From Pelosinus propionicus DSM 13327 (GTDB taxonomy: Bacteria; Bacillota; Negativicutes; DSM-13327): 64,000 bases of DNA. Position 1 is the stretch's first letter, and each line of letters begins with the position of its first letter. The translations under genes were made by a program, and so were the position numbers. The notes under the pieces are model-generated. The model did not search any database, had not been told where the DNA came from, and saw nothing but the letters and a program-made list of their open reading frames with translations. Where the stretch lies: assembly GCF_900114615.1 (NCBI RefSeq), contig NZ_FOTS01000024.1, positions 1 through 64,000 of the forward strand, in the 5' to 3' direction. Shown one piece after another: positions 1-64,000 of the stretch.

Positions 1-5
1 TTCAT
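1..5 (-). CDS. 5' tip of a gene running off the left edge
   Basis: An ATG (bases 5-3) is preceded on the minus strand by a purine-rich GGTGGTGAG (bases 20-12) at normal ribosome-binding distance, so a minus-strand gene probably starts here and continues outside the window. Only one full codon is visible, so the product is unknown. The long leader to its right would be its 5' untranslated region. Confidence 0.45.
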
Positions 6-300
6 AGAAATCTCACCACCTTTCTGGCTGAGAATAAGAAAGATAGAAAAGGAATACCCTGATCTTATTCACTGACCGCAGCCTCGCATAATAAGCATTC
101 ATCTGTGAAAGTCATTTTGCTGGATACCTTTCGCCCAGAGACGCAACATCTGTGTTAGCGGTATTTGATGAATAAGGCAGGCGTCAAGCTTTATAAGCAA
201 TAACCAAAAGGTTTCGCAAGGAGGATAAGACGTTACCTTTGCTAAATTCTCTTACAAATATTTTAGCATCAAGGGGTTCCTTTACGTGTTGAAAAAATAA
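6..300 (-). promoter_or_regulatory. Structured leader RNA candidate (unidentified class)
   Basis: This gene-free stretch can fold into one closed domain. Bases 48-63 pair with 268-283 in a closing helix with 14 of 16 positions paired. Inside it, 64-70 pairs with 170-176 and 76-79 with 158-161. On the minus strand the Shine-Dalgarno of the left-edge gene (about 12-20) can be hidden in a hairpin formed by 11-15 with 29-33 plus inner GC pairs, which would be a translational switch. I compared it by eye with TPP, SAM, cobalamin, lysine, M-box, ydaO, yybP, glycine and T-box consensus sequences and recognise none. The plus strand could carry the fold too, but the SD-masking hairpin favours minus. 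Confidence 0.4.
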
Positions 301-346
301 AATAAGTTTTGTAAACAACGGCGGATTGTTGCTTACAAAACTTATT
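301..346. promoter_or_regulatory. Perfect 14-bp inverted repeat upstream of phoH
   Basis: Bases 301-314 and 333-346 are exact inverted copies (AATAAGTTTTGTAA). CAAC/GTTG adds four inner pairs after one mismatch. Read on the minus strand the hairpin is followed by TTATTTTTTC, like an intrinsic terminator. On the plus strand it sits just ahead of the phoH ribosome-binding site (GAGGAGG, 351-357). A minus-strand -10-like TATAAT (348-343) overlaps its edge. It could be a terminator, an operator for divergent promoters, or a phoH leader hairpin. Confidence 0.5.
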
Positions 347-363
347 ATACGAGGAGGATTACA

Positions 364-1749
364 TTGAATAAATGTTACGTTATTGATACTAATGTACTCC
401 TACATTCCCCTAACGCAATATTTACGTTCAACGAGCACACTGTAATCATTCCCGAAGTAGTTCTGGAAGAGCTGGATCGTTTCAAATCGGAAAGCAGCGA
501 ACGGGGTGCTAATAGCCGCCAAGTCAGCCGTATCATTGACAATCTACGGGCTACGGGTAATTTACTAAAAGGAGTCCCCTTAAATAATCAAGGCGGCATA
601 TTACGAATTGAGACCAATCATCTGGATGCTAAAATTCCTGCTAATTGGCCAAAAAGCAAGCCCGATAACCGTATTTTACAAGTATGTAAAGGACTCTCGG
701 AAAGTAATCATTACCCGATTTTAGTTAGTCGCGATACCAATATGCGTGTAAAAGCAACTATTCTTACGATTCATGCTGAAGATTTCCGCAATGAAAAAGT
801 AGCCCGTATCGAGGAACAATACACTGGCCGAGGAACTATTTATACCTCATCAGAAGTCATTAATCGCTTTCATGAAAATGTTTTAAATACCATTGATCCT
901 GCCTTTTTATTCACTTACGATGAAAATGCTCATATATTGGTAAATGCACCTTTAGAAACCAACCAATTTTTTCTGATCCGTTCTACAGATAATGACCGTC
1001 ATACAGCTTTAGGCCGCTTTGACGGTGGAAAGATCGTCCATCTACGTTATCAGCACCACAACCCCTTTGGCGTTATTCCACGCAACGTCGGTCAGATTTT
1101 CATGCAAGAATGTCTTATGATGAGTGCCAGTGAAGCCCCTTTAGTCATTATTAAAGGTCCAGCCGGTACAGCTAAAACCTTTTATTCCCTAGCTGTAGGC
1201 CTACATCAGCACTTTGAGTGCCGCCCAAGAGATTACAATCACATACTGATTTGTCGTCCTAACGTTCCTATGGATGAAGATATTGGTTTTCTTCCTGGAT
1301 CAGAAGTCGATAAGGTAAGTCCTTTCATGAGAGGTATCAGAGATAATCTGTTTACCCTGATGAATGGAAATACACTCGATGATAGTAAAGACCTAATACA
1401 AGCAGAAGATACAGTTCAACTTTTATTTGACAAGCATACCATTCAAACAGAGGCACTCGCCTTTCAGCGAGGCCGCTCATTACAAAAATACTGGGTTATT
1501 TTTGATGAAATGCAGAATGCTACCCCCCGTCAAGCCAAAGGAGTGATCACTCGCCCAGGGTTAGGTACCAAGATTATTCTCTTGGGAGATCCAGCCCAAA
1601 TTGACCATCCATACTTAGATAGCCAGTCCAATGGTTTGGTGTATGCCAGCGAAAAAATGCGAGGATCGAAGCTTTGTTTCCAAGTAACTCTGCAGCACGA
1701 TGAATGCGAACGCTCACCGTTAGCTGCCGAAGCAGCCATCAGGCTATAA
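364..1749 (+). CDS. phoH: PIN-PhoH fusion protein (PhoH2/YlaK type)
   Basis: The N-terminal 130 residues form a PIN-type nuclease domain (VIDTNVLL near residue 7; SRDTN near 123). The rest is a PhoH P-loop ATPase with Walker A GPAGTAKT near residue 265 and a Walker B region with VIFDEMQNA. PIN-PhoH proteins of this family act as RNA helicase/ribonucleases and are often linked to toxin-antitoxin-like functions. Walker A carries Ala where most members have Gly (GTAKT for GTGKT). The start is TTG, six bases after GAGGAGG; 461 residues is normal for the family. It is the only plus-strand gene in the first 24 kb and ends in a terminator shared with phoU. Confidence 0.9.
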   Translation: MNKCYVIDTNVLLHSPNAIFTFNEHTVIIPEVVLEELDRFKSESSERGANSRQVSRIIDNLRATGNLLKGVPLNNQGGILRIETNHLDAKIPANWPKSKPDNRILQVCKGLSESNHYPILVSRDTNMRVKATILTIHAEDFRNEKVARIEEQYTGRGTIYTSSEVINRFHENVLNTIDPAFLFTYDENAHILVNAPLETNQFFLIRSTDNDRHTALGRFDGGKIVHLRYQHHNPFGVIPRNVGQIFMQECLMMSASEAPLVIIKGPAGTAKTFYSLAVGLHQHFECRPRDYNHILICRPNVPMDEDIGFLPGSEVDKVSPFMRGIRDNLFTLMNGNTLDDSKDLIQAEDTVQLLFDKHTIQTEALAFQRGRSLQKYWVIFDEMQNATPRQAKGVITRPGLGTKIILLGDPAQIDHPYLDSQSNGLVYASEKMRGSKLCFQVTLQHDECERSPLAAEAAIRL

Positions 1750-1753
1750 CATA

Positions 1754-1784
1754 AAAAATAAACTGCCGATTTGGCAGTTTATTT
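1754..1784. terminator. Bidirectional terminator between phoH and phoU
   Basis: AAATAAACTGCC and GGCAGTTTATTT flank a five-base loop, with A-rich and T-rich flanks that serve both converging genes. It overlaps the phoU stop codon. Confidence 0.8.
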
Positions 1785-2438
1785 TTTGCGCATTCGTTGT
1801 CCTGTTTCTAAGTAAATAACCCATTCTCCAATATTGGTAGCATGATCAGCAACCCTCTCTAAATAGCGTGCTACAAATAATAACTGGGTTGCCTGTGTAA
1901 TATTGCGCGGATCTTCCATCATATACGTTAAAAGTTCACGAAAGGTTTGATGATAGATATCATCTACTTCATCATCTGCAGCACAGACTTTTTCGGCTAA
2001 AGCAATATCAAGATTTATATAAGCAACCAAGGAATCTCGTAACATTTTTTGTGCCATAGCAGACATTCTAGGGATATCTACCAACGGTTTAATCAGTGAC
2101 TGTTCAGCAATACCTAAGGCAATTTTCGCAATGTCAAAAGCATGGTCCCCCACTCGCTCTAAGTCTGTGGTAATTTTAAGACCCGTACCGATAATTCGTA
2201 AGTCCCTTGCTAAAGGCTGCTGTCTTGCAATGAGTACCATACATTTATCTTCGATACTGCTTTCCATAGCATCAATGTAATCATCACCAGCCATTACATG
2301 CTTAGCCATTTCTATATCCTGGGTCGTCAAAGAAGCTACAGCTTGCCCAATAGCCAGTTCAACCCGAGTGCCCATTTCTAGAATATCTTTGCGCAACTCT
2401 TCTAACTCTTGATCATAATTTTGTCTGGTGACCGTCAT
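1779..2438 (-). CDS. phoU: Phosphate-specific transport regulator PhoU
   Basis: A two-repeat helical-bundle protein that links the Pst phosphate transporter to phosphate signalling and lowers Pst activity when phosphate is ample. Both PhoU repeats are visible, each with an ERVGDHA or ERVADHA metal-binding motif. I chose the ATG at 2438 (219 residues) because GGAGGCGAGG lies just upstream. A longer frame to 2528 would overlap pstB and add 30 residues without homology. It is the last gene of a pstB-phoU pair; no pstS, pstC or pstA lies nearby. Confidence 0.93.
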   Translation of the reverse strand: MTVTRQNYDQELEELRKDILEMGTRVELAIGQAVASLTTQDIEMAKHVMAGDDYIDAMESSIEDKCMVLIARQQPLARDLRIIGTGLKITTDLERVGDHAFDIAKIALGIAEQSLIKPLVDIPRMSAMAQKMLRDSLVAYINLDIALAEKVCAADDEVDDIYHQTFRELLTYMMEDPRNITQATQLLFVARYLERVADHATNIGEWVIYLETGQRMRKK

Positions 2439-2451
2439 ATCCTCGCCTCCA

Positions 2452-3207
2452 TTATCCGAATCGTCCAGTAATATAGTCTTCTGTGCGTTTATCCTGGGGT
2501 CTTGTAAATATGACATCTGTTTGATCATGCTCCACTAGATCACCATTCAAAAAGAATGCCGTATAATCAGATACCCTAGCAGCCTGCTGCATGTTATGAG
2601 TAACCATAACAATAGTATATCTCTGTTTTAATTCCGAAAGCAATTCTTCAATTTTCATGGTCGATATAGGATCAAGTGCTGAACAAGGTTCGTCCATTAA
2701 CAGTACTTCCGGTTCGATTGCCAATAATCTTGCAATACATAAACGTTGTTGCTGTCCACCTGACATGCCCATAGCTGAGCTTTGGAGGCGATCTCGTACT
2801 TCTTCCCAAAGTGCGGCACCCTTCAGGCTCTTTTCTACCAGTTCATCCAGCTGTGATTTTTTAGTAATACCATGAATGCGGGGACCGTATGCAATGTTGT
2901 CATAGATCGACATGGGAAATGGATTAGGCCTTTGGAAAACCATACCCACTCGTTTTCTAAGCAGCACCACGTCTGTATCAGGATGATATATATTCACTCC
3001 ATCTAACAAGACTTCCCCTTCTATTCTTACATTGGCAATTAAATCATTCATACGATTTAATGTCTTAATAAAAGTGGACTTGCCACAGCCTGAAGGTCCA
3101 ATCAAGGCTAGTAGACTGTTTTTTTCCACACCAAGAGAAATTTTCTTTAATGCCAACGCATCTCCATAGTATAACTTTAGCTTATTCACATGAATTTTAT
3201 AATCCAT
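2452..3207 (-). CDS. pstB: Phosphate ABC transporter ATPase PstB
   Basis: The cytoplasmic ATPase of the high-affinity phosphate importer. Visible motifs are Walker [10 protein letters not shown] (about residue 37), the Q-loop in VFQRPNPFP, signature SGGQQQRL, Walker B VLLMDEP with SALDP, and the switch His in VTHN. The 251-residue length is typical. AGGAGGATATCT precedes the ATG. The stop is 13 bases before phoU, so the two are co-transcribed. Its membrane and binding subunits must be encoded elsewhere, since the upstream neighbour is an unrelated response regulator. Confidence 0.95.
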
Positions 3208-3436
3208 AGATATCCTCCTACCATTTCGGGCAATTCTTCATATACACTAAGACTTCTTTAGACAGAATGGTAACTCTACCTTAATTAAGTCTAATTTATC
3301 TACAGGGTATTGCAATGCTAAGATCTCCATGCCAAATATAGAAATCTTCAAATAACTGAGTCATCAGATAAATATTGATATAGAAAATATACCACAAAAT
3401 GCAGGCGTTTATTATTATGCAATTATTATGTTTTTG

Positions 3437-4132
3437 TTAAATTTCACTAAAGCGGTAGCCAACTCCCCGAACCGTTTCAATTGCCTCTGCCACTTTTGGC
3501 TCAGCCGCCATTTTTGCTCTAAGATGGCGTACATGCACATCTACCGTACGAGTATCTCCAAAATATTCATAACCCCAGACCTTTTCCAGCAATTGCTCAC
3601 GTGTATAAGCTCTGCCTACATTTGTAATAAATAATTTCAATAATTCATATTCTTTCGGAGTAAGTTCTAACTTTTCTTGATCCAAATACGCCGTATAACT
3701 GGAAAAATTCAATCGTAGTTTTCCAATGACCAATTCGCCGTCGTGCTGTGCACTGTCCTTATGACTCCTCCTAAGTACCGCTTTTATGCGAGCCATAAGC
3801 TCCCGAGGACTAAAAGGTTTTGTCATATAATCATCTGCACCTAATTCTAATCCCACGATTTTGTCTACTTCTTCATTTCTGGCTGTCAGCATAATAATGG
3901 GAATCCCAGCTGTTTCCTGCTGTCCTTTCAATCTACGGCATACTTCTATACCATCAATACCGGGGATCATTAGATCCAGTATAATTAAATCTGGCTTATT
4001 GGCTCTAACCAACTGTAATGCCTCATGCCCATTCTCTGCTTTAAGGACGTGATAACCTGCCTTTTGCAAGTTAAACTCAAGTAGCTCAATAATTGAAGGC
4101 TCATCATCAACTACCAATATGTTGTTTATCAT
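3437..4132 (-). CDS. OmpR/PhoB-family response regulator (orphan)
   Basis: An N-terminal receiver domain (VVDDEPS acidic pair, phospho-acceptor Asp in LILDLMIPG, conserved LTAR and KPF) is followed by a C-terminal winged helix (REQLLEKVWG, RTVDVHVRHLR). It is closest in look to PhoP/PhoB/WalR regulators, and the neighbouring pstB-phoU suggests phosphate control. The ATG at 4132 sits nine bases after AAGGAA; the upstream in-frame GTG at 4141 directly abuts that site and is unlikely to be the start. No histidine kinase is adjacent on either side. Confidence 0.85.
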   Translation of the reverse strand: MINNILVVDDEPSIIELLEFNLQKAGYHVLKAENGHEALQLVRANKPDLIILDLMIPGIDGIEVCRRLKGQQETAGIPIIMLTARNEEVDKIVGLELGADDYMTKPFSPRELMARIKAVLRRSHKDSAQHDGELVIGKLRLNFSSYTAYLDQEKLELTPKEYELLKLFITNVGRAYTREQLLEKVWGYEYFGDTRTVDVHVRHLRAKMAAEPKVAEAIETVRGVGYRFSEI

Positions 4133-4150
4133 ATTCTTCACTTCCTTAAA

Positions 4151-4183
4151 ATAAAAACCAGGTTATATTAACCTGGTTTTTAT
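4151..4183 (-). terminator. Terminator after hup
   Basis: A perfect 15-bp stem (ATAAAAACCAGGTTA) with a three-base loop and T-rich flanks on both sides lies directly downstream of the hup stop. It separates hup from the response regulator. Confidence 0.85.
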
Positions 4184-4194
4184 TTATAATTAAT

Positions 4195-4470
4195 TTATTT
4201 ATTTACTACGTCTTTTAAGCCTTTACCAGCTTTGAAAACTGGGTTTTTCGATGCTGGAATTGTAATTTCAGCGCCTGTTTGTGGGTTGCGGCCTTTTCTT
4301 TCTTCACGTGTTTTTACTTCAAAAGTACCAAAGCCAATGATTTGGACTTTATCTTGTTGTGCTAAAGCTTCCTCAACACTAACAAATAAAGCATTGATTG
4401 CTTTCTCAGCATCCTTCTTAGTCAAACCCGCTTTTTCTGCAACACTTGCTATTAATTCAGTTTTATTCAC
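4195..4470 (-). CDS. hup: HU-family DNA-binding protein
   Basis: A small basic nucleoid protein that binds and bends DNA as a dimer. The sequence begins [16 protein letters not shown] and contains the HU DNA-binding arm (GRNPQTG, then [12 protein letters not shown]). The start is GTG at 4470, eight bases after AAGGAGG, giving the usual 91 residues. An upstream in-frame ATG would add 17 residues unlike any HU. The order mazG-hup downstream of spoVB follows the layout common in spore-forming Firmicutes. Confidence 0.94.
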
Positions 4471-4574
4471 AAAATTAGCCTCCTTATGAAAAATCGTTAC
4501 GAATAGCTTATTCGCTATCATTTTTTTTATTCCTGTCTAGATTTTAAAAAAATACTAAAAATATCCCAAATTCT

Positions 4575-6032
4575 TTATATTTTGTTACTTTTCGCCTCTT
4601 CCCAGAGGAAATCAAGCTGCTTGACTGACATATTTTCCCATTTTAGATTCTTTTCCTTCATTATGGTTTCAATATACATAAACCTACGGCGGAACTTATT
4701 ATTCGTGGTATTTAGGGCAACTTCACCATCAATTTTTAGAAATCTCGCCAAATTCACAATTGAAAATAATACATCTCCTAGCTCAGCTTCCATGTCAGTG
4801 GCTTGTCCTTGTGTACAGGCATCTTTGAGTTCGTTTAATTCTTCATATATTTTGTCCCATACAGGCTCAATCCTATCCCAGTCAAATCCGACTTTAGCAG
4901 CTTTTGCCTGCAATTTGTAAGCCCTCATAAGACTAGGCAATCCTTTCGGTATGCCATCCAGCACAGACGGTCTCTCATTCCCGTGCTCCAGTTTTTTTAT
5001 CGCGTCCCAGTTCAATACCACCTCGCCTGCATCTCGAACGCTTGTATCACCAAATACATGAGGATGGCGACGTATCATTTTCTCTGTAATGCCATCAATC
5101 ACCTGCTGCATAGTAAATACCTTGGATTCTTCTGCAATGCGGGCATGAAATACAATCTGTAATAACAAATCGCCTAGCTCTTCACATAATAATTTTCCTT
5201 GCTGCAAATCAATGGCCTCTAGGACTTCATAAACCTCCTCCACAATATACCTTCTAAGACTGGAGTTAGTTTGCTCAATATCCCATACACATCCTTCATT
5301 CGAGCGAAGCTTCGCCATCACATCAAGTATAGGATTTAAAGAAAAGTGGTTCATTGCAGTACTGCGTCGCGGTACATATACACTGGTAAGATGATCAATT
5401 CCCTGCACCCTATCCAGTTCAAACAGAGGTACTGTTAATAACTGTTCATCTGGCAATCCCAAATTTTTCACAACAATCACTTCAAAATCATCAGGGTAAT
5501 ATTCCATTAACGCTAGTTTAGCTTCTGAAGCAACGTAATGATTATAGACTTGTGTTACCACTAAAGCAGTCATTAGCTCCGGAGGCATGGATGCCAAATC
5601 AGCGGCATCCAATACTGTAATGCCCTCAATAGGATCTATAGCAAGTCTTGTATACAAGACCTCCAGAAAACTCATTCCTGGCAAAATCCTAACAGCAATT
5701 CCTTGTCTGCCCGCCAATTCTCGAATTAGCATCACAGTTTTCTCTGCTACAAGAGGGCTGCCTGGTACAGCATATACTACCCTCTTCCCCAGTGCTGCCT
5801 GACGTAAACATTCATGAGCAATCGTCTCGTAAACTTCCTCAAAAGACGTCTTCTCCTCATAAACATAGTCAAAGCTAGTAAATGCAATACCACGTTCCAT
5901 CATTGCTTCTACGGTTGGATGCTTTGCAGTACGCAAAAGCAATTCTTCTGCAGTCTTTAATAATTCTAAGGTCTCAACGGTGATGAGACCAAAAGAACCA
6001 GGTCCTAATCCTACAATTGTAATTTCTCCCAC
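4575..6032 (-). CDS. mazG: Tetrapyrrole methylase/MazG pyrophosphohydrolase fusion
   Basis: A fusion of an N-terminal SAM-dependent methylase fold (GLGPGSFGLIT at the start; YAVPGSPLVAEKT near residue 100) to two MazG domains, as in Bacillus YabN. The first MazG copy holds the conserved sequence CVWDIEQTNSSLRRY and the metal-binding pair EELGDLLLQ; the second has EAELGDVLF. MazG cleaves nucleoside triphosphates to monophosphate and pyrophosphate; the methylase substrate is not known. The GTG start follows GAGGCG. At 485 residues it is full length and 38 bases from spoVB, in the same operon direction. Confidence 0.93.
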   Translation of the reverse strand: MGEITIVGLGPGSFGLITVETLELLKTAEELLLRTAKHPTVEAMMERGIAFTSFDYVYEEKTSFEEVYETIAHECLRQAALGKRVVYAVPGSPLVAEKTVMLIRELAGRQGIAVRILPGMSFLEVLYTRLAIDPIEGITVLDAADLASMPPELMTALVVTQVYNHYVASEAKLALMEYYPDDFEVIVVKNLGLPDEQLLTVPLFELDRVQGIDHLTSVYVPRRSTAMNHFSLNPILDVMAKLRSNEGCVWDIEQTNSSLRRYIVEEVYEVLEAIDLQQGKLLCEELGDLLLQIVFHARIAEESKVFTMQQVIDGITEKMIRRHPHVFGDTSVRDAGEVVLNWDAIKKLEHGNERPSVLDGIPKGLPSLMRAYKLQAKAAKVGFDWDRIEPVWDKIYEELNELKDACTQGQATDMEAELGDVLFSIVNLARFLKIDGEVALNTTNNKFRRRFMYIETIMKEKNLKWENMSVKQLDFLWEEAKSNKI

Positions 6033-6070
6033 ATTATCGCCTCATATTCATAATTAAAATAAAAATTTTA

Positions 6071-7672
6071 TTATTTTCGTAATATACCTATTTTACCTAA
6101 TAAATGAGCTAGTTTGCTACCTATTTTAGGTAGTTTTTCGATATCCTGCTGCTCAATACCTCCTAATAGTAAAAGAACAATACTGTATACTATACCACCT
6201 ATACATACAGAAACCAAGGTTGCCATTGTATTATGCAAGGTTTTTAACATTACTGCATCATAAGTTAACAAAACTATAGCGCCCATGATAATGGCTGCTG
6301 TAATCGCCTTTATTGTATCTTGTGCATTAATTCTAAATCCTACATAGCGATATACAAAATACATATTTAAAAGAGCAGCCAAGGCAAAATCAACATTTGT
6401 AGCCCACGCAGCACCTTTTATCCCAAAAGCTGGTATTGCTGTTAATGTCCAGCTCATAACAATTTTTACAGCAGCAGAGATTGTCATATTAATAAGAGGA
6501 ATGGCTGTATATCCTAATCCCTGCAATACTCCGGTTGTAATCTGATGCATCCCCAGCATAATAACCCCACCTGATAATATGGCAATTGGTACTCCGGCAT
6601 TGGGCGTACCATACAGCATTTGTGATATGGGTGTAGCCAGCAGACACATCCCTACAAAACTGGGTATGGTAATTAAATTGGCAAAACGCATTGCCATAGC
6701 TGTGCGCTGACAGATTCGCTTATGATCTCTCAGGGTAAAAGCTTCGGATACAGCAGGAACCAGACTAGATGCCAATGACCCTGTCAATATAGTGGGAACA
6801 TTGATAAGAGCAATTGCCATGCCTGTCAGGTATCCAAATAATTCAGTTGCCTGGCCGACTGTATATCCAGCGTTTTCTAATCGTGCTGGTACAATTAATA
6901 AGTCTATACTGGACACGATTGGCAGCATAATATTTGCCAGTGATACAGGCAGAGCCAATTTTATAATGCGCAAAATAATTTTTCCGCTTGCCTCTTGTTT
7001 TATAATCGGCTGCATCGCTATTTTTGCATTTAACGCAGTACCATACCGCCAATAGTAATACATTAATACCAATAAGCCGGCTAACGCACCAGGCCCTGCA
7101 CCAAAACTGGCGCCAGCAGCTGCATATTCAAGACCTAGTGGTAATAGGTAAAAAGCTAAAAATACCATGGTTACGACTCGGACCAACTGTTCAAATATTT
7201 GTGATACAGCTGTAGGTGTCATCATTTGCAATCCTTGAAAATAACCACGATAGCTAGATAAAATCGTAACAAAAAATATGGCAGGAGCCAAAGCAGCAAT
7301 CGCATAATATGCACGAGGATCTCGTACAAATTGATTTTCAACCAACCATCCAGCACCAAAATATAATAAAAATGTAAATACAATTCCCGTTATCGTTAAT
7401 AAACCTAACGAAATCCGAAATACTCGATTTGCACCGCGAAAATCAGCTAAGGCTACTTTCTCAGCAACAATAATAGAAATAGCTACCGGAATTCCGGCAG
7501 AGGAGATACTCAAGGCTAATAAATAAATTGGATATGCCATCTGGTATAATCCAATTCCTTCGCCGCCTAATAAACGAGAGAGAAGAATACGATTTACTGA
7601 ACCAATTATTTTTACTACAACACCAGCAAGGGTTAAAATGAATGCCCCTTTTAAAAATGTATCTTTACTCAC
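6071..7672 (-). CDS. spoVB: Stage V sporulation protein B-like MATE/MOP flippase
   Basis: A 533-residue polytopic membrane protein of the MurJ/Wzx/SpoVB superfamily, with about 14 hydrophobic segments and a typical opening (FLKGAFILTLAGVVVKIIGSVNRI). Family members flip lipid-linked cell-wall precursors; SpoVB is needed for spore cortex in Bacillus. The start is GTG, seven bases after AGGAGG. Its place between spoVT and mazG matches the spoVT-spoVB(yabM)-yabN order of spore formers. Paralogues exist, so the exact role is inferred from context. Confidence 0.88.
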   Translation of the reverse strand: MSKDTFLKGAFILTLAGVVVKIIGSVNRILLSRLLGGEGIGLYQMAYPIYLLALSISSAGIPVAISIIVAEKVALADFRGANRVFRISLGLLTITGIVFTFLLYFGAGWLVENQFVRDPRAYYAIAALAPAIFFVTILSSYRGYFQGLQMMTPTAVSQIFEQLVRVVTMVFLAFYLLPLGLEYAAAGASFGAGPGALAGLLVLMYYYWRYGTALNAKIAMQPIIKQEASGKIILRIIKLALPVSLANIMLPIVSSIDLLIVPARLENAGYTVGQATELFGYLTGMAIALINVPTILTGSLASSLVPAVSEAFTLRDHKRICQRTAMAMRFANLITIPSFVGMCLLATPISQMLYGTPNAGVPIAILSGGVIMLGMHQITTGVLQGLGYTAIPLINMTISAAVKIVMSWTLTAIPAFGIKGAAWATNVDFALAALLNMYFVYRYVGFRINAQDTIKAITAAIIMGAIVLLTYDAVMLKTLHNTMATLVSVCIGGIVYSIVLLLLGGIEQQDIEKLPKIGSKLAHLLGKIGILRK

Positions 7673-7836
7673 ATAATTTCCTCCTAAAGCATTCTATTAC
7701 TACTTATTCAGGAGGCGGGCATTATATTATCGCAAAATACATTTACTGCTAATACATCTTTATAAAAGTTCATCCATAAGAAAGCAAGAAAAAGTAAATT
7801 GCTAATTTTATAGCACTATATTTTAGATTCTAACAA

Positions 7837-7866
7837 AAAAGTAGCGAATCTGCGTCCGCTACTTTT
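7837..7866 (-). terminator. Terminator after spoVT
   Basis: AAAAGTAGCG and CGCTACTTTT form a ten-pair stem just past the spoVT stop, followed on the minus strand by a T run. spoVT is therefore probably monocistronic and spoVB has its own promoter. Confidence 0.85.
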
Positions 7867-7878
7867 CACAACTTCATA

Positions 7879-8448
7879 TTATGTGGTCATTTGTTTTGCT
7901 AAAAATCCTGCAGCAGTCTCTGCTAATTTCACTTCCATTTCACTCATCTGCACACCTTGCTGCTTCGTACAAATAACCACTGCACCAATGGAGGTTCCCT
8001 CTACAATAATAGGTGCAATAACTTCAGCAGTAAATTTCGATACCTCTTCTTCATCACCAGAGTCAATAATTGAGCCCTTAGATCCCTTGGCTTCTGCAAG
8101 ATTGTTCAATAGAACCGCTTTACGATCTTCCATAACTTTCTCCAGAGCTGATCCTAACGGTTTATTCATAAACTCTTTCTTCGAAGAACCAGCGACAGCA
8201 ACTATCGTATCTCTGTCTGCTATTAAGATGATATGGCCGACTGCCTCATATAACGAATCGGCATATTCCTTTGCAAAATCACCTAGTTCGCTTACTGGAG
8301 AATATTTTTTTAAGATCACTTCTCCTTCTCGATCAACATATATCTCCAATGGATCACCTTCGCGAATCCTAAGTGTTCGCCTAATTTCTTTAGGTATTAC
8401 AACTCTGCCTAAGTCATCAATTCTTCTTACAATTCCAGTGGCTTTCAC
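7879..8448 (-). CDS. spoVT: Stage V sporulation regulator SpoVT
   Basis: A forespore transcription factor. Residues 1-50 are an AbrB-type swapped-hairpin DNA-binding domain (GIVRRIDDLGRVVIPKEIRR). Residues 55-185 are a GAF-like domain that assists tetramerisation. The length of 189 is close to Bacillus SpoVT. The GTG start lies six bases after GGGGGG. A forespore sigma-factor promoter match sits about 45 bases upstream of the start, which agrees with known sigma-G control of spoVT in Bacillus. Confidence 0.95.
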   Translation of the reverse strand: MKATGIVRRIDDLGRVVIPKEIRRTLRIREGDPLEIYVDREGEVILKKYSPVSELGDFAKEYADSLYEAVGHIILIADRDTIVAVAGSSKKEFMNKPLGSALEKVMEDRKAVLLNNLAEAKGSKGSIIDSGDEEEVSKFTAEVIAPIIVEGTSIGAVVICTKQQGVQMSEMEVKLAETAAGFLAKQMTT

Positions 8449-8493
8449 CAGTATCCCCCCTTTTCTACAGTTTTTGACATCTGATTTCAGTGA

Positions 8494-8523
8494 TAGTATA
8501 TATCTAACGAGACATTTTTATTC
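8494..8523 (-). promoter_or_regulatory. Sigma-G/F-type promoter of spoVT
   Basis: On the minus strand GAATA (8523-8519), an 18-base spacer and TATACTA (8500-8494) match the forespore consensus gHATR-N17/18-cATWHTA at all but the first base of the -10 box. It lies about 45 bases upstream of the spoVT start. Confidence 0.7.
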
Positions 8524-8615
8524 ACAGACATGATGCCTAAAAATTTCTAAAAACAGGTATATAATACAAAAATATCATTTGTATTTAGGGATCACAGGAT
8601 TACCTTCTTTACATC

Positions 8616-11600
8616 TCAAGCAACCAATGTCGCAAAAACTTTTCCTAACCAATTTAGTAATTTCTCATTGCTAATTTGTACAGTCTTAAGCCGAATACCT
8701 TCAGGGTAAATCATAACACGGGCAGGAAATGCCTCTTTCAAAGCCATGATCTGTTCAGGTTTAACATTTGGTTTATCAATGAATGTAACTTCTACATAAT
8801 TAGGGTGTTGGATTACAGAACGAATACCAATGGTCCTGGATAGATTTTTAATCTTCACTACATCGAGCAAATTTAATACACAATTAGGCGGTTCCCCAAA
8901 ACGATCAATTAATTCATCCACAAGATCAGAAATATGTTTTTCATTTCTGCAGGCAGCAATCCGCTGGTATATTTCAATTTTATGCATAGCATCACTAATA
9001 TAGTCGCCACTTATATAGGCATCTATATTAAATTCCAGCACAGGTTCAACAGGTACTTCTAAGGTTTGCCCTGTCTTTAACTGCTGTACGGCTTCATCCA
9101 GTAAACGACAATACATTTCAAAACCTACGCTAACAATATGTCCATGCTGCTGAGCTCCTAACAAATTACCGGCTCCCCTGATTTCTAAATCACGCATGGC
9201 AATTTTAAAACCGGCTCCTAATTCTGCAAACTCTTTTATTGCCTGCAGCCGCTTTTCCGCAACCTCTGTCAATACTTTATCCTGGCGATAGGTAAAATAA
9301 GCAAAAGCCATACGATGAGAACGTCCTACCCGCCCTCGCATTTGGTATAACTGAGACAAACCAAAATGATCGGCATCATATACAATAATCGTATTTGCAT
9401 TTGGCACATCAAGACCGTTTTCAATGATACTTGTACATAATAATACATCATCAGTACCTTCATAGAAATCAAGCATAGCTTGTTCTAACATTTCTTCCGG
9501 CATTTGTCCATGAGCTACACGAATTTTAGCATCGGGCAGCATGTCTGCTAAGCGGCGATGCATTTTATCAATACTCTGTACTCGATTATAGACAAAATAA
9601 ACCTGCCCTCCTCGCTTTAATTCCCGCTTAATGGCATCACGCATCACTTCTTCATTGTATTCGACGACATAGCTTTGGACAGGAAATCGTTCCTCTGGAG
9701 GAGTTTCAATGATACTCATATCTCTTGCACCAACTAGTGACATATGCAAAGTGCGAGGAATGGGAGTTGCACTTAATGTCAATACATCAATCCCCGCACT
9801 CCATTTCTTCAATTTTTCTTTTTGCTTAACGCCAAAGCGCTGTTCTTCATCTACAATGAGCAATCCAATATTTTTAAATATAACATCCGATTGCAATATA
9901 CGGTGAGTTCCAATTAATACATCTACCTGCCCACTGGCTAATGCTTCAACAGTCGCTCGCTGCTCTCTTGCACTCCTAAAGCGGCTAATTACATCTACTA
10001 CTGGACCAAAGCCAGCAAATCGGGCACTAATCGTCTGATAATGCTGCTGCGCTAACACCGTTGTTGGTACGAGTATCGCAACTTGTTTACCGCCCATGAC
10101 AGCCTTATAAGCAGCTCGAATGGCTACCTCTGTTTTGCCAAACCCCACATCACCGCATAACAAGCGATCCATAGGCTGGATTTTTTCCATATCACTTTTA
10201 ATTTCAATAATAGCACTAAGCTGATCGGGTGTTTCCTCATAAGGAAAAGCGTCCTCAAACTCTTTTTGCCATGGCGTATCAGGATCAAAGGCAAAACCGG
10301 ATGCAACCTTTCTTTGTGCGTAAATCTCCAGTAGCTCCTTCGCCATGTCTGCGACTGCTTTTTCTGCTTTTCCCTTTGCTTTTAGCCAATCGCTGCCGCC
10401 CATTTTATTTAAGCGAGGTGCATCACCTTCAGAACCAATATACTTTTGCAATAAATGTACCTGATCCGTAGGAACATAGAGTTTATCTTCCCCAGCATAG
10501 CGAATATGCAGATAATCCTTATGCACATTGCCTACAATTAGAGTTTCTACCCCTACATATTTACCAATTCCATGATTGACATGTACTACATAATCACCAA
10601 TTTTGATATCACGAAAATAGGCAATTTGCTGACCTTTCCCTACTCTGGGACGAGGTTTTTTCTTCTGGCGCCCCATAATATCTTTTTCTGCAATTACCAG
10701 CAGATGTGCTTGTGGTAACTCAAAACCCGCTGAGAGTAATCCGACTGTTATTAATACAGTCCCTTCAGTCAAAGTATGGATGACATCAGAAAAAACGGCA
10801 GGAATACCTTCCTCCGTCAAGGTATGCTGCAGCGATACAGCCTTTTCTTGATTGGACATAAAGATGATCGGATAGGACTTATGCTCCTGGCAGTTTTTCA
10901 ATTCTGCAATCAGCATATCCATTTGACGATGAAACGGTACAATCCCTTTCGCTGTAATACTAATAATTTCATCAGGCTGGGTATGAGGAATCTTTTGCAA
11001 CATTAATGAAAGGTATAGCACATTGTAACGTACTGCTGCTGCCACGATATCGGACCAGGTAAATGTGCTTTTCTTAATCTCTGGATTTTCCTTTACCAAT
11101 TTACCCATCTGTTCACGAATACGAGCAGTTTCATCAAATACAATGGTTGAAACCGCTGGTAAATACGATAAAAATACTGTTGGAGTCCCACTTTTTTCAA
11201 TCTCAGATAACGGAAGTATATCCACTTGCTCTAAGCCGTGCATAGATCGCTGTGAGGCAAGATCAAACTCCCGCAGGGAATCTACCTCATCACCAAATAG
11301 CTCTAAACGAATGGGTGCTTTACTGCTGATAGGAAAAATATCAACAATACCGCCTCTTGCACTAAACTGCCCTAGTCCCTCTACCTGATCCACCCTTTCG
11401 TAGCCAAAACGTACTAACGACTCTAACAAGTCTTCACGTATCATTTCTGATCCGTTACTTATTGTAATTCGATTATTTTCAAAGTGTTCGCGGGGTACTA
11501 CTCTCTGCATTGCTGCCTCAGGGGTAGCTAAAACGATTATATTTTCTCCTCGTATCAAGCGCCCTAAGACATCCATGCGCCGTGCTGCCAATTCAACACC

Positions 11601-11885
11601 CTTTGCAACTGCTGTAAATGTAATAATATCTAAAGCTGGCAGTTCCAGAACAAGGGTACCGGGGAGTAGTGTGGCAAAATCTGCGCGCAGCTGTTCTACC
11701 GATTCATGATTTCCAGTAACGATCACAGTAGGCCTAGGAGCAGATTGATATGCCGCCGCTAATAAAGCGCTTTTTTGCACACCTATTACACCATAAATTT
11801 GGCTTTGACTGACAGTCAATTGTGAAACGGCGATCACCCGCTTCATCCCAGGATCTTGTTTCATAATTTCAAATAATTTGTTCAT
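8616..11885 (-). CDS. mfd: Transcription-repair coupling factor Mfd
   Basis: The ATPase that removes RNA polymerase stalled at DNA lesions and recruits UvrA. Visible parts are an N-terminal UvrB-like region, a CarD-like RNA-polymerase-interacting domain (GDYVVHVNHGIGKYVG), a RecG-like helicase core with Walker A GDVGFGKTE near residue 610 and DEEQ box DEEQRFGVKQKE, SAT motif LSATPIPRT, and a C-terminal TRCF domain. The ATG at 11885 follows GGAAGAGGTG and gives 1089 residues; the frame extends upstream without homology. mfd next to fin and spoVT is the standard Firmicute order. Confidence 0.96.
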   Translation of the reverse strand: MNKLFEIMKQDPGMKRVIAVSQLTVSQSQIYGVIGVQKSALLAAAYQSAPRPTVIVTGNHESVEQLRADFATLLPGTLVLELPALDIITFTAVAKGVELAARRMDVLGRLIRGENIIVLATPEAAMQRVVPREHFENNRITISNGSEMIREDLLESLVRFGYERVDQVEGLGQFSARGGIVDIFPISSKAPIRLELFGDEVDSLREFDLASQRSMHGLEQVDILPLSEIEKSGTPTVFLSYLPAVSTIVFDETARIREQMGKLVKENPEIKKSTFTWSDIVAAAVRYNVLYLSLMLQKIPHTQPDEIISITAKGIVPFHRQMDMLIAELKNCQEHKSYPIIFMSNQEKAVSLQHTLTEEGIPAVFSDVIHTLTEGTVLITVGLLSAGFELPQAHLLVIAEKDIMGRQKKKPRPRVGKGQQIAYFRDIKIGDYVVHVNHGIGKYVGVETLIVGNVHKDYLHIRYAGEDKLYVPTDQVHLLQKYIGSEGDAPRLNKMGGSDWLKAKGKAEKAVADMAKELLEIYAQRKVASGFAFDPDTPWQKEFEDAFPYEETPDQLSAIIEIKSDMEKIQPMDRLLCGDVGFGKTEVAIRAAYKAVMGGKQVAILVPTTVLAQQHYQTISARFAGFGPVVDVISRFRSAREQRATVEALASGQVDVLIGTHRILQSDVIFKNIGLLIVDEEQRFGVKQKEKLKKWSAGIDVLTLSATPIPRTLHMSLVGARDMSIIETPPEERFPVQSYVVEYNEEVMRDAIKRELKRGGQVYFVYNRVQSIDKMHRRLADMLPDAKIRVAHGQMPEEMLEQAMLDFYEGTDDVLLCTSIIENGLDVPNANTIIVYDADHFGLSQLYQMRGRVGRSHRMAFAYFTYRQDKVLTEVAEKRLQAIKEFAELGAGFKIAMRDLEIRGAGNLLGAQQHGHIVSVGFEMYCRLLDEAVQQLKTGQTLEVPVEPVLEFNIDAYISGDYISDAMHKIEIYQRIAACRNEKHISDLVDELIDRFGEPPNCVLNLLDVVKIKNLSRTIGIRSVIQHPNYVEVTFIDKPNVKPEQIMALKEAFPARVMIYPEGIRLKTVQISNEKLLNWLGKVFATLVA

Positions 11886-11965
11886 AGCACCTCTTCCTAT
11901 TATAAGAAAGCATTTCACGCTGTACAATTGCATGCATAGAAAACCTTTTAGACCTAAAGCGAAAA

Positions 11966-11998
11966 GGTAAAAAGGGGCTTTAGCTGTTGCTAAAGCCC
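11966..11998 (-). terminator. Terminator after fin
   Basis: GGGCTTTAGC pairs exactly with GCTAAAGCCC (11975-11984, 11989-11998), followed on the minus strand by CCTTTTT. Confidence 0.85.
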
Positions 11999-12047
11999 TG
12001 CATCATTACTTCATTATACTTCAAACCTTATTGATTTAATCCATTTT

Positions 12048-12284
12048 TTAATGTAGAAAATTAATTTGTTGATCGGATTTTTTTTCATGAAATCCTAAGG
12101 CCTCTATGCACTTATCGCATAAGGAATGAACATGCATGGTATTTTCCTTCACATTAACTTTTATTATATCTTGACGCTCTTCAGCCGTCAAGCAATCAAA
12201 TCCAAACTTAACTTCATCAACTTGATCTACTTCAATCACATCAATTGCAGCTCCACAATGAGCACAATTATAAAATATTTTCAT
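12048..12284 (-). CDS. fin: Anti-sigma-F factor Fin family protein
   Basis: A 78-residue zinc-ribbon-like protein with two CxxC pairs (CAHC near residue 8, CDKC near 57) and the family-typical stretch FGFDCLTAEERQDII. In Bacillus, Fin (YabK) inhibits sigma-F and helps the switch from sigma-F to sigma-G in the forespore. Its position immediately upstream of mfd is the same as in Bacillus, which strengthens the call. The ATG follows AAAGGAGGAAG. A terminator separates it from mfd. Confidence 0.88.
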   Translation of the reverse strand: MKIFYNCAHCGAAIDVIEVDQVDEVKFGFDCLTAEERQDIIKVNVKENTMHVHSLCDKCIEALGFHEKKSDQQINFLH

Positions 12285-12341
12285 TAAAAAGCTTCCTCCT
12301 TTTCGATTATAATTCCTACATTAAGAAGAGGTGGCATTTCA

Positions 12342-12731
12342 TCATGACGACGAAAAACGGATTAAGGTAACATTCCACACTACATGTACACAACTTGCCA
12401 TGAATATGGCAACCCAAATACTGCTGCTTATATATAGTCCAAAAAGAGTTAAACACCCAAATAGGGTATGACCGCCAATACTGGCTAATGCGGCCCATTT
12501 GCCTCTTTGTCCATCGGCCGCATTATACCAGTCATAACCAGCTTCTAACATCCCAAATACCACGTGAGTCACTAAAATATCGGCAGCCAGATAATAGGAA
12601 CAAAGGCTCTTCGTTACTTCTTCTACTACTGGGCTATAGCTAATTACTGCCTTTATCCCCACATATTTCAACAATAACTTATTTAATAAAAAGCTCAGTG
12701 CTGCCATCAGACAACCAATTACATAAGCCAT
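12342..12731 (-). CDS. PrsW-like intramembrane protease family protein (short)
   Basis: A small membrane protein with about four hydrophobic helices. It carries a PrsW-like pattern: VVEEVTK, then GMLEAGYDW, IGGHTLFG and a late HVVWN. Glu and His residues of this kind form the metal site of PrsW glutamic-type proteases, which release membrane-bound anti-sigma factors. I chose the ATG at 12731 (129 residues) because GAGGT precedes it. An upstream GTG at 12848 would add 39 residues but has no clear ribosome-binding site. It lies 57 bases before fin in the same direction. The family call is tentative because the protein is shorter than typical PrsW. Confidence 0.5.
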   Translation of the reverse strand: MAYVIGCLMAALSFLLNKLLLKYVGIKAVISYSPVVEEVTKSLCSYYLAADILVTHVVFGMLEAGYDWYNAADGQRGKWAALASIGGHTLFGCLTLFGLYISSSIWVAIFMASCVHVVWNVTLIRFSSS

Positions 12732-12896
12732 CTTTACCTCGTTAGGTACAAACGTAATGAGCCTATTATTTCCATGATAAAACGAATTTATACAAATTAA
12801 AAGTTTTGAACCGTGAGATACAAAGAATATAGAGAGTCCCTTCTCCACTGTATCGTGTTAAGGTTTTCCTTAAAGACTCTTCTATGATAAAAAAAT

Positions 12897-12929
12897 AGGC
12901 GGATAAAAATGCAACATTTTTATCCGCCT
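12897..12929 (-). terminator. Terminator after the HAD phosphatase gene
   Basis: A perfect 15-bp stem (AGGCGGATAAAAATG) with a three-base loop lies just past the stop, and is followed on the minus strand by A/T-rich sequence. Confidence 0.8.
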
Positions 12930-12969
12930 GCCTATTTAACTACTATTACAAGACAAGAACACTCAATTT

Positions 12970-13674
12970 CTAGCTGTTCTTTCGCAGCCAATCCATTGCT
13001 TCTTCTGCCCGGAATCCAATAATTCCCTGCTTAAATAACACATCTGCCATAAGAAAGCTGTCATTAAAAGGTTCCTCCATCATGTAAGGTAATGCCATAC
13101 AATACATAGAAGCACTTTTCGCTGCCTCCACCCCATGTACTGAATCCTCCATCACCAAACAACTTTCAAAGGGTACGCCCAGTCGCTTGGCAGCTTCCCA
13201 AAATACATCCGGCGCAGGTTTTCCTTTTACCACTTCATCTGCCGATAGAATTACATCAAAATATTCTGTCAGATTCGTAATGGTTAAAATTATGTCAATG
13301 ATTTCTGGAGATGAACCGGAAGCAATGGCTAAAGGATAGTTATTTTCTTTTAGAAATTGTAAAAACCGATACATCTCAGGAAAAACAATCGTATTTTCTT
13401 TGGCAATATCAAGGTAATATTTATTTTTTTTAGCTACTAAAACATCAATCGACTCCTTGAGCCCATACATCCCTTTGATATCTTCCATCATTTCTCGTGT
13501 TCCAATACCAACATATTTCTTCTTGATTTCCTCGCTTAATGCTTGTATCCCATATTCCTCCAATAATACATCATCAGCTTTGGAGTAATTAGGCTCACTG
13601 TCCACTAATGTGCCATCTAAATCAAAAATAACCGCTTTCACCTTATGTCTTAAACCTTCATTATTTTTCTCCAT
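12970..13674 (-). CDS. HAD-superfamily phosphatase, beta-phosphoglucomutase-like
   Basis: A 234-residue HAD hydrolase with motif I FDLDGTLVDSE (near residue 17), motif II ASGSS (near 118), motif III Lys in KGKPAPDVF and motif IV VMEDSVHGVEAA. The family covers beta-phosphoglucomutase and small sugar-phosphate phosphatases; the substrate cannot be told from sequence. It stands alone between two terminators, so it is probably monocistronic. Confidence 0.85.
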   Translation of the reverse strand: MEKNNEGLRHKVKAVIFDLDGTLVDSEPNYSKADDVLLEEYGIQALSEEIKKKYVGIGTREMMEDIKGMYGLKESIDVLVAKKNKYYLDIAKENTIVFPEMYRFLQFLKENNYPLAIASGSSPEIIDIILTITNLTEYFDVILSADEVVKGKPAPDVFWEAAKRLGVPFESCLVMEDSVHGVEAAKSASMYCMALPYMMEEPFNDSFLMADVLFKQGIIGFRAEEAMDWLRKNS

Positions 13675-13816
13675 CTTGTCACTCCTCTCTGCTATAGAAA
13701 GTATTCGTACTAATCGTATCTTTTCCTCTAAGCAAAAATACTACGCTTTTTCTTTTACTATCGCAAAAACGTAAGATGGTGAAAACAAACAACTCTTGCA
13801 TCCTATCTCAATTAAT

Positions 13817-13843
13817 AAAAGCAGGTAATCTACACCTGCTTTT
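13817..13843 (-). terminator. Terminator after the MshEN/CheX gene
   Basis: AAAAGCAGGT and ACCTGCTTTT form a ten-pair stem about 20 bases past the stop, with T-rich flanks on both sides. Confidence 0.85.
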
Positions 13844-13863
13844 TCACTATAATTCTTTTAAGA

Positions 13864-14730
13864 TTACGCTCCAGCCATCACCAAATTGATTCTGCCAAAG
13901 TCTGTATCAATCGCCACAGCATAATTCGATTTCCCTCTAAAAGCAGCTCCTTTTGTAACTCGTTGAGGATGTAAATCTAGATCAAGTCCCATATTGGAAA
14001 GATTAATGCAAAAAAGACCATTGGTAACATTTAAAAATTCTCCTGCACTATCAACGGCCAGCTCATCCAATTCACAAATTTTCTCCCCACTATACCGGCA
14101 CGCCACTTCCAGCAATACGCTATCTTCAGCAGTGAAACTGCTATGTAAAGTGATGTCTCCCGTCATGCTTTGCGAAACAAACCATTGATTCGAATCATGT
14201 TCATAAGTAATTGCTGCCAGCAGAGGACTGGTATCTAAAAAACGAACCATAGCGCGAAGAAAAAGTGATATGTAATCATAATACAATTCTACATTCTTGT
14301 CATCTTGGGGGATTTTCAACTGCGTCCGAATCTGTTCTTTAATACAGGCTGCATCAGACTGCTGGTCTAAACTGCCTTCTAACTTGTACTCTTCTAGGGC
14401 ATTCTCCAACTGCCTTAACGTCATGTAGCCTTTATCAACCAATGTCTGACCAAAGTTGAGGTGATCATTGTCTTGAGTGTCTAGCAGAGTGATCAGTTGA
14501 TCTTCTGACAAATAACCTTCATCTAAGGCTATCTCACCAAATCTTTTATCAATCCGCTGCTGCAGACTATGAATTTCCTCAACTTGCTCAGCAGTTAGAA
14601 ATCCTTGATTAATGGCTAATACTCCTAATTTCACTTGCACTGCACGTCTACTTTCAAGAGCTTCCTGCACTTGACTTGGTGTTAACAATCCTTGATTTAA
14701 TATATATTGAGCAAAAAATTGACTAAACAT
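13864..14730 (-). CDS. Four MshEN-like repeats fused to a CheX-like phosphatase domain
   Basis: Residues 1-115 hold four tandem copies of a short helical motif, each with a pattern like LGxxLxxxGxLTxxQLxxxL (around residues 5, 34, 64 and 92). This resembles the MshEN/GspE N-terminal repeats known to bind c-di-GMP. Residues 130-288 look like a CheX/CheC-type domain with the active ExxN pattern in SAGEFLNVTNG; such domains dephosphorylate CheY. The ATG directly abuts the stop of the upstream CheY-like gene, so the two are translationally coupled. c-di-GMP binding is inferred, supported by the HD-GYP gene just upstream. Confidence 0.7.
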   Translation of the reverse strand: MFSQFFAQYILNQGLLTPSQVQEALESRRAVQVKLGVLAINQGFLTAEQVEEIHSLQQRIDKRFGEIALDEGYLSEDQLITLLDTQDNDHLNFGQTLVDKGYMTLRQLENALEEYKLEGSLDQQSDAACIKEQIRTQLKIPQDDKNVELYYDYISLFLRAMVRFLDTSPLLAAITYEHDSNQWFVSQSMTGDITLHSSFTAEDSVLLEVACRYSGEKICELDELAVDSAGEFLNVTNGLFCINLSNMGLDLDLHPQRVTKGAAFRGKSNYAVAIDTDFGRINLVMAGA

Positions 14731-15105
14731 TTAATTCTCCTTTCGAATCATGTCATTTACCGCTTTCACGATTTGGCTACTATTGTATGGTTTCTGAATA
14801 AAATCAATTGCACCTAATTTAAGAGCCTCTAGTAAATTGGCAGCAGTACCTGTCGAGGAAAGCATAATGACCCTCGCTTCTTGATCTATTTCTTTAATCT
14901 TTTTCAATGCATCAATACCATTGGCTTTTGGCATGACAATATCCATAAAGACTCCGTCAGGGCGAAATTGGTTATACAGTTCAATTACTTCTTCTCCATC
15001 CTTGGCTTCCACTACTTGACAACTAAGTTTTTCTAACTCTTCGCGTAGTTTTTTTCGTAACAATAAAGAATCGTCACTAATTAAAATCTTTAATGGTTTC
15101 TGCAA
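14731..15105 (-). CDS. CheY-like single-domain response regulator
   Basis: A stand-alone receiver domain of 124 residues: SDDS acidic pair, phospho-acceptor Asp in GVFMDIVMPKANG, Ser/Thr in MLSSTG and Lys in IQKPYN. There is no output domain, so it probably acts by protein contact, with the CheX-like partner as phosphatase. The start is TTG at 15105, six bases after AAGGAGAGG. An in-frame ATG further upstream gives an unrelated N-terminal extension. Confidence 0.88.
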   Translation of the reverse strand: MQKPLKILISDDSLLLRKKLREELEKLSCQVVEAKDGEEVIELYNQFRPDGVFMDIVMPKANGIDALKKIKEIDQEARVIMLSSTGTAANLLEALKLGAIDFIQKPYNSSQIVKAVNDMIRKEN

Positions 15106-15243
15106 AAAGATCCTCTCCTTAAAAAAGCTCTGACGTGTACTAAAAAAATTAAACCTTTTAACCGCGAAACACAAAGGACATAAGATTTTGTATCAACAGT
15201 ATCTTTATAAAACATACCTTTGTGTTTCGGCACTACAGGATTT

Positions 15244-16230
15244 TTACATTGCTAGCTCATGTAACATTGGCATTCTATTTATCCCATCAAGTTTTAACAC
15301 AGACTCGCTTAAACAAGCCAAAACATGAGTATCCAATTGTCCTTCCATCTGGAATTTCATAATTTGAATTGCTTCTTTTGGTGAAACACCTCTTCGGTAA
15401 TAGCGATTGCTAATGAGAGTATCATATACATCAGCTACTGCAACAATTCTGGCCAGCGTACTAACCTCTGTACCACTGATTCCATAAGGATGCCCTGACC
15501 CATCCATTCTTTCATGATGCTGAAGAACAGCATCTAAGACTACATTTGGTATAATACCAGTCTGTGCTAGCAGCTGGCAGCCGTAGTGCACATGGAATTT
15601 TGCAATATTGAATTCTTCTAAGTTGAGTTTATTCGGCTTACTTAACATTTCAAATGTAATTCGGGTTTTCCCAATATCATGCAATAAACCAGCTAAGGTA
15701 AGATTCCATACCTCATTATCTTCATACCCAAGCCAGCGTCCAAGATAACCAGAAAGAAAAGCAACATCTAATGCGTGCCTGTACAGATAATTTTCAGTAA
15801 CTCTATCCGTATGCAGTTGTGTAAAAGAATCCCCTCGAGACAGCCTTGGATAAATTCTCATATTAACCAAACTAATAATTGGATCTAAAGGTATTCTCCC
15901 CTGATATTTGGCACGTAAAAAGATTCCTTTCAACTCTGTTTCTATTTCAGAATGCATCTGAGCGGCACTTTGCAAATGGGTTTCCATTGATGCACTATCA
16001 GTTAAGGATACTCCAATATCAGAAATCACTTTTTCAATCTCAGCAAGATTAATTTCAATCGCAGTTTCTTCAATGACATCAATACCTTTCATATTCCACT
16101 CTTTTAAGCACGACAGTAAATACTCATTTATCACTGTCCCTTGGCCAAGAATCATATTGCCATTTGGACTTACCAGTACTTGATTAAGAGTCATTCCAAA
16201 CTTGATTTCTGAAAGCTGTAGATAACTCAA
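15244..16230 (-). CDS. HD-GYP domain protein, putative c-di-GMP phosphodiesterase
   Basis: The C-terminal 190 residues form an HD-GYP domain with LLHDIGK, a VHYG His and HHERMDGSGHPYG. The canonical GYP triplet reads GHP here, but the surrounding catalytic residues are kept. The N-terminal 130 residues have no recognisable sensor and no transmembrane helix. HD-GYP enzymes hydrolyse c-di-GMP. The gene sits just upstream of the CheY/MshEN-CheX pair with a 138-base gap, so it may be a separate transcript. SD is AGGAGGAGAATT. Confidence 0.82.
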   Translation of the reverse strand: MSYLQLSEIKFGMTLNQVLVSPNGNMILGQGTVINEYLLSCLKEWNMKGIDVIEETAIEINLAEIEKVISDIGVSLTDSASMETHLQSAAQMHSEIETELKGIFLRAKYQGRIPLDPIISLVNMRIYPRLSRGDSFTQLHTDRVTENYLYRHALDVAFLSGYLGRWLGYEDNEVWNLTLAGLLHDIGKTRITFEMLSKPNKLNLEEFNIAKFHVHYGCQLLAQTGIIPNVVLDAVLQHHERMDGSGHPYGISGTEVSTLARIVAVADVYDTLISNRYYRRGVSPKEAIQIMKFQMEGQLDTHVLACLSESVLKLDGINRMPMLHELAM

Positions 16231-16409
16231 AGAATTCTCCTCCTAATACAAATGTATTTATGACTGACAGGATTCACTTATACAGTTCAAACTATAATGA
16301 TTCTATATCGTATTTAAAAGATAACACAAAAAATAACGTTAACTATTACTTTCAAGTTAAGATTTTATTAATTTTGTCAGCAAAACGTTGTAATCTTTCT
16401 ACGTACAAA

Positions 16410-16433
16410 AGAACCCGCATAATTGCGGGTTCT
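16410..16433 (-). terminator. Terminator of the FHA gene
   Basis: AGAACCCGCA pairs exactly with TGCGGGTTCT around a four-base loop, followed on the minus strand by TTTTG. It overlaps the stop codon. Confidence 0.8.
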
Positions 16434-17112
16434 ACAAATTCATCACATATCCACGAGCTCGCATTGCCTTTAACATGTCAGCCCGCTTTCCCATTTTTTT
16501 TCGTACACGGTAAATTAAGACATTGATTTCATCGACTCCTGCATCTGGAAGTGTACTTTCACCAAGGATTCTTTCCGGCCATACTGCCGCCCTAATTGCA
16601 TCATAGGTCACTACTGTATTGGCATGATCATATAGCAGTTTAAAGAAGCGCCATTCTTTTTCCGTCAAGTTAACCAATTGCCCATCGATATGGCATTCCA
16701 ACTTAGCGCAGTCCACAGCAATTATAGCGTCTTTTTTCAAAGAAATGAATTGCGTTTGACTTAAATCCATTGTTTCTTCATTCTTAGATGCGCTGACAAT
16801 TCGGATTACTGCAATCCCCATCGACAAGCTGACAGTATCTCCTCTATTAAGAATATACTTTTCATGAGGAGTGATTGCTTTTCCATTTATCATTGTGCCA
16901 TGCTTACTGCCTAAATCATACAGTATTATATCTTCTTCATTCTGCAAAATATAGCAATGCTTACGAGATATCAATTGATTGGAAAAGCTCACATCGGCCT
17001 GGCTATCAAGACTGGAACGTCCAAGATACAATTTGCCGTTAGGAAGTTCGATGCGACTGCCCGCTTCGTAAGGTTCTCCTCTTTCCACTACAAGACAAGC
17101 ATGCAATTGCAA
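16432..17112 (-). CDS. FHA domain-winged-helix regulator
   Basis: Residues 20-100 are a forkhead-associated domain (YLGRSS, SRKHCYI, DLGSKHGTMING), which binds phosphothreonine peptides. Residues 140-225 are an OmpR-type winged helix (LTEKEWRFFKLLYDH, then EINVLIYRVRKKM). This joins phosphopeptide recognition to DNA binding without a receiver domain. A TTG at 17112, five bases after AAGGGG, fits better than the GTG at 17118. No Ser/Thr kinase gene is nearby, so its activating signal is unknown. Confidence 0.78.
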   Translation of the reverse strand: MQLHACLVVERGEPYEAGSRIELPNGKLYLGRSSLDSQADVSFSNQLISRKHCYILQNEEDIILYDLGSKHGTMINGKAITPHEKYILNRGDTVSLSMGIAVIRIVSASKNEETMDLSQTQFISLKKDAIIAVDCAKLECHIDGQLVNLTEKEWRFFKLLYDHANTVVTYDAIRAAVWPERILGESTLPDAGVDEINVLIYRVRKKMGKRADMLKAMRARGYVMNL

Positions 17113-17232
17113 AACCACCCCTTCATAGTCACAGTCCTTTTATTTTACTATACTCTTTTACTCCCTCTCTTTCAATACTAAAAGGTTACCTGACTACGTA
17201 CTGCATTTTACCGGTTCAGCAACTACCAATTG

Positions 17233-18057
17233 CTATCGAGTAATTAAGTTATATTTCTGGAGGATCTCAATCGTCACCTTTTTAGCGACCGGTCCAGCAA
17301 TTCCTTCCTGGCTATCAAGATTAGTCGCAAATGCATAAGGGTGTCCCTTTATAACAACGACACCAACGAACCACCCTGTTGACAGGCCATTTTCAAATCC
17401 TGAGCTTCCTGTCTTTCCATATAGTATGTACTCATCACCTTCCTGCTGAATCATGATCCGCTTAACGGTTTTCATTACGCCTTTATCGAAGGGAAGAGTT
17501 TCTCGATATAACCCTTCAAGAAAATCAATCTGCTCTAATGGAGAAATCTTTAATGAGCTATTGAGCCAAAACCGATCAATTCCTCCACTAATATCACGAT
17601 TCCCGTAAGAACAGCGATCCAGCCATTCCTGCATACGCTCTTTGCCAATGTCACGAGCCATTTCTTGATAATACCAGACAACAGAATTACGCATGCCTGA
17701 GCCAAGTGTATGATCTTGATTCCAATTATCTAATGTGCGTTTAGTACCATCCCAATGTTTAATCTCATATTCATCTTTAACTGCTTTCACTTGCAAACCA
17801 ATTAATGAATTCATAATCTTAAATGTAGAGTTTGGGGTCGTTTGATTTCCGGCTCTTTCTTTGTTATAAACAAACATTTTTTCTGATTCTAAATCTTTGA
17901 GAATAAAGGTTCCTTCACCCTTGGAGAAAAATTCATCCACATTAACAGCAGCGACATCCAGCGACTCAGGGGATTTTATTTTACTGGAACAAGAAGCTGC
18001 AACCGAACCTACCATAAGAAAGAGGATTATTAACATCACGATCCTTTGCTTTTTCAT
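17233..18057 (-). CDS. Class D (OXA-type) beta-lactamase, lipoprotein
   Basis: All class D signature motifs are present: STFK (nucleophile Ser and Lys), SVV (SxV), YGNRDISGG and KTGSSG. An N-terminal hydrophobic signal with a probable lipobox (VAASC) suggests a lipid-anchored exported enzyme. It would hydrolyse beta-lactams, though the related MecR/BlaR sensor domains share the fold; no membrane sensor part is present here. The ATG at 18057 follows GAGGTG. The mature domain is about 250 residues, normal for the class. Confidence 0.88.
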   Translation of the reverse strand: MKKQRIVMLIILFLMVGSVAASCSSKIKSPESLDVAAVNVDEFFSKGEGTFILKDLESEKMFVYNKERAGNQTTPNSTFKIMNSLIGLQVKAVKDEYEIKHWDGTKRTLDNWNQDHTLGSGMRNSVVWYYQEMARDIGKERMQEWLDRCSYGNRDISGGIDRFWLNSSLKISPLEQIDFLEGLYRETLPFDKGVMKTVKRIMIQQEGDEYILYGKTGSSGFENGLSTGWFVGVVVIKGHPYAFATNLDSQEGIAGPVAKKVTIEILQKYNLITR

Positions 18058-18159
18058 TATTATCACCTCATAAATTTCTATTATTGTCTCTCATTATAAT
18101 ATTGTAAAATACTAAAAACAATAACAGCATACTAACACATTCCTAATTTTAGCAAAATA

Positions 18160-18200
18160 AGAAACCTAAAGAAGCCATACATTAACTTCTTTAGGTTTCT
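18160..18200 (-). terminator. Terminator after hcp
   Basis: AGAAACCTAAAGAAG pairs exactly with its complement at 18186-18200 around an 11-base loop, and is followed on the minus strand by T-rich sequence. It lies about 70 bases past the hcp stop. Confidence 0.8.
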
Positions 18201-18272
18201 AACTTAATCTCTTAGTCATTACCTTCCAGGAACGATCGTCTTATTCACCATTATGACAATTCGATCATGGCT

Positions 18273-19952
18273 TTAAGCAAGAGTTGCTCCAGCATACTCT
18301 AAATTAGTTTGCTTAAGAGCGCTTTTTAAATCGTCTTCCGGTGTACTGATTGGCTTTATAGCAAAGGTTTCCACAAGGTATTGCAGTACATTTGGGGATA
18401 TAAAGGCTGGTAAACTTGGTCCTAAGTACATTCCATTGATCCCTAGTGATAATAATGCTAATAAATCAGCAACAGCCTTTTGCTCATACCAGGAAAGTAT
18501 AATCGAAAGCGGCAGAGAATTCACATCGGTATCAAAAGCATCCGCTAATGCTGTAGCGATTCGAACTGCTGAATAGGCATCATTACATTGTCCGATATCA
18601 AGTAATCTTGGCAAACCAGCCACCGTTCCAAAATCCAATTTGTTAAATCGGTACTTACCGCAAGCTAACGTAAGAATAACACAATCCTCAGGGACCATTT
18701 GGGCAAACTCGGTATAATAACTTCTGCCTGGTCTTGCCCCATCACAGCCGCCGATTAAGAAGAAATGTCTTAATTTCCCATCCTTAACTGCATTCACAAT
18801 GGCTTCGGCATGGGATAATGTTGCATGATGTCCGAAACCAACGAGGATTTCTTTTTTCTCTTCCTCTTCTTTGAATCCACCCAGCTCCAGTGATTTCTTA
18901 ATGATTTCACTAAAATCCTTAGTTCCGTCGCCAGAGGCCCCAATATATTTTACTCCATCCCAGCCTACAACACTTGTTGTAAAGATTCTATCCTTATAGG
19001 TTTCTCTTGGTCTCATCAGACAGTTCGTCGTCATTAAAATACATCCTGGTATTTCATCAAATTCTTTTTGTTGATTTTGCCAGGCAGAACCATAGTTACC
19101 GACTAAATGCTTATATTTCTTCAGCGCAGGATATCCATGAGCGGGCAGCATTTCACCATGGGTATAAATATTAATGCCCTTGCCTTCTGTTTGTTCAAGC
19201 AGCATCTCTAGATCTCTTAAATCATGACCGGACACAATGATAAATGGGCCTTTCTTCACATTTACATTCACTTTGTGAGGAGAAGGATTTTCGTATGTTG
19301 TAGTATTGGCCTCATCCAGCATCTTCATTACTTCTACACTCATGTTCCCGGTTCTCATTACCATCCGTATCATTTCTTCAAGTGTTAAACGATCATTCGT
19401 TGTAGCTTCTAAACCTAAGAAATAGAATTGGTCTACTTGATCACTATGGTAGTTAATAAATCGAGCTTGATGTCCATAGGCACTTATACCCTTTAATCCA
19501 TATAATACGGTTGATCGTAAGGACCTGATATCAGCATCCAGATTCTGATCATACATAATTCCAGCTTTCACTGCCTCTTTCAGCATTTCTTCTTTGGAAT
19601 TACTCACATTAAAAGTAGCTGCTTCTGGATATTGCCCCTCTGGTGCCAAATTTCTCAACTTTTCTTTTATCTTTTGTGATTCCTTTATTAAATTCACATG
19701 TACCTGGGCATCGAAGTTTACATTTGTTAACGTTGTAAATAAGCCATTTTCTACAAATTTTACAATTTCTTGATCAATTTTCTTTCCTTGCTCGATTAAA
19801 GGCTTAGCATAGCAAGAAATTCCTTTCAACTGATAAATTAATAAATCTTGCAAATTTGCAATTTCTGGTGTTTTTCCACAAACCCCACTTTTGGTACAGC
19901 CTTTCCCGCCAAAGGTTTGCTCACACTGATAACAAAACATTGAATTATCCAT
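18273..19952 (-). CDS. hcp: Hybrid-cluster protein (hydroxylamine reductase)
   Basis: The N-terminal CYQCEQT...GC...GVCG pattern is CX2CX8CX5C, the ligand set for the [4Fe-4S] cluster of class I Hcp from anaerobes. Later Cys and Glu/His regions typical of the hybrid cluster follow (CNDAYSA; the GGCDGARPGRSYYTEFA stretch). Hcp reduces hydroxylamine and/or nitric oxide and protects against nitrosative stress. The 559-residue length is normal, and AGGGGAG precedes the ATG. No hcr reductase is adjacent, as is usual in strict anaerobes. Confidence 0.94.
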   Translation of the reverse strand: MDNSMFCYQCEQTFGGKGCTKSGVCGKTPEIANLQDLLIYQLKGISCYAKPLIEQGKKIDQEIVKFVENGLFTTLTNVNFDAQVHVNLIKESQKIKEKLRNLAPEGQYPEAATFNVSNSKEEMLKEAVKAGIMYDQNLDADIRSLRSTVLYGLKGISAYGHQARFINYHSDQVDQFYFLGLEATTNDRLTLEEMIRMVMRTGNMSVEVMKMLDEANTTTYENPSPHKVNVNVKKGPFIIVSGHDLRDLEMLLEQTEGKGINIYTHGEMLPAHGYPALKKYKHLVGNYGSAWQNQQKEFDEIPGCILMTTNCLMRPRETYKDRIFTTSVVGWDGVKYIGASGDGTKDFSEIIKKSLELGGFKEEEEKKEILVGFGHHATLSHAEAIVNAVKDGKLRHFFLIGGCDGARPGRSYYTEFAQMVPEDCVILTLACGKYRFNKLDFGTVAGLPRLLDIGQCNDAYSAVRIATALADAFDTDVNSLPLSIILSWYEQKAVADLLALLSLGINGMYLGPSLPAFISPNVLQYLVETFAIKPISTPEDDLKSALKQTNLEYAGATLA

Positions 19953-20165
19953 TTTAGTCTCCCCTTTTATTCTGCCTTTTAGTAAATTGCTTTATCTCCT
20001 ATACAAATTCTGAGGCATAAGTATTTCACAATCCACTGCTATCTATTTACTTCTTTATTATTCCTTACAATGATTCTTGTTATACTCGTTTTTCCCTATC
20101 CAAAGCCAACGATGTTCTGATGAAGAGTGCAGAAGAAGCTTATGCTTTCTATAGGTAGAGCAAAC

Positions 20166-20201
20166 GCCCTGAAAACGAGTTATCGTCTTCAGGGCATTTT
20201 T
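20166..20201 (+). terminator. Terminator-like hairpin facing plus
   Basis: GCCCTGAA (20166-20173) pairs with TTCAGGGC (20188-20195) with further inner pairs, followed by ATTTTT only on the plus strand. Neighbouring genes are all on minus. The rest of 19953-20232 holds no gene I can support; a TATACT at about 20094 could be a plus-strand -10 box. Confidence 0.5.
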
Positions 20202-20232
20202 ATATCTGCGAATTTTCCCTATCGTCTAGTTC

Positions 20233-23200
20233 TTATATATAGTGCATAAACGTATCAAGTAACTCTTTATTATTACTATGACTCGATCCATCAAAGGTCA
20301 GGTCAAGTACAGGATGCTTGATCTCGTCTTTATCTCTGTCTCTCAAGAGTTTCTGTATAGTTGCTGTATTTTCGTACATGGAACTCACTGTCAAAACCCC
20401 ATCCACATGCTCTGGGCAGCGAAAGATCTTGGCAAGTCGATAGCGTCCCGCCCCTCCGGCATATAGGGGCAGCCTCCCATCAGCCTCTCTCAATAACTCA
20501 TCAATATCCCTATCAAAAGGACTATATTCTGCCAACCCATATGAAATAGTCTTCATTACATCTTTTACTTTCTCTAGCTGCTCTTTACATCCTTTTCGGT
20601 TCTTAGAGGTCTTCTTGAGGCTCTCATACCCTGTAAACAGCAGAACCTCAGATAAAGGCTGGTACATCATTTTATGATTTTTCTCTAAACCTTTTAATTG
20701 AGAATTCGTCAGATATTCATTGAATATAACGCTCCATTCTCCCAGAACCATGATCTTTTTATCATATGAATTTTTCTGCAAATTTCGATACACCTCTTGA
20801 GAAAGCTGGATCAGGTTCTGTTCATTTATCTTATTGTTCCTGATTAACTCCAGCACTTTCAGCAGAATCATTTCCCGATCCATTGGATCAGAAGCTTGAA
20901 CTAAATCAGCCGCCATAACCCCTAATGCAAAGTCATAGCCATACTCTTTACTTACCAGTAAGTCTTCAATAAATGGAGAAACCACTTCCCCTTGATAGCC
21001 TGCGCCTTTTAATTTTTCATTTACCAGCCTTCCGTACTGTCCATACACCTCGCTGCCTTCACTTTGGGGCAACCACAGCTTAATTCTCTTCTCTTCAGAT
21101 TTCTCTAAATGATAGAAGATGTCCCCCAATAAGGAAAACATCGATACATATTCCTTAGATTTGGTAAATCCTTTTCCCACTTCTAATGACTGCTGGCTGG
21201 TTGGCGGTAAAATATCTGCTGCAATTCCCTTGGATGTAAACCATTCACATAAAACTTGACTATAGGGATAAAGATTTGGCAATAACAGCTTTCCCTGGAT
21301 GATTTCTTCTTTACTCTGAGTGGTATGAGGTACTGATTTTTCTATCGCCGCTTTTGCATCATAATGATCCAAACTATTGATGAAAGCTTCTAATCGGGTA
21401 ATGACCCCGACACTTGATGAGTGTTCGTCAACCTCAATATGCAAATATGGTTTCCCCTGCATTTCGGCATTGAAATAATGACTCAGTACCGTATCTGGGC
21501 CGCATCCATGATTGGTAATATAGATGGGATACAGATTTGGCATATCCCGTACAATCTTTGCTCCGGCTAAAATATGTTGTCCAAAGGGCCAATACATATT
21601 GGGATGATCCTCTGAAACATCGTAGTCAAAAGCCGGAATGTTAGCAAGGTTTAGTACCTTATAGCCCATCTTCCTTAAGGTTTGGGGAATCTTCATATTC
21701 AGTACAGGATCGGCTACATTATAGGTTCTGGTCATAATCACAAAGGCTTTTTCCTCATCTTGAAGACTCTTAACCAATTCCTGGCTCAAGACTTCCACAT
21801 CACGGCTATATTCCTGCATCCTAGCCATGCCTTTCATAATGGCAAATACCATCTGCCCTTTATTTTTCCCTAATTCCTTTCCCATACGCAGTAAAGTCTT
21901 CATCATGTACATTTTGCCGAACTTGAAGGAAAGGGCTGGAGCTAATAATTTCACACCTTTTTTCTCTATGTCCATCACATGGGAAACAATCTGCGAGGCG
22001 GTCTGCATGTATACGCAGGCATAATCTTCCCGGGATTTTGATACATCATGCTTCATGGTGTACAAACTTGGCAGAAAAATATAATCAACGCCTTGATTTA
22101 ATAAAGAAGCTACATGACCATTGATCAGCTTTATGGGATAGCAGGTTTCCTCTAAAGAATACTCCTGGCTAAGAGCCACAATTTCCTCATCGGTTGCTTT
22201 GGACAGAACTACATTAAAGCCTAGTGTTTTAAAGATTTCATGAAACATTGGAAACAATTTGTGCAAGAATAAGACTCTGGGAATACCAATCGTAAGCTTT
22301 TCAGAATCAATGGCGCCGGTATAACCTTTTAAGAATAAACCTTCCATTTCCTGATCCACATTTCGTGAGATGGAAGTGCCCACCTTTTTGCTGACAATGT
22401 CGACATTTTGCGCCAGCTTCTCCTTGACCAAAAGTGCAGTACCTAATGCACCAGTCACGCTAAAAAATCTAGGCAGGATGATATTACGTTTTAGAACCGC
22501 ACGAAATGCGTTGACCACCGCCTGATTATGAGCAATCCCTCCCTGTAAGAACACTGTATTGCCAATGGCTCTATTTCCCACCACACGGTTTAGATAGTTG
22601 CTTACAATGGAGTAAGCCAGTCCTGCGGCAATATCTTCCTTACTTTCATTACTTGCCAAGGCTTTGGCAACATTTCCTTCAATAAACACCGTACATCGAT
22701 CTCCCAAATTCAAAGGGTTTTCACTTTGCAGCGCCAGCTGGGAGAATTCTTCTATTGGAATATCTAATTTTTTTGCCTGTTCCTCAATAAATGACCCTGT
22801 TCCTGCGGCGCATATTTTGTTCATCTCGAAATCCACAACCATACCGTTTTGTATGCTGATATATTTAGAATCCTGTCCGCCGATTTCAAAAACAGTATCC
22901 ACCTCAGGATCAGCCTCTACCGCACCTTTGGCTTGGGCAGTAATCTCATCTACAATGACTGCTGCTTCTAATTCATTCCCAATGAGATAGCGCCCTGATC
23001 CCGTAGTACCTATACCTTTTATCCTAAGGCGATGCTCAAACTGTTCCTGTAAAGAATCCATTCCTTCGCGAACAGCCTGTCTAGGATTTCCTTTTGTACG
23101 CAAATAGCGGTATGCAATCACATGTTTCTCATCATCGATTAATACCAGGTTCGTACTGGTAGAGCCAATGTCAATTCCTAAATATCCCTCATAACGGTTA

Positions 23201-24120
23201 GCCACATGCTGGCAGTCATGTTTATGAATGCTCTCATTTTGACCGAAGGGATATAAGGCGGGATAACCATCATTTCGTGCATCCTTTTTACTTGAAAAAC
23301 CAGCAGCATTTTTAAGCTCTTCCAACGTTACTACTTGCCTTTTTTCATTAGCAAGACGAGCCGCACCCCAAGCAATCATCTTATCAAAATTTTCTGGTAT
23401 CAAGATATCTTCATCTTCTAACGCAAATACTTCTTTTAATGCCTTTATAACGCCTTTGTTATGCACTACACCTCCAGTGAGCATCACCGGTTTTGCAAGA
23501 ATCGCTTTTTGTACCACATTGGCTTTAAAATTTCGCACCAGAGCGTAAGCTAATCCTAATAATATATCTTCCGTTTTTACACCTTCCTGTTGATGGTGAA
23601 TCATATCGGTTTTGGAAAACACGCTGCATCGTCCGGCAATCCGGGGTATGTTTGTCGCTTTTTGCGTGTAATCGGAATACTCATACAGACTAATTCCCAG
23701 CCGAGAAACTTGTTCTTCCAAAAAAGATCCAGTTCCGGCAGAACAGCTTGAATTCATGGAAAATTTGATATGTGTTCGGTCTTGTGCCGATAAATTTGTA
23801 ATGCACTTTGCTTTTTGTGCTCCCAGCTCAATGATGCTCTGCAATGAGTCATTACTGGCAAAAGCGCCTTCGATTAACGCCGTGACTTCATTAAGGTAAT
23901 AATTCTTCAAAGCAGGCATTCCTTCTGCCTGTTCGCCGGTGATGCCAAAATAAAATTCTTCGACTTTATATTCCTTTTCTATTTTCTGCAGCATATTCCT
24001 AAATGCTGCATCGATATTGCCGCGATGAAACAAATATTCACTGCCTATTTCTCGTTCACGGTCATCTAAAATGACATATTTGAATGTGGAATAACCTATA
24101 TCTATGCCTAAACGAACCAT
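20233..24120 (-). CDS. Large acyl-CoA dehydratase activase-related protein (BadF/HgdC type fusion)
   Basis: A 1295-residue protein. Two ASKHA ATPase units (about 1-265 and 312-575) each carry the BcrAD/BadFG-type motifs DIGYSTFK or DIGSTSTN and a Cys in SSCSAGTGSF or KICAAGTGSF that ligates a bridging [4Fe-4S] cluster. A DUF2229 region follows (about 630-860, GIPRVLFLHKLFPMF), then a HgdB-like C-terminal part. Small HgdC activases drive electron transfer to 2-hydroxyacyl-CoA dehydratases using ATP. In this fused family both activator and acceptor-like parts occur in one chain; its substrate is unknown. It is monocistronic. Confidence 0.85.
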   Translation of the reverse strand: MVRLGIDIGYSTFKYVILDDREREIGSEYLFHRGNIDAAFRNMLQKIEKEYKVEEFYFGITGEQAEGMPALKNYYLNEVTALIEGAFASNDSLQSIIELGAQKAKCITNLSAQDRTHIKFSMNSSCSAGTGSFLEEQVSRLGISLYEYSDYTQKATNIPRIAGRCSVFSKTDMIHHQQEGVKTEDILLGLAYALVRNFKANVVQKAILAKPVMLTGGVVHNKGVIKALKEVFALEDEDILIPENFDKMIAWGAARLANEKRQVVTLEELKNAAGFSSKKDARNDGYPALYPFGQNESIHKHDCQHVANRYEGYLGIDIGSTSTNLVLIDDEKHVIAYRYLRTKGNPRQAVREGMDSLQEQFEHRLRIKGIGTTGSGRYLIGNELEAAVIVDEITAQAKGAVEADPEVDTVFEIGGQDSKYISIQNGMVVDFEMNKICAAGTGSFIEEQAKKLDIPIEEFSQLALQSENPLNLGDRCTVFIEGNVAKALASNESKEDIAAGLAYSIVSNYLNRVVGNRAIGNTVFLQGGIAHNQAVVNAFRAVLKRNIILPRFFSVTGALGTALLVKEKLAQNVDIVSKKVGTSISRNVDQEMEGLFLKGYTGAIDSEKLTIGIPRVLFLHKLFPMFHEIFKTLGFNVVLSKATDEEIVALSQEYSLEETCYPIKLINGHVASLLNQGVDYIFLPSLYTMKHDVSKSREDYACVYMQTASQIVSHVMDIEKKGVKLLAPALSFKFGKMYMMKTLLRMGKELGKNKGQMVFAIMKGMARMQEYSRDVEVLSQELVKSLQDEEKAFVIMTRTYNVADPVLNMKIPQTLRKMGYKVLNLANIPAFDYDVSEDHPNMYWPFGQHILAGAKIVRDMPNLYPIYITNHGCGPDTVLSHYFNAEMQGKPYLHIEVDEHSSSVGVITRLEAFINSLDHYDAKAAIEKSVPHTTQSKEEIIQGKLLLPNLYPYSQVLCEWFTSKGIAADILPPTSQQSLEVGKGFTKSKEYVSMFSLLGDIFYHLEKSEEKRIKLWLPQSEGSEVYGQYGRLVNEKLKGAGYQGEVVSPFIEDLLVSKEYGYDFALGVMAADLVQASDPMDREMILLKVLELIRNNKINEQNLIQLSQEVYRNLQKNSYDKKIMVLGEWSVIFNEYLTNSQLKGLEKNHKMMYQPLSEVLLFTGYESLKKTSKNRKGCKEQLEKVKDVMKTISYGLAEYSPFDRDIDELLREADGRLPLYAGGAGRYRLAKIFRCPEHVDGVLTVSSMYENTATIQKLLRDRDKDEIKHPVLDLTFDGSSHSNNKELLDTFMHYI

Positions 24121-24283
24121 TACGTCACCCCTTACTGATTTTGATTATCATGTACTCTGATTAGGCCAATTATACTATAATCAATCTAGCAATTCGGTAG
24201 CCATTGCTACGCTTTTAAAAGAAGAAAATGTCTAACATGTTCTTAAATGATATCAACTTAGAAACGCAGCAATAAAGTATTAC

Positions 24284-24311
24284 TTGACACCTATCGTTTA
24301 CTTGGTATACT
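24284..24311 (+). promoter_or_regulatory. Sigma-A promoter of marR-emrAB
   Basis: A perfect TTGACA (24284-24289), a 16-base spacer and TATACT (24306-24311) lie 50 bases before the marR start. Confidence 0.85.
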
Positions 24312-24317
24312 ATTACT

Positions 24318-24337
24318 ATGCAACTAAAAAATTGCAT
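24318..24337 (+). promoter_or_regulatory. Likely MarR operator
   Basis: ATGCAA and TTGCAT form an inverted repeat with an eight-base centre, directly over the expected transcription start. This is a classic position for autorepression by the adjacent MarR protein; the assignment is inferred. Confidence 0.5.
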
Positions 24338-24362
24338 CCCATAAAGCAAAGGAAGTAGTCAA

Positions 24363-24818
24363 ATGCCTAATCAAAGTCAGTGCGTACTGGAAACAATGTT
24401 GCGAATGATCCATAAAGCCTCAGAATTTATGGCTGAGCCGCTAGTTTTTGGGACCGAAGTTTTATATGCCTCTGAAATTCACATGATTGACGTTATTGGT
24501 CGAAATCCAGGAATTCATGTTACAGAAATCGCCAATAAATTAGGTATTACAAAGGGGGCTGTTCCTAAGATCATATGTAAGCTCCTACAAAAAGAATTAA
24601 TCCATCGCTATCAGGCAAAAGACAATAAAAAAATGGTTCTCTTTACCCTTACCCCAAAAGGACATTCGGCTTTTCAAAGCCACATTGAATTTCACAAGAA
24701 ACTCGACCAGGGCATTATTAAGAAGTTCGATTCATTACAAGAATCTGAATTACGTATGTTTCATGATATCATGCATGAAGTTGAAAAGTACATTGATAGA
24801 ATTGGAAAAGAAAAATAG
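24363..24818 (+). CDS. MarR-family transcriptional regulator
   Basis: A 151-residue winged-helix protein with the MarR recognition region (VTEIANKLGITKGAVPKIICKLLQKELI) and wing (DNKKMVLFTLTPKG). MarR proteins repress efflux genes until a ligand binds. It heads the emrAB-type efflux operon, with a strong promoter and palindrome in front. SD AAAGGAAG lies ahead of the ATG. Confidence 0.9.
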   Translation: MPNQSQCVLETMLRMIHKASEFMAEPLVFGTEVLYASEIHMIDVIGRNPGIHVTEIANKLGITKGAVPKIICKLLQKELIHRYQAKDNKKMVLFTLTPKGHSAFQSHIEFHKKLDQGIIKKFDSLQESELRMFHDIMHEVEKYIDRIGKEK

Positions 24819-24859
24819 TGTTAGCGAAATGTTTACTAGGTAAATATTTCGCTAACACT
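24817..24859 (+). repeat. Long perfect hairpin between marR and emrA
   Basis: AGTGTTAGCGAAAT (24817-24830) has its exact complement at 24846-24859, and TTTAC/GTAAA extends the stem to about 20 pairs with a three-base loop. No T run follows, so it may be an mRNA stabiliser, attenuator or protein site rather than a simple terminator. It overlaps the marR stop codon. Confidence 0.6.
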
Positions 24860-24939
24860 GCCTATTGCACTACTTGTCTCTCTTTATTAAACAGTTTGCC
24901 ATAGTATATGAATCTTAATATTTAGGAAAAGGTGATATT

Positions 24940-25998
24940 ATGAAAGTTACTACAAAAGTCATGAAAATTATGATCGTACTTTTGCTCGTCCTTGGTGGAG
25001 TCGGTGCCTATTACTATTCACAACGCGGTGAAGTGTCAACAGACGATGCCGGCATTGATGGCCGCACGGTGGTACTAAGTCCAAAAGTACAAGGCTATGT
25101 GAAAGCGTTGAATGTACAAGACAATCAATTAGTAAAGGCCGGCGATGTACTATTAGAAATTGATCCTACTGATTATATCGTCAAGCGAGACCGAGCCAAA
25201 GCTGCATTAGCTGCCGCTCAAGCAGCAGCCAATGCTTCTCACAGTAACTTAGAGACAGCTACGGTCTCTGCTCCCTCTACCATCGATGCGGCAATTGCTC
25301 AGGTGTCCTCCGCACAAGCAACATGGGAAAAAGCGCTAGCTGATAGACAACGTATGGAAAGTTTATTCAATGCTGGTGCCTGTTCATCGCAGCAGCTGGA
25401 TCAAGCAGTTGCAACAGAAAAGTCAGCTCGCTCTGCTCTGGATCAAATGCGAGCAGGTCTTCATTCAGCTAATACCGCACCAAGTGTGATTGCAGCGGCC
25501 AAAGGAACAAATGAGCAGTTGCAAGCCCAAGTGAAGCAAGCCGAAGTAGATCTTGCCCAAGCTGAAAATGATCTGGCAAATACCAAAATTATAGCCCCTA
25601 TCGATGGAAGAATTACAAACCGCAGTGTAGAAATCGGTAATTATGTGCAGGCCGGAAGCCAATTAGCCTCTTTAGTCGGCACAGACTTGTGGATTGTTGC
25701 CAATTTCAAAGAAACACAGTTAGAACATATGCAACCTGGACAATCTGTTGATATCAAGATCGATGCTTTCCCTAATGTAAAGCTACAAGGCAAGGTAGAC
25801 AGCATCCAAGCTGGTACAGGCTCTCATTTTTCTCTTTTTCCAGCTGAGAATGCTACTGGAAATTTTGTTAAAATCGTACAGCGCGTTCCCGTAAAAATTG
25901 TGTTTGACAGCTTGCCAGATGCTGCTATTCATTTGGGACCTGGCATGTCGGTAGTACCGACAGTTCACACATCAGCTATGGGATACCGTCATGAGTGA
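24940..25998 (+). CDS. emrA: EmrA/HlyD-type membrane fusion protein
   Basis: A 352-residue adaptor with one N-terminal membrane helix (about residues 6-24), a biotinyl-lipoyl-like half near residue 45 (VSTDDAGIDGRTVVLSP), an Ala/Gln-rich coiled coil (about 85-205) and a second lipoyl/barrel part (DLANTKIIAPIDGRITNRSV). It would link the EmrB pump to the cell envelope. The presence of this adaptor suits a cell with an outer membrane, though some Gram-positive bacteria also have it. It overlaps emrB by eight bases. Confidence 0.9.
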   Translation: MKVTTKVMKIMIVLLLVLGGVGAYYYSQRGEVSTDDAGIDGRTVVLSPKVQGYVKALNVQDNQLVKAGDVLLEIDPTDYIVKRDRAKAALAAAQAAANASHSNLETATVSAPSTIDAAIAQVSSAQATWEKALADRQRMESLFNAGACSSQQLDQAVATEKSARSALDQMRAGLHSANTAPSVIAAAKGTNEQLQAQVKQAEVDLAQAENDLANTKIIAPIDGRITNRSVEIGNYVQAGSQLASLVGTDLWIVANFKETQLEHMQPGQSVDIKIDAFPNVKLQGKVDSIQAGTGSHFSLFPAENATGNFVKIVQRVPVKIVFDSLPDAAIHLGPGMSVVPTVHTSAMGYRHE

Positions 25999-27556
25999 CG
26001 ATGCACTAAAACCAGTAAACCCTCTTTTGATATCAACCGCCGTTAGTCTTGCCGCCTTCATGGAAGTATTGGATACAACAATTGCCAATGTTGCACTTTC
26101 TCACATTTCCGGCTCACTGGGCGCCAGTTCAGAGGAAAGCACCTGGGTGCTTACCTCTTACTTGGTAGCTAACGGTATTATTTTGCCCCTGTCCGGCTGG
26201 TTATCCGCCCTAATGGGACGCAAGAACTTTTTTATCTTCTGTATTTTAGGATTTACTCTTACCTCTTTTCTATGCGGTATTGCCACTTCGCTGCCTATGC
26301 TAATTGTATTTCGATTATTGCAGGGTTTGACAGGCGGGGGCTTACAGCCTAGCCAGCAGGCCATCATTAAAGACAGTTTTCCCGCAGAAAAGTTGGGAAT
26401 GGCATTTGCCATCACTGGAATAACGACTGTGCTAGCCCCCATATTGGGACCAACATTAGGAGGAGTCATCACTGATAACTTCAGCTGGCGATGGATCTTT
26501 TTCATGAACGTGCCTGTCGGCTTGTTAGCAGCCTTTTTAGTCAATAATTTGGTCGTAGACCCTCCCAGCGCACGAAAACAAAAAGTCGACTCCATCGACT
26601 ATATTGGTCTTAGCCTAATTGCTCTTGGCCTCGGAGCTTTACAAATTGTTCTGGATAAAGGGCAACAGGAAGATTGGTTTGACAGTTCTTTTATCGTAAT
26701 TTTTGCAATCATTGCTGCAGTTGGCCTTATACTAGCTGTTTTCTGGGTATTACAGCAGAAAAACCCGGTAGTTGAGTTAAAACTATTTTCCATTCCCAGT
26801 TTTAGCTTACCCTGCCTCATGATCTTCTTTGTTGGTTTTGCTCTTTACTCAAGCGCCATGTTATTACCTATGCTAGTGCAGACAAGCTTTGGGTATGACG
26901 CAACACTATCAGGACTTGTACTTTCACCTGGTGGGATTGCGACCTTGGTTATGATGCCCATCGTTGGTAAACTAGTAAATAAAATTCAGGCAAAGTATCT
27001 TATTTCTTTTGGCATGCTAATAAGCGCTGTAGGTATGTGGGCAACTGGACTCGTCACTCCGCAAACGGGTTATGGAACCTTCGTCTTGGTACGTGCCCTG
27101 CAAACAGTCGGCATTCCCTTTTTATTTATACCTGCCAGTACACTGGCATTTTCAAAAATTCCTCCAGAAAGCAGCAGTAATGCCTCGGCAATTGTATCTT
27201 TAATGCGCAATTTGGGCGGCAGCATTGGCATTGCACTAGTAACAAACAAACTCATACACAGCCAGCAAATCGAACAAGCACATCTGGTACAGCACCTAAC
27301 TACTGCTGATCCTGGTTATCAAAGCGCAATTGCAAACTACACCCAGTCGATTATGAATTTAGGTGTGCCAGCTGTTCAAGCATCTAAAATGGCAATCGCC
27401 AAAATCTATCAAGAACTTATTCAACAGGCAAATATTCTTGCCTACCGCGATGCTTATAACTTCGTAGCCATTATATTGGTGGTTCTGGCTATTATCGCTC
27501 TCTTTATGCCAAGCAACTCACTTCAGAAAAAAAGTGCTCCCATGGCATCACATTAG
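25991..27556 (+). CDS. emrB: EmrB/QacA (DHA2) multidrug efflux MFS transporter
   Basis: A 521-residue, 14-helix drug:H+ antiporter. DHA2 signatures include LDTTIANVALSHISGSLGAS near the start and WRWIFFMNVPVG with GPTLGG (motif C) near residue 150. It pairs with the EmrA-like adaptor encoded just upstream and is regulated by the MarR protein heading the operon. Substrates cannot be told from sequence. Confidence 0.93.
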   Translation: MSDDALKPVNPLLISTAVSLAAFMEVLDTTIANVALSHISGSLGASSEESTWVLTSYLVANGIILPLSGWLSALMGRKNFFIFCILGFTLTSFLCGIATSLPMLIVFRLLQGLTGGGLQPSQQAIIKDSFPAEKLGMAFAITGITTVLAPILGPTLGGVITDNFSWRWIFFMNVPVGLLAAFLVNNLVVDPPSARKQKVDSIDYIGLSLIALGLGALQIVLDKGQQEDWFDSSFIVIFAIIAAVGLILAVFWVLQQKNPVVELKLFSIPSFSLPCLMIFFVGFALYSSAMLLPMLVQTSFGYDATLSGLVLSPGGIATLVMMPIVGKLVNKIQAKYLISFGMLISAVGMWATGLVTPQTGYGTFVLVRALQTVGIPFLFIPASTLAFSKIPPESSSNASAIVSLMRNLGGSIGIALVTNKLIHSQQIEQAHLVQHLTTADPGYQSAIANYTQSIMNLGVPAVQASKMAIAKIYQELIQQANILAYRDAYNFVAIILVVLAIIALFMPSNSLQKKSAPMASH

Positions 27557-27574
27557 AGCAATTCCACGATAAAG

Positions 27575-27616
27575 AAAGAATGGGCATTACTCCCAAAGGA
27601 GTAATGCCCATTCTTT
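27575..27616. terminator. Bidirectional terminator after emrB
   Basis: A perfect 19-bp stem (27575-27593 with 27598-27616) with a four-base loop and T-rich flanks on both sides serves emrB and the converging acetyltransferase gene. Confidence 0.92.
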
Positions 27617-28069
27617 TTATATTTCTATGTTGAGAGCAATTTCATCACAATTGGGAAACTTAGTACAGTTAATACATTCTTTCCAGACCTTATGAGGCAA
27701 TTGATCTTTTGATAATTCTTTAAAACCCTGTTTTATAAAAAATCCAGGCTGATAAGTCAAGGTAAAGATTGTCTTTATCTCTAAGGTTTTTGCTTCTTCA
27801 ATTAACGCCTGTACAATGCTGCGACCAATGCCTGATTTCGTGGCATGAGGTGCGATTGCCATTGCTCTAATTTCCGCAAGCGCATCCCATACTAAATGCA
27901 GCGCTCCCATGCCAACAACTTCTCCATTATCTTCTGCCAAAACAAAGTCTCGCAGACATTCATATAGCATATTACGCGAACGCCCTAACATCAATCCTTG
28001 TTCAGCATAAGCGTTGATTAATGTGTACATGGTTTCTACATCTTTGAATGTAGCTTTACGATAAAGCAC
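27617..28069 (-). CDS. ArgA-type N-acetyltransferase (GNAT)
   Basis: A 150-residue single-domain GNAT enzyme resembling the short N-acetylglutamate synthases of Firmicutes: AEIRAMAIAPHATKSGIGRSIV is the acetyl-CoA loop, and a Cys-rich tail (CINCTKFPNCDE) is typical of this subgroup. It would make N-acetylglutamate for arginine synthesis. The start is GTG, preceded by GGGAGTGG. It stands alone with no arg genes nearby, but a palindrome like an ARG box lies just upstream. Confidence 0.78.
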   Translation of the reverse strand: MLYRKATFKDVETMYTLINAYAEQGLMLGRSRNMLYECLRDFVLAEDNGEVVGMGALHLVWDALAEIRAMAIAPHATKSGIGRSIVQALIEEAKTLEIKTIFTLTYQPGFFIKQGFKELSKDQLPHKVWKECINCTKFPNCDEIALNIEI

Positions 28070-28087
28070 TTATACCACTCCCTTAAC

Positions 28088-28099
28088 GTATAATTATAC
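28088..28099 (-). promoter_or_regulatory. ARG-box-like palindrome
   Basis: GTATAATTATAC is a perfect 12-bp palindrome close to the ArgR/AhrC consensus core, 20 bases upstream of the ArgA-type gene. A further TATAAT-like sequence overlaps it, so ArgR binding would block transcription. Confidence 0.45.
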
Positions 28100-28240
28100 A
28101 TTATACATTAATAAAAATACTTTCACAATCCATTTATCTATTAAATAAATATACTTTACAGTCGTTGAGATTAAATCTTATATTTTTGGCAGATGAGCAA
28201 TCCATATACAAGCTTTTATAGAATGTTAGTCAAGAATGTG

Positions 28241-28900
28241 CTACTTCAACGCTTTATATAAAAAATTACCCAAAGATTGAATGACTTGTACCAGAATAAT
28301 AAGGATACAAACTGTTCCATACATAATCGTATTATCAAAATTTGCATATCCGTAGGTTATGGCAACAGCTCCCAGACCGCCAGCGCCTACGACGCCTGCC
28401 ATGGCTGTCGATCCTAAAATCGATATAATCGCTAAGGTTATACCCGAAATTACAGAAGGTACTGCCTCGGGCAGCATGACTTTAAATATAATCTGAAAAT
28501 TACTGGCTCCAAAAGACTTAACAGCCTCAATCAGTTCTTTGTCTACTTCCCGCAGACTGCTCTCAATAATCCTGGCAACAAATGGAGCACCCGCAATAGT
28601 CAAAGGAATAATAGCAGCATTTTCACCAATAGAAGTTCCTACAATTGCCCTAGTCAAAGGAATAATAGCTACAATTAATATAATAAAAGGAAAGGAACGG
28701 ATAATATTAATTACGGTATTTAATAGCTGATATACAACATTATTCGGCTTTAACCCTTCTTTATGGGTAATGATTAATACGATGGCTAATACTGTACCAA
28801 CGATTGCAGATAAAACGGTTGCAACACTCACCATATATAGGGTCTTTGAAAATTCCGGGATAACGATGGTATGAATTAGTTCATAAATTGACTCACTCAT
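28241..28900 (-). CDS. metI: Methionine-type ABC transporter permease MetI
   Basis: A 219-residue permease with five to six hydrophobic helices and the EAA-loop (EAVKSFGASNFQIIFKVMLPEAVPS) that contacts the ATPase. It is closest to MetI of the methionine uptake family. The ATG lies inside the 3' end of metN with an eight-base overlap, so the two are coupled. Substrate may be methionine or another sulfur compound. Confidence 0.92.
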   Translation of the reverse strand: MSESIYELIHTIVIPEFSKTLYMVSVATVLSAIVGTVLAIVLIITHKEGLKPNNVVYQLLNTVINIIRSFPFIILIVAIIPLTRAIVGTSIGENAAIIPLTIAGAPFVARIIESSLREVDKELIEAVKSFGASNFQIIFKVMLPEAVPSVISGITLAIISILGSTAMAGVVGAGGLGAVAITYGYANFDNTIMYGTVCILIILVQVIQSLGNFLYKALK

Positions 28901-29864
28901 TCGTTAGCACCTCCCATCTGGCACCTACGTCATTTAGGTATTTATCTACAAGAGATATATGGTTTTTATCAACATTAATAATGACAAAACCTAATACCGT
29001 ATCTCGATACTTTTCTGTTTTTGCCCATACTAATGAAAAACCAACACCTATCTTTTGTGCCATATCTGACAATAATCGATCATTGACATTTTCCCCGCTA
29101 TAGCTGATTTTTATAGTTACGCCATCTTGAGGCAAAATCACCTCTTCATTTTCCCCTAGAAGGTTTCTTAAGGATTGGGGCTGATCCATGAAAACCTCAT
29201 TTACTGCCCCTTTTGCCATAATCTCGCCATTTTCCAGGATACAAACTTTATGGCAAATCTGCCTTACAACAGACATTTGATGGGTAACAAAGACAACAGC
29301 AATTCCTAACGTCTCATTAATTTTCTTAAGCAGCAATAAAATGGACTGGGTTGTCTTAGGATCCAAGGCTGATGTAGCCTCATCACAAAGCAGAATTTTA
29401 GGGTGCAGGGTCAGTGCCCTGGCAATTGCCACTCTTTGTTTTTGACCACCGCTTAAGGAACGCGGCTTTTCATGAATTTTATCCTCAATATCAACTATTT
29501 TTAATAGTTCTTTCACACGCTTATCAATCTCTTCTTTTCCATAGCCCCAGCATTCCATAGGCAATGCCACATTTTGATACACTGTTTTTCGTTCCATTAA
29601 AGAAAAACTTTGAAAAATCATGCCAATATTTTTTCGAAACTGCCTTATTTCTTTTTCACTATGATTCTTAACCTCAAAACCATCAATTTTTAAACTGCCG
29701 GCGTCATAACTTTCCAAACCATTAATGCACCGCAGCAGCGTAGACTTTCCAGCACCGCTTCGGCCAACCAATCCGCAGATTTCTCCATCATCAATCGTAA
29801 AACTAATATTCTTTAAAATTTTGCGTTCATTAAATGATTTTTGTAAATTACTGATTTCTATCAA
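28893..29864 (-). CDS. metN: Methionine-type ABC transporter ATPase MetN
   Basis: Walker A GRSGAGKST (near residue 40), signature LSGGQKQR, Walker B ILLCDEATSALDP, switch His in VTHQM, and a C-terminal NIL/ACT-like regulatory domain (about 255-323) that in MetN senses substrate. I place the start at a TTG (29864), eight bases after AAGGAGG; the upstream ATG would put the ribosome-binding site inside the gene. It drives uptake with MetI. Confidence 0.92.
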   Translation of the reverse strand: MIEISNLQKSFNERKILKNISFTIDDGEICGLVGRSGAGKSTLLRCINGLESYDAGSLKIDGFEVKNHSEKEIRQFRKNIGMIFQSFSLMERKTVYQNVALPMECWGYGKEEIDKRVKELLKIVDIEDKIHEKPRSLSGGQKQRVAIARALTLHPKILLCDEATSALDPKTTQSILLLLKKINETLGIAVVFVTHQMSVVRQICHKVCILENGEIMAKGAVNEVFMDQPQSLRNLLGENEEVILPQDGVTIKISYSGENVNDRLLSDMAQKIGVGFSLVWAKTEKYRDTVLGFVIINVDKNHISLVDKYLNDVGARWEVLTNE

Positions 29865-29934
29865 AATCTCTTCCTCCTTACATATCATATACTCTCTCGT
29901 AAAATAATCACCAATAGCCGTAAACAGCTAAAGG

Positions 29935-29991
29935 ATGAATATAACTACAAGCGCAAGTTAAGTCACAAATTGAAGAGTTAGTTATATTCAT
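29935..29991 (-). repeat. Inverted repeat between the SDR gene and metN
   Basis: ATGAATATAACTA (29935-29947) is exactly complemented at 29979-29991 with a 31-base loop, in the 195-base gap between the SDR gene and metN. There is no T run. It may be an RNA processing or operator element; nothing else is recognisable in the gap. Confidence 0.45.
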
Positions 29992-30059
29992 TCTTTTCCG
30001 TCTTAAATAAGACTTTCCGAGAGATTGCTCAAAGATAAAGGAGGATGAACCAGCCTGGA

Positions 30060-30821
30060 TTAATCCATCATCAAGCCACCATCAACATCCATAATCTCAC
30101 CGCTGATAAAGTCCGCTAATGGTGAGACCAGATACAAAACAGCATTTGCAATATCTCGTGGTTTTCCCGGACGCTTAAGAGCCATCCCTCCAAGTATTGT
30201 AGCACGCAGCTCATTTGTCATACTTTTCACCATATCCGTCTCAATAAAACCAGGTGTAATGGCATTGACATTTACACCAAAAGGACCAAGTTCACGCGCA
30301 ACGCCCTTGGTCAAAGCAATTACACCTGCTTTTGACGTACCATAAGCGGTATTTCCTAAAAATCCGCCGCCTTTTTTACCAGCAACAGAGGAAATGTTGA
30401 CAATTTTGCCACTTCGTTGCTCACGCATATAGCTTGCAGCCGTTTGGCACGATAAGAAAACACTTTTCAAATTCACCGCAATAATACGATCCCATTGCTC
30501 TTCTGTAATCTCACAAAATGCGTTTTTCAAAATGATTCCTGCATTATTGACAACAATATCAATTTGGCCAAACTCTTGTACAATAGCCTGATACATGATC
30601 TGCACCTCAGAGGCAACAGAAACATCATGGACAAGCACAATGCTGCTGCCGCCTGCAGCGATAATCTCTTGAGCAACATTCGTTGCACTTTGTCGATTCG
30701 AATCGTTAATCCCAACCTTACAACCAGACTGAGCCAATGTAAGTGCAATTTCACGCCCAATACCTTGACCTGCACCAGTAACCAAGGCGATTTTGCCTTT
30801 TAATATGCTTTCCTGTAACAT
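30060..30821 (-). CDS. Short-chain dehydrogenase/reductase
   Basis: A classical SDR of about 253 residues: TGAGQGIGREIA NAD(P)-binding turn, NNAG, catalytic Ser in NISSVAG and YGTSKAG (Tyr-x3-Lys), and PGFIETDM. It resembles FabG-like 3-oxoacyl or polyol reductases; the substrate is unknown. The ATG at 30821 follows GGGGA; the TTG further upstream is less likely. It lies inside what looks like a methionine-type transport operon, between metQ and metN, which suggests it processes the imported compound. Confidence 0.88.
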   Translation of the reverse strand: MLQESILKGKIALVTGAGQGIGREIALTLAQSGCKVGINDSNRQSATNVAQEIIAAGGSSIVLVHDVSVASEVQIMYQAIVQEFGQIDIVVNNAGIILKNAFCEITEEQWDRIIAVNLKSVFLSCQTAASYMREQRSGKIVNISSVAGKKGGGFLGNTAYGTSKAGVIALTKGVARELGPFGVNVNAITPGFIETDMVKSMTNELRATILGGMALKRPGKPRDIANAVLYLVSPLADFISGEIMDVDGGLMMD

Positions 30822-30858
30822 ATGTTTCCCCAATCCCTATTCTTTGGTATGGTCGTTA

Positions 30859-31689
30859 TTAAAACAGTGGAATGATAGCGCCTTTATACTTTTCCGCTAA
30901 GAAGCTCTTAAAACCATCTGTTTTTAGTGCTTTTGTGAATCGTTCTGCATATTTCTCATTGCCTTGCTCTTTTTTGACAGCAACAACAATTGCATAACGC
31001 TGACTTTCTTTATCCTCTTCCAGCCCTAGAGCTGATTTAGGATCAATGCCGCCTTGCACCGCAATAATCGAGTTTACGCAGCCAACTTGTACATCATTGA
31101 TCGAAGGGACGATTTTAAGTACATCCATTTCGATAAAATCCAGTTTCTTAGGATTTTCAATAATATCTAGTTTTGTAGGTATCTCTGCTCCTTGTTTCAA
31201 TTTTATCAGTCCATTATTTTCCAACATTTTTAAAGCTCTGCCACGATTAGAAGGATCATTTGGAATAGAAACCTTGTCACCCTCTTTTAATTCATTTAGA
31301 CTTTTAATTTTATTTGAATAGATTCCCATAAAATATTTGATAACACCTTTTTCATCATAAGCAGCCAAATTGGTACCCTTATTTTTATTAAACTGCTCTA
31401 AATAAATACCATGCTGGAAGAAGTTAATATCAACACTGCCTTCTTGTAGAGCAACATTCGGCAATACATTATCATCAAACACTTTTACATTTAAAACATA
31501 ACCATCTTTATCAAATTCTTTTTTAACTGCATTTGCCATATCCTTAAACGTTGGTGATACCGCGACTGTAATTTCTTTTTTCTCAGACGTAGTAGTTTTG
31601 CTACTGCTGCAGCCTACTAAACCAACGACCAGTAAACTGGAAATCAAGACAGTCGCCATTATTTTCTTAAAACTCATATATTTTTTCAT
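30859..31689 (-). CDS. metQ: MetQ/NlpA-family substrate-binding lipoprotein
   Basis: A 276-residue lipoprotein with signal peptide and lipobox LVGC (Cys near residue 27), followed by the NlpA fold (VDINFFQHGIYLEQFNKNKG, VSIPNDPSNRGRALKMLE). It would deliver methionine or a related amino acid to MetNI. It is separated from metNI by an SDR gene, an unusual arrangement. AAAGGTG lies ahead of the ATG. Confidence 0.93.
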   Translation of the reverse strand: MKKYMSFKKIMATVLISSLLVVGLVGCSSSKTTTSEKKEITVAVSPTFKDMANAVKKEFDKDGYVLNVKVFDDNVLPNVALQEGSVDINFFQHGIYLEQFNKNKGTNLAAYDEKGVIKYFMGIYSNKIKSLNELKEGDKVSIPNDPSNRGRALKMLENNGLIKLKQGAEIPTKLDIIENPKKLDFIEMDVLKIVPSINDVQVGCVNSIIAVQGGIDPKSALGLEEDKESQRYAIVVAVKKEQGNEKYAERFTKALKTDGFKSFLAEKYKGAIIPLF

Positions 31690-31725
31690 AACTATACCAC
31701 ACCTTTCTTATTTCAACTTCACTTT

Positions 31726-32124
31726 TTACTTTTCATTTTCCCAAACAGGTGCTACATTACGGTCTTTGAATACTTTTGCAGCAATATTAACGCCATTTTG
31801 AACCTTAGGCCATCCCGCGTAAGGCAGTAAATGGATAATTGCTTCAATAATTTCATTGGGAGTTAAACCAACATTTAACGCTGCATTGATATGTACATCA
31901 AGAGCCTGAGCTGTATCTCCCTGGGTAACAAGGGAAGATACGGTTACTAATTGACGTTTTTGAATGTCGAGTCCTGGTCTTGAGTAAATTTCACCAAAGG
32001 GAAACTCAATGATATAACGACTCAAGTCGGGAGCAATCTCTCTAAAGGATGCAACAACCGCCTCCCCTGATCCGCCTGTAACCTCTTTCAATTTCTTTAG
32101 TCCTTTTTCATACTGTTCTGACAT
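31726..32124 (-). CDS. Carboxymuconolactone decarboxylase-family protein
   Basis: A 132-residue all-helical CMD-family protein (QLVTVSSLVTQGDTAQALDVHINAALNVGLTPNEI). It has no cysteine, so it is not an AhpD-type peroxidase with a CxxC site; it is closer to the decarboxylase/lactonase-like branch. It is the first gene of the metQ operon. GGAGGT precedes the ATG. The substrate is unknown. Confidence 0.85.
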   Translation of the reverse strand: MSEQYEKGLKKLKEVTGGSGEAVVASFREIAPDLSRYIIEFPFGEIYSRPGLDIQKRQLVTVSSLVTQGDTAQALDVHINAALNVGLTPNEIIEAIIHLLPYAGWPKVQNGVNIAAKVFKDRNVAPVWENEK

Positions 32125-32183
32125 AATAATAAACCTCCATTTTTTGACTAATACACAAATTTACGGCATCAATGCAACAAAAA

Positions 32184-32226
32184 AAGGCCGAAGAAATACG
32201 ACATAATGTCATATTTCTTTGGCCTT
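32184..32226 (-). terminator. Attenuator-like hairpin in the CMD-metQ leader
   Basis: A 21-base arm (32184-32204) pairs with 32206-32226 with one G-U and one mismatch, followed on the minus strand by TTTTTTT. It lies between a strong promoter and the first gene, so most transcripts would stop here unless read-through is allowed. No known riboswitch is recognisable in the roughly 50 bases before it. Confidence 0.65.
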
Positions 32227-32282
32227 CAGTTCTCTGATCAACCGCATATGATTCTAAATAAAATCGATAAAATTTGCCTTTT

Positions 32283-32311
32283 ATTGTACACCTCCATCAA
32301 ATCTTTGTCAA
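32283..32311 (-). promoter_or_regulatory. Sigma-A promoter of the CMD-metQ operon
   Basis: On the minus strand a perfect TTGACA (32311-32306), 17-base spacer and TACAAT (32288-32283). Confidence 0.8.
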
Positions 32312-32454
32312 CTTTTGTTTTTTTTAAGATTTTTTTGTCAATTTTACAATGTCATTCTCTTTGATTAGCATGCTTTTACTTCTAAGGTGCTTTTTTTATT
32401 CTAAAGAACATATAATTACTACCTTCGAAATTTTATCGAAAAGGAGGGCTTCCT

Positions 32455-32880
32455 ATGGAGAAAAAAGATAAATGTCTAAGCTCCTTTCCTGAATGGGTAA
32501 AAGCTAGGGTGAATCTAGCGCTCAACCATAAATATAACGATATTTGCAATTGGTATCTTGAAGAATTCATCGACCATAATAACTATGACAATTGTTTGTT
32601 TAAAGCATGGTACTTAACAACCACCAGCTTGATTAGTCTTTGCTTATCCTTTGATCAAATCGATATGATTGAGTATTTCAAAAAGGATATTATAAAAATT
32701 GAAACAGTATTGAATGTACTTGAAGATAAATGCACCCATAAAGAAATCGTTTGTACTTACAGCATTAAAATGCTCTGCATAAATGGAGACATCATCAAGC
32801 TTAGCGAGCCAGAGGTAAAGAGAGCGGACCATAAAAATTTATATATGGACTTTATTGAGGCATTTAAGCAGAACTTTTAA
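32455..32880 (+). CDS. Hypothetical protein, 141 residues
   Basis: A real gene by its perfect AAAGGAGGG ribosome-binding site and downstream terminator, but I do not recognise the family. It looks soluble and mostly helical, with seven cysteines spread along the chain and no clear metal motif or membrane segment. It diverges from the CMD-metQ operon across a 330-base gap. The gap also holds the promoter and attenuator of that operon and a TATAAT at about 32411 that may serve this gene. Confidence 0.65.
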   Translation: MEKKDKCLSSFPEWVKARVNLALNHKYNDICNWYLEEFIDHNNYDNCLFKAWYLTTTSLISLCLSFDQIDMIEYFKKDIIKIETVLNVLEDKCTHKEIVCTYSIKMLCINGDIIKLSEPEVKRADHKNLYMDFIEAFKQNF

Positions 32881-32902
32881 CTTTACAAAAAGTAAAACGT
32901 AA

Positions 32903-32927
32903 AAAATCCGCGCTAATCGCGGATTTT
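32903..32927. terminator. Bidirectional terminator
   Basis: AAAATCCGCG pairs exactly with CGCGGATTTT around a five-base loop, between the hypothetical gene and the converging MarR-GNAT gene. Confidence 0.9.
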
Positions 32928-32971
32928 AGGTGCTTTGGTGGGACAATGAGACCTATCCCCTTATCCCTGAT

Positions 32972-33895
32972 TTAATCGGCATTTAGCATAACATCCCATC
33001 GCTGTTCAATCAGTTGATTGTTCCAAGTGTCATTTTCTTTTTCCTCAGTCAGGTTAAATCCAAAGCTCTGGTATAAATGCCGTGCTGCATCTAGGCCCTT
33101 AAAGGTCCACAGAAACACATGATTATAATATTTTTGTTGACAATATTCCATCACAGTCTCCACCAATTTTCGTCCCAGACCGCCGCCGCGAAACTCTGGT
33201 TCTATCAAAAACCAGCGCAGCTGTGCAGTCCTTTTGTTGATTTCCACAATTCCAATAAAACCAACGATGATCCCACAGCATTCAGCAATCCAGATTTCTC
33301 CCTTCGACGGATCTTCTAAATAAGCAATTAAACTTTGCAAAACATACTTTTCGAAGCGATGATCAAGCCCATACTCTTTCTCATACAGAACACCATGGCG
33401 ATATGCAATATACCCTGTATCACCAGACTGATGCCTGCGAATGGTAATTGAAGTATCTGCCTTATCAGATAACATATATTGTATGGCAGCCATATTATGA
33501 ACTAATATTTGTTGAGCCCCCTGAGGAAGCTGCTCTAATAATCCAACGAGTTGGCTTGATGACGCATCTGACAATTGGCGAAATGTTGCTCTGCCTTTTT
33601 CTGTTATATTTAGAATTTGTGATCGCCCATCAGTCATTGATCTGACGGCTTCAATAAGACCATCTTTTTTAAATCGTCTGAGAATACGGCTAAGATAGCC
33701 TGGATCAATTTGAAGTATTTCCACTAAGCTACTTGCAGTACATGTAGCAGCATTATTAATCTCTAACAAAATCCTTGCTTCCGCTAAAGAGTAAGGACTT
33801 TCCAAAATGTTTTGGTTTATTAGTCCAATAATATTTGTATAGAAGCGGTTAAACTGCCTAATCTTCATAACTCGTTCTTGAATCAAACTCTCCAT
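32972..33895 (-). CDS. MarR-GNAT fusion regulator/acetyltransferase
   Basis: Residues 1-145 are a MarR winged helix (SSLVEILQIDPGYLSRILRRFKKDGLI, then DGRSQILNITEKG). Residues 150-307 are a GNAT domain with the acetyl-CoA loop EPEFRGGGLGRKLVE. The fusion is known in bacteria, where acetylation and regulation may be linked, but its substrate is unclear. GGAGGAG precedes the ATG. A nested palindrome about 50 bases upstream is its likely operator. Confidence 0.88.
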   Translation of the reverse strand: MESLIQERVMKIRQFNRFYTNIIGLINQNILESPYSLAEARILLEINNAATCTASSLVEILQIDPGYLSRILRRFKKDGLIEAVRSMTDGRSQILNITEKGRATFRQLSDASSSQLVGLLEQLPQGAQQILVHNMAAIQYMLSDKADTSITIRRHQSGDTGYIAYRHGVLYEKEYGLDHRFEKYVLQSLIAYLEDPSKGEIWIAECCGIIVGFIGIVEINKRTAQLRWFLIEPEFRGGGLGRKLVETVMEYCQQKYYNHVFLWTFKGLDAARHLYQSFGFNLTEEKENDTWNNQLIEQRWDVMLNAD

Positions 33896-33942
33896 TTTTG
33901 CTCCTCCAAGAAATCACTTGTTACCTTATACTACTACATTAT

Positions 33943-33995
33943 CGCATATAGTTGACTTTGTCAATTATATTGTTTGACAAAGTCAACTATATGCG
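33943..33995. promoter_or_regulatory. 22-bp perfect inverted repeat, probable MarR operator
   Basis: Bases 33943-33964 are the exact inverse of 33974-33995 around a nine-base centre. Each arm itself contains a small palindrome, TTGAC-N3-GTCAA, so two adjacent dimer sites are present. TTGACA at the inner edge of an arm can act as a -35 box for the marR-GNAT gene. Autoregulation is inferred from position. Confidence 0.7.
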
Positions 33996-34118
33996 TAAAA
34001 AAACAGGAAAAATCATACATATTGATACGAATGCATTTATTTTTCACCTAAATATACCTTCTTTAAAACAGACTCATGAGATGCCAAGACTTGATTTGCC
34101 AGACAGCCTTTATGAGCT

Positions 34119-34202
34119 TCAGGCACGGGATTCTTCGTACAGTTCATCCCTGCTCTCGGCCAATACTTTGGCATGCTGGATTAGTCCCCATGCTAACTTC
34201 AT
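34119..34202 (-). CDS. Possible 27-codon coupled small ORF
   Basis: An ATG overlaps the stop of the MFS gene as TGATG, the usual pattern for translational coupling. The 27-residue product is amphipathic and charged (LIQHAKVLAESRDELYEES). There is no independent ribosome-binding site and no recognised homologue, so it may be chance. The remaining 33996-34118 shows no other supported feature. Confidence 0.25.
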   Translation of the reverse strand: MKLAWGLIQHAKVLAESRDELYEESRA

Positions 34203-35620
34203 CAGAGAGACTTAATTTTTTTAGGTATCCCTGTGAAAAATGCAGCAATCATTCCTATCGCTGCTGTGAAAGCTCCCATTAGAAACACTTCTGGAAATGC
34301 TTTTCCTAATGCCATCTTCTCTGCAAGAGGCGCTGTGTAGCCACTCAAAGTCAACGGTATTATATAAGCTGCAACACGCTGCTGAATAAAAGCTCCAAAA
34401 ATAGTCGAACCTATGACCCCGCCCAGATAACGGATCATATTAAATAATCCGGATGCCATCCCCATGTGAGATTGAGGAACAACATTTATTAAATTTGAAG
34501 TTAAGGGAGTACTCGAAACGCCAAGACCAATACCTGTGGTAACAAGAGCAGCAGCTAACAGCCAATAGGGACTTTGCAGACTCAATCTGGAAAATATCCA
34601 TATGCCAATGGCAAGAATCGCCATGCCAGACACAATTAACAGCTTAAAATTAGGCGGGGCTGCTAATTTGCCCATTATAGGTGACATTATCATCATGGAT
34701 ATAGATAAAGGCAGTACTAACATACCTGCGTAAGTAGGGGAAAAATCATGTACATGCTGTAAGTACATAGGTATTAACAGCATACTTCCAAAAAGTGCAG
34801 CACCTTGAAAAAAACCAACGGCTACAGTCGCTGCAAAAGACGAGTTCTGTAATAACGCCAGAGAAATTAAGGGCTGACTGCTTCTGCTTTCTTGCCGAAA
34901 CAAAAGACAGGCGAAAAGCAAAAAAAGTCCTAAAAGAGGTACTGTTGTCTTAGTCAGCCATCCATTCGTTGACCCAACGATAATTGCCAGCAATAGAGAT
35001 ACAAGAGAAACCGTTAAGTAAATGGAGCCTTGATAATCGAATATCTTGGTAGAGCTGGTTTTAGGAATCGAAGGTATATAGCTGCCACCTAGCAGTAATA
35101 TGGCTGCTGCAAAAGGAAGATTGATATAAAAAATACTATGCCATCCAATATGATCGGTTAAAAAACCTCCTAGAGTAGGACCAACAAGACTTCCTGCTGA
35201 GGAAATCATCCCCCACCAACCAAGAATTGCACTCCGCTTATTTTGCTCAAAAGGGGTAATGACAAGTACCATAGAATTTGTCATTATAGCAGCAGCACCT
35301 AATGCTTGTATGGTCCTTGATGCTAGTAACATCCAAAAACTTCCTGCTATAGAACAGGAAAGAGATCCCATGGCAAAAATAAATACACCTAGCATAAATA
35401 TTCGTTTGGGGCTATAAATGTCTCCCAAGCTGCCGAAAATAGACATTGCAATTGCATAAGGGAGCATATAACCCGTGTACAGCCAAGTAGAACTTCGTAT
35501 ATCAATGGCAAACTCAATCATAATAGTCGGTAAGGCTACGTTAACCATGCTCGAATTCAAGATAGAAAAAAATGTACCAATGAAAACCAAGAACAATAAC
35601 ATTGCTTCGATCAACTCCAT
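34202..35620 (-). CDS. DHA2-family MFS efflux transporter
   Basis: A 472-residue, 14-helix MFS protein with DHA2 signatures (LNSSMVNVALPTI near the start; GPTLGGFL motif C near residue 150). It is probably a drug exporter. It has no adaptor gene and no clear ribosome-binding site before the ATG. The downstream MarR-GNAT gene has its own promoter but could still regulate this pump. It is distinct from the EmrB at 26 kb. Confidence 0.88.
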   Translation of the reverse strand: MELIEAMLLFLVFIGTFFSILNSSMVNVALPTIMIEFAIDIRSSTWLYTGYMLPYAIAMSIFGSLGDIYSPKRIFMLGVFIFAMGSLSCSIAGSFWMLLASRTIQALGAAAIMTNSMVLVITPFEQNKRSAILGWWGMISSAGSLVGPTLGGFLTDHIGWHSIFYINLPFAAAILLLGGSYIPSIPKTSSTKIFDYQGSIYLTVSLVSLLLAIIVGSTNGWLTKTTVPLLGLFLLFACLLFRQESRSSQPLISLALLQNSSFAATVAVGFFQGAALFGSMLLIPMYLQHVHDFSPTYAGMLVLPLSISMMIMSPIMGKLAAPPNFKLLIVSGMAILAIGIWIFSRLSLQSPYWLLAAALVTTGIGLGVSSTPLTSNLINVVPQSHMGMASGLFNMIRYLGGVIGSTIFGAFIQQRVAAYIIPLTLSGYTAPLAEKMALGKAFPEVFLMGAFTAAIGMIAAFFTGIPKKIKSL

Positions 35621-35673
35621 AGACAGTATATAAAGTTTAATCTACGCAAAAAGTAATCACATAATACACTTTG

Positions 35674-35712
35674 CAAAAAAACTGGATCGTACCCAAAATC
35701 CATCGTCCAGTT
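35674..35712 (-). terminator. Terminator after the MBL-fold gene
   Basis: AACTGGA-CG and CG-TCCAGTT form a stem with a small bulge, followed on the minus strand by a run of seven T. Confidence 0.75.
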
Positions 35713-35748
35713 CTTTTCTCTATTATACATGGAGTCATGGGCACTGCC

Positions 35749-36585
35749 TTAATTATATTCTAGTACCAATCCTACACCAACTTCTTCAACATTCGCACTT
35801 CGTGCTAGACTGTTCTTGGAACGAAAATCAGTACAATGGCAAGCATGGATAACATGCGGCTGACACTTTCTAAAATATTCAACAGTATTGTTCAGCCTGT
35901 TTGGGGAGGGATTTAATAGATGAAATCCACCTATCACATCGTATATCCGTTCTTCATTGCATACTTTTTTTGCATATTCAATAATATTGCAAATCCCTGC
36001 ATGGGAGCATCCTACAATGATTACCAACCCATTATCAGACACATATACTAATGCAGAATCGTCCAGTACATAATCATCTTCCCAGACACCGTCCCACATT
36101 ATCTTGCCAATTGGATTTTCGATCTCAAAAGAATTTTTTCGCTCGATTTCTCCTAAAAATACTAGTTTCGGAGTTAGCCATATAGGATCTTTACTAAGCT
36201 TTAATGGAAAAGATTTCTTTAATTGACTGTTAGACAGCATTGAACCAATATCAAGACCATCTAAACTTCGATCTAGGAATGCATCAGGATGAGCGATTAT
36301 CATAGGTCTCTTGCTCATATATCTTTTGCTTTCAGCCTCCGAATACAGCTTCACTAAATCACAAAGCCCCCATGTGTGGTCGTTATGACCATGAGAAATA
36401 ACAATCCCATCTAGGGCTAATAGATTAATACCCATTTTGATGGCATTACGAAGAAATAGATCTGAATATCCCGTATCAAACAAGTATCTGCCATCAGCAC
36501 ATTCGATCCAATAGGATACTCCTGGTTCAGCATAAAAATATCGATCAATGATAGTATTATTATCAACTAGAACTGTTAGTTTCAC
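35749..36585 (-). CDS. MBL-fold metallohydrolase (COG1237-like)
   Basis: A 278-residue metallo-beta-lactamase-fold enzyme with the metal motif SHGHNDHTWG (near residue 65), a later GCSHAGICN and a late ACHCTDF. It resembles the COG1237 group annotated as dihydropterin-aminobenzene phosphate synthase-like in archaea, but its role in bacteria is unknown. The GTG start follows GGAGGGG. It is 56 bases downstream of the D-cysteine desulfhydrase-like gene, so the two may share a transcript. Confidence 0.8.
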   Translation of the reverse strand: MKLTVLVDNNTIIDRYFYAEPGVSYWIECADGRYLFDTGYSDLFLRNAIKMGINLLALDGIVISHGHNDHTWGLCDLVKLYSEAESKRYMSKRPMIIAHPDAFLDRSLDGLDIGSMLSNSQLKKSFPLKLSKDPIWLTPKLVFLGEIERKNSFEIENPIGKIMWDGVWEDDYVLDDSALVYVSDNGLVIIVGCSHAGICNIIEYAKKVCNEERIYDVIGGFHLLNPSPNRLNNTVEYFRKCQPHVIHACHCTDFRSKNSLARSANVEEVGVGLVLEYN

Positions 36586-36641
36586 ATTACCCCTCCGTCC
36601 TTAAAGCTCTTGCCAAAATTAACTATAATCGTACTTTCCTT

Positions 36642-37637
36642 TTATAGGAATAATGACATATTGGCATACAATCCAGGTGAACCACCCGTATGGAGGAAAA
36701 GTACATTTGCATCTTTTTTAAAATATCCTTTTTTAATCAGGTCAATGAGTCCAGCCATTGCTTTTCCGGTATAGGTAGGATCAAGTAAAATACCTTCGGT
36801 CCTAGCCACCAATTTAACAGCTTCAATCATTGCTGCAGTAGGTATTGTATATCCATCTCCCAAATACTCATCAAAGCAAGTCACTGCTTCTGAAGGTATC
36901 TGAACGTTACTATTCAGGTAATCTGCTATTTCTGTGAATATATCTATTATCCGATTTTGTAGAACCTCTTGTGAATTTAAGACACTGATTCCGCTTACCG
37001 GTATATGACAATTGTTTCCTCGCAATCCAAACAAAAGACCACTATATGTACCAGCACTGCCACAAGCGACAACAATATGATCAATGGGCATACCCATGAA
37101 AAATGCTTGCTGCATAATTTCTTCAGCACAGGCAACATAACCTAATGCTCCAAGGGCATTCGATCCACCCATTGGAATAATATATGGTTTACATCCTTCT
37201 TCTATTGCTTTGGCAGCAGTTTGTTCCATTTCTGCTATTATATCAGAACCCCAAGGTATGACTTTTATGTCTTCCGCCCCAAGCAGATGGTAAAGAAATA
37301 CATTACCGCCAGCACCTATATGATAACTCCCTGGAGTAATTTCTGATACGATCAGCCGACACTTCAATCCTTCTTTCACAGCAGCAGCTAACGTTAAACG
37401 GCAATGATTGGATTGTATCCCACCGCATGTGATGAGCGTGTCTGCTCCTTGTCTTAACGCATCAGCAACTAAAAATTCCAACTTGCGCGTCTTATTTCCG
37501 CCACCGGTTAAACCAAGCAGATCATCACGCTTTATATATATATTTGCTCCTCCAACGGCCGCAGTCAGACGCTCGAGTTTTTCTATCGGCGTATACCCTT
37601 CTGTATACTGACGCCGAGGGTATTGTGCTAAATACAT
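36642..37637 (-). CDS. dcyD: D-cysteine desulfhydrase/ACC deaminase-family PLP enzyme
   Basis: A fold-type II PLP enzyme of 331 residues with the catalytic Lys in GGGNKTRKLE (near residue 52), CGGIQSNHCR and a phosphate cup near SAGTYSG. The family includes D-cysteine desulfhydrase, which makes pyruvate, sulfide and ammonia, and ACC deaminase. I chose the ATG at 37637 because GGAGGT precedes it. An upstream ATG at 37700 would add an unrelated 21-residue tail. D-cysteine is the likelier substrate but is not proven. Confidence 0.8.
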   Translation of the reverse strand: MYLAQYPRRQYTEGYTPIEKLERLTAAVGGANIYIKRDDLLGLTGGGNKTRKLEFLVADALRQGADTLITCGGIQSNHCRLTLAAAVKEGLKCRLIVSEITPGSYHIGAGGNVFLYHLLGAEDIKVIPWGSDIIAEMEQTAAKAIEEGCKPYIIPMGGSNALGALGYVACAEEIMQQAFFMGMPIDHIVVACGSAGTYSGLLFGLRGNNCHIPVSGISVLNSQEVLQNRIIDIFTEIADYLNSNVQIPSEAVTCFDEYLGDGYTIPTAAMIEAVKLVARTEGILLDPTYTGKAMAGLIDLIKKGYFKKDANVLFLHTGGSPGLYANMSLFL

Positions 37638-37711
37638 CTCATTACCTCCATCTTTTTTATAAACATGTAACTTTTTCGATATTAAATACAGCTTTAACAT
37701 CTTCCTAATTA

Positions 37712-37767
37712 AAAGAGAAAGCTATCCCTAGTCTACAATAAAATAGACTAGGGATAGCTTTCTCTTT
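37712..37767 (-). terminator. Long terminator after the 41-codon gene
   Basis: A perfect 24-bp stem (37712-37735 with 37744-37767) and an eight-base loop, followed on the minus strand by TTAATTAGG. It isolates the small gene from dcyD. Confidence 0.8.
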
Positions 37768-37808
37768 ACTAAATACTAAGTCCTGCTGAAAATCCAACTT
37801 GATTAACA

Positions 37809-37934
37809 TTATTTTACTTTTCTTGTACTCTCTATTGTCATTTGCTCAAGATCTTTCAAAATCCGTGGAAGATCCATGATCAATTGCTCTATTTCATCTT
37901 TACTCATTTCAATATCTAGAATTTCATCTGACAT
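37809..37934 (-). CDS. Small acidic protein, 41 residues
   Basis: A short gene with strong signals: GGAGGTAGGGG ahead of the ATG, 41 codons, and a terminator just downstream. The product starts MSDEILDIEMSKDEIEQLIMD and ends basic (STRKVK), probably two amphipathic helices; I recognise no family. In the 370-base gap to its right there is also an extended -10 promoter for the EamA gene and a weak hairpin at 38059-38096. Confidence 0.65.
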   Translation of the reverse strand: MSDEILDIEMSKDEIEQLIMDLPRILKDLEQMTIESTRKVK

Positions 37935-38177
37935 GAAAACCCCTACCTCCAAAAACATTTTGTCTTTGAATCAGAATATGAATAATAATGATTGTACATT
38001 AACAGTCTTTGAATTGTTTTTGAATGCAGCAATCCCGTAATGCTAAGCAACCTTGCAAAGAGCGAATTTTGTATTCTCACCGTGATTTGCTCTTAGATAC
38101 TTTTCTAATATTCAGCACATATATATTACTTTTATGAAATCAATTTAATAACATTTTATGAAGTCATTTAACGATAG

Positions 38178-38186
38178 TGATATAAT
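38178..38186 (+). promoter_or_regulatory. Extended -10 promoter of the EamA gene
   Basis: TGATATAAT (TG at 38178, TATAAT at 38181-38186) with a poor -35. It implies a leader of about 115 bases. Confidence 0.5.
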
Positions 38187-38307
38187 AAAGTAGTGCATCG
38201 GCTGGTTGAGGGTATCATGTATGTAGGTGAAATGTCAATATTAAACTAAATGGTGGTGAACTTTAGTCAAAAACTTGTGCGTTCATAAGTGTCTTTACTA
38301 AACAAAT

Positions 38308-39213
38308 ATGAAAAATAAAAATACAGCATATTTATATCTATTAATAACTTTTTTTGCTTGGGGTAGTTTATATGTAGTTAGTAAATTTGTCTTGGGAAAA
38401 ATACCGATCATCACAATTTCTTTCCTTCGCTATGTGATTGCAGGAATAATTCTGATGCTGCTTCTTAAACAGCGAAAGCTGAAACGAATTGAGAAACAAG
38501 ATTATAAGTGTATATTTTCTATTGGTTTTTTCGGTTATTTCGTGGCAATCGGTGCACAATTATTAGGAACCAAGCTATCAAATGCTTCCTTGGCATCACT
38601 GGTTAATTCTATGAATCCAATTGTAATTATGTTATTTGCGATATTCATTTTAAAGGAAAAATTAACAGCAACTAAAATAATTTGTGGTGTTTTAGCGATT
38701 ATCGGTGTCTATATTATTGTTGGCGGAGTTGATGGCAGCAACCAATTCTTGGGGATTTCAATTTCTATATTCTCGGTATTTTTATGGTCTTACGTCTCCG
38801 TGATTATTAGAAAAATTACACAAAAATATGATTCGCTTCAGATAACGACATACGGAATCATTATTGCAGCGATATGTACAATGCCATTTTCACTATGGGA
38901 ACTCATGGTAACCCCTAATGTTCAATTTGATAAGAGCGTAATCCTTTCTATGCTTTATATAGGAGGGGTTTGTACAGCAGTCGCCCATGTTCTTTGGAAT
39001 AAAAGTTTATCATTGATGGAAGCAGGAGCTTGCTCTTTATTTTATCCATTGCAACCAATGGTGGCAGTCTTACTCGGATGGGTGTTTCTGGGGGAAAATA
39101 TCAGTATGAACTTTATATTAGGAGGCCTTCTGATTACCAGTGGAGTACTTTTTAGCATCTTGAGGGAAAAGGATACTAGGCCAACTCTGAAAAGCACAAG
39201 AAATTTTTCCTAG
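38308..39213 (+). CDS. EamA/DMT-family transporter
   Basis: A 301-residue protein with ten hydrophobic helices in two EamA repeats (about 8-140 and 150-290), including FAWGSLYVVSKFVLG and the second-repeat WSYVSVIIRK. The family exports amino acids and metabolites such as cysteine or threonine. The ribosome-binding site is weak, and an in-frame TAA lies just before the ATG, so this start is fixed. It may export products of the neighbouring PLP enzymes; this is inference. Confidence 0.87.
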   Translation: MKNKNTAYLYLLITFFAWGSLYVVSKFVLGKIPIITISFLRYVIAGIILMLLLKQRKLKRIEKQDYKCIFSIGFFGYFVAIGAQLLGTKLSNASLASLVNSMNPIVIMLFAIFILKEKLTATKIICGVLAIIGVYIIVGGVDGSNQFLGISISIFSVFLWSYVSVIIRKITQKYDSLQITTYGIIIAAICTMPFSLWELMVTPNVQFDKSVILSMLYIGGVCTAVAHVLWNKSLSLMEAGACSLFYPLQPMVAVLLGWVFLGENISMNFILGGLLITSGVLFSILREKDTRPTLKSTRNFS

Positions 39214-39301
39214 GCACTTGCTGCACACATGATATAATTCTTCGCCTTCAGATCTGGTGATAATTTCATCTACTATTACACTCAAGAATAAGACGGGTTA
39301 G

Positions 39302-39679
39302 CTACACATAGGCAATCGCATCAATTTCAATCAGCGCATTAAAATGAAGTGTATTAGTTGGCACTATGGTACGAGATGGTTTATGATTTCCAAAAAAACC
39401 TCCATATATCTCATTAACAACCTGCCAATAAGTGATGTCTGCAATATATACCGTAGTCTTAAGTACCTGCTGTTTAGAACTTCTACACTGCTTCAGTACA
39501 TCATCCAAGTTTTTTAACGCTACTCTCGTTTGTTCTTCTATCCCTCCTTCGGGTAAGGTTTCACCAGCAGCATAGTTAATTGGCAATTGCCCCGATATAT
39601 ACGCTAGATCACCATGTATTACCGCAGGAGAATAATGCCCCTTGGATTGACGAGAATAAGGCGTACTAACCATTTGCAT
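39302..39679 (-). CDS. RidA/YjgF-family enamine deaminase
   Basis: A 125-residue RidA-like protein with the conserved Arg in PSRTIVP and the DDVLKQ region. RidA proteins hydrolyse reactive enamine/imine intermediates released by PLP enzymes. The ATG at 39679 follows GGAGGT by seven bases. It lies downstream of a PLP lyase gene in the same direction (58 bases), a functionally matched pair. Confidence 0.85.
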   Translation of the reverse strand: MQMVSTPYSRQSKGHYSPAVIHGDLAYISGQLPINYAAGETLPEGGIEEQTRVALKNLDDVLKQCRSSKQQVLKTTVYIADITYWQVVNEIYGGFFGNHKPSRTIVPTNTLHFNALIEIDAIAYV

Positions 39680-39736
39680 GCAACATACCTCCAATATTTT
39701 TTCTGTTACTATCATTTGCTGTCCTCTTGAGCAGCA

Positions 39737-40729
39737 TTATTTTTTGAGTCCCATACCAGTTAACGGAACAACAATATTAAGTTTATCATCATGTCCATCT
39801 TTAAAATATTCCAGCATACCGGCAACTGCGGCCCCTGATGTTACTTCTACATAAATTCCCATTTCACCAAGCATTTCCTGAGCTTTAGTTACCTGGTCAT
39901 CATCCACTGCAATAATGTCGCCTTTACTGTCATTTATAGCGTCTATCATTTCATTGATTCTCTTCGGTTCTTGAATCGCAATGCCTTCAGCGACAGTTTG
40001 TTTCATTTTACCAACTGGCTGGTTTTTAAATTTTTTGAATATCGGAGCACAATTTTTACTTTGAACAACAATAATCCGGGGAAGCTGTCCTATTTCTTTA
40101 AACCCCTTATAGACTCCTAACAGCATCGTTCCATTGCCAGCAGGAACTACTATATAATTCGGAATACCAATCTGCTCATAAATCTCATAAGCAAGAGATT
40201 TCGTTCCTTCAAAGAACAAGGGATTATAAACATGTGAAGCATAATACGTGGTTTGCGCTGCCTTCAAAATTGCTTTGGCTGTGTCATCACGTGTTCCTGG
40301 AACTCTCACTACGTTTGCTTTATAAGCATTAATTTGTTTAATTTTTCCTAGGGAAGTACTCTCCGGCAAATAGATATTGCACTTGATGCCTGCTGCTGCA
40401 CAATATCCTGCAAATGCAGCCCCGGCATTACCAGAGGAATCTTCAACAACCTCGGTTATGCCTAATTCTTTTAATTTATTAATTACAGCAAAAGCCCCAC
40501 GGTCTTTGAAAGAACCTGTAGGCTGCATATAATCTAGCTTTAAATAGATTTCCTTTCCCTGTAACTTCCTTTTTATGACCGGAGTTTGAACTTCTCCTAA
40601 GGATACGGTTGCTGTAATTTTCTCGTCCTTTTCCTTATACAATTGAAAAAGTCCACCGCACTCACACTGATAGTCAAGTCCCCCTATTGGATAGTTCTTT
40701 TCACATTGAGAACAGTAAAAATGCATCAT
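39737..40729 (-). CDS. Threonine synthase-like PLP enzyme
   Basis: A 330-residue fold-type II PLP enzyme with the Lys in PTGSFKDRGA (near residue 75), SSGNAGAAFAGY and a Gly-rich VPAGNGTMLLG. An N-terminal zinc-ribbon-like pair (CSQC, CECG) is typical of the threonine synthase group. Catabolic threonine- or diaminopropionate-lyase activity is equally possible, and the RidA partner and divergent YheO-like regulator favour amino-acid breakdown. AAGGAG precedes tandem ATGs. Confidence 0.8.
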   Translation of the reverse strand: MMHFYCSQCEKNYPIGGLDYQCECGGLFQLYKEKDEKITATVSLGEVQTPVIKRKLQGKEIYLKLDYMQPTGSFKDRGAFAVINKLKELGITEVVEDSSGNAGAAFAGYCAAAGIKCNIYLPESTSLGKIKQINAYKANVVRVPGTRDDTAKAILKAAQTTYYASHVYNPLFFEGTKSLAYEIYEQIGIPNYIVVPAGNGTMLLGVYKGFKEIGQLPRIIVVQSKNCAPIFKKFKNQPVGKMKQTVAEGIAIQEPKRINEMIDAINDSKGDIIAVDDDQVTKAQEMLGEMGIYVEVTSGAAVAGMLEYFKDGHDDKLNIVVPLTGMGLKK

Positions 40730-40882
40730 AACAGCTCCTTATATTTTTTGATGAAATAGTTGACTATCATATAAAAAATTATATAATATACATATAATTC
40801 ACCCTTATATTTTATATAATATATATTTTTTTATATAAAATCAAGGCATTTATATATTTTTTTATACATTGGAGAATGATTT

Positions 40883-41524
40883 ATGATGAAGATTAATAAA
40901 AAATTAGAAAAATATATACCCATAGCCAATTTAATAGCTAAAACTTTCGGCAAACACTGTGAAGTCGTCATCCATGATTTATCGATTCCTCAAAACTCAG
41001 TTGTTTATACCATTAATAATCACGTAACCGGTCGTGAAATTGGACAATCTTTTGAGCATTTAGTGAAAGATGTTCTATTATCTAAAAAATTTGATAATGA
41101 TTATAATGCAAATTATATTACCATTGCGAAAGATGGAAGAAAGATAAAATCTTCTACTGCACTCATTAGAGATTCCGAAAATAAAGTAATTGGTGCCTTG
41201 TGTATTAATTATGATTTAGAAAAATTAAATTATATCAAGATTTTTTTAGATGAATTTTTGGCCGCTGAAGAAGAAACAATAGAAACAGCAGTGGAACCTT
41301 TTGATAATGTAATGGAAATTGTGGACGATTTGCTAGATAAAATTATCGACAATAAAAACATTGAGCTTTTAAAACGAAAAGATAAAATTGATTTAATCTT
41401 TTTCATGGAAAAAAAAGGGCTTTTTTTAGTCAAAGGCGCGATTGAAAAAGTTGCCGAAAAATTAAATATTTCTAAGGTAACTGTTTACAGTTACTTAGAT
41501 GAAATAAAAAAATCTCAATTATAA
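40883..41524 (+). CDS. YheO/DauR-like PAS-HTH regulator
   Basis: A 213-residue protein with an N-terminal PAS_6/YheO-like domain (HCEVVIHDLS, then ALCINYDLEKL) and a C-terminal helix-turn-helix (VAEKLNISKVTVYSYLDEI). Related regulators control D-amino-acid use. It diverges from the PLP enzyme/RidA pair across a 153-base, very AT-rich gap with several near-palindromes, a likely shared control region. GGAGAATG precedes the ATG. Confidence 0.82.
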   Translation: MMKINKKLEKYIPIANLIAKTFGKHCEVVIHDLSIPQNSVVYTINNHVTGREIGQSFEHLVKDVLLSKKFDNDYNANYITIAKDGRKIKSSTALIRDSENKVIGALCINYDLEKLNYIKIFLDEFLAAEEETIETAVEPFDNVMEIVDDLLDKIIDNKNIELLKRKDKIDLIFFMEKKGLFLVKGAIEKVAEKLNISKVTVYSYLDEIKKSQL

Positions 41525-41569
41525 ATTATGATGCTACCCTGCCTAGTTTGTGGCAAGATAGCATCAAAT

Positions 41570-43020
41570 TTATATATTCAGATTTATCCCTCGTGCAATT
41601 CTGCTGCCAAGTTCATGATCTACCTGCATAAAATGTTCAATCATTCTCCTTTGAATAGGCTCGTATGCTTGACTTAAATTTTCTACAATATTTGAAACCA
41701 AATGTTTCTTTTCAAGTACCGACATCATTCTATATCTGCAGCCGGCTTGATAATAATCATCACCTGTTATTTCGGATCGAGCCACATTGCCTGTAACAAA
41801 CTCTTCAGGCCGTTTTCCGATCTCGGGTGCCGGCTGAGGCATACCACCTCCTAATGTATTGGGCAAATAGTTAGCAACTCCTTCATTGTACATGGTTTGC
41901 ATGGTTCCATTCTGCATCTTATTGGCAATTGGCTTTCTAGGCATATTCGTGGGAAGTGCTAAATAATTGACTCCCATACGGTATCGTTGCGTATCTCCAT
42001 AAGCAAAAATACGCCCTTGCAGTATTTTATCATTCGAAAAATCGATCCCCGGTACAATGGCCGCAGGAGAGAAGGCGGATTGTTCAACTTCAACAAAAAA
42101 ATTATCAGGATTTTTATTTAGCACCATGATGCCGACTGGCATCAATGGAAATATGTCTTCTGGCCATATATTAGTAGAATCCAATGGATCAAATTGTAGA
42201 TTGCATTCATCTTCTACTTTCAGGATTTGTACACGCATCTCATATTCAACAGCATGCCCTGCAGCAATGGTATCAAACAAATCCCTGCTTGCTATGTCAG
42301 GATCACTGCCAGCAAGTTGAACCGCTGTCTTACTGTCTATGTATGCAACCCCTGCACAGGGTTCCCAATGGTACTTAACATATACTTCGTCGCCCCGTAT
42401 ATTTACCCATTTATAGGTATTAACACCATACCCTTGAATGGTTCTATAGCTTTTGACAGTCCCATTATCCGCAAACAAGTAGGTAAGAAAATTCATAGAT
42501 TCCGGCCTAAGTGACATAAAATCCCAAAAACGACTGGCAGCTATCGGCCCACCTCGGACATTTGCAACTGGATCTGGCTTTAAAGCATGAACTAAATCTG
42601 GAAATTGAATCGGGTCTCTAAGAGGAAACACCGGAATATGGTTGCCAACAATATCATAATTTCCTTCATCTGTATAAAATTTTACGGAGAATCCTCTGAT
42701 ATCCCTCACGGTATCTGCCCCCCCAAAGAGCCTCCTGCTACTGAAAACCTAACAAAAACAGGGGTTTTGTTTTCTGTATCCTGCAGAAAACTCGCCTTCG
42801 TTAATGAGGCCATTGATTTATAGGGTCTAAAAAAACCAAAAGCTCCAGCTCCTTTCGCGTGTAATACTCTTTCTGGAATCCTCTCCCTATCAAAATGAGA
42901 AATTTTTTCGAGGAAAACAATATCCTCAAGTAATATTGGCCCCCATTCACCTACAGTTAATGATTGTTGATCATTAGTAACAGGTGTCCCCTGATTACTG
43001 GTAAGATAACGTTGCTCCAT
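41570..43020 (-). pseudogene. Catalase, frameshifted at a G7 run
   Basis: Two overlapping frames together encode a normal 480-residue small-subunit haem catalase. The first (43020 to about 42706) holds the catalytic His in VLHAKGAG. The second (to 41570) holds DIRGFSVKFYT, the Asn in VGNHIPVF and haem-ligand Tyr in RIFAYGDTQ. The break lies at a run of seven G on the coding strand (plus-strand C at 42718-42724); eight G would restore GGADTVRD. All catalytic residues remain, so this is a recent frameshift, a phase-variable tract or a sequencing error. SD is GGGGAGAG. Confidence 0.85.
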
Positions 43021-43118
43021 ATTTCTTCTCTCCCCATTACAAATTCTTTTATAATATATTTAAATTGGAGCCTACTGATGAATAAGATTTAATATCTAGA
43101 GTTTAATAGATAACTCAT

Positions 43119-43164
43119 AGAGAAAAGGTACTTTACACCAATGGGTGAAAAGTACCTTTTCTCT
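43119..43164 (-). terminator. Terminator after the 39-codon gene
   Basis: AGAGAAAAGGTACTTT pairs exactly with 43149-43164 around a 14-base loop with some inner pairing. It lies about 35 bases past the small gene. Confidence 0.75.
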
Positions 43165-43199
43165 ACAGTTTGAAGATAGCAATAGCCAACTTCATTATT

Positions 43200-43319
43200 T
43201 TAACATTTTTCTTTATTCTGCTTATTCTTCTTATTTTCGTTATTAAAAATCTCTTTTGCAAATTCAACATTCTTGTTTTGCTTTTTATTTTCTTCTTGCT
43301 TACGTTCTTGTTCTTTCAT
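43200..43319 (-). CDS. Small Lys/Glu/Asn-rich protein, 39 residues
   Basis: GGAGGTG lies six bases ahead of an ATG that opens 39 codons. The product is extremely hydrophilic (MKEQERKQEENKKQNKN..., ending in Cys), with one short less polar patch VEFAKEIF. It is probably disordered or a single helix. I recognise no family; it lacks the motifs of alpha/beta-type small acid-soluble spore proteins. A terminator follows. Confidence 0.6.
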   Translation of the reverse strand: MKEQERKQEENKKQNKNVEFAKEIFNNENKKNKQNKEKC

Positions 43320-43424
43320 ATTTATCACCTCCAATATTATTATTGCCAGATCTTCAGTTATAATCAGATGAAATATAAGCCTTAATTGTTATTTCTTGAA
43401 ATATTTTTTTAAACTATAACGCAC

Positions 43425-43462
43425 AAAATAAAAGACTCGCGAAATTTGCAAGTCTTTATTTT
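43425..43462 (-). terminator. Terminator after eda
   Basis: AAAATAAAAGACT and AGTCTTTATTTT form a stem with one bulged A, directly past the eda stop, with T-rich flanks. Confidence 0.8.
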
Positions 43463-43493
43463 GATGCCAATATTTAAGAATTTAATTCTTTGT

Positions 43494-44141
43494 TTATTTT
43501 GAGGATCTTGCCTTAGCAATCTCTTCTAAGAATTGTTTGGCAGTTGCAGTAATTGCAGCATAATCTCCAGTCTTAGCACCAGCTGTTAAGCTGCTGCCAG
43601 CACCAACTGCCACGCAGCCAGCCTTAATCCATTCTTGAACATTGCTGACACTAACTCCGCCAGTGGGCATGATCTGTGCCTGAGGCAAGGGACCTTTTAT
43701 GGCTTTAACCATTGCGGGACCAAAGAGTTCCCCTGGGAATAGCTTAACAATGTCGCATCCAGCTTCCATGCACTCAACAACTTCTTTTATCGTCATAGCT
43801 CCAGCCATCATTGGAATTTGATAACGATTGCACAAACGTACTGTTTCTTTATTCAGACATGGCGAAACTACATATTGCGCTCCGCTGAGAATGGAAATGC
43901 GAGCTGTTTCAGGATCAAGAACTGTCCCCGCCCCAATAATTAATTCCTCTGGAGCATAGGATTTTGCCAACTCTTCCATAATATGATGAGCATTTGGTAC
44001 CGTAAAAGTCATTTCGATAGCTTTCATACCGCCAGCCAAGCAAGCCTCTGATATCCTCTTAGCCTGATCTCCATTTTCAGCTCTTACCACTGCAACTAAA
44101 CCGGATTTACAAATTTGTTCAAGCACTTGTTGTTTACTCAT
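43494..44141 (-). CDS. eda: KDPG/KHG aldolase
   Basis: A 215-residue TIM-barrel class I aldolase: VVRAEN at the start, GAGTVLDPE, Schiff-base Lys in DIVKLFPGE and MPTGGV. It cleaves 2-keto-3-deoxy-6-phosphogluconate or 4-hydroxy-2-oxoglutarate to pyruvate plus an aldehyde. The ATG at 44141 follows AGGGGAA; a TTG two codons upstream is less likely. It diverges from an RpiR regulator across a 311-base AT-rich control region. Confidence 0.92.
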   Translation of the reverse strand: MSKQQVLEQICKSGLVAVVRAENGDQAKRISEACLAGGMKAIEMTFTVPNAHHIMEELAKSYAPEELIIGAGTVLDPETARISILSGAQYVVSPCLNKETVRLCNRYQIPMMAGAMTIKEVVECMEAGCDIVKLFPGELFGPAMVKAIKGPLPQAQIMPTGGVSVSNVQEWIKAGCVAVGAGSSLTAGAKTGDYAAITATAKQFLEEIAKARSSK

Positions 44142-44387
44142 AATCAATTCCCCTTTTTATTTGCAGCCATCAGCCAAAGCAGCTAGCCACTAGATTTACT
44201 TAGTCAGTAATCATGCAGAGTATTCATTTTCTAATTGATACTCTATTGTCATTTTTTTATTTTTTTTTGACACGATTTTATATTTTATATTTTATTCGAT
44301 TTACTGATAAATTACAATAAACTTTTGACATATTAATATCATTTTGCAGAAAATTTTAGATATTTTTTTGTCATTCATAGCTTAAGC

Positions 44388-44416
44388 TTGCCTAGTTTTT
44401 GCATTATTGTTATAAT
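44388..44416 (+). promoter_or_regulatory. Promoter of the rpiR gene
   Basis: TTGCCT (44388-44393), 17-base spacer and a perfect TATAAT (44411-44416). A TTGCAT...ATGCAA inverted repeat overlaps the -10 box and may be an operator. The rest of 44142-44387 is AT-rich and shows no gene. Confidence 0.65.
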
Positions 44417-44452
44417 GATGCAATAAATTAAATTGAATGTTGAGGAACCACT

Positions 44453-45313
44453 ATGCTTGGAACCAACCAGCCAACACTATGTCTACCCCTTTTGCGTAGC
44501 AGCTTTCAGAGTTTTACTAAATCTGAAAAGCGGGTTGCCAGTTTCATTATTGAACAACCACATGATATTATTCATATGACTATTTCTGATTTAGCGGAAG
44601 CTACAAAGACTGCTGAAGCAACCATTTCACGCTTCTGCCGTAAATTGGGATTTCATGGCCTGCAAAGTTTAAAAATTGCCTTAGCTAGTGAAATACTCAG
44701 CCCTTTGGAAACTACCTATCAGGAAGTACAACCTACTGATTCATTTGAAACGATGGGGATCAAAATATTTAACAGTATTTCAGAGGGTTTACAAGATACC
44801 TTGAAACTACTTGATTTTGATGCATTGCAAAAGGCTGTTGCCATTCTTGCTCATGCCCATAAGATTGATATTTATGGCTTTGGAATTTCAGCAGTGATTG
44901 CCTCTGATATCGAACATCGTTTCATACGTTTTGGCATACCAACAAAAGCCTATTCCGATTTACATATGCAGCTTATTTCAGCGTCCATTTTAGAACCAGA
45001 AGATGTAGTAATCGTCATATCGCACACTGGATCCAATACTGATCTGCTGAATTCGGTGGAAGTGGCAAAGCAAAGCGGGGCCCAAGTCATCGCAATTACC
45101 AGTCACTTAAAATCACCTCTTACGAAAAAAGCTGATCTCGTTCTGCACGGTGTAAGCCGGGAAGTGAATTACTCTTCAGAATCAATGACATCGCGGCTAA
45201 TTCATATGGCCATCGTAGACCTTTTATATATGGGCATGATATTTAAGAACCAGGATACATTCACCAATAATCTTAATAAACTGCGGCTGGCAATTGCTAA
45301 CCGTAAAACATAA
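44453..45313 (+). CDS. MurR/RpiR-family sugar-phosphate-responsive regulator
   Basis: Residues 1-80 are the RpiR helix-turn-helix (TISDLAEATKTAEATISRFCRKLGF). Residues 110-260 are a SIS sugar-phosphate-binding domain (IDIYGFGISAVIASDIEHR, VIVISHTGSNTDLLN). It probably senses a phosphorylated sugar acid and controls the divergent eda gene. GAGGAAC precedes the ATG; a terminator follows. Confidence 0.9.
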   Translation: MLGTNQPTLCLPLLRSSFQSFTKSEKRVASFIIEQPHDIIHMTISDLAEATKTAEATISRFCRKLGFHGLQSLKIALASEILSPLETTYQEVQPTDSFETMGIKIFNSISEGLQDTLKLLDFDALQKAVAILAHAHKIDIYGFGISAVIASDIEHRFIRFGIPTKAYSDLHMQLISASILEPEDVVIVISHTGSNTDLLNSVEVAKQSGAQVIAITSHLKSPLTKKADLVLHGVSREVNYSSESMTSRLIHMAIVDLLYMGMIFKNQDTFTNNLNKLRLAIANRKT

Positions 45314-45353
45314 TTTTTGCTGGTTCAACATGAAAAACACTCTGAACACCATC

Positions 45354-45401
45354 AAAGGAGCTGTCTCTCATACGTTTTTGTATTTGAGGCAGCTTCTTTT
45401 T
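45354..45401 (+). terminator. Terminator after rpiR
   Basis: AAAGGAGCTGTCTC and GAGGCAGCTTCTTTTT form an imperfect stem followed by T5 on the plus strand. The remaining 45402-45552 shows nothing further. Confidence 0.65.
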
Positions 45402-45552
45402 GCTATTGATAATAAATTTTTAAAAAAAGATCGAGTCCATTTCCTTATAAAAAGAAAGCCTAGATAACCTTAAATGATCATCCAGACTACTTTAGAAAAA
45501 TCGTTATTTTTATGAAAGGTATTGTGGTGTTTTTGATATACTTCCTCTTTTA

Positions 45553-46989
45553 TTATTTTGTTAGTAATATTTCCACAACTTCTTTAAGCGTATTCTGCTC
45601 ACCAACATTACCAGGAAAAATAACATAGGGTATCTGGGGAAATTTACTTTCTCCTCCTGTTTGCCATACAGGTATTCCAGGCCTTATCTGACCTAGGACG
45701 TTTGCTCGTTTTACTTTTAACGCCTTCGTTCCAATATCACTGGAAGTGATACCGCCCTTTGCAACCACAAAGCATGGAGTTATGTTCAGTCTGCCAACCA
45801 GAGACTGTACTGCATCTGATATTTTAACAGAACGTTCCAAGGCATCTTCCTTCGAATCATCTTCCAAGGTCAGCAATTTCCTTTTGGTGCAAACAACGAC
45901 TGTAACACCTTGGCTTAACAGATCTTGCTCCTGCTTTAAAACCGATGCGATTTCTTCTTGAAAACGATTTTCTTCAAGAACCAAATCAGAATTGAACTCG
46001 ATAAATCGTATTCCCTCGAGAGTTTTCAATTGCTCAACCTGATTATTTGTTTTTTGCGTATGAGAGCCAACTACAACGATTCCACCATTGCCGCCACCAC
46101 TGGTTATCATCTCTTGTCTTGTCAGAAGCGGTTTATCGGAAATAGCACCTAATTCTTTTATAAATCCAGCAGCGGTGCGAAACACAAAATATTTTCCTTG
46201 AGCAATTGCTCGGTAAAGCGCTACACAAAATATTTTTAGATCATAGGCGTCAATCGCATTAACAACTATTTTTCCAAAAGCTGTTATATTCATGAGTTTA
46301 GCAGTAATCTCATCAATTTTGAGTGCTCGCAGCTCATCAAGGGATATCGTTAATACTTCTTCTTTCTTATAGAACCCCTTTGATTTCTCTTCAATATATT
46401 CCGTCAAATCAGATGACTCATATCCGAATGTTTTATCGTTAGCAAACTCAGTTTCACCAGCCGGAACAAGCCAATCCCCATACTGCACATAATGAATATT
46501 ATCTAACGTAAAACGGCCACCTTCTCTAAAATACGGACAAATAATTTCACCATCAGCCTTTATCCTAGAATAGCACTCCAATTGCTCTTTTAAAATCGTT
46601 GTTTCTAAAGGATAATGACCCCTGAGAGTTGAATCACTACGGCTGACAATCAAATACTTCCACTGCTGCTCTTCGGCAACTTGAGCAATCGTTCTGCCGA
46701 TTTGTCGATGCACTTTTACAGTCTGTTCTTCGGTAAAGCCCCGGGAATTTGTTAAAATATAAAAAATCTTATTTTTTTCTTTAAATCCACGACTAATGCT
46801 TTCATAAGACCAATCTGTATATACTGAAATATCATGAACCGTCTGAATGCCAGTTGGGTCATCATCCAGTACAATTATTTTATGTGGATCATTCTTAATA
46901 GCCTGCTCTAAAAGCATCTGTACGTATTTTTCATCTACCGTGGGATATGATTTTAAAATAGCAGCACTACGCTTTTGCAATGATTTCAT
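45553..46989 (-). CDS. Four-carbon acid-sugar kinase family protein (DUF1537, OtnK/DtnK-like)
   Basis: A 478-residue kinase with the DUF1537 opening LDDDPTGIQTVHD, SRSDSTLRGHYP and the C-terminal nucleotide-binding region (KGGITSSDIG, WQTGGES, FPGNVG). Characterised members phosphorylate D-threonate or D-erythronate. The start at 46989 follows AGGATG; an ATG at 46998 one base past the BKACE stop is the alternative. Classic PdxA2 and OtnC partners are absent; here it accompanies a BKACE enzyme and a KbaY-like aldolase. Confidence 0.88.
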   Translation of the reverse strand: MKSLQKRSAAILKSYPTVDEKYVQMLLEQAIKNDPHKIIVLDDDPTGIQTVHDISVYTDWSYESISRGFKEKNKIFYILTNSRGFTEEQTVKVHRQIGRTIAQVAEEQQWKYLIVSRSDSTLRGHYPLETTILKEQLECYSRIKADGEIICPYFREGGRFTLDNIHYVQYGDWLVPAGETEFANDKTFGYESSDLTEYIEEKSKGFYKKEEVLTISLDELRALKIDEITAKLMNITAFGKIVVNAIDAYDLKIFCVALYRAIAQGKYFVFRTAAGFIKELGAISDKPLLTRQEMITSGGGNGGIVVVGSHTQKTNNQVEQLKTLEGIRFIEFNSDLVLEENRFQEEIASVLKQEQDLLSQGVTVVVCTKRKLLTLEDDSKEDALERSVKISDAVQSLVGRLNITPCFVVAKGGITSSDIGTKALKVKRANVLGQIRPGIPVWQTGGESKFPQIPYVIFPGNVGEQNTLKEVVEILLTK

Positions 46990-46999
46990 CTTCAACATC

Positions 47000-47806
47000 C
47001 TATCTATTTATTGATATATGAAATTGTTGTCTTGCCTCATCCGGACTCATCGGTTCTTTATCCATGGCTCTCAGCAATCGCACCGTCTTTTCTACCAAAG
47101 GAAGATTGGTATCTACCATCGTATTCACATCCAAATAATTGCTGTCTTCAAAACCAATTCGTACGGTACTGGCCCCCATTCCAAGAGCTGCGGCGATAAT
47201 GGAAAAATTCCTCCTATTTGCATGAGTAATTCCCCAAAGAGCCCCGAGCGGAATCATCTGAATCATTGCGGCTAAGGCCTCTGGTGTTGCAGGAGCTTCG
47301 CCTTTATGCCCTAAAACAATACTAAATAGTACAGGACTACAAAAATCATATTGTTCCATAAGTTCTTTCATCGCATAAATATGACCAATTTCAAACACTT
47401 CTACTTCCGGTGTTTTCTTCATCTTCAATAATTCGCGAATACAATATTCTACATCATCAATGGGATTGCAATATACAGCCTTACCCAAATTAGTGGAACC
47501 AACATTCAAGGAACAGGCTTCTACTAGATTTGAATATACAGGAACACAACGTTCCTTAATAGAAAGGTTGGAAACGCCGCCTGTTGACACTTCAATGATA
47601 ATATCGGAATCCCTTCGAATTAGGCGCAATGTTTCTTCCAAAAGACTCATGTCGGTAGTCAGATTCCCATGAGTATCACGTACGTGCAAATGCACCATAG
47701 CAGCCCCTGCCTTCCAACAGTTTAAAACATCTTCAGCTATTTTGTCTGGAACGATTCTTTTATCTGTAGCAGCTACGGGAGCAACTGAAATCATTACTTT
47801 ATTCAT
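47000..47806 (-). CDS. BKACE (DUF849) beta-keto acid cleavage enzyme
   Basis: A 268-residue zinc TIM-barrel protein with HLHVRDTHGNLT, EVSTGG and the E/H-bearing FEIGH and ITHANRR regions. BKACE proteins condense a beta-keto acid with acetyl-CoA to give acetoacetate and a new acyl-CoA. Which beta-keto acid is used here is unknown. AGGAGGT precedes the ATG; the stop lies next to the kinase start, so they are coupled. Confidence 0.9.
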   Translation of the reverse strand: MNKVMISVAPVAATDKRIVPDKIAEDVLNCWKAGAAMVHLHVRDTHGNLTTDMSLLEETLRLIRRDSDIIIEVSTGGVSNLSIKERCVPVYSNLVEACSLNVGSTNLGKAVYCNPIDDVEYCIRELLKMKKTPEVEVFEIGHIYAMKELMEQYDFCSPVLFSIVLGHKGEAPATPEALAAMIQMIPLGALWGITHANRRNFSIIAAALGMGASTVRIGFEDSNYLDVNTMVDTNLPLVEKTVRLLRAMDKEPMSPDEARQQFHISINR

Positions 47807-47849
47807 TTTTTACCTCCTATAACAAAGCCTGCATCAGTAATGCCTGATC

Positions 47850-48689
47850 TCATCGCTGATCAAAAAATGATATGTATTTTCTAACAATATCTTTTACATA
47901 ACGAACCTGATACAAGGACAATTCCGAGAAATGCGGCTGTTGATCGGCTAAAAGTTCCTTTGTCTTATCAACAGCATAAACGGAGATTTCCGTATTGACA
48001 TTGATTTTAGCAATACCTTTGGCAATGCAGCATAAAATATCTTTCTCAGACAGACCCGAACCGCCATGCAGTACCAGCGGTATTGCTAGCAGCTTATTAA
48101 TAGCCTCCAATATATCAATGCGTATATTAGGTTCCGCCTTATACAGTCCATGCACGGTTCCGATCGAAATGGCCAATGCATCAACATGTGTCATGTCAAC
48201 AAACTGCTCCGCTAGAGCTGGATCAGTATAGGCTTCTACATCGGTTGCCGCTCCTTCGTGTGATCGTTCTCCGGCCGCCAAGCATCCCAACTCGCCTTCT
48301 ACTGATACACCGCAAGCATGGGCTATGTCACAGACCAGTTTTGTATTGTTTACGTTTTCGTCAAAGGGCAGTGCCGATCCATCATACATGACCGAACCAA
48401 AACCGGCACGAATGGCACGAAAGACCGTATCTAGATCACTGCAATGATCCAAATGGAGACAAACTGGTAGATCGCTCCTCTCTCCAAGACTTTTAGCAAT
48501 GGCACATGCGGTTTCTAATGACATATTCTTCAGATACTTAGCACCAAAAGCCAGAATTACTGGTGTTTTTGTCTCACATCCTGCGTCAATGATCCCCTTA
48601 AACGTTTCATAATTGTATCCATTAAATGAGCCTACAGCATAATGATTGATATAGGCTTCATTAAGGATGTCTTTAAAATTTACCAACAT
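47850..48689 (-). CDS. Class II fructose-bisphosphate/tagatose-bisphosphate-type aldolase
   Basis: A 279-residue zinc aldolase: HLDHCSD (catalytic Asp and zinc His), GSVMYDGSALPF, a zinc His in SIGTVHGLY and HGGSGLSE, with INVNTE near the C terminus. The family cleaves ketose bisphosphates or related phospho-sugars to DHAP plus an aldehyde. In this operon it may split the phosphorylated product of the DUF1537 kinase; the true substrate is inferred only. Confidence 0.9.
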   Translation of the reverse strand: MLVNFKDILNEAYINHYAVGSFNGYNYETFKGIIDAGCETKTPVILAFGAKYLKNMSLETACAIAKSLGERSDLPVCLHLDHCSDLDTVFRAIRAGFGSVMYDGSALPFDENVNNTKLVCDIAHACGVSVEGELGCLAAGERSHEGAATDVEAYTDPALAEQFVDMTHVDALAISIGTVHGLYKAEPNIRIDILEAINKLLAIPLVLHGGSGLSEKDILCCIAKGIAKINVNTEISVYAVDKTKELLADQQPHFSELSLYQVRYVKDIVRKYISFFDQR

Positions 48690-48766
48690 GATGAATGCCC
48701 CTTAGTTTATGCAATATTGGAGCAAACACGTTCAACGAAGATCGAATTAACAATCTGCGGCATGAT

Positions 48767-49483
48767 CTAAGAGTTTACTTTTTCCCAATATTGATAATGA
48801 TTTTCTACTACTTTGTTGATTTCATTCTTATTTTTTTCCTTTAATACCCGCAACATTTCCTTATGCATCAACAAAAACTGCTCTGTTGCATCTTCGGTTA
48901 AAAACTTTTCTATAGCTTTCATTCTTGATGTTCTAGTAATCTGATCTACATAAAAGCAGATCCCTTCCAATAATGCATTTTGGGTGATGTCTACCAATAC
49001 CATGTGAAAGGCGATATCTGCTTCAAATATATCTTTTGCTTTTACATTGAAAGTTGTAATCTTTGTTTCCAGATCTTTCATGGCCTGCTCAACTTTATAT
49101 AAGGATTCTGAATCCAACTTTTCTATCACCAATTGGAGTATCCCCACATCAATAATTTTGCGCAGTTCTACTATTTGGTTTGCAGAATCCTTTTGCAATA
49201 TAATTCCATATAAAACAGGAAACAACATTTTACTGTCATAATCCTGCGTTACAAAAGTTCCCTCAGCACGTTTGATATTAATAACACCATATGCTCCTAA
49301 TATCTTGATTGCCTCACGAACAGAATTTCTGCCAACCCCCATGGATGCACATAGTTCATTCTCTGTCGGAATCTTATCTCCCGGTTTTAGCTCCCCGTTA
49401 ATAATAGCATTTGTAATATTATCAACAATCTGCTCAACAACAGATTTGCCACCTATCTCTTTTAAAAAAGTTTCATGTGCCAT
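48767..49483 (-). CDS. GntR/FadR-family transcriptional regulator
   Basis: A 238-residue protein with an N-terminal GntR winged helix (IINGELKPGDKIPTENELCASMGVGRNSVREAIKIL) in two parts and a C-terminal FCD domain that binds small carboxylates through metal. It lies in the middle of the catabolic cluster. AGGAGG precedes the ATG. A GTAT...ATAC sequence at 49516-49528 may be its own operator, similar to the palindrome ahead of the racemase-like gene. Confidence 0.9.
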   Translation of the reverse strand: MAHETFLKEIGGKSVVEQIVDNITNAIINGELKPGDKIPTENELCASMGVGRNSVREAIKILGAYGVINIKRAEGTFVTQDYDSKMLFPVLYGIILQKDSANQIVELRKIIDVGILQLVIEKLDSESLYKVEQAMKDLETKITTFNVKAKDIFEADIAFHMVLVDITQNALLEGICFYVDQITRTSRMKAIEKFLTEDATEQFLLMHKEMLRVLKEKNKNEINKVVENHYQYWEKVNS

Positions 49484-49604
49484 ACTGAACCTCCTGATGT
49501 ATTTTTGCTTTTTCAGTATACATCATACGTAGGTTCAAGACAATCATAGACATGATTTGCTAAAGTACTTTCTTAAAAGCGATCAACTGCCATTCAGCGA
49601 TTTT

Positions 49605-50012
49605 TTATAAATTAGCCGCAGCAGCAGCGACTTTGGCAGCAATTTCTCCATCTTCTTTCAGTCCGCCGATACCAACTGCACCGATGATCTGCTGTTGGCC
49701 ATTATAGATCGGCACACCACCAGGCATCCCCACAAATTTATCATCAGCAAAATACGATATATTTAGATTTTCCTGCTGCAACCGCTTCAGAAAATCAGCT
49801 GTACTTACTCCCATTCTTGCAGCAGTATACGCTTTATTAGGTGTAAGGTTAATTGTCAACAATTTGGCCCCATCCTGCTTATTGAACAAAACTAAAAATC
49901 CATCCTTATCACAAATCGCTACACTAAATGGTTTCATCCCATATTCTTGCGCTACGATATCTTCAGCATAACTTCCTATTTTTTTTGCCAATTCCAAGGT
50001 AATATTATCCAA
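49605..50012 (-). CDS. GlcG/HbpS-family protein
   Basis: A small alpha/beta protein (about 135 residues) with the family's MGVSTADFL, GGVPIYNG and GAVGIGG patterns. Members bind haem or corrinoids, or have cofactor-related roles in diol and glycolate catabolism. I propose a TTG start at 50012, nine bases after AAAGGGA, which gives the usual length. The frame remains open back to 50078 inside the BASS gene. Confidence 0.78.
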   Translation of the reverse strand: MDNITLELAKKIGSYAEDIVAQEYGMKPFSVAICDKDGFLVLFNKQDGAKLLTINLTPNKAYTAARMGVSTADFLKRLQQENLNISYFADDKFVGMPGGVPIYNGQQQIIGAVGIGGLKEDGEIAAKVAAAAANL

Positions 50013-50052
50013 TCCAATCAGTCCCTTTCTATTTTGCAGCTTATATATCAAA

Positions 50053-51018
50053 TTACGCTTTGAACAGATTTTCTGCATCTGCTGCTTCTTTTTCTTCTTT
50101 TTCTCGCCAATAATTTGCCAATGTTGGACCAGTAAGATTGTGTATCAGATTAAATATAGCAGCTGGTATGAATGCTAATGGAGCAAGATGTGCTAATGCT
50201 AATGCCATCGCCAGCCCACCGTTTTCCATGCCGATTTCAAAACAAAGAGCCTTGGCCTTAAAATGAGGCATCCCTACACCACGAGCAGCCCAATACCCTG
50301 TTGTAAGACCGAGTATATTGTGCAGGGCTACGGCTACAAAAGCAATCAAAGCAACATTTGCCAGCGAACCCGCACTGAGGGCAAACCCTGAGCTAGTCGT
50401 AACAAAAATGGCGATGACGGAAACAATTGGGATAATCGGCATGATCTTATCAACAAAATCAGAAGCAAACGCCCGAATCACAGCTCCTAAAAATACGGGT
50501 ATCAGAACAATTTTTAATATATCCATTAAAATAGCTTGCGCATCAACTGGAACTATCGTACCAACTAAAAAAACAAACATAAATGGTGTAATAAACGGCG
50601 CAATAATTGTATTAATTGAAGAAACCGTTATCGAAAGCGCTGTATCCCCTTTAGCCAAAAAAGTCATAACATTACTGGCCACTCCGCTCGGGCAGCATCC
50701 TACTAATATGAGCCCCGCAGCCAAGACTGGCGGTAAATCAAGCACTTTCGTCAATGCCAATGCAATAAATGGCATGATCATATAGCGCAAAACAATACCC
50801 CAGAATACATCTTTAGGCCGCGAAAGAACCAGTTTAAAGTCGCCTGCTGATACAGTAAGGCCCATACTCAACATAACAGCCATAATACAATATGGGACAT
50901 ATTTTGATAATGGCTTAAATGGATCAGGATTAAAATATGCTGCAACTACACCCAAAATAATCCATAAAGAAAAATATTTTGTGATAAATTTTACGATTTC
51001 TCCTAATTTTTCTAACAT
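50053..51018 (-). CDS. BASS-family (bile acid:sodium symporter) carboxylate transporter
   Basis: A 321-residue membrane protein with about ten helices and BASS landmarks: GCCPSGVASNVMTFLAKGD (the sodium-site crossover) and FEIGMENGGLAMALA. BASS proteins import organic acids such as pantoate, pyruvate or sulfonated compounds with sodium. It is the only transporter in the cluster and so likely imports its substrate. AAGGAGCG precedes the ATG. A hairpin at 51080-51099 lies in the gap upstream. Confidence 0.9.
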   Translation of the reverse strand: MLEKLGEIVKFITKYFSLWIILGVVAAYFNPDPFKPLSKYVPYCIMAVMLSMGLTVSAGDFKLVLSRPKDVFWGIVLRYMIMPFIALALTKVLDLPPVLAAGLILVGCCPSGVASNVMTFLAKGDTALSITVSSINTIIAPFITPFMFVFLVGTIVPVDAQAILMDILKIVLIPVFLGAVIRAFASDFVDKIMPIIPIVSVIAIFVTTSSGFALSAGSLANVALIAFVAVALHNILGLTTGYWAARGVGMPHFKAKALCFEIGMENGGLAMALALAHLAPLAFIPAAIFNLIHNLTGPTLANYWREKEEKEAADAENLFKA

Positions 51019-51153
51019 TTTCTTCGCTCCTTCTCGATTTAATGCAAAACTTTTATCATCAATAACCAGAAATCCGTCCCCGTCTATTCATGTAGACGGC
51101 CTTTCTTTTTTGGATAAATTCATTGTAAGAAGCTGACTAGAGGAATGTAAAAG

Positions 51154-51831
51154 CTATTGTTGGATCAAACCGTGTTTTTCCAAAGCGCATTTAAGTGCCA
51201 CCGCACCGAATCTTGGGCTGGACAAAACCAATTTCCCAGTTTTGTGATGAATATATTCTTCACAATATGCCATAGAACCTTGGGCAAACAATATTACATC
51301 AACTTTGTCACGAATTTCTCCAGCATATTGGGACATCAATTCTTTGAATTGTTCTTGATCAAGTCCAAAACCTCCGTCAACCAAAACATCAACTAATTCT
51401 ACACGCTTATTCATCTCTCGTGCTACCCGCATTATGGTATTCTTCGTTGGGATCAATGTTGTCGGCAGAGTAGCCATGACACCGATACGCATACCTTGCC
51501 TTACCGCCTCTCGACACATTTCCTCATCAATACGCAGGATTGGAATACCAGTAAACCTAGCAACATCCTGAGCGGAATCAGCTACCTCACCTACTGATGA
51601 ACAAATATTAAGAATAGCATCAGCACCATCACTTACAGCTTTCATATACATGCCGACAAGTCTAGCCGCTGGAGGAGCTGTAACATATCCAGCATCTCTC
51701 ACCTCTGCAAGAATCGACGGATCCTGATTACTGATAAATTCAGTATCTTTGGGAAGTGATTGGCGAACTTCTTTTTCCACCAGCTCAATCAATTCTGGTG
51801 TAGTACTCGTATAAATCAAAGCTACTTTCAT
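51154..51831 (-). CDS. Asp/Glu/hydantoin racemase-family protein
   Basis: A 225-residue protein of the racemase/maleate isomerase/arylmalonate decarboxylase superfamily. One half-site Cys is in NICSSVGE (near residue 80); the second position carries FAQGSMAYCEE (near 180). It could racemise, isomerise or decarboxylate a small carboxylate. It is the first gene of the run leading to the BASS transporter, with a palindromic operator directly upstream. AAGGGGG precedes the ATG. Confidence 0.82.
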   Translation of the reverse strand: MKVALIYTSTTPELIELVEKEVRQSLPKDTEFISNQDPSILAEVRDAGYVTAPPAARLVGMYMKAVSDGADAILNICSSVGEVADSAQDVARFTGIPILRIDEEMCREAVRQGMRIGVMATLPTTLIPTKNTIMRVAREMNKRVELVDVLVDGGFGLDQEQFKELMSQYAGEIRDKVDVILFAQGSMAYCEEYIHHKTGKLVLSSPRFGAVALKCALEKHGLIQQ

Positions 51832-51850
51832 TTAAAATCCCCCTTTATTT

Positions 51851-51871
51851 GTAGTATGTACTACATACTAC
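51851..51871 (-). promoter_or_regulatory. Perfect palindrome ahead of the racemase-like gene
   Basis: GTAGTATGTA, a central C and TACATACTAC form a perfect odd palindrome 20 bases upstream of the start codon, where a repressor would block transcription. The cluster's GntR protein is the natural candidate. Confidence 0.6.
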
Positions 51872-52056
51872 GTCCTACGTTTAGTCGCAATCATATTATT
51901 ACATATTATTACATATTTTTATTTAATTGTAAATATGAATTATTTAAAATATTACAACTATTAAGCAAATAATTAATTCCTGCAAGTTCTCTTAATCGAG
52001 TTCTTACAGGAATTGATTACCATCGGCAGTGGCAGAGCAAGCCTACAGAGCTATTC

Positions 52057-54165
52057 TTATGCCAAGGTTCGAACAGACTTCTCCCGGTTCCATTGGCGTG
52101 TCTTTGCAGCTGCAATAAATGCATCTTTGTCATTGGCATCCATGACACCCACATCTTGTCCAACATTAGCGTTTTTTAAAAGAGCTTGGCCGCCTTTATC
52201 GACGGCAATAGCCTTGAGATGACCAAAAGCATCGCGCACAAAATCAATTGCGGCGCTTTCCATTGATAGTGCTTTTACACCTTCGTCAGAGAGAATAACT
52301 GCGACTGCATCAAATAACACCGAAGGGGAACCAGCTAGTTGTCCCTCAGCAGTCAGTTTAAGACCACCTGCAAGCTTCACCTCTCCCACATTTGGGGAGA
52401 TAATCTTCACAGCAGCGCCAGCATCTGTCACCGCCTTTCTAATCTGTTCGATTACAGCTCCATCTGAGCCATTCGCGATCAGTATACCGATCGTGCGCCC
52501 TTTGAGCATGTCTTTCATCTTGCCGATGATTTGCAATGCGGGCGAGGGCTTCATCTCTTGTACAGCTATGGCAGCCGCTGGTGCATCAGGAAGTTTATCG
52601 ATCCCAAGGCCCCTGGCAACTCGCTTGGCAAGAGCTTCTTCGATATGTCGCAAGTGACCTACTATCGCATCACGCACGTGAACATGTTCAACCTTGGAAA
52701 GCTCAAATACTAGAGCCGAGGCGATGTGTGCTTGCTCATATGTTGTTTGGCTGATATAGAACATTCGCGCTTGACTGTAGTGATCAGCAAAACTTGCAGC
52801 ACGGATACGGCCCTTTTCTCCTGTTTCGGTTACCGCAGTGCTATGAAATCCGTAGGTCGGGGTCTCCCGGGGTGATTCAGCAGACAAGGAATTAGGCTCA
52901 TATGCAACTCGTCCCATAGGTTGCTCCATCTGCATCTGTCCATCACGTTGGTGGTTAGCGAAGGGACATTTGGGAGCATTGATCAGGATCTGGTGAAAAT
53001 TCGGCGTCCCCAGCCGAGAAAGTTGTGTGTCATGATAGGAAAATAAACGGCCTTGCAACAGCGGATCATTTGAGAAATCGATGCCTGGCACGAGATGAGA
53101 AGGACAGTAAGCAACCTGTTCCGTTTCGGCAAAGAAATTATTCGGCCAACGATCTAGTACCATGCGTCCGATTACTTTCAATGGCACTAATTCTTCCGGA
53201 ATCAGCTTAGTAGGATCCAGATGATCGAAGGGAAATTTATCCGCTTCTTCCTGGGTGAAAAGCTGTACTGCAAATTCCCACTCTGGGAAATTACCTGAGG
53301 TGATGGCATCGAACATATCGCGGCGATGAAAGTCTTGATCTGCACCAGAAATCTTGACTGCCTCATCCCAAATGGTGGACTGCAATCCGAGTTTAGGACG
53401 CCAATGGAATTTAACGAAAGTTGATTCACCTAACTGGTTAATCAACCGAAAACTATGTACACCAAAACCTTCGATCATCCGCAGAGAACGCGGTATTGTA
53501 CGATCAGACATAATCCACATTACCATATGCATGGATTCAGGGGTGAGTGAAATAAAATCCCAGAATGTGTCATGGGCGGTTGCCGATTGGGGAAAACCGC
53601 GATCTGGTTCCATTTTTACAGCATGGATGAGATCAGGGAATTTAATAGCATCCTGAATGAAAAAAACCGGAATATTATTGCCGACCAGATCCCAATTGCC
53701 TTCCTTTGTATAAAACTTGACAGCAAATCCACGTACATCTCGAGGGGTATCTACCGAACCTGCGCCACCTGCTACCGTAGACATACGAGTAAAAACAGGT
53801 GTTTTTTCCCCCACCTCTGTGAGTATCTTGGCAGTGGTGTATTGCTTTAATGAAGCAGTCAACTCGAAGAATCCATGTACACCTGTACCCCGCGCGTGAA
53901 CAACACGTTCAGGAATACGCTCGTGATCAAAATGTGTAATTTTCTCTCTAAGAATGAAATCCTCCCCCAGAGTAGGGCCACTGGGATTGGCTCTGAGTGA
54001 GTTTTGATTATCTGAAAGTGCAACGCCTTGATTAGTCGTAAGCACAGGATGCTGTCCACCAGCACTTTGGTGCAGCTCGCCGCCAACAGCCACTTGTGAA
54101 TCTTCACTTAAAGTTGAGTCCTTTTCCTTTGTAAGTCTTGCCGAATTATCCGTTGTTTTGTCCAT
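52057..54165 (-). CDS. katE: Large-subunit (clade II) catalase
   Basis: A 702-residue haem catalase: catalytic His in [13 protein letters not shown], Asn in VGNNIPVFF, haem Tyr in [14 protein letters not shown], and a C-terminal glutaminase/DJ-1-like domain (about 560-702, containing [14 protein letters not shown]) typical of the HPII type. It breaks down hydrogen peroxide. The ATG at 54165 follows AAGGAGATACATC. It is intact, unlike the small catalase at 41.6-43 kb. A forespore-type promoter match lies about 60 bases upstream. A weak hairpin at about 51973-52015 may end it. Confidence 0.95.
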
Positions 54166-54222
54166 GATGTATCTCCTTCCTATATCCATATCTAGTAAGA
54201 GTACGCCCCTCATCCTTAAGAT

Positions 54223-54252
54223 TAATATGGCTATTAACAGAACTATTTATTC
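54223..54252 (-). promoter_or_regulatory. Sigma-G/F-type promoter of katE
   Basis: On the minus strand GAATA (54252-54248), an 18-base spacer and CATATTA (54229-54223) match gHATR-N18-cATWHTA at every position. The element lies about 58 bases before the ATG. The rest of 54253-54408 shows no gene. Confidence 0.65.
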
Positions 54253-54408
54253 CTGTCGCCCCTGAGTATGAGTGATTTATATTCGTTATCAGACTATCTC
54301 TAACTGTCAGTCCCTCACTGTTTTACAGTTTATTTCAGTGGTACGATCCTTATCTCAAAAAGGAACAAATGCTTTCTGCTAGTTGCCGTCCCATAGCGAT
54401 ATAAGCTA

Positions 54409-54474
54409 TTGCCTAATCAAAAGCCGCTGCTTATTATCTTTAAGTAATAAGCAGCGGCTTTATGATTAGGCAAC
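54409..54474 (-). terminator. Very long hairpin after the HD-domain gene
   Basis: TTGCCTAATCA plus AAGCCGCTGCTTATTA on the left are mirrored on the right, giving close to 28 pairs. The inner stem ends in GGCTTTT on the minus strand. It probably terminates the HD-domain gene and shields katE. Confidence 0.65.
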
Positions 54475-54539
54475 AAGTTTTGCATCCTATTTATTTGCTA
54501 AGTTTCTCTCTGCTTCAAGTTAAAAGAGGAAATAACTGA

Positions 54540-55142
54540 TTAACTAAAAGTATTCTCTCTCACACCTGGCAATAAATCATAAATAGACCTGCCAATCTTT
54601 TGTTCAAATTTAGCCTTAATTTCAAACAGCAGCTTCCATTTGATTGCAGTATATTTCGTTGTACCATACCGAAGAGCAGCATCCACTAACCTCTTTTCCA
54701 GTAGGCAAAATCCGGTAGGAAGAGCTAGACAATCGCACAGTTGAATAAGCCAATCATATTCATTATATTCAATGGATGTTATATAGGATTCTAGAAACTG
54801 TATTTCCTCTGCCGAACAATCCCGCTTACCAGAATATTCATTTAAATCTTTAAGCCAAAAGGTATGAGTAATACAAATCCTTGCAATATCATCGTATCCA
54901 TGTTGTTGTAAAAAATGATACCCATCAAGAGAATGACGCATATAAGTGATTCCGGCCCGTCTACCGATATCATGCAAGTACCCCATTACATAAGCGACTT
55001 CACTATCAAGGTCAGGATGTACTTTCGCAATGGCCTCAGCGGCTTGCGCAGTAACTAAAGAATGAGCCACCCAATTACCTGGATTAAGTCTTTCCGCTTC
55101 CAGTAAGAACATTGCAGCTGTATCTCTATTAGGAATCGTCAT
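54540..55142 (-). CDS. HD-domain phosphohydrolase family protein
   Basis: A 200-residue HD-superfamily protein with a metal site: WVAHSLVTA, LHDIGRR (near residue 65), MRHSLDGY and ICITHTF. The family includes predicted nucleotide phosphohydrolases; the substrate is unknown. The ATG at 55142 follows GAGGTGG. It is monocistronic, between two terminators. Confidence 0.8.
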   Translation of the reverse strand: MTIPNRDTAAMFLLEAERLNPGNWVAHSLVTAQAAEAIAKVHPDLDSEVAYVMGYLHDIGRRAGITYMRHSLDGYHFLQQHGYDDIARICITHTFWLKDLNEYSGKRDCSAEEIQFLESYITSIEYNEYDWLIQLCDCLALPTGFCLLEKRLVDAALRYGTTKYTAIKWKLLFEIKAKFEQKIGRSIYDLLPGVRENTFS

Positions 55143-55290
55143 AAATTTCCACCTCAAATTAATCTTTATAGAGCTCAGATTATGTTACTCTTTACAAACT
55201 TGATTTATGATAATTGGAAGTACATCAACTTAATAGTCTACATTCGTTATATTACAATAATCTCCTTGTAAAATTCCTCAAAAGAAAATA

Positions 55291-55320
55291 CTCTTGCAAA
55301 GCTAGGCTGCTTTGCAAGAG
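55291..55320 (-). terminator. Terminator after the chemoreceptor gene
   Basis: CTCTTGCAAAG pairs exactly with CTTTGCAAGAG around an eight-base loop, followed on the minus strand by TATTTTCTTTTG. Confidence 0.85.
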
Positions 55321-55353
55321 TTTGCCGTGAGTAATTACCATCAATCGCCAACG

Positions 55354-57321
55354 TTACAGTTTAAATTTTGCAATCGCATTTTGTAATTTTTCAGACATCA
55401 TCACTAAGGATTGGCTGGCTGCTGCAATTTCTTCCATAGATGCTGCCTGCTCCTCAGTCGTAGCTGATACCGTCTGCGTATGTTCAGCTGCCGCCTTGCT
55501 TATTTTATCAATCTCGTAGACTGCTCCTACAATTTGCTGACTTTCATCGGACATCTGCTGCATAGCTGATGAAATGCATTTGAATTGCCCTGAGACCCCT
55601 TCAACCAGTCCTACAATTTCTTGAAAGGCTTGACCTGCAGTATCAACAACTTCACCACCTATTTTAACTTCCCGTGTACCATCATTCATGGCTACTACGG
55701 CTTTATCCGTCTCTGTCTGAACTTCAATAATCAATTCTGAAATTTGCTTGGTTGCCTCTTGAGATTGCTCAGCCAATTTCCGTACTTCTTCTGCTACCAC
55801 AGCAAAACCCCGTCCCTGTTCGCCAGCTCTAGCTGCTTCAATAGCCGCATTAAGTGCTAGCAGATTCGTCTGCCCGGCTATACCAGAAATGGTTTCAACA
55901 ATCTGACCAATTTTTAGTGACCGCTCTCCTAGCTTAGTCACCGCCTCTGCCGAATTGGCAACTGTTCGCTCTATCGTCTCCATTTGCAGCATAACAGCGT
56001 TAATTGATTTTCCGCCACGCTGCGCCGCAGTTGCCGCTTGCTCGGATATAGTATTTACCGAACTAGCATTTCCTGACACTTCCTGAATACCCGCTGACAT
56101 TTTTTGTACCACTGAAGAGGTTGTATCAATAGTATTTACTTGCTGATCCGCCCCTTGTGCTAATTGGCATATGGTAGCTGCCACTAATTGGGTACCCTGT
56201 GCTGACTGATCAGCACTTGCTGTAAGCTGTTCAGAAGCAGCTGAAACTTGCTCAGCTGAAGACATAATATCAAGGATAATGTTCTGCAAATCTTCACGCA
56301 TTTTATCCAGCGATACTGCTAATTTATTAACCTCCGCCACACCCTGCACTTGAACCTTATTACTTAAATTACCACTGGCAATTTGATCTGCTACTTGTAC
56401 CAGATCATTAAGAGGCTTAGTCATTCCCTTAGCTACATAAATCGCGGTCCCTGCCGCAATCAGCACAGCCAGCAAAATCAATACTGACATTACCAGCAGA
56501 CTATGCTTGATTTGATCGGTGATTTCTTTCTTTGGTAAGTATGTAATTATACCCTAGTTGTAACCTTTAACAGGCGCAAATACAATCAAGGAATCTATCC
56601 CAGCTGAAGATATCGCTTCCATATTACCAACCTGGCCAGCGATAACATCCTGAACATATTTTGCTTGTCCGATATTCTCTTGCTTAGTTACCTTTTCTGA
56701 ATTTATACTGGCTAACAATGTTCCTTTATTATCTACTACATCCAAATAACCTGAATTACCAACCGAAGTTCGAGAAGCTATTTCTCCAATCGTTTTTAAA
56801 CTTACATCTCCAGCCAGCACTCCAATAATCGTACCACTTGAATCTTTTATCGGTGTTGAAATCGTTATAGTTGGCGCGTTGGTCAACTGTGAAATATAAG
56901 ACTCCGTAAGAAAAGTATTTCCCTGTAAGGCTTTTTTGAAGTAATCTTTATCAGCTTTATTGTTTAGCGCTGAGTTGGTGGTTTTTGCAATCTGCATACC
57001 AGTTACATTCATAACATAGATTGTCTCAAATTCGGGATGCTTTTTTTGAGCAGTAATAATCATTTCCCGAAACTTGGCCGCATCCATGGAATATGCAGTC
57101 GGTGATAAAGCCAGTATCTCCATTAATTTTGTATCATCATTCATAAATTGCTCAATTTCATGTGCAGTTTGATTCGCTATCGTTAGATTATTTTTTGCTA
57201 TTTCTTCCCTGGTGGTATTAACATTCATATAAGAACTGACACCACCAATTATAGCTGCTGATAAAAAAGAAAATAATACCAACAATATAATTAACTGCAT
57301 CTGCAATGTATTCTTTTCCAT
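55354..57321 (-). pseudogene. Methyl-accepting chemotaxis protein interrupted by an amber codon
   Basis: The upstream part (57321-56554) has a membrane helix (about residues 7-28) and a dCache-type ligand domain (about 35-250), and stops at TAG in VKGYN[14 protein letters not shown]. The reading frame continues unchanged through the second membrane helix, HAMP and a full signalling domain with the hairpin tip ([18 protein letters not shown]). Homologous receptors usually have Trp at that place, so TGG to TAG is likely. No frameshift is involved. The ATG at 57321 follows GGGGAGC. Either a recent nonsense mutation or a read-through gene. Confidence 0.88.
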
Positions 57322-57533
57322 GTTAAGCTCCCCTTTATTTATTTCATTCATGACTGACTCTTTCATTGCAAGAACTAAAATTCCTCAACCTTAGGCATGA
57401 TCATCCGAAAATAAGGTTTTGCTATGCAAATTCGATTTTTAACGAACTATGCAGGAAAATATGTAATCACTGATACTGCTGGAAAGCATCACCAGTGACT
57501 ACAGTTTTAAAATCTGAGTTATGCTTTAATTTA

Positions 57534-57914
57534 TTATCTGTAAACTGCAATTACTTCAATCTCAACTAAAGCGTCTTTAGGCAATCGTGCAACTTCAATA
57601 CAAGCACGAGCAGGAAAGTTTTTATGAAAGTACTCAGCATACACATTATTTACAGTAACAAAGTCATTCATATCTTTGATAAAAACGGTGGTTTTAACTA
57701 CATCATCCAGCGTCGATCCCGCTTGAAACAAAATAGCTTTTACATTTTCTAATGATTGTTTTGTTTGTGCTGCTGCTCCGCCTTCGGCAAATTCTCCGGT
57801 AGTAGGATCTATAGGTAATTGACCAGATACAAATATAAATCCATTGGTTTTAATTGCTTGAGAATAGGGGCCAATTGCCTTTGGAGCTTTATCCGTATTT
57901 ATAACCTGTTTCAT
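57534..57914 (-). CDS. ridA: RidA enamine/imine deaminase
   Basis: A 126-residue canonical RidA with [16 protein letters not shown] at the start, the catalytic Arg in [13 protein letters not shown] and a closing VEIEVIA. It detoxifies 2-aminoacrylate released by PLP enzymes. It lies ten bases downstream of the PatB-like lyase gene, whose cysteine or cystathionine cleavage would form that product. AAGGAG precedes the ATG. Confidence 0.95.
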
Positions 57915-57924
57915 ATTTAACTCC

Positions 57925-59091
57925 TTATCGTTTATTTATTGCTGCTTCCATTCTTTCCAGCGCTTCTACCAGCCGGGAACGGGGACAAGCAATATTCAGT
58001 CTCATAAAACCTGCACCGCCAGGTCCAAAGGTAGACCCTTCATTCATAGCAACTTTTGCTTCTTCTAAGAAGAAGCGGTGTAACTCCTTTGGTCCCATAT
58101 TCAGTTCCTTGCAGTTTAGCCAAATAAGATAAGTCGCTTGCGTTTTACTAACTTTGATTTTAGGAATCCTTGTTGAAACGAAATTTTCAAGGTATTCAAG
58201 GTTGTCCTGCAAATACTCTACTAATTGATCTGCATAGTAATCACATTCGTTGTAGGAAACTTCAATCGGCAATGTACCAAATACAGTTCTGCCATATGCT
58301 TTGTTATTTTCAAGTGGCGCATAAAAAAGATCGTGATTATGCCGATTGGGAATAATTACAGCCCCAGTCCTCACGCCAGCAATATTAAAGGTTTTGCTAG
58401 GATTAACACAAACTACACAGTTATCTGCTGCTTCTTGAGAAAGACTTCCAAAAGGAATATGTTTGCTCCCTCTATAAATAATATCAGAGTGAATTTCATC
58501 GGAAACAACAAATACATTATGTTTTAAACAAAGTTCGGAGATTCTTGTTAACTCTTCTCTCGTAAAGCATTTGCCAACTGGATTATGGGGACTGCATAGC
58601 AAAAACATCGTTGTTCTTTTTTTACTAAGCAATTCTTCCAGATTTTCATAATCCACTTCATAGCTGCCATCTTCTTTTAAAATCAGATTATTTCCAAGTA
58701 TGTGTCTGCCGTTATTTGGAATGATATCATGAAAAGGATGGTAAGCTGGCATCTGAATGACAATATTGTCACCAGGATTCGTGAAGGCCCGCATTGCATA
58801 TACGATGGCAGGCACTACAGCCGGTGTATATTCCACCCAGTCAATGTCAACATTCCAGCCAAATCTTTTTTTCTGCCAGTTAATAATTGATTGCTCAAAA
58901 GTTTTACAATTTACAGGATAACCATAGATACCGTGTTCTGCTCTTTTCACCATCGCATTAATGACCGGCTGTGGACATTTGAAATCGGTATCAGCGATCC
59001 ACATCGGTATAACATCGTCTGCATAAGTATCCCATTTCTTACATTCTGTTTTCTTACGGTTAACAAGTTCATCAAAATCATGTTTTAACAT
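57925..59091 (-). CDS. patB: PatB/MalY-type C-S beta-lyase
   Basis: A 388-residue fold-type I PLP enzyme: [10 protein letters not shown] near the start, [11 protein letters not shown], Asp in VVSDEIHSD and the PLP Lys in [10 protein letters not shown]. MalY/PatB enzymes cleave cystathionine, cystine or similar thioether amino acids to a thiol, pyruvate and ammonia. With RidA downstream and a transporter upstream it forms a sulfur amino-acid use operon. AGGTGGG precedes the ATG. Confidence 0.93.
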
Positions 59092-59117
59092 TAGAATCCC
59101 ACCTTCACAATTTATAA

Positions 59118-59711
59118 TTAAACCTGATCACTAGGATTAATACCTAACTTTCTGCGCCAATAACGAGAATACACTGCACCTAATGGATTATGGGCAAGTA
59201 CTCTGTCTTTGGCAACCAGACAAGATGTCGGCACAGTACTAGCACCTGTAAACAATGCATCATGACCTACACATAAGCCAATGGTAACACAAAAATCAAT
59301 TTCTTTATCTTTAAGTATTTTAGCTTGCATGATAGGATTGCACATGGTTTCACGCGCACCCTCTTTAATTTGTTCCAAATTAAGATTATCCTTGGCAATA
59401 CCGCAAACTTTACAGCAAACCGAATACACTTCAAAAAATTTAGAGAAATACTCTTCAATTAGTTTTGCCTCTTGGTTAAGACCAATACAAAACGCCATGC
59501 CAATTTTCTTATAGTCCATCATTTTACAGAATTCAACCGTTTCTTCCAAACGAGTAAGGTTATTATAAAAACGTCCTTCTGTACAAGCAGCCGCCTTCAT
59601 AATATCGAGCTTCTCATTCACATAGGCTTCTTTAACATCTGTAAGACCAATTTTAGTGCAATTTTGACCTTCTAAATAACATTTTCTATGAGTGCATTTT
59701 GCACATTTCAA
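59118..59711 (-). CDS. DUF1847 cysteine-rich protein
   Basis: A 197-residue protein with an N-terminal metal-ligand-like run (CAKCTHRKCYLEGQNC) and more Cys pairs (CCKVCG near residue 100; GLCVGHD near 150), as in the uncharacterised DUF1847 family. The Cys pattern suggests a zinc or iron-sulfur site. The start is TTG, nine bases after AGGAG. It lies between the transporter and PatB genes, so a role in handling the imported sulfur compound is plausible but unproven. Confidence 0.82.
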   Translation of the reverse strand: MKCAKCTHRKCYLEGQNCTKIGLTDVKEAYVNEKLDIMKAAACTEGRFYNNLTRLEETVEFCKMMDYKKIGMAFCIGLNQEAKLIEEYFSKFFEVYSVCCKVCGIAKDNLNLEQIKEGARETMCNPIMQAKILKDKEIDFCVTIGLCVGHDALFTGASTVPTSCLVAKDRVLAHNPLGAVYSRYWRRKLGINPSDQV

Positions 59712-59728
59712 AATAAACAGCTCCTTTA

Positions 59729-61084
59729 TTAGTTTATTAATATAAATACCACATTTATAAGTACAGCCGCAGCCATAGGAATTGCAGTTCTTTTTACCAC
59801 TTGAACAGGTGATACGCCTGCAACACCGGCTATAGCAACAATGGCTGCTGTAATTGGTGACACAACACGCCCAAAGCTTGTCATAATTTGCATTGGCAAT
59901 AAAAGAGTAGCAACATCAATTTTTAATGAAGCAGCAATCTTAGGAGCAAGGGCGGCAAAAGAAAAGAACGCAGCATTGCCTGACCCCATTAAGAACGCGC
60001 AGCAAGCAATTACTATACAGAAAAGAATAATCAATGCATGAACACCCAAGCCCAAATCTTGCGCACTGGCAGTCATAACATCTACAGCACCAATCTTCAT
60101 TAATCCACAAGCAAATACTTCACCTGCAACTATTAAACTGACTACCGTTGCAAAACTATTGCCCATTCCTTCATATAAATATTTTAAGCTCTGCAACGTA
60201 GTTCGAAAGTCCTTAGTTCTCACATACTCGAAGATCATGCTTATGAAAGTGCTTAAAAACATTGCAGTAACAACATCCATTTGAATCTTACATTTAAAAA
60301 TTGGACTAAATCCCAGAATAAATATCATCGGAATAATTGGAAGAATCGCATAGATCAAAGGAGGACGGCTTTCGTCTTCTTTAACAAATTCAGCAGAATT
60401 CTCATAGCCAGCAAAGCCCTCTTTTTTATCCCACCATTTTTGTGCATAGTAATGTACAACGCCAAGAATCAAAGTTGTTGTAACGAATATTGGTAATTGA
60501 TATTCAATAAAATAAACTGCAGGATCTACCTTACAGATAGAAGCTGCAAGAATCGCATTGCCCGAACCAGGGCCAACATCCATGTATTGTGCACAACCAA
60601 TTACGCCAAGTGCGGATAATTTACTAACGCCTGTTCTTATGAGAATCGGATACAGCGTTACCATGAGTAACAAAGCTAGTCCTGCATGACTTGGAATAAA
60701 TAATACTAAAAATTGACTTATATAAAAACTAATAACAAGAAGGATATAAGGTGATTTAATATGTTTGAGAGGAGAAGCAACTACAGCAAATAAAGATTTA
60801 CTTGCTCCGATATATTCCATATATCTTGCAAAGCCTGCGATCGACATGAGAGTCAGTCCAAGTCCAGCAACACGCGAACTAAGCAAAACCTTAATCGTAT
60901 GGAAAACATCCAGCAGAGCTGAACCAGAAGATTCTTTAGCAGAAAGGATAGAATTGTTGCCGATAAGGTAGGTTGCAAGAAGCAGAATAATCCCTGCAAT
61001 CAGAAGAATAGCTTGTGGATAATGTTTCTTTATGATCATATAAATTACCCAAGCCACCACTAAAATTGTAATAATTATGCCCAT
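59729..61084 (-). CDS. DcuC-family carboxylate/amino-acid transporter
   Basis: A 451-residue membrane protein of the DcuC/C4-dicarboxylate carrier superfamily, about 12 helices (IGCAQYMDVGPGSGNAILA; LMGSGNAAFFSFAALAPKI; FGRVVSPITAAIVAIAGV). DcuC proteins carry C4-dicarboxylates, but relatives carry other organic or amino acids; the operon suggests a sulfur amino acid here. The ATG at 61084 is spaced seven bases from GGAGG; the ATG at 61090 is too close. Confidence 0.85.
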   Translation of the reverse strand: MGIIITILVVAWVIYMIIKKHYPQAILLIAGIILLLATYLIGNNSILSAKESSGSALLDVFHTIKVLLSSRVAGLGLTLMSIAGFARYMEYIGASKSLFAVVASPLKHIKSPYILLVISFYISQFLVLFIPSHAGLALLLMVTLYPILIRTGVSKLSALGVIGCAQYMDVGPGSGNAILAASICKVDPAVYFIEYQLPIFVTTTLILGVVHYYAQKWWDKKEGFAGYENSAEFVKEDESRPPLIYAILPIIPMIFILGFSPIFKCKIQMDVVTAMFLSTFISMIFEYVRTKDFRTTLQSLKYLYEGMGNSFATVVSLIVAGEVFACGLMKIGAVDVMTASAQDLGLGVHALIILFCIVIACCAFLMGSGNAAFFSFAALAPKIAASLKIDVATLLLPMQIMTSFGRVVSPITAAIVAIAGVAGVSPVQVVKRTAIPMAAAVLINVVFILIN

Positions 61085-61173
61085 GTACATTCCTCCATTT
61101 ATTGGAATCTAACCATTGATATTTGAATCTTCTCCTTCCAAAATTATTTAAACAACTTACTCATCTATTTTAA

Positions 61174-61194
61174 TTGGTGCTTGAAATTCACCAA
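61174..61194 (-). promoter_or_regulatory. Secondary operator-like repeat before dcuC
   Basis: TTGGTG-N9-CACCAA, a relaxed version of the stronger site at 61204-61223, ten bases away. Confidence 0.35.
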
Positions 61195-61203
61195 ATATCT
61201 TGT

Positions 61204-61223
61204 TGGTATTCTGGTATACCAAG
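61204..61223 (-). promoter_or_regulatory. GntR operator before the dcuC operon
   Basis: TTGGTATTCTGGTATACCAA contains the perfect palindrome TGGTATACCA. The same 12-mer CTGGTATACCAA occurs upstream of the GntR gene at 62075-62086. Confidence 0.65.
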
Positions 61224-61263
61224 AAATACTTCATAATTTTATATCGATTACAACTCATTTTTT

Positions 61264-61995
61264 TTATTCTGAGTGAATCATTTTTTCAATGGCAATTTTG
61301 GCGTTATTTAAATGTTCTTGCATAACACAAACTGCCGCTTGCGGATTTCTTTCAATAATATGATGTAAAATTAATTGATGATACTGCAGAGATACTGCAT
61401 GCCTTGTAGCATCACTTAAAGACTTTTGTCGTGAATACGATAGCAAATCCGATAAAAATTCATTGACTTGTATAATAACATCATTATGCGCAGCAGCAAT
61501 AACAGCCGTATGAAATTTCGTTGACACATCACTGACTGGTTTTCCAACTGAAATTAGAAACTCCATTTCCAGCAAGACTTGCTGCATCTCTTCAATATCA
61601 GCCTCCGTCCTTCGCTCTGCAGCTAATCGTACAGCCTGAATTTCAAAGGCTTCACGCGCTTCAAACAAATTTATCAATTGATCAGCAGGATCAGTCATAA
61701 AAAAATCAATCGTATGTAAAATACGTTTCATTTCAATTTTTTTTACAAAAACGCCTTCTCCACGTATATGCTGAATGGCACCTAAAAACTCTAATACTTT
61801 TAAGGCTTCTCTTACTGGAACACGACTGACATTGAATATTTCAGCCAATTCTCTTTCAGAGGGTAATTTATCGCCCTCTTTCAAATGACCTTCCCTCATA
61901 AGCTGCTGAATGCGGCTTACAATTTGCATATAAAGAGCGTCAGACGAATCTTCAACATATTTCTTTAACGGAGTTTCTACAAAAAAATTTTTCAT
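61264..61995 (-). CDS. GntR/FadR-family transcriptional regulator
   Basis: A 243-residue regulator with a GntR winged helix (MREGHLKEGDKLPSERELAE, then FNVSRVPVREALKVLEFLG) and a C-terminal FCD ligand domain. It lies just upstream of the dcuC-DUF1847-patB-ridA operon in the same direction. I chose the ATG at 61995 after GGGGAAACGAG; upstream frame to 62085 covers the operator and is not coding. Shared operator sequence links it to both promoters. Confidence 0.9.
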   Translation of the reverse strand: MKNFFVETPLKKYVEDSSDALYMQIVSRIQQLMREGHLKEGDKLPSERELAEIFNVSRVPVREALKVLEFLGAIQHIRGEGVFVKKIEMKRILHTIDFFMTDPADQLINLFEAREAFEIQAVRLAAERRTEADIEEMQQVLLEMEFLISVGKPVSDVSTKFHTAVIAAAHNDVIIQVNEFLSDLLSYSRQKSLSDATRHAVSLQYHQLILHHIIERNPQAAVCVMQEHLNNAKIAIEKMIHSE

Positions 61996-62074
61996 CTCGT
62001 TTCCCCTATATATTTCATTTCTTCTTGCTACAGTGTATGTTAATTCTCTTCTTAGGAGCAATAGTACGGAATAC

Positions 62075-62086
62075 TGGTATACCAAA
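62075..62086 (-). promoter_or_regulatory. GntR operator copy upstream of its own gene
   Basis: CTGGTATACCAA, identical to the core at 61212-61223, about 80 bases before the gntR start. Consistent with autoregulation. The following gap 62087-62340 is AT-rich and shows no gene. Confidence 0.6.
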
Positions 62087-62347
62087 TATCATATAAAAAG
62101 AATTACCATAATCATATGCAACCATTCATAATGCTACATTCTTTAACATGATTATAGTTTTCTTTGAAAAAAATGTCAAATAAAAATTAGAATATTAATA
62201 CTTTTTTTACAGGATAAAACTCTTTTAGCATTTATTTAACAATTTTTTCATAAGAAAACATTGCCCTTAAGCAAGATAAGTCTATTTGTTGTTTACCATC
62301 CAAGAATACCTACAGCAAATCTATATTCTTCAACTATTCCCTTAAAA

Positions 62348-62377
62348 GCAAGCCCTGCAGTTGCCTGTATGGCTTGC
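62348..62377 (-). terminator. Terminator after the FGGY kinase
   Basis: GCAAGCC and GGCTTGC form a seven-pair stem with a 16-base loop, followed on the minus strand by TTTTAAGG, about 25 bases past the stop. Confidence 0.55.
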
Positions 62378-62400
62378 CTCTTTCAATCTTTGCCAGCGAC

Positions 62401-63915
62401 TTAGTGACCTAATTTATTCAATAAATCTTTTTGCTTCAGCGACTGCTGCTTGTAGATCTTCGAATTTTTGCTGTCAGGACTATAGGTATGGGTTATTTTC
62501 AAATTTCTGGTGAGCAACTCTTTCAAGTCACATTCCGCACCCGTTGCATAGGCCGCAATGATGGAATTTGTCAGTACTGCACCGCCGGAAATCTCCAAGG
62601 TGATTGCCTCACTGTTCATTACATCGGCTTTAATCTGATTCCAAAGCGCATCGCAACTGCCTCCTTCGGTAATGGTTATTCTATTGATTTCGATGCCTGC
62701 CTGGCGGTAGGTATCAGTGATTTCCCGGTAGTCAAAAGCGATAGCCTCAAGTACTGCGCGCCACAAGACAAATTGGTCCGTGTCCAGGGTCATGTTCAGA
62801 AAACAGCCTCTTACCTTGGAATATTCGTCATATCCGCCGGTTAAGTACGGCAAAAAGATCACGTCGTTGCAGCCCGGGGCAACTTTGGCAGCACCTTGAC
62901 TTAACGTTTCATAATAACTGTCATCATCGACCTGCTGGCAGATACTGTCCTTAAACCAACGCAGTGCCAACCCGCCAGTTCGCACAAATCCCCAATAAAA
63001 ATATGTATTTTCCAATGTACCGCTATTGAAGATCAGACCGCTCCCTTTGCGGCTCAGTTCTGGAATGATCCCTGTTGTCGAGACACAGAACATCGCACAA
63101 GTACCAGCAACATCTACGGCCTTATTAGCTTCAAAAACCCCGCTGCCCAGCATGGATTGCATAGTGTCACCGGCTCCAGCACAGATAGGGATCCCCGCAG
63201 GACAACCCGTTTCTAGCGCTGCTTCAGCCGATAAAGTCCCGATGATATCCCACGGCTTTACGATCCTTGGCATATAGCCTTTATCGATTCCCAATATAGT
63301 TAGCTGTTCATCAGACCATTCTTTGTCATATACTTTATAACCCAATCCCCACCCTGACATTGTCCCCCAGTCAATAAAAGCATCGCTGCTCTTTAAGCCG
63401 GCAAGATTGAGCAGGATATACGGTGTATTATGGACAAATTTCTTCCCCCTATCCTGAAATTCTTTATTATTGGCTAACAGCCAGCGGGCATGCAAGGCTG
63501 GAAACATACAAAGTGGATCGGCATTGCCTGTTTCTTTGCCCCATATGTCGAGATCAAGTTCTTTAAGTACTGCAGCATCACTCTGCGTTCGTGAATCCAA
63601 ATAATTTATGTAAGGTGTAATTGCCTTGCCATCCTCATTGATGCCGACAATCCCGCAAATAATTCCATCCCCCATAATAGCCTTGATCAGCCCAAGATCA
63701 ATCCCCTGCTTTTTTAACTGCGTCATACACTGTTTCATGCCTAGTTTAGTCAGTGCAAGATATTCATCCGCATCCATCTCAACCCATCCGGGATGAGGAT
63801 AGGTCAGCGTCGTCTGATTGGATACTTTCGTTACGCATTCCATATTTTCATTGTATACCGTCACTTTTACACTTTGCGTTCCTGCATCAAAACTAATATA
63901 ATATTGCTCCGCCAT
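62401..63915 (-). CDS. FGGY-family carbohydrate kinase (xylulokinase-like)
   Basis: A 504-residue sugar kinase with the ASKHA phosphate loop FDAGTQSVKV near the start, DSRTQSDA near residue 110, the central AGAGDTMQSMLGSG and the late adenosine-site TEGGSCDALWNQIKAD. The FGGY family phosphorylates xylulose, ribulose, erythritol and related polyols; the substrate here is unresolved. The ATG at 63915 follows AGGAGG by seven bases; the open frame to 63969 lacks such a site. Its operon partners probably lie beyond the right edge or on the other side. Confidence 0.87.
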   Translation of the reverse strand: MAEQYYISFDAGTQSVKVTVYNENMECVTKVSNQTTLTYPHPGWVEMDADEYLALTKLGMKQCMTQLKKQGIDLGLIKAIMGDGIICGIVGINEDGKAITPYINYLDSRTQSDAAVLKELDLDIWGKETGNADPLCMFPALHARWLLANNKEFQDRGKKFVHNTPYILLNLAGLKSSDAFIDWGTMSGWGLGYKVYDKEWSDEQLTILGIDKGYMPRIVKPWDIIGTLSAEAALETGCPAGIPICAGAGDTMQSMLGSGVFEANKAVDVAGTCAMFCVSTTGIIPELSRKGSGLIFNSGTLENTYFYWGFVRTGGLALRWFKDSICQQVDDDSYYETLSQGAAKVAPGCNDVIFLPYLTGGYDEYSKVRGCFLNMTLDTDQFVLWRAVLEAIAFDYREITDTYRQAGIEINRITITEGGSCDALWNQIKADVMNSEAITLEISGGAVLTNSIIAAYATGAECDLKELLTRNLKITHTYSPDSKNSKIYKQQSLKQKDLLNKLGH

Positions 63916-64000
63916 TTGCACGCCTCCTGTATGTAGCCAACCAATTCCGAAAATTTCTTCTATTTTCATGGCTCTTTTTATTTTATCATTTAAAATGTAA
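63916..64000 (-). promoter_or_regulatory. Right-edge upstream region of the FGGY kinase
   Basis: Only a ribosome-binding site (AGGAGG at about 63928-63923) and AT-rich sequence are visible; an alternative ATG at 63969 has no convincing ribosome-binding site. No other gene is seen before the window ends. Confidence 0.4.

Follow-up and report, generated by a model that had tools for sequence, protein, structure and literature searches.

Organization of the cluster

The window, a 64,000-nucleotide stretch of Pelosinus propionicus DSM 13327 DNA, contains seven co-directed genes on the minus strand (45553-51831), and open reading frames together with domain searches place all seven in the families proposed in the initial annotation. 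The genes and the predicted features flanking them are as follows:

45457-45488, minus strand: possible intrinsic terminator 3' of the kinase gene (consensus match only)
45553-46998, minus strand: DUF1537 acid-sugar kinase, core gene (SBD_N 159 bits, NBD_C 121 bits)
47000-47806, minus strand: BKACE-fold protein, core gene (PF05853, 209 bits [208.9])
47850-48689, minus strand: class II (zinc) FBA/KbaY-type aldolase, accessory (F_bP_aldolase, PF01116, 279 bits)
48767-49483, minus strand: GntR-FCD regulator (domain match)
49605-50078, minus strand: GlcG/HbpS-like protein (domain match)
50053-51018, minus strand: BASS-family predicted organic-acid importer (closest NCBIfam model PanS, 277 bits, cut-off 400)
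51154-51831, minus strand: racemase-like protein, core gene, 225 aa (PF01177, Asp/Glu-racemase fold)
51852-51870, no strand: perfect palindrome TAGTATGTAGTACATACTA, conserved upstream of the first gene, a predicted, probable GntR operator
51905-51933, minus strand: putative sigma-70-like promoter, TTTACA-17-AATAAT, the second hexamer preceded by TG (consensus match only)

The same genes in identical order are present in Pelosinus, Sporomusa and other Negativicutes (L040-L043, L044, L045, L047 and L052), and a survey for the cluster in other genomes, as initially suggested, recovers this order in about ten Negativicutes. The BKACE-like proteins of the same-order loci are 78-94% identical to the window copy; other BKACE paralogs in the window genome share about 35% identity or less. 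Because both genes and order recur, the arrangement is not due to chance, and the cluster is one conserved, operon-like unit of this soil-type Firmicute. In the loci of relatives the conserved core consists of the racemase-like, BKACE-like and kinase genes, which are kept in Sporomusaceae, Lachnospiraceae and other lineages, while the aldolase is variable and the BASS importer is replaced by TRAP or ABC transporters. The curated family nearest to the window BASS protein, PanS, is a ketopantoate/pantoate transporter family. The GlcG/HbpS-like gene recurs beside the BKACE-like gene in L101 (56% identity), and since its relatives measure 135-141 aa, the true start is probably about 20 codons further in than that of the called reading frame. 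A neighbouring KDPG aldolase/RpiR pair (43494-45313) was not counted as part of the pathway, because no locus other than those of the window and a Pelosinus relative (L044) has it next to the cluster.

The palindrome occurs once in the genome at zero mismatches, falls within the end coordinate initially given for the cluster (51871), and has counterparts, imperfect in some cases, 18-44 bp upstream of the first cluster gene in nine relatives. It is a probable operator for the GntR regulator, whose gene is also present in TRAP, microcompartment and some CAZyme-linked loci of relatives. A genome-wide operator-based search returned no further regulon genes, with other palindrome matches not above control. 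Promoter-type matches in the region are likewise not above those in shuffled sequences.

The core proteins and the aldolase

Both kinase domains score above the Pfam cut-offs, and the DDxTG substrate motif (D45-G50) and the KGGIT/SSD nucleotide motif (K414-D421) are invariant in all 42 sequences compared, consistent with the earlier prediction that this enzyme phosphorylates the substrate. However, it scores far below the curated NCBIfam cut-offs for 3-oxotetronate kinase (OtnK, 30.6 against 350 bits) and D-threonate kinase (DtnK, 61.5 against 450 bits) and has no OiaK match at E≤0.001. We therefore gave it no curated name, and by sequence it is a branch outside the curated OtnK, DtnK and OiaK families.

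The BKACE-like protein matches PF05853 and is predicted to form a TIM-barrel (pLDDT 95) with a TM-score of up to 0.92 to Kce. In common with the 3-keto-5-aminohexanoate cleavage enzymes (2y7d and 8rip, TM 0.86-0.92) it retains the zinc ligands (H39, H41, E220) and catalytic R216 and D221, and these residues and S74 are invariant in an alignment of core members. It differs from them in its sugar-acid gene context and in having a shortened N-terminal substrate loop and replaced V-x-G-G and A-G-I-G-R motifs, as seen in all 66 core members examined. These elements presumably line the CoA site in ordinary BKACEs, and because they are altered, classical acetyl-CoA-dependent cleavage is doubtful. The fold also accommodates cis-epoxysuccinate hydrolase (5zmu), which acts on a C4 acid free of CoA, although it is only about 22% identical to the window protein and catalyses a different reaction. 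Every NCBIfam score is far below its cut-off, and no curated name was adopted here either.

In the racemase-like protein the canonical cysteine C77 and C106 are invariant, and the position of the usual second catalytic cysteine reads AQGSM in the alignment. The fold is nearest to allantoin, hydantoin and glutamate racemases, with arylmalonate decarboxylase also matching; PF01177 proteins are not known for aldose-ketose isomerization. Sequence searches of the PDB gave no relative of either this protein or the kinase. The initial annotation had included a phospho-ketose aldolase in the set, and a class II FBA-type gene is indeed present, with HLDH (the HxDH motif), H180, H208 and GGSG invariant in 8 of 8 sequences, but it is not part of the core, as only part of the family has it and most relatives do not.

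Exchange of modules around the kinase

In three loci (L058, L059 and L101) OtnK, OtnC and OtnI take the place of the kinase, with the OtnK proteins of L058 and L059 scoring 544 bits (cut-off 350). The BKACE-like gene shares an operon with all three, at odds with the earlier view that BKACE substitutes for PdxA2 or OtnC, and because of this common operon we take it to act upstream of them. Conversely, some kinases nested in the same clade as the window kinase are partnered by a GarR/LtnD-type beta-hydroxyacid dehydrogenase, which replaces the racemase-like and BKACE-like pair. Given these two replacements, both exchanges meet at a 3-oxo four-carbon acid, probably 3-oxotetronate. The OtnK/OtnC/OtnI and DtnK/PdxA2 pathways similarly employ a DUF1537 kinase, likely on a 3-oxo acid and with DHAP as the likely end product, but in the window cluster the racemase-like and BKACE-like pair lies upstream in place of a dehydrogenase; domain and family searches identified no OtnD, LtnD or PdxA2 among the seven genes.

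Association with rhamnogalacturonan-II degradation

Aceric acid (3-C-carboxy-5-deoxy-L-xylose) is a rare branched acid sugar that occurs only in the pectin rhamnogalacturonan-II (RG-II), a highly complex plant glycan, where it belongs to side chain B. In Lachnospiraceae the core adjoins genes for side-chain-B enzymes, including a GH127, an apiosidase (nearest PDB entries 3kzs/5msy) and GH78, as well as GH42. The best PDB match of the linked GH127 proteins is 5mqo (507-521 bits, versus 308-328 for the next GH127), which is named beta-L-arabinofuranosidase in the PDB file and which we take to be BT1003. The Bacteroides papers describe RG-II depolymerization and call BT1003 the aceric acid hydrolase (PMC5698469; PMC10850190), and it is this same glycosidase family that adjoins the Lachnospiraceae core. 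Bacterial enzymes releasing the sugar are known, but none of the papers searched gave a route for breakdown of the free sugar.

Among 397 Lachnospiraceae genomes, 16 of the 21 with the BKACE-like gene also have the GH127, five have the BKACE-like gene only, two the GH127 only, and 374 neither (Fisher p = 2e-22, a value that overstates the evidence because related genomes are not independent). Thirteen of 17 pairs lie on one contig within 20 kb, and one genome has two BKACE-like and two GH127 copies with each pair linked. The linkage recurs in each half of the BKACE tree; L057, whose locus has GH127 and GH78, groups with the window copy and shares 66% (BKACE-like), 76% (racemase-like) and 61% (kinase) identity with it. 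No BT1003-like GH127 is encoded in the window genome, so that the substrate of the window copy is assigned through orthology alone. The kinase was rejected as a specific marker of the cluster, being present in 51 of the 397 genomes against 21 for the BKACE-like gene, and since kinase-only clusters exist it is not specific to aceric acid.

In Hungatella hathewayi a single run comprises GH78-GH127-GH42, then ABC-GH140-cupin-kinase-racemase-TRAP-GntR-BKACE, followed by a class II aldolase, an acylating aldehyde dehydrogenase, microcompartment shell genes and PduL. The core is continued in the same manner by aldolase, acylating dehydrogenase, PduL and shell genes in L064, L069, L076, L081 and L085, as in PVM-like bacterial microcompartments, of which H. 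hathewayi is a named carrier (PMC8156839). Rhamnose- or fucose-type substrates have been proposed for these in the literature, whereas here RG-II glycosidases and the core stand at the start of the run. The window cluster has no shell genes.

A proposed pathway for L-aceric acid

From the gene neighbourhoods of relatives in gut bacteria we infer by association that aceric acid is the substrate, and we somewhat favour the cluster being a catabolic operon for L-aceric acid that includes a route to DHAP, CO2 and acetaldehyde. Import of a sugar acid accords with what was first proposed, as does a DHAP-type product as part of the suggested pathway, and it is very plausible that the acid is branched. 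Free aceric acid would enter through the BASS protein, or through TRAP or sugar ABC transporters in plant-feeding relatives. The racemase-like and BKACE-like proteins would jointly convert the aldose to the ketose, a beta-keto acid suited to the BKACE-fold zinc site, and cleave this by retro-aldol reaction to acetaldehyde and 3-oxotetronate; the order of steps and their division between the two proteins are our inference. The kinase would phosphorylate the C4 hydroxyl to give 3-oxotetronate 4-phosphate, which would yield DHAP and CO2 either unaided or with the help of the class II aldolase or of an OtnC-type enzyme, and acetaldehyde would pass to an acylating aldehyde dehydrogenase, within a microcompartment in some Lachnospiraceae. 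A dehydrogenase is not needed because this sugar is itself already an acid. Against this scheme, no core enzyme is a recognized aldose-ketose isomerase, and the FBA-type aldolase would have the unusual role of decarboxylating. More tentatively, this could be the first route for the sugar, dehydrogenase-free and with new functions for two folds, in which a BKACE-fold isomerase or retro-aldolase acts with a PF01177 partner, the DUF1537 kinase takes 3-oxotetronate, and acetaldehyde goes to the microcompartment.

If correct, the proposal assigns a substrate to a widespread uncharacterized BKACE/racemase/kinase set, with likely new reactions for two enzyme folds. It would also point to a cargo of the PVM-like microcompartments in gut Clostridia and mean that bacteria without the glycosidases, such as Enterocloster and Sporomusa, cross-feed on aceric acid released by others.

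Alternative explanations

A different order of steps for aceric acid is possible although rather doubtful, with the ketose first being phosphorylated, then decarboxylated by the BKACE-like protein or, as arylmalonate decarboxylase would do it, by the racemase-like protein, and the resulting 5-deoxypentulose 1-phosphate cut by the class II aldolase to DHAP and acetaldehyde. The attraction of this order is that the usual reaction giving DHAP and an aldehyde is retained for the FBA-type aldolase, as it is for the PF00596 aldolase in microcompartment loci. The BKACE and PF01177 folds are each suited to a beta-keto acid, and housekeeping rhamnulose/fuculose aldolases could serve loci without their own. 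It leaves unexplained, however, both the replacement of the kinase by OtnK/OtnC/OtnI and the pairing of its clade with a GarR/LtnD-type dehydrogenase.

It is unlikely that the substrate is a tetronate or other small hydroxy acid, with the proximity in Lachnospiraceae reflecting a different RG-II sugar or general clustering of plant-glycan genes. Enterocloster, Succinivibrionaceae and Sporomusaceae loci do have acid importers without RG-II glycosidases, and the kinase clade is found in threonate-type clusters too, but the tight, conditional association is with the BT1003-like GH127 rather than apiosidase, it spans both sides of the BKACE tree, and the microcompartment enzymes imply an aldehyde product not expected from tetronate. 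Dha (3-deoxy-lyxo-heptulosaric acid), a further acid of RG-II from which 3-oxotetronate could arise, is not favoured either: it is side chain B that the linked glycosidases fit, and the enzymes of the microcompartment require acetaldehyde or a similar aldehyde.

Genuine acetyl-CoA-dependent cleavage of a beta-keto acid by the BKACE-like protein, with an acyl-CoA as product, as first envisaged, is very unlikely in spite of the protein's fold, zinc ligands and catalytic Arg, Asp and Ser, since the canonical loop and motifs are changed, the core has no conserved acyl-CoA-using partner gene, the fold also includes a hydrolase, and the aceric acid route needs no acyl-CoA-forming step.

Least probable is apiose or an apionate-derived acid. 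In the D-apiose/apionate pathways OiaK is a DUF1537 kinase acting on a 2-C-substituted 3-oxotetronate, a similar branched 3-oxo acid from another RG-II-derived branched sugar, and L064, L067 and L070 have the apiosidase alongside the cluster. But the kinase is not OiaK-like at E≤0.001, the core has no dehydrogenase or oxidoisomerase to make the acid from apiose and no RuBisCO-like protein, and a separate FGGY kinase and split transketolase set in some loci could serve apiose instead. Apiose is also disfavoured by a conditional test: among apiosidase-bearing genomes the BKACE-like gene is present in 14 of 15 with GH127 but only 1 of 13 without (p = 5e-6), and apiosidase has no added predictive value once GH127 is given.

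Organization of the cluster

The seven minus-strand genes described in the initial annotation (45553–51831) are real, complete and in the same direction, and domain searches bear out the assignments proposed for them: a racemase-like protein, BASS importer, GlcG-like protein, GntR-FCD regulator, FBA-type class II aldolase, BKACE-like protein and DUF1537 kinase. The BKACE and kinase genes are 1 bp apart, with larger gaps at the aldolase-BKACE (~43 bp), GntR-aldolase (77 bp), GlcG-GntR (~121 bp) and racemase-BASS (~135 bp) junctions. Two elements precede the racemase-like gene:

51933–51905, candidate sigma-70-like promoter, upstream of the palindrome, by consensus match alone
51852–51870, perfect palindrome, downstream of the promoter-like site

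In nine relatives the palindrome is kept, imperfectly in some cases, 18–44 bp 5' of the gene for the racemase-like protein; together with the promoter-like site it would fit a single transcription unit under control of the GntR protein.

Directly downstream (43494–45313), a KDPG/KHG aldolase gene diverges from an RpiR-type regulator gene, a pair that adjoins the cluster solely in the window and in a Pelosinus relative (L044). Beyond these, two adjacent minus-strand ORFs in different frames (42706–43020 and 41570–42709), which share 4 bases, resemble the pieces of a single catalase gene broken by a frameshift; a longer gene of catalase type, this one intact, is at 52057–54213.

A conserved core with exchanged parts

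Searching 84,980 species genomes for the BKACE-like protein yielded 80 loci, in which the racemase-like, BKACE-like and kinase genes (the core) repeatedly co-occur. The transporter varies by lineage: Negativicutes have BASS and GlcG, Enterocloster and others a TRAP system, and rumen Lachnospiraceae sugar ABC systems. The aldolase is absent or variable, the window group having an FBA-type enzyme, microcompartment loci one of PF00596 type and Enterocloster a small cupin. In five loci (L064, L069, L076, L081, L085) the core runs on into genes for an acylating aldehyde dehydrogenase, EutM-like shell protein and PduL, with a class II aldolase also present and an iron alcohol dehydrogenase closing L069. 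One variant lacking BKACE (L143, G188:C44:12500-27000) contains a distant kinase, racemase-like gene, TIM-barrel protein, AGE-like isomerase, FBA-type aldolase and FGGY kinase.

The BKACE-like proteins are 78–94% identical across about ten Negativicutes genomes, and ordinary BKACE paralogs are ~35% identical to them or less. In a maximum-likelihood tree (108 rows), a 66-row core family splits from the same genomes' canonical BKACEs; it keeps the zinc ligands and the catalytic Arg, Asp and Ser without exception, but has a shorter N-terminal substrate loop and other residues in place of the canonical V-x-G-G and A-G-I-G-R motifs. The AlphaFold2 model (pLDDT 95) matches Kce and other BKACEs (TM 0.86–0.92) more closely than it does cis-epoxysuccinate hydrolase, a fold member acting without CoA. 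Remoter relatives (~40% identity) in Spirochaetes and Desulfobacterota-type genomes (L105, L107, L109, L110, L116, L119, L121) neighbour xylose-isomerase-like TIM barrels, lyxose-isomerase-like cupins and FGGY kinases, again a sugar setting, which suggests that the BKACE-like superclade as a whole acts on sugars.

The core follows a probable aceric acid hydrolase

The sugar-ABC loci link the core to rhamnogalacturonan-II (RG-II): they contain GH127, GH78, GH140 (apiosidase) and GH42 genes. Core-linked GH127 proteins match 5mqo, presumably BT1003, at 507–521 bits, compared with ~310–330 or fewer for other GH127 structures, and other GH127 paralogs of the same genomes reach at most ~294 bits against a core-linked query. 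BT1003 is described in the literature as the aceric acid hydrolase (PMC5698469; PMC10850190). Among 397 Lachnospiraceae genomes, 21 have the BKACE-like gene, 18 a BT1003-like GH127 and 16 both (Fisher p = 2e-22, a value that ignores relatedness); in 13 of 17 gene pairs the partners share a contig and are no more than 20 kb apart, and a single genome holds two pairs, both linked. A strong apiosidase match occurs in 28 genomes; of these, 14/15 with GH127 carry the BKACE-like gene, as against 1/13 without. Apiosidase adds no association once GH127 is accounted for, so the core follows aceric acid hydrolase rather than the freeing of apiose. In Hungatella hathewayi WAL-18680 (L128, then L064), glycosidases, core and microcompartment genes form a single same-strand run, and L057, in the window-containing half of the tree, also has GH127 and GH78.

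Beside the RG-II glycosidases and core, L079, L080 and L097 (with parts in L075 and L077) encode an FGGY kinase, split transketolase and AGE-like isomerase, a probable apiose branch. A 420-aa GH63/MGH1-like glycosidase (L084:7075-8334 and orthologs), for which no PDB relative was found, recurs next to the core and is a candidate for an RG-II side-chain-B linkage as yet without an assigned enzyme.

Kinase substrate and proposed pathway

In three loci (L058, L059, L101) the operon that holds the racemase-like and BKACE-like genes has OtnK, OtnC and OtnI in place of the kinase (OtnK of L059, 544 bits; cut-off 350). At least 13 further Lachnospiraceae genomes instead pair a same-clade kinase with a GarR/LtnD-type beta-hydroxyacid dehydrogenase; these kinases form a branch nested within the BKACE-linked ones, and often adjoin another DUF1537 protein, which is D-threonate-kinase-like, together with PdxA and a GntP permease. 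Both replacements suggest that the kinase acts on a 3-oxo four-carbon acid. The clusters of kinase-clade member and GarR-like dehydrogenase (L131–L139, L141, L142, L147, L150) are an uncharacterised tetronate-type cluster of Lachnospiraceae.

In a scheme drawn on paper, aceric acid would have 2-C-(1-hydroxyethyl)-3-oxotetronate as its ketose, retro-aldol cleavage of which would give acetaldehyde and 3-oxotetronate; phosphorylation of the latter and loss of CO2 would then yield DHAP, and the racemase-like and BKACE-like enzymes would, in one order or the other, act as isomerase and lyase. This route would account for the absent dehydrogenase and for the acetaldehyde-type enzymes encoded at the microcompartment loci. 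The main rival order, decarboxylation followed by normal class II aldolase cleavage, gives identical net products. H. hathewayi is listed as a carrier of a PVM-like microcompartment (PMC8156839); at least in some of the five loci, the cargo may be acetaldehyde derived from aceric acid through such a pathway, and not rhamnose or fucose products.

Substrate of the window copy

The openly licensed literature searched yielded no account of how aceric acid is catabolised. The window genome has no BT1003-like GH127, so the organism would need to import acid freed by others, or its substrate may be a related acid. The window proteins are 66% (BKACE), 76% (racemase-like) and 61% (kinase) identical to those of L057, and by orthology the substrate is probably aceric acid. 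The initial annotation was correct in singling out an unusual catabolic cluster, and its interpretation, import and phosphorylation of a branched or hydroxylated sugar acid and cleavage to DHAP-type and acyl-CoA products, holds in part, with acetaldehyde as the proposed partner of DHAP. The cluster is best read as an aceric-acid operon assembled from a new combination of known folds, and as a new version of the DUF1537-type acid-sugar pathways.
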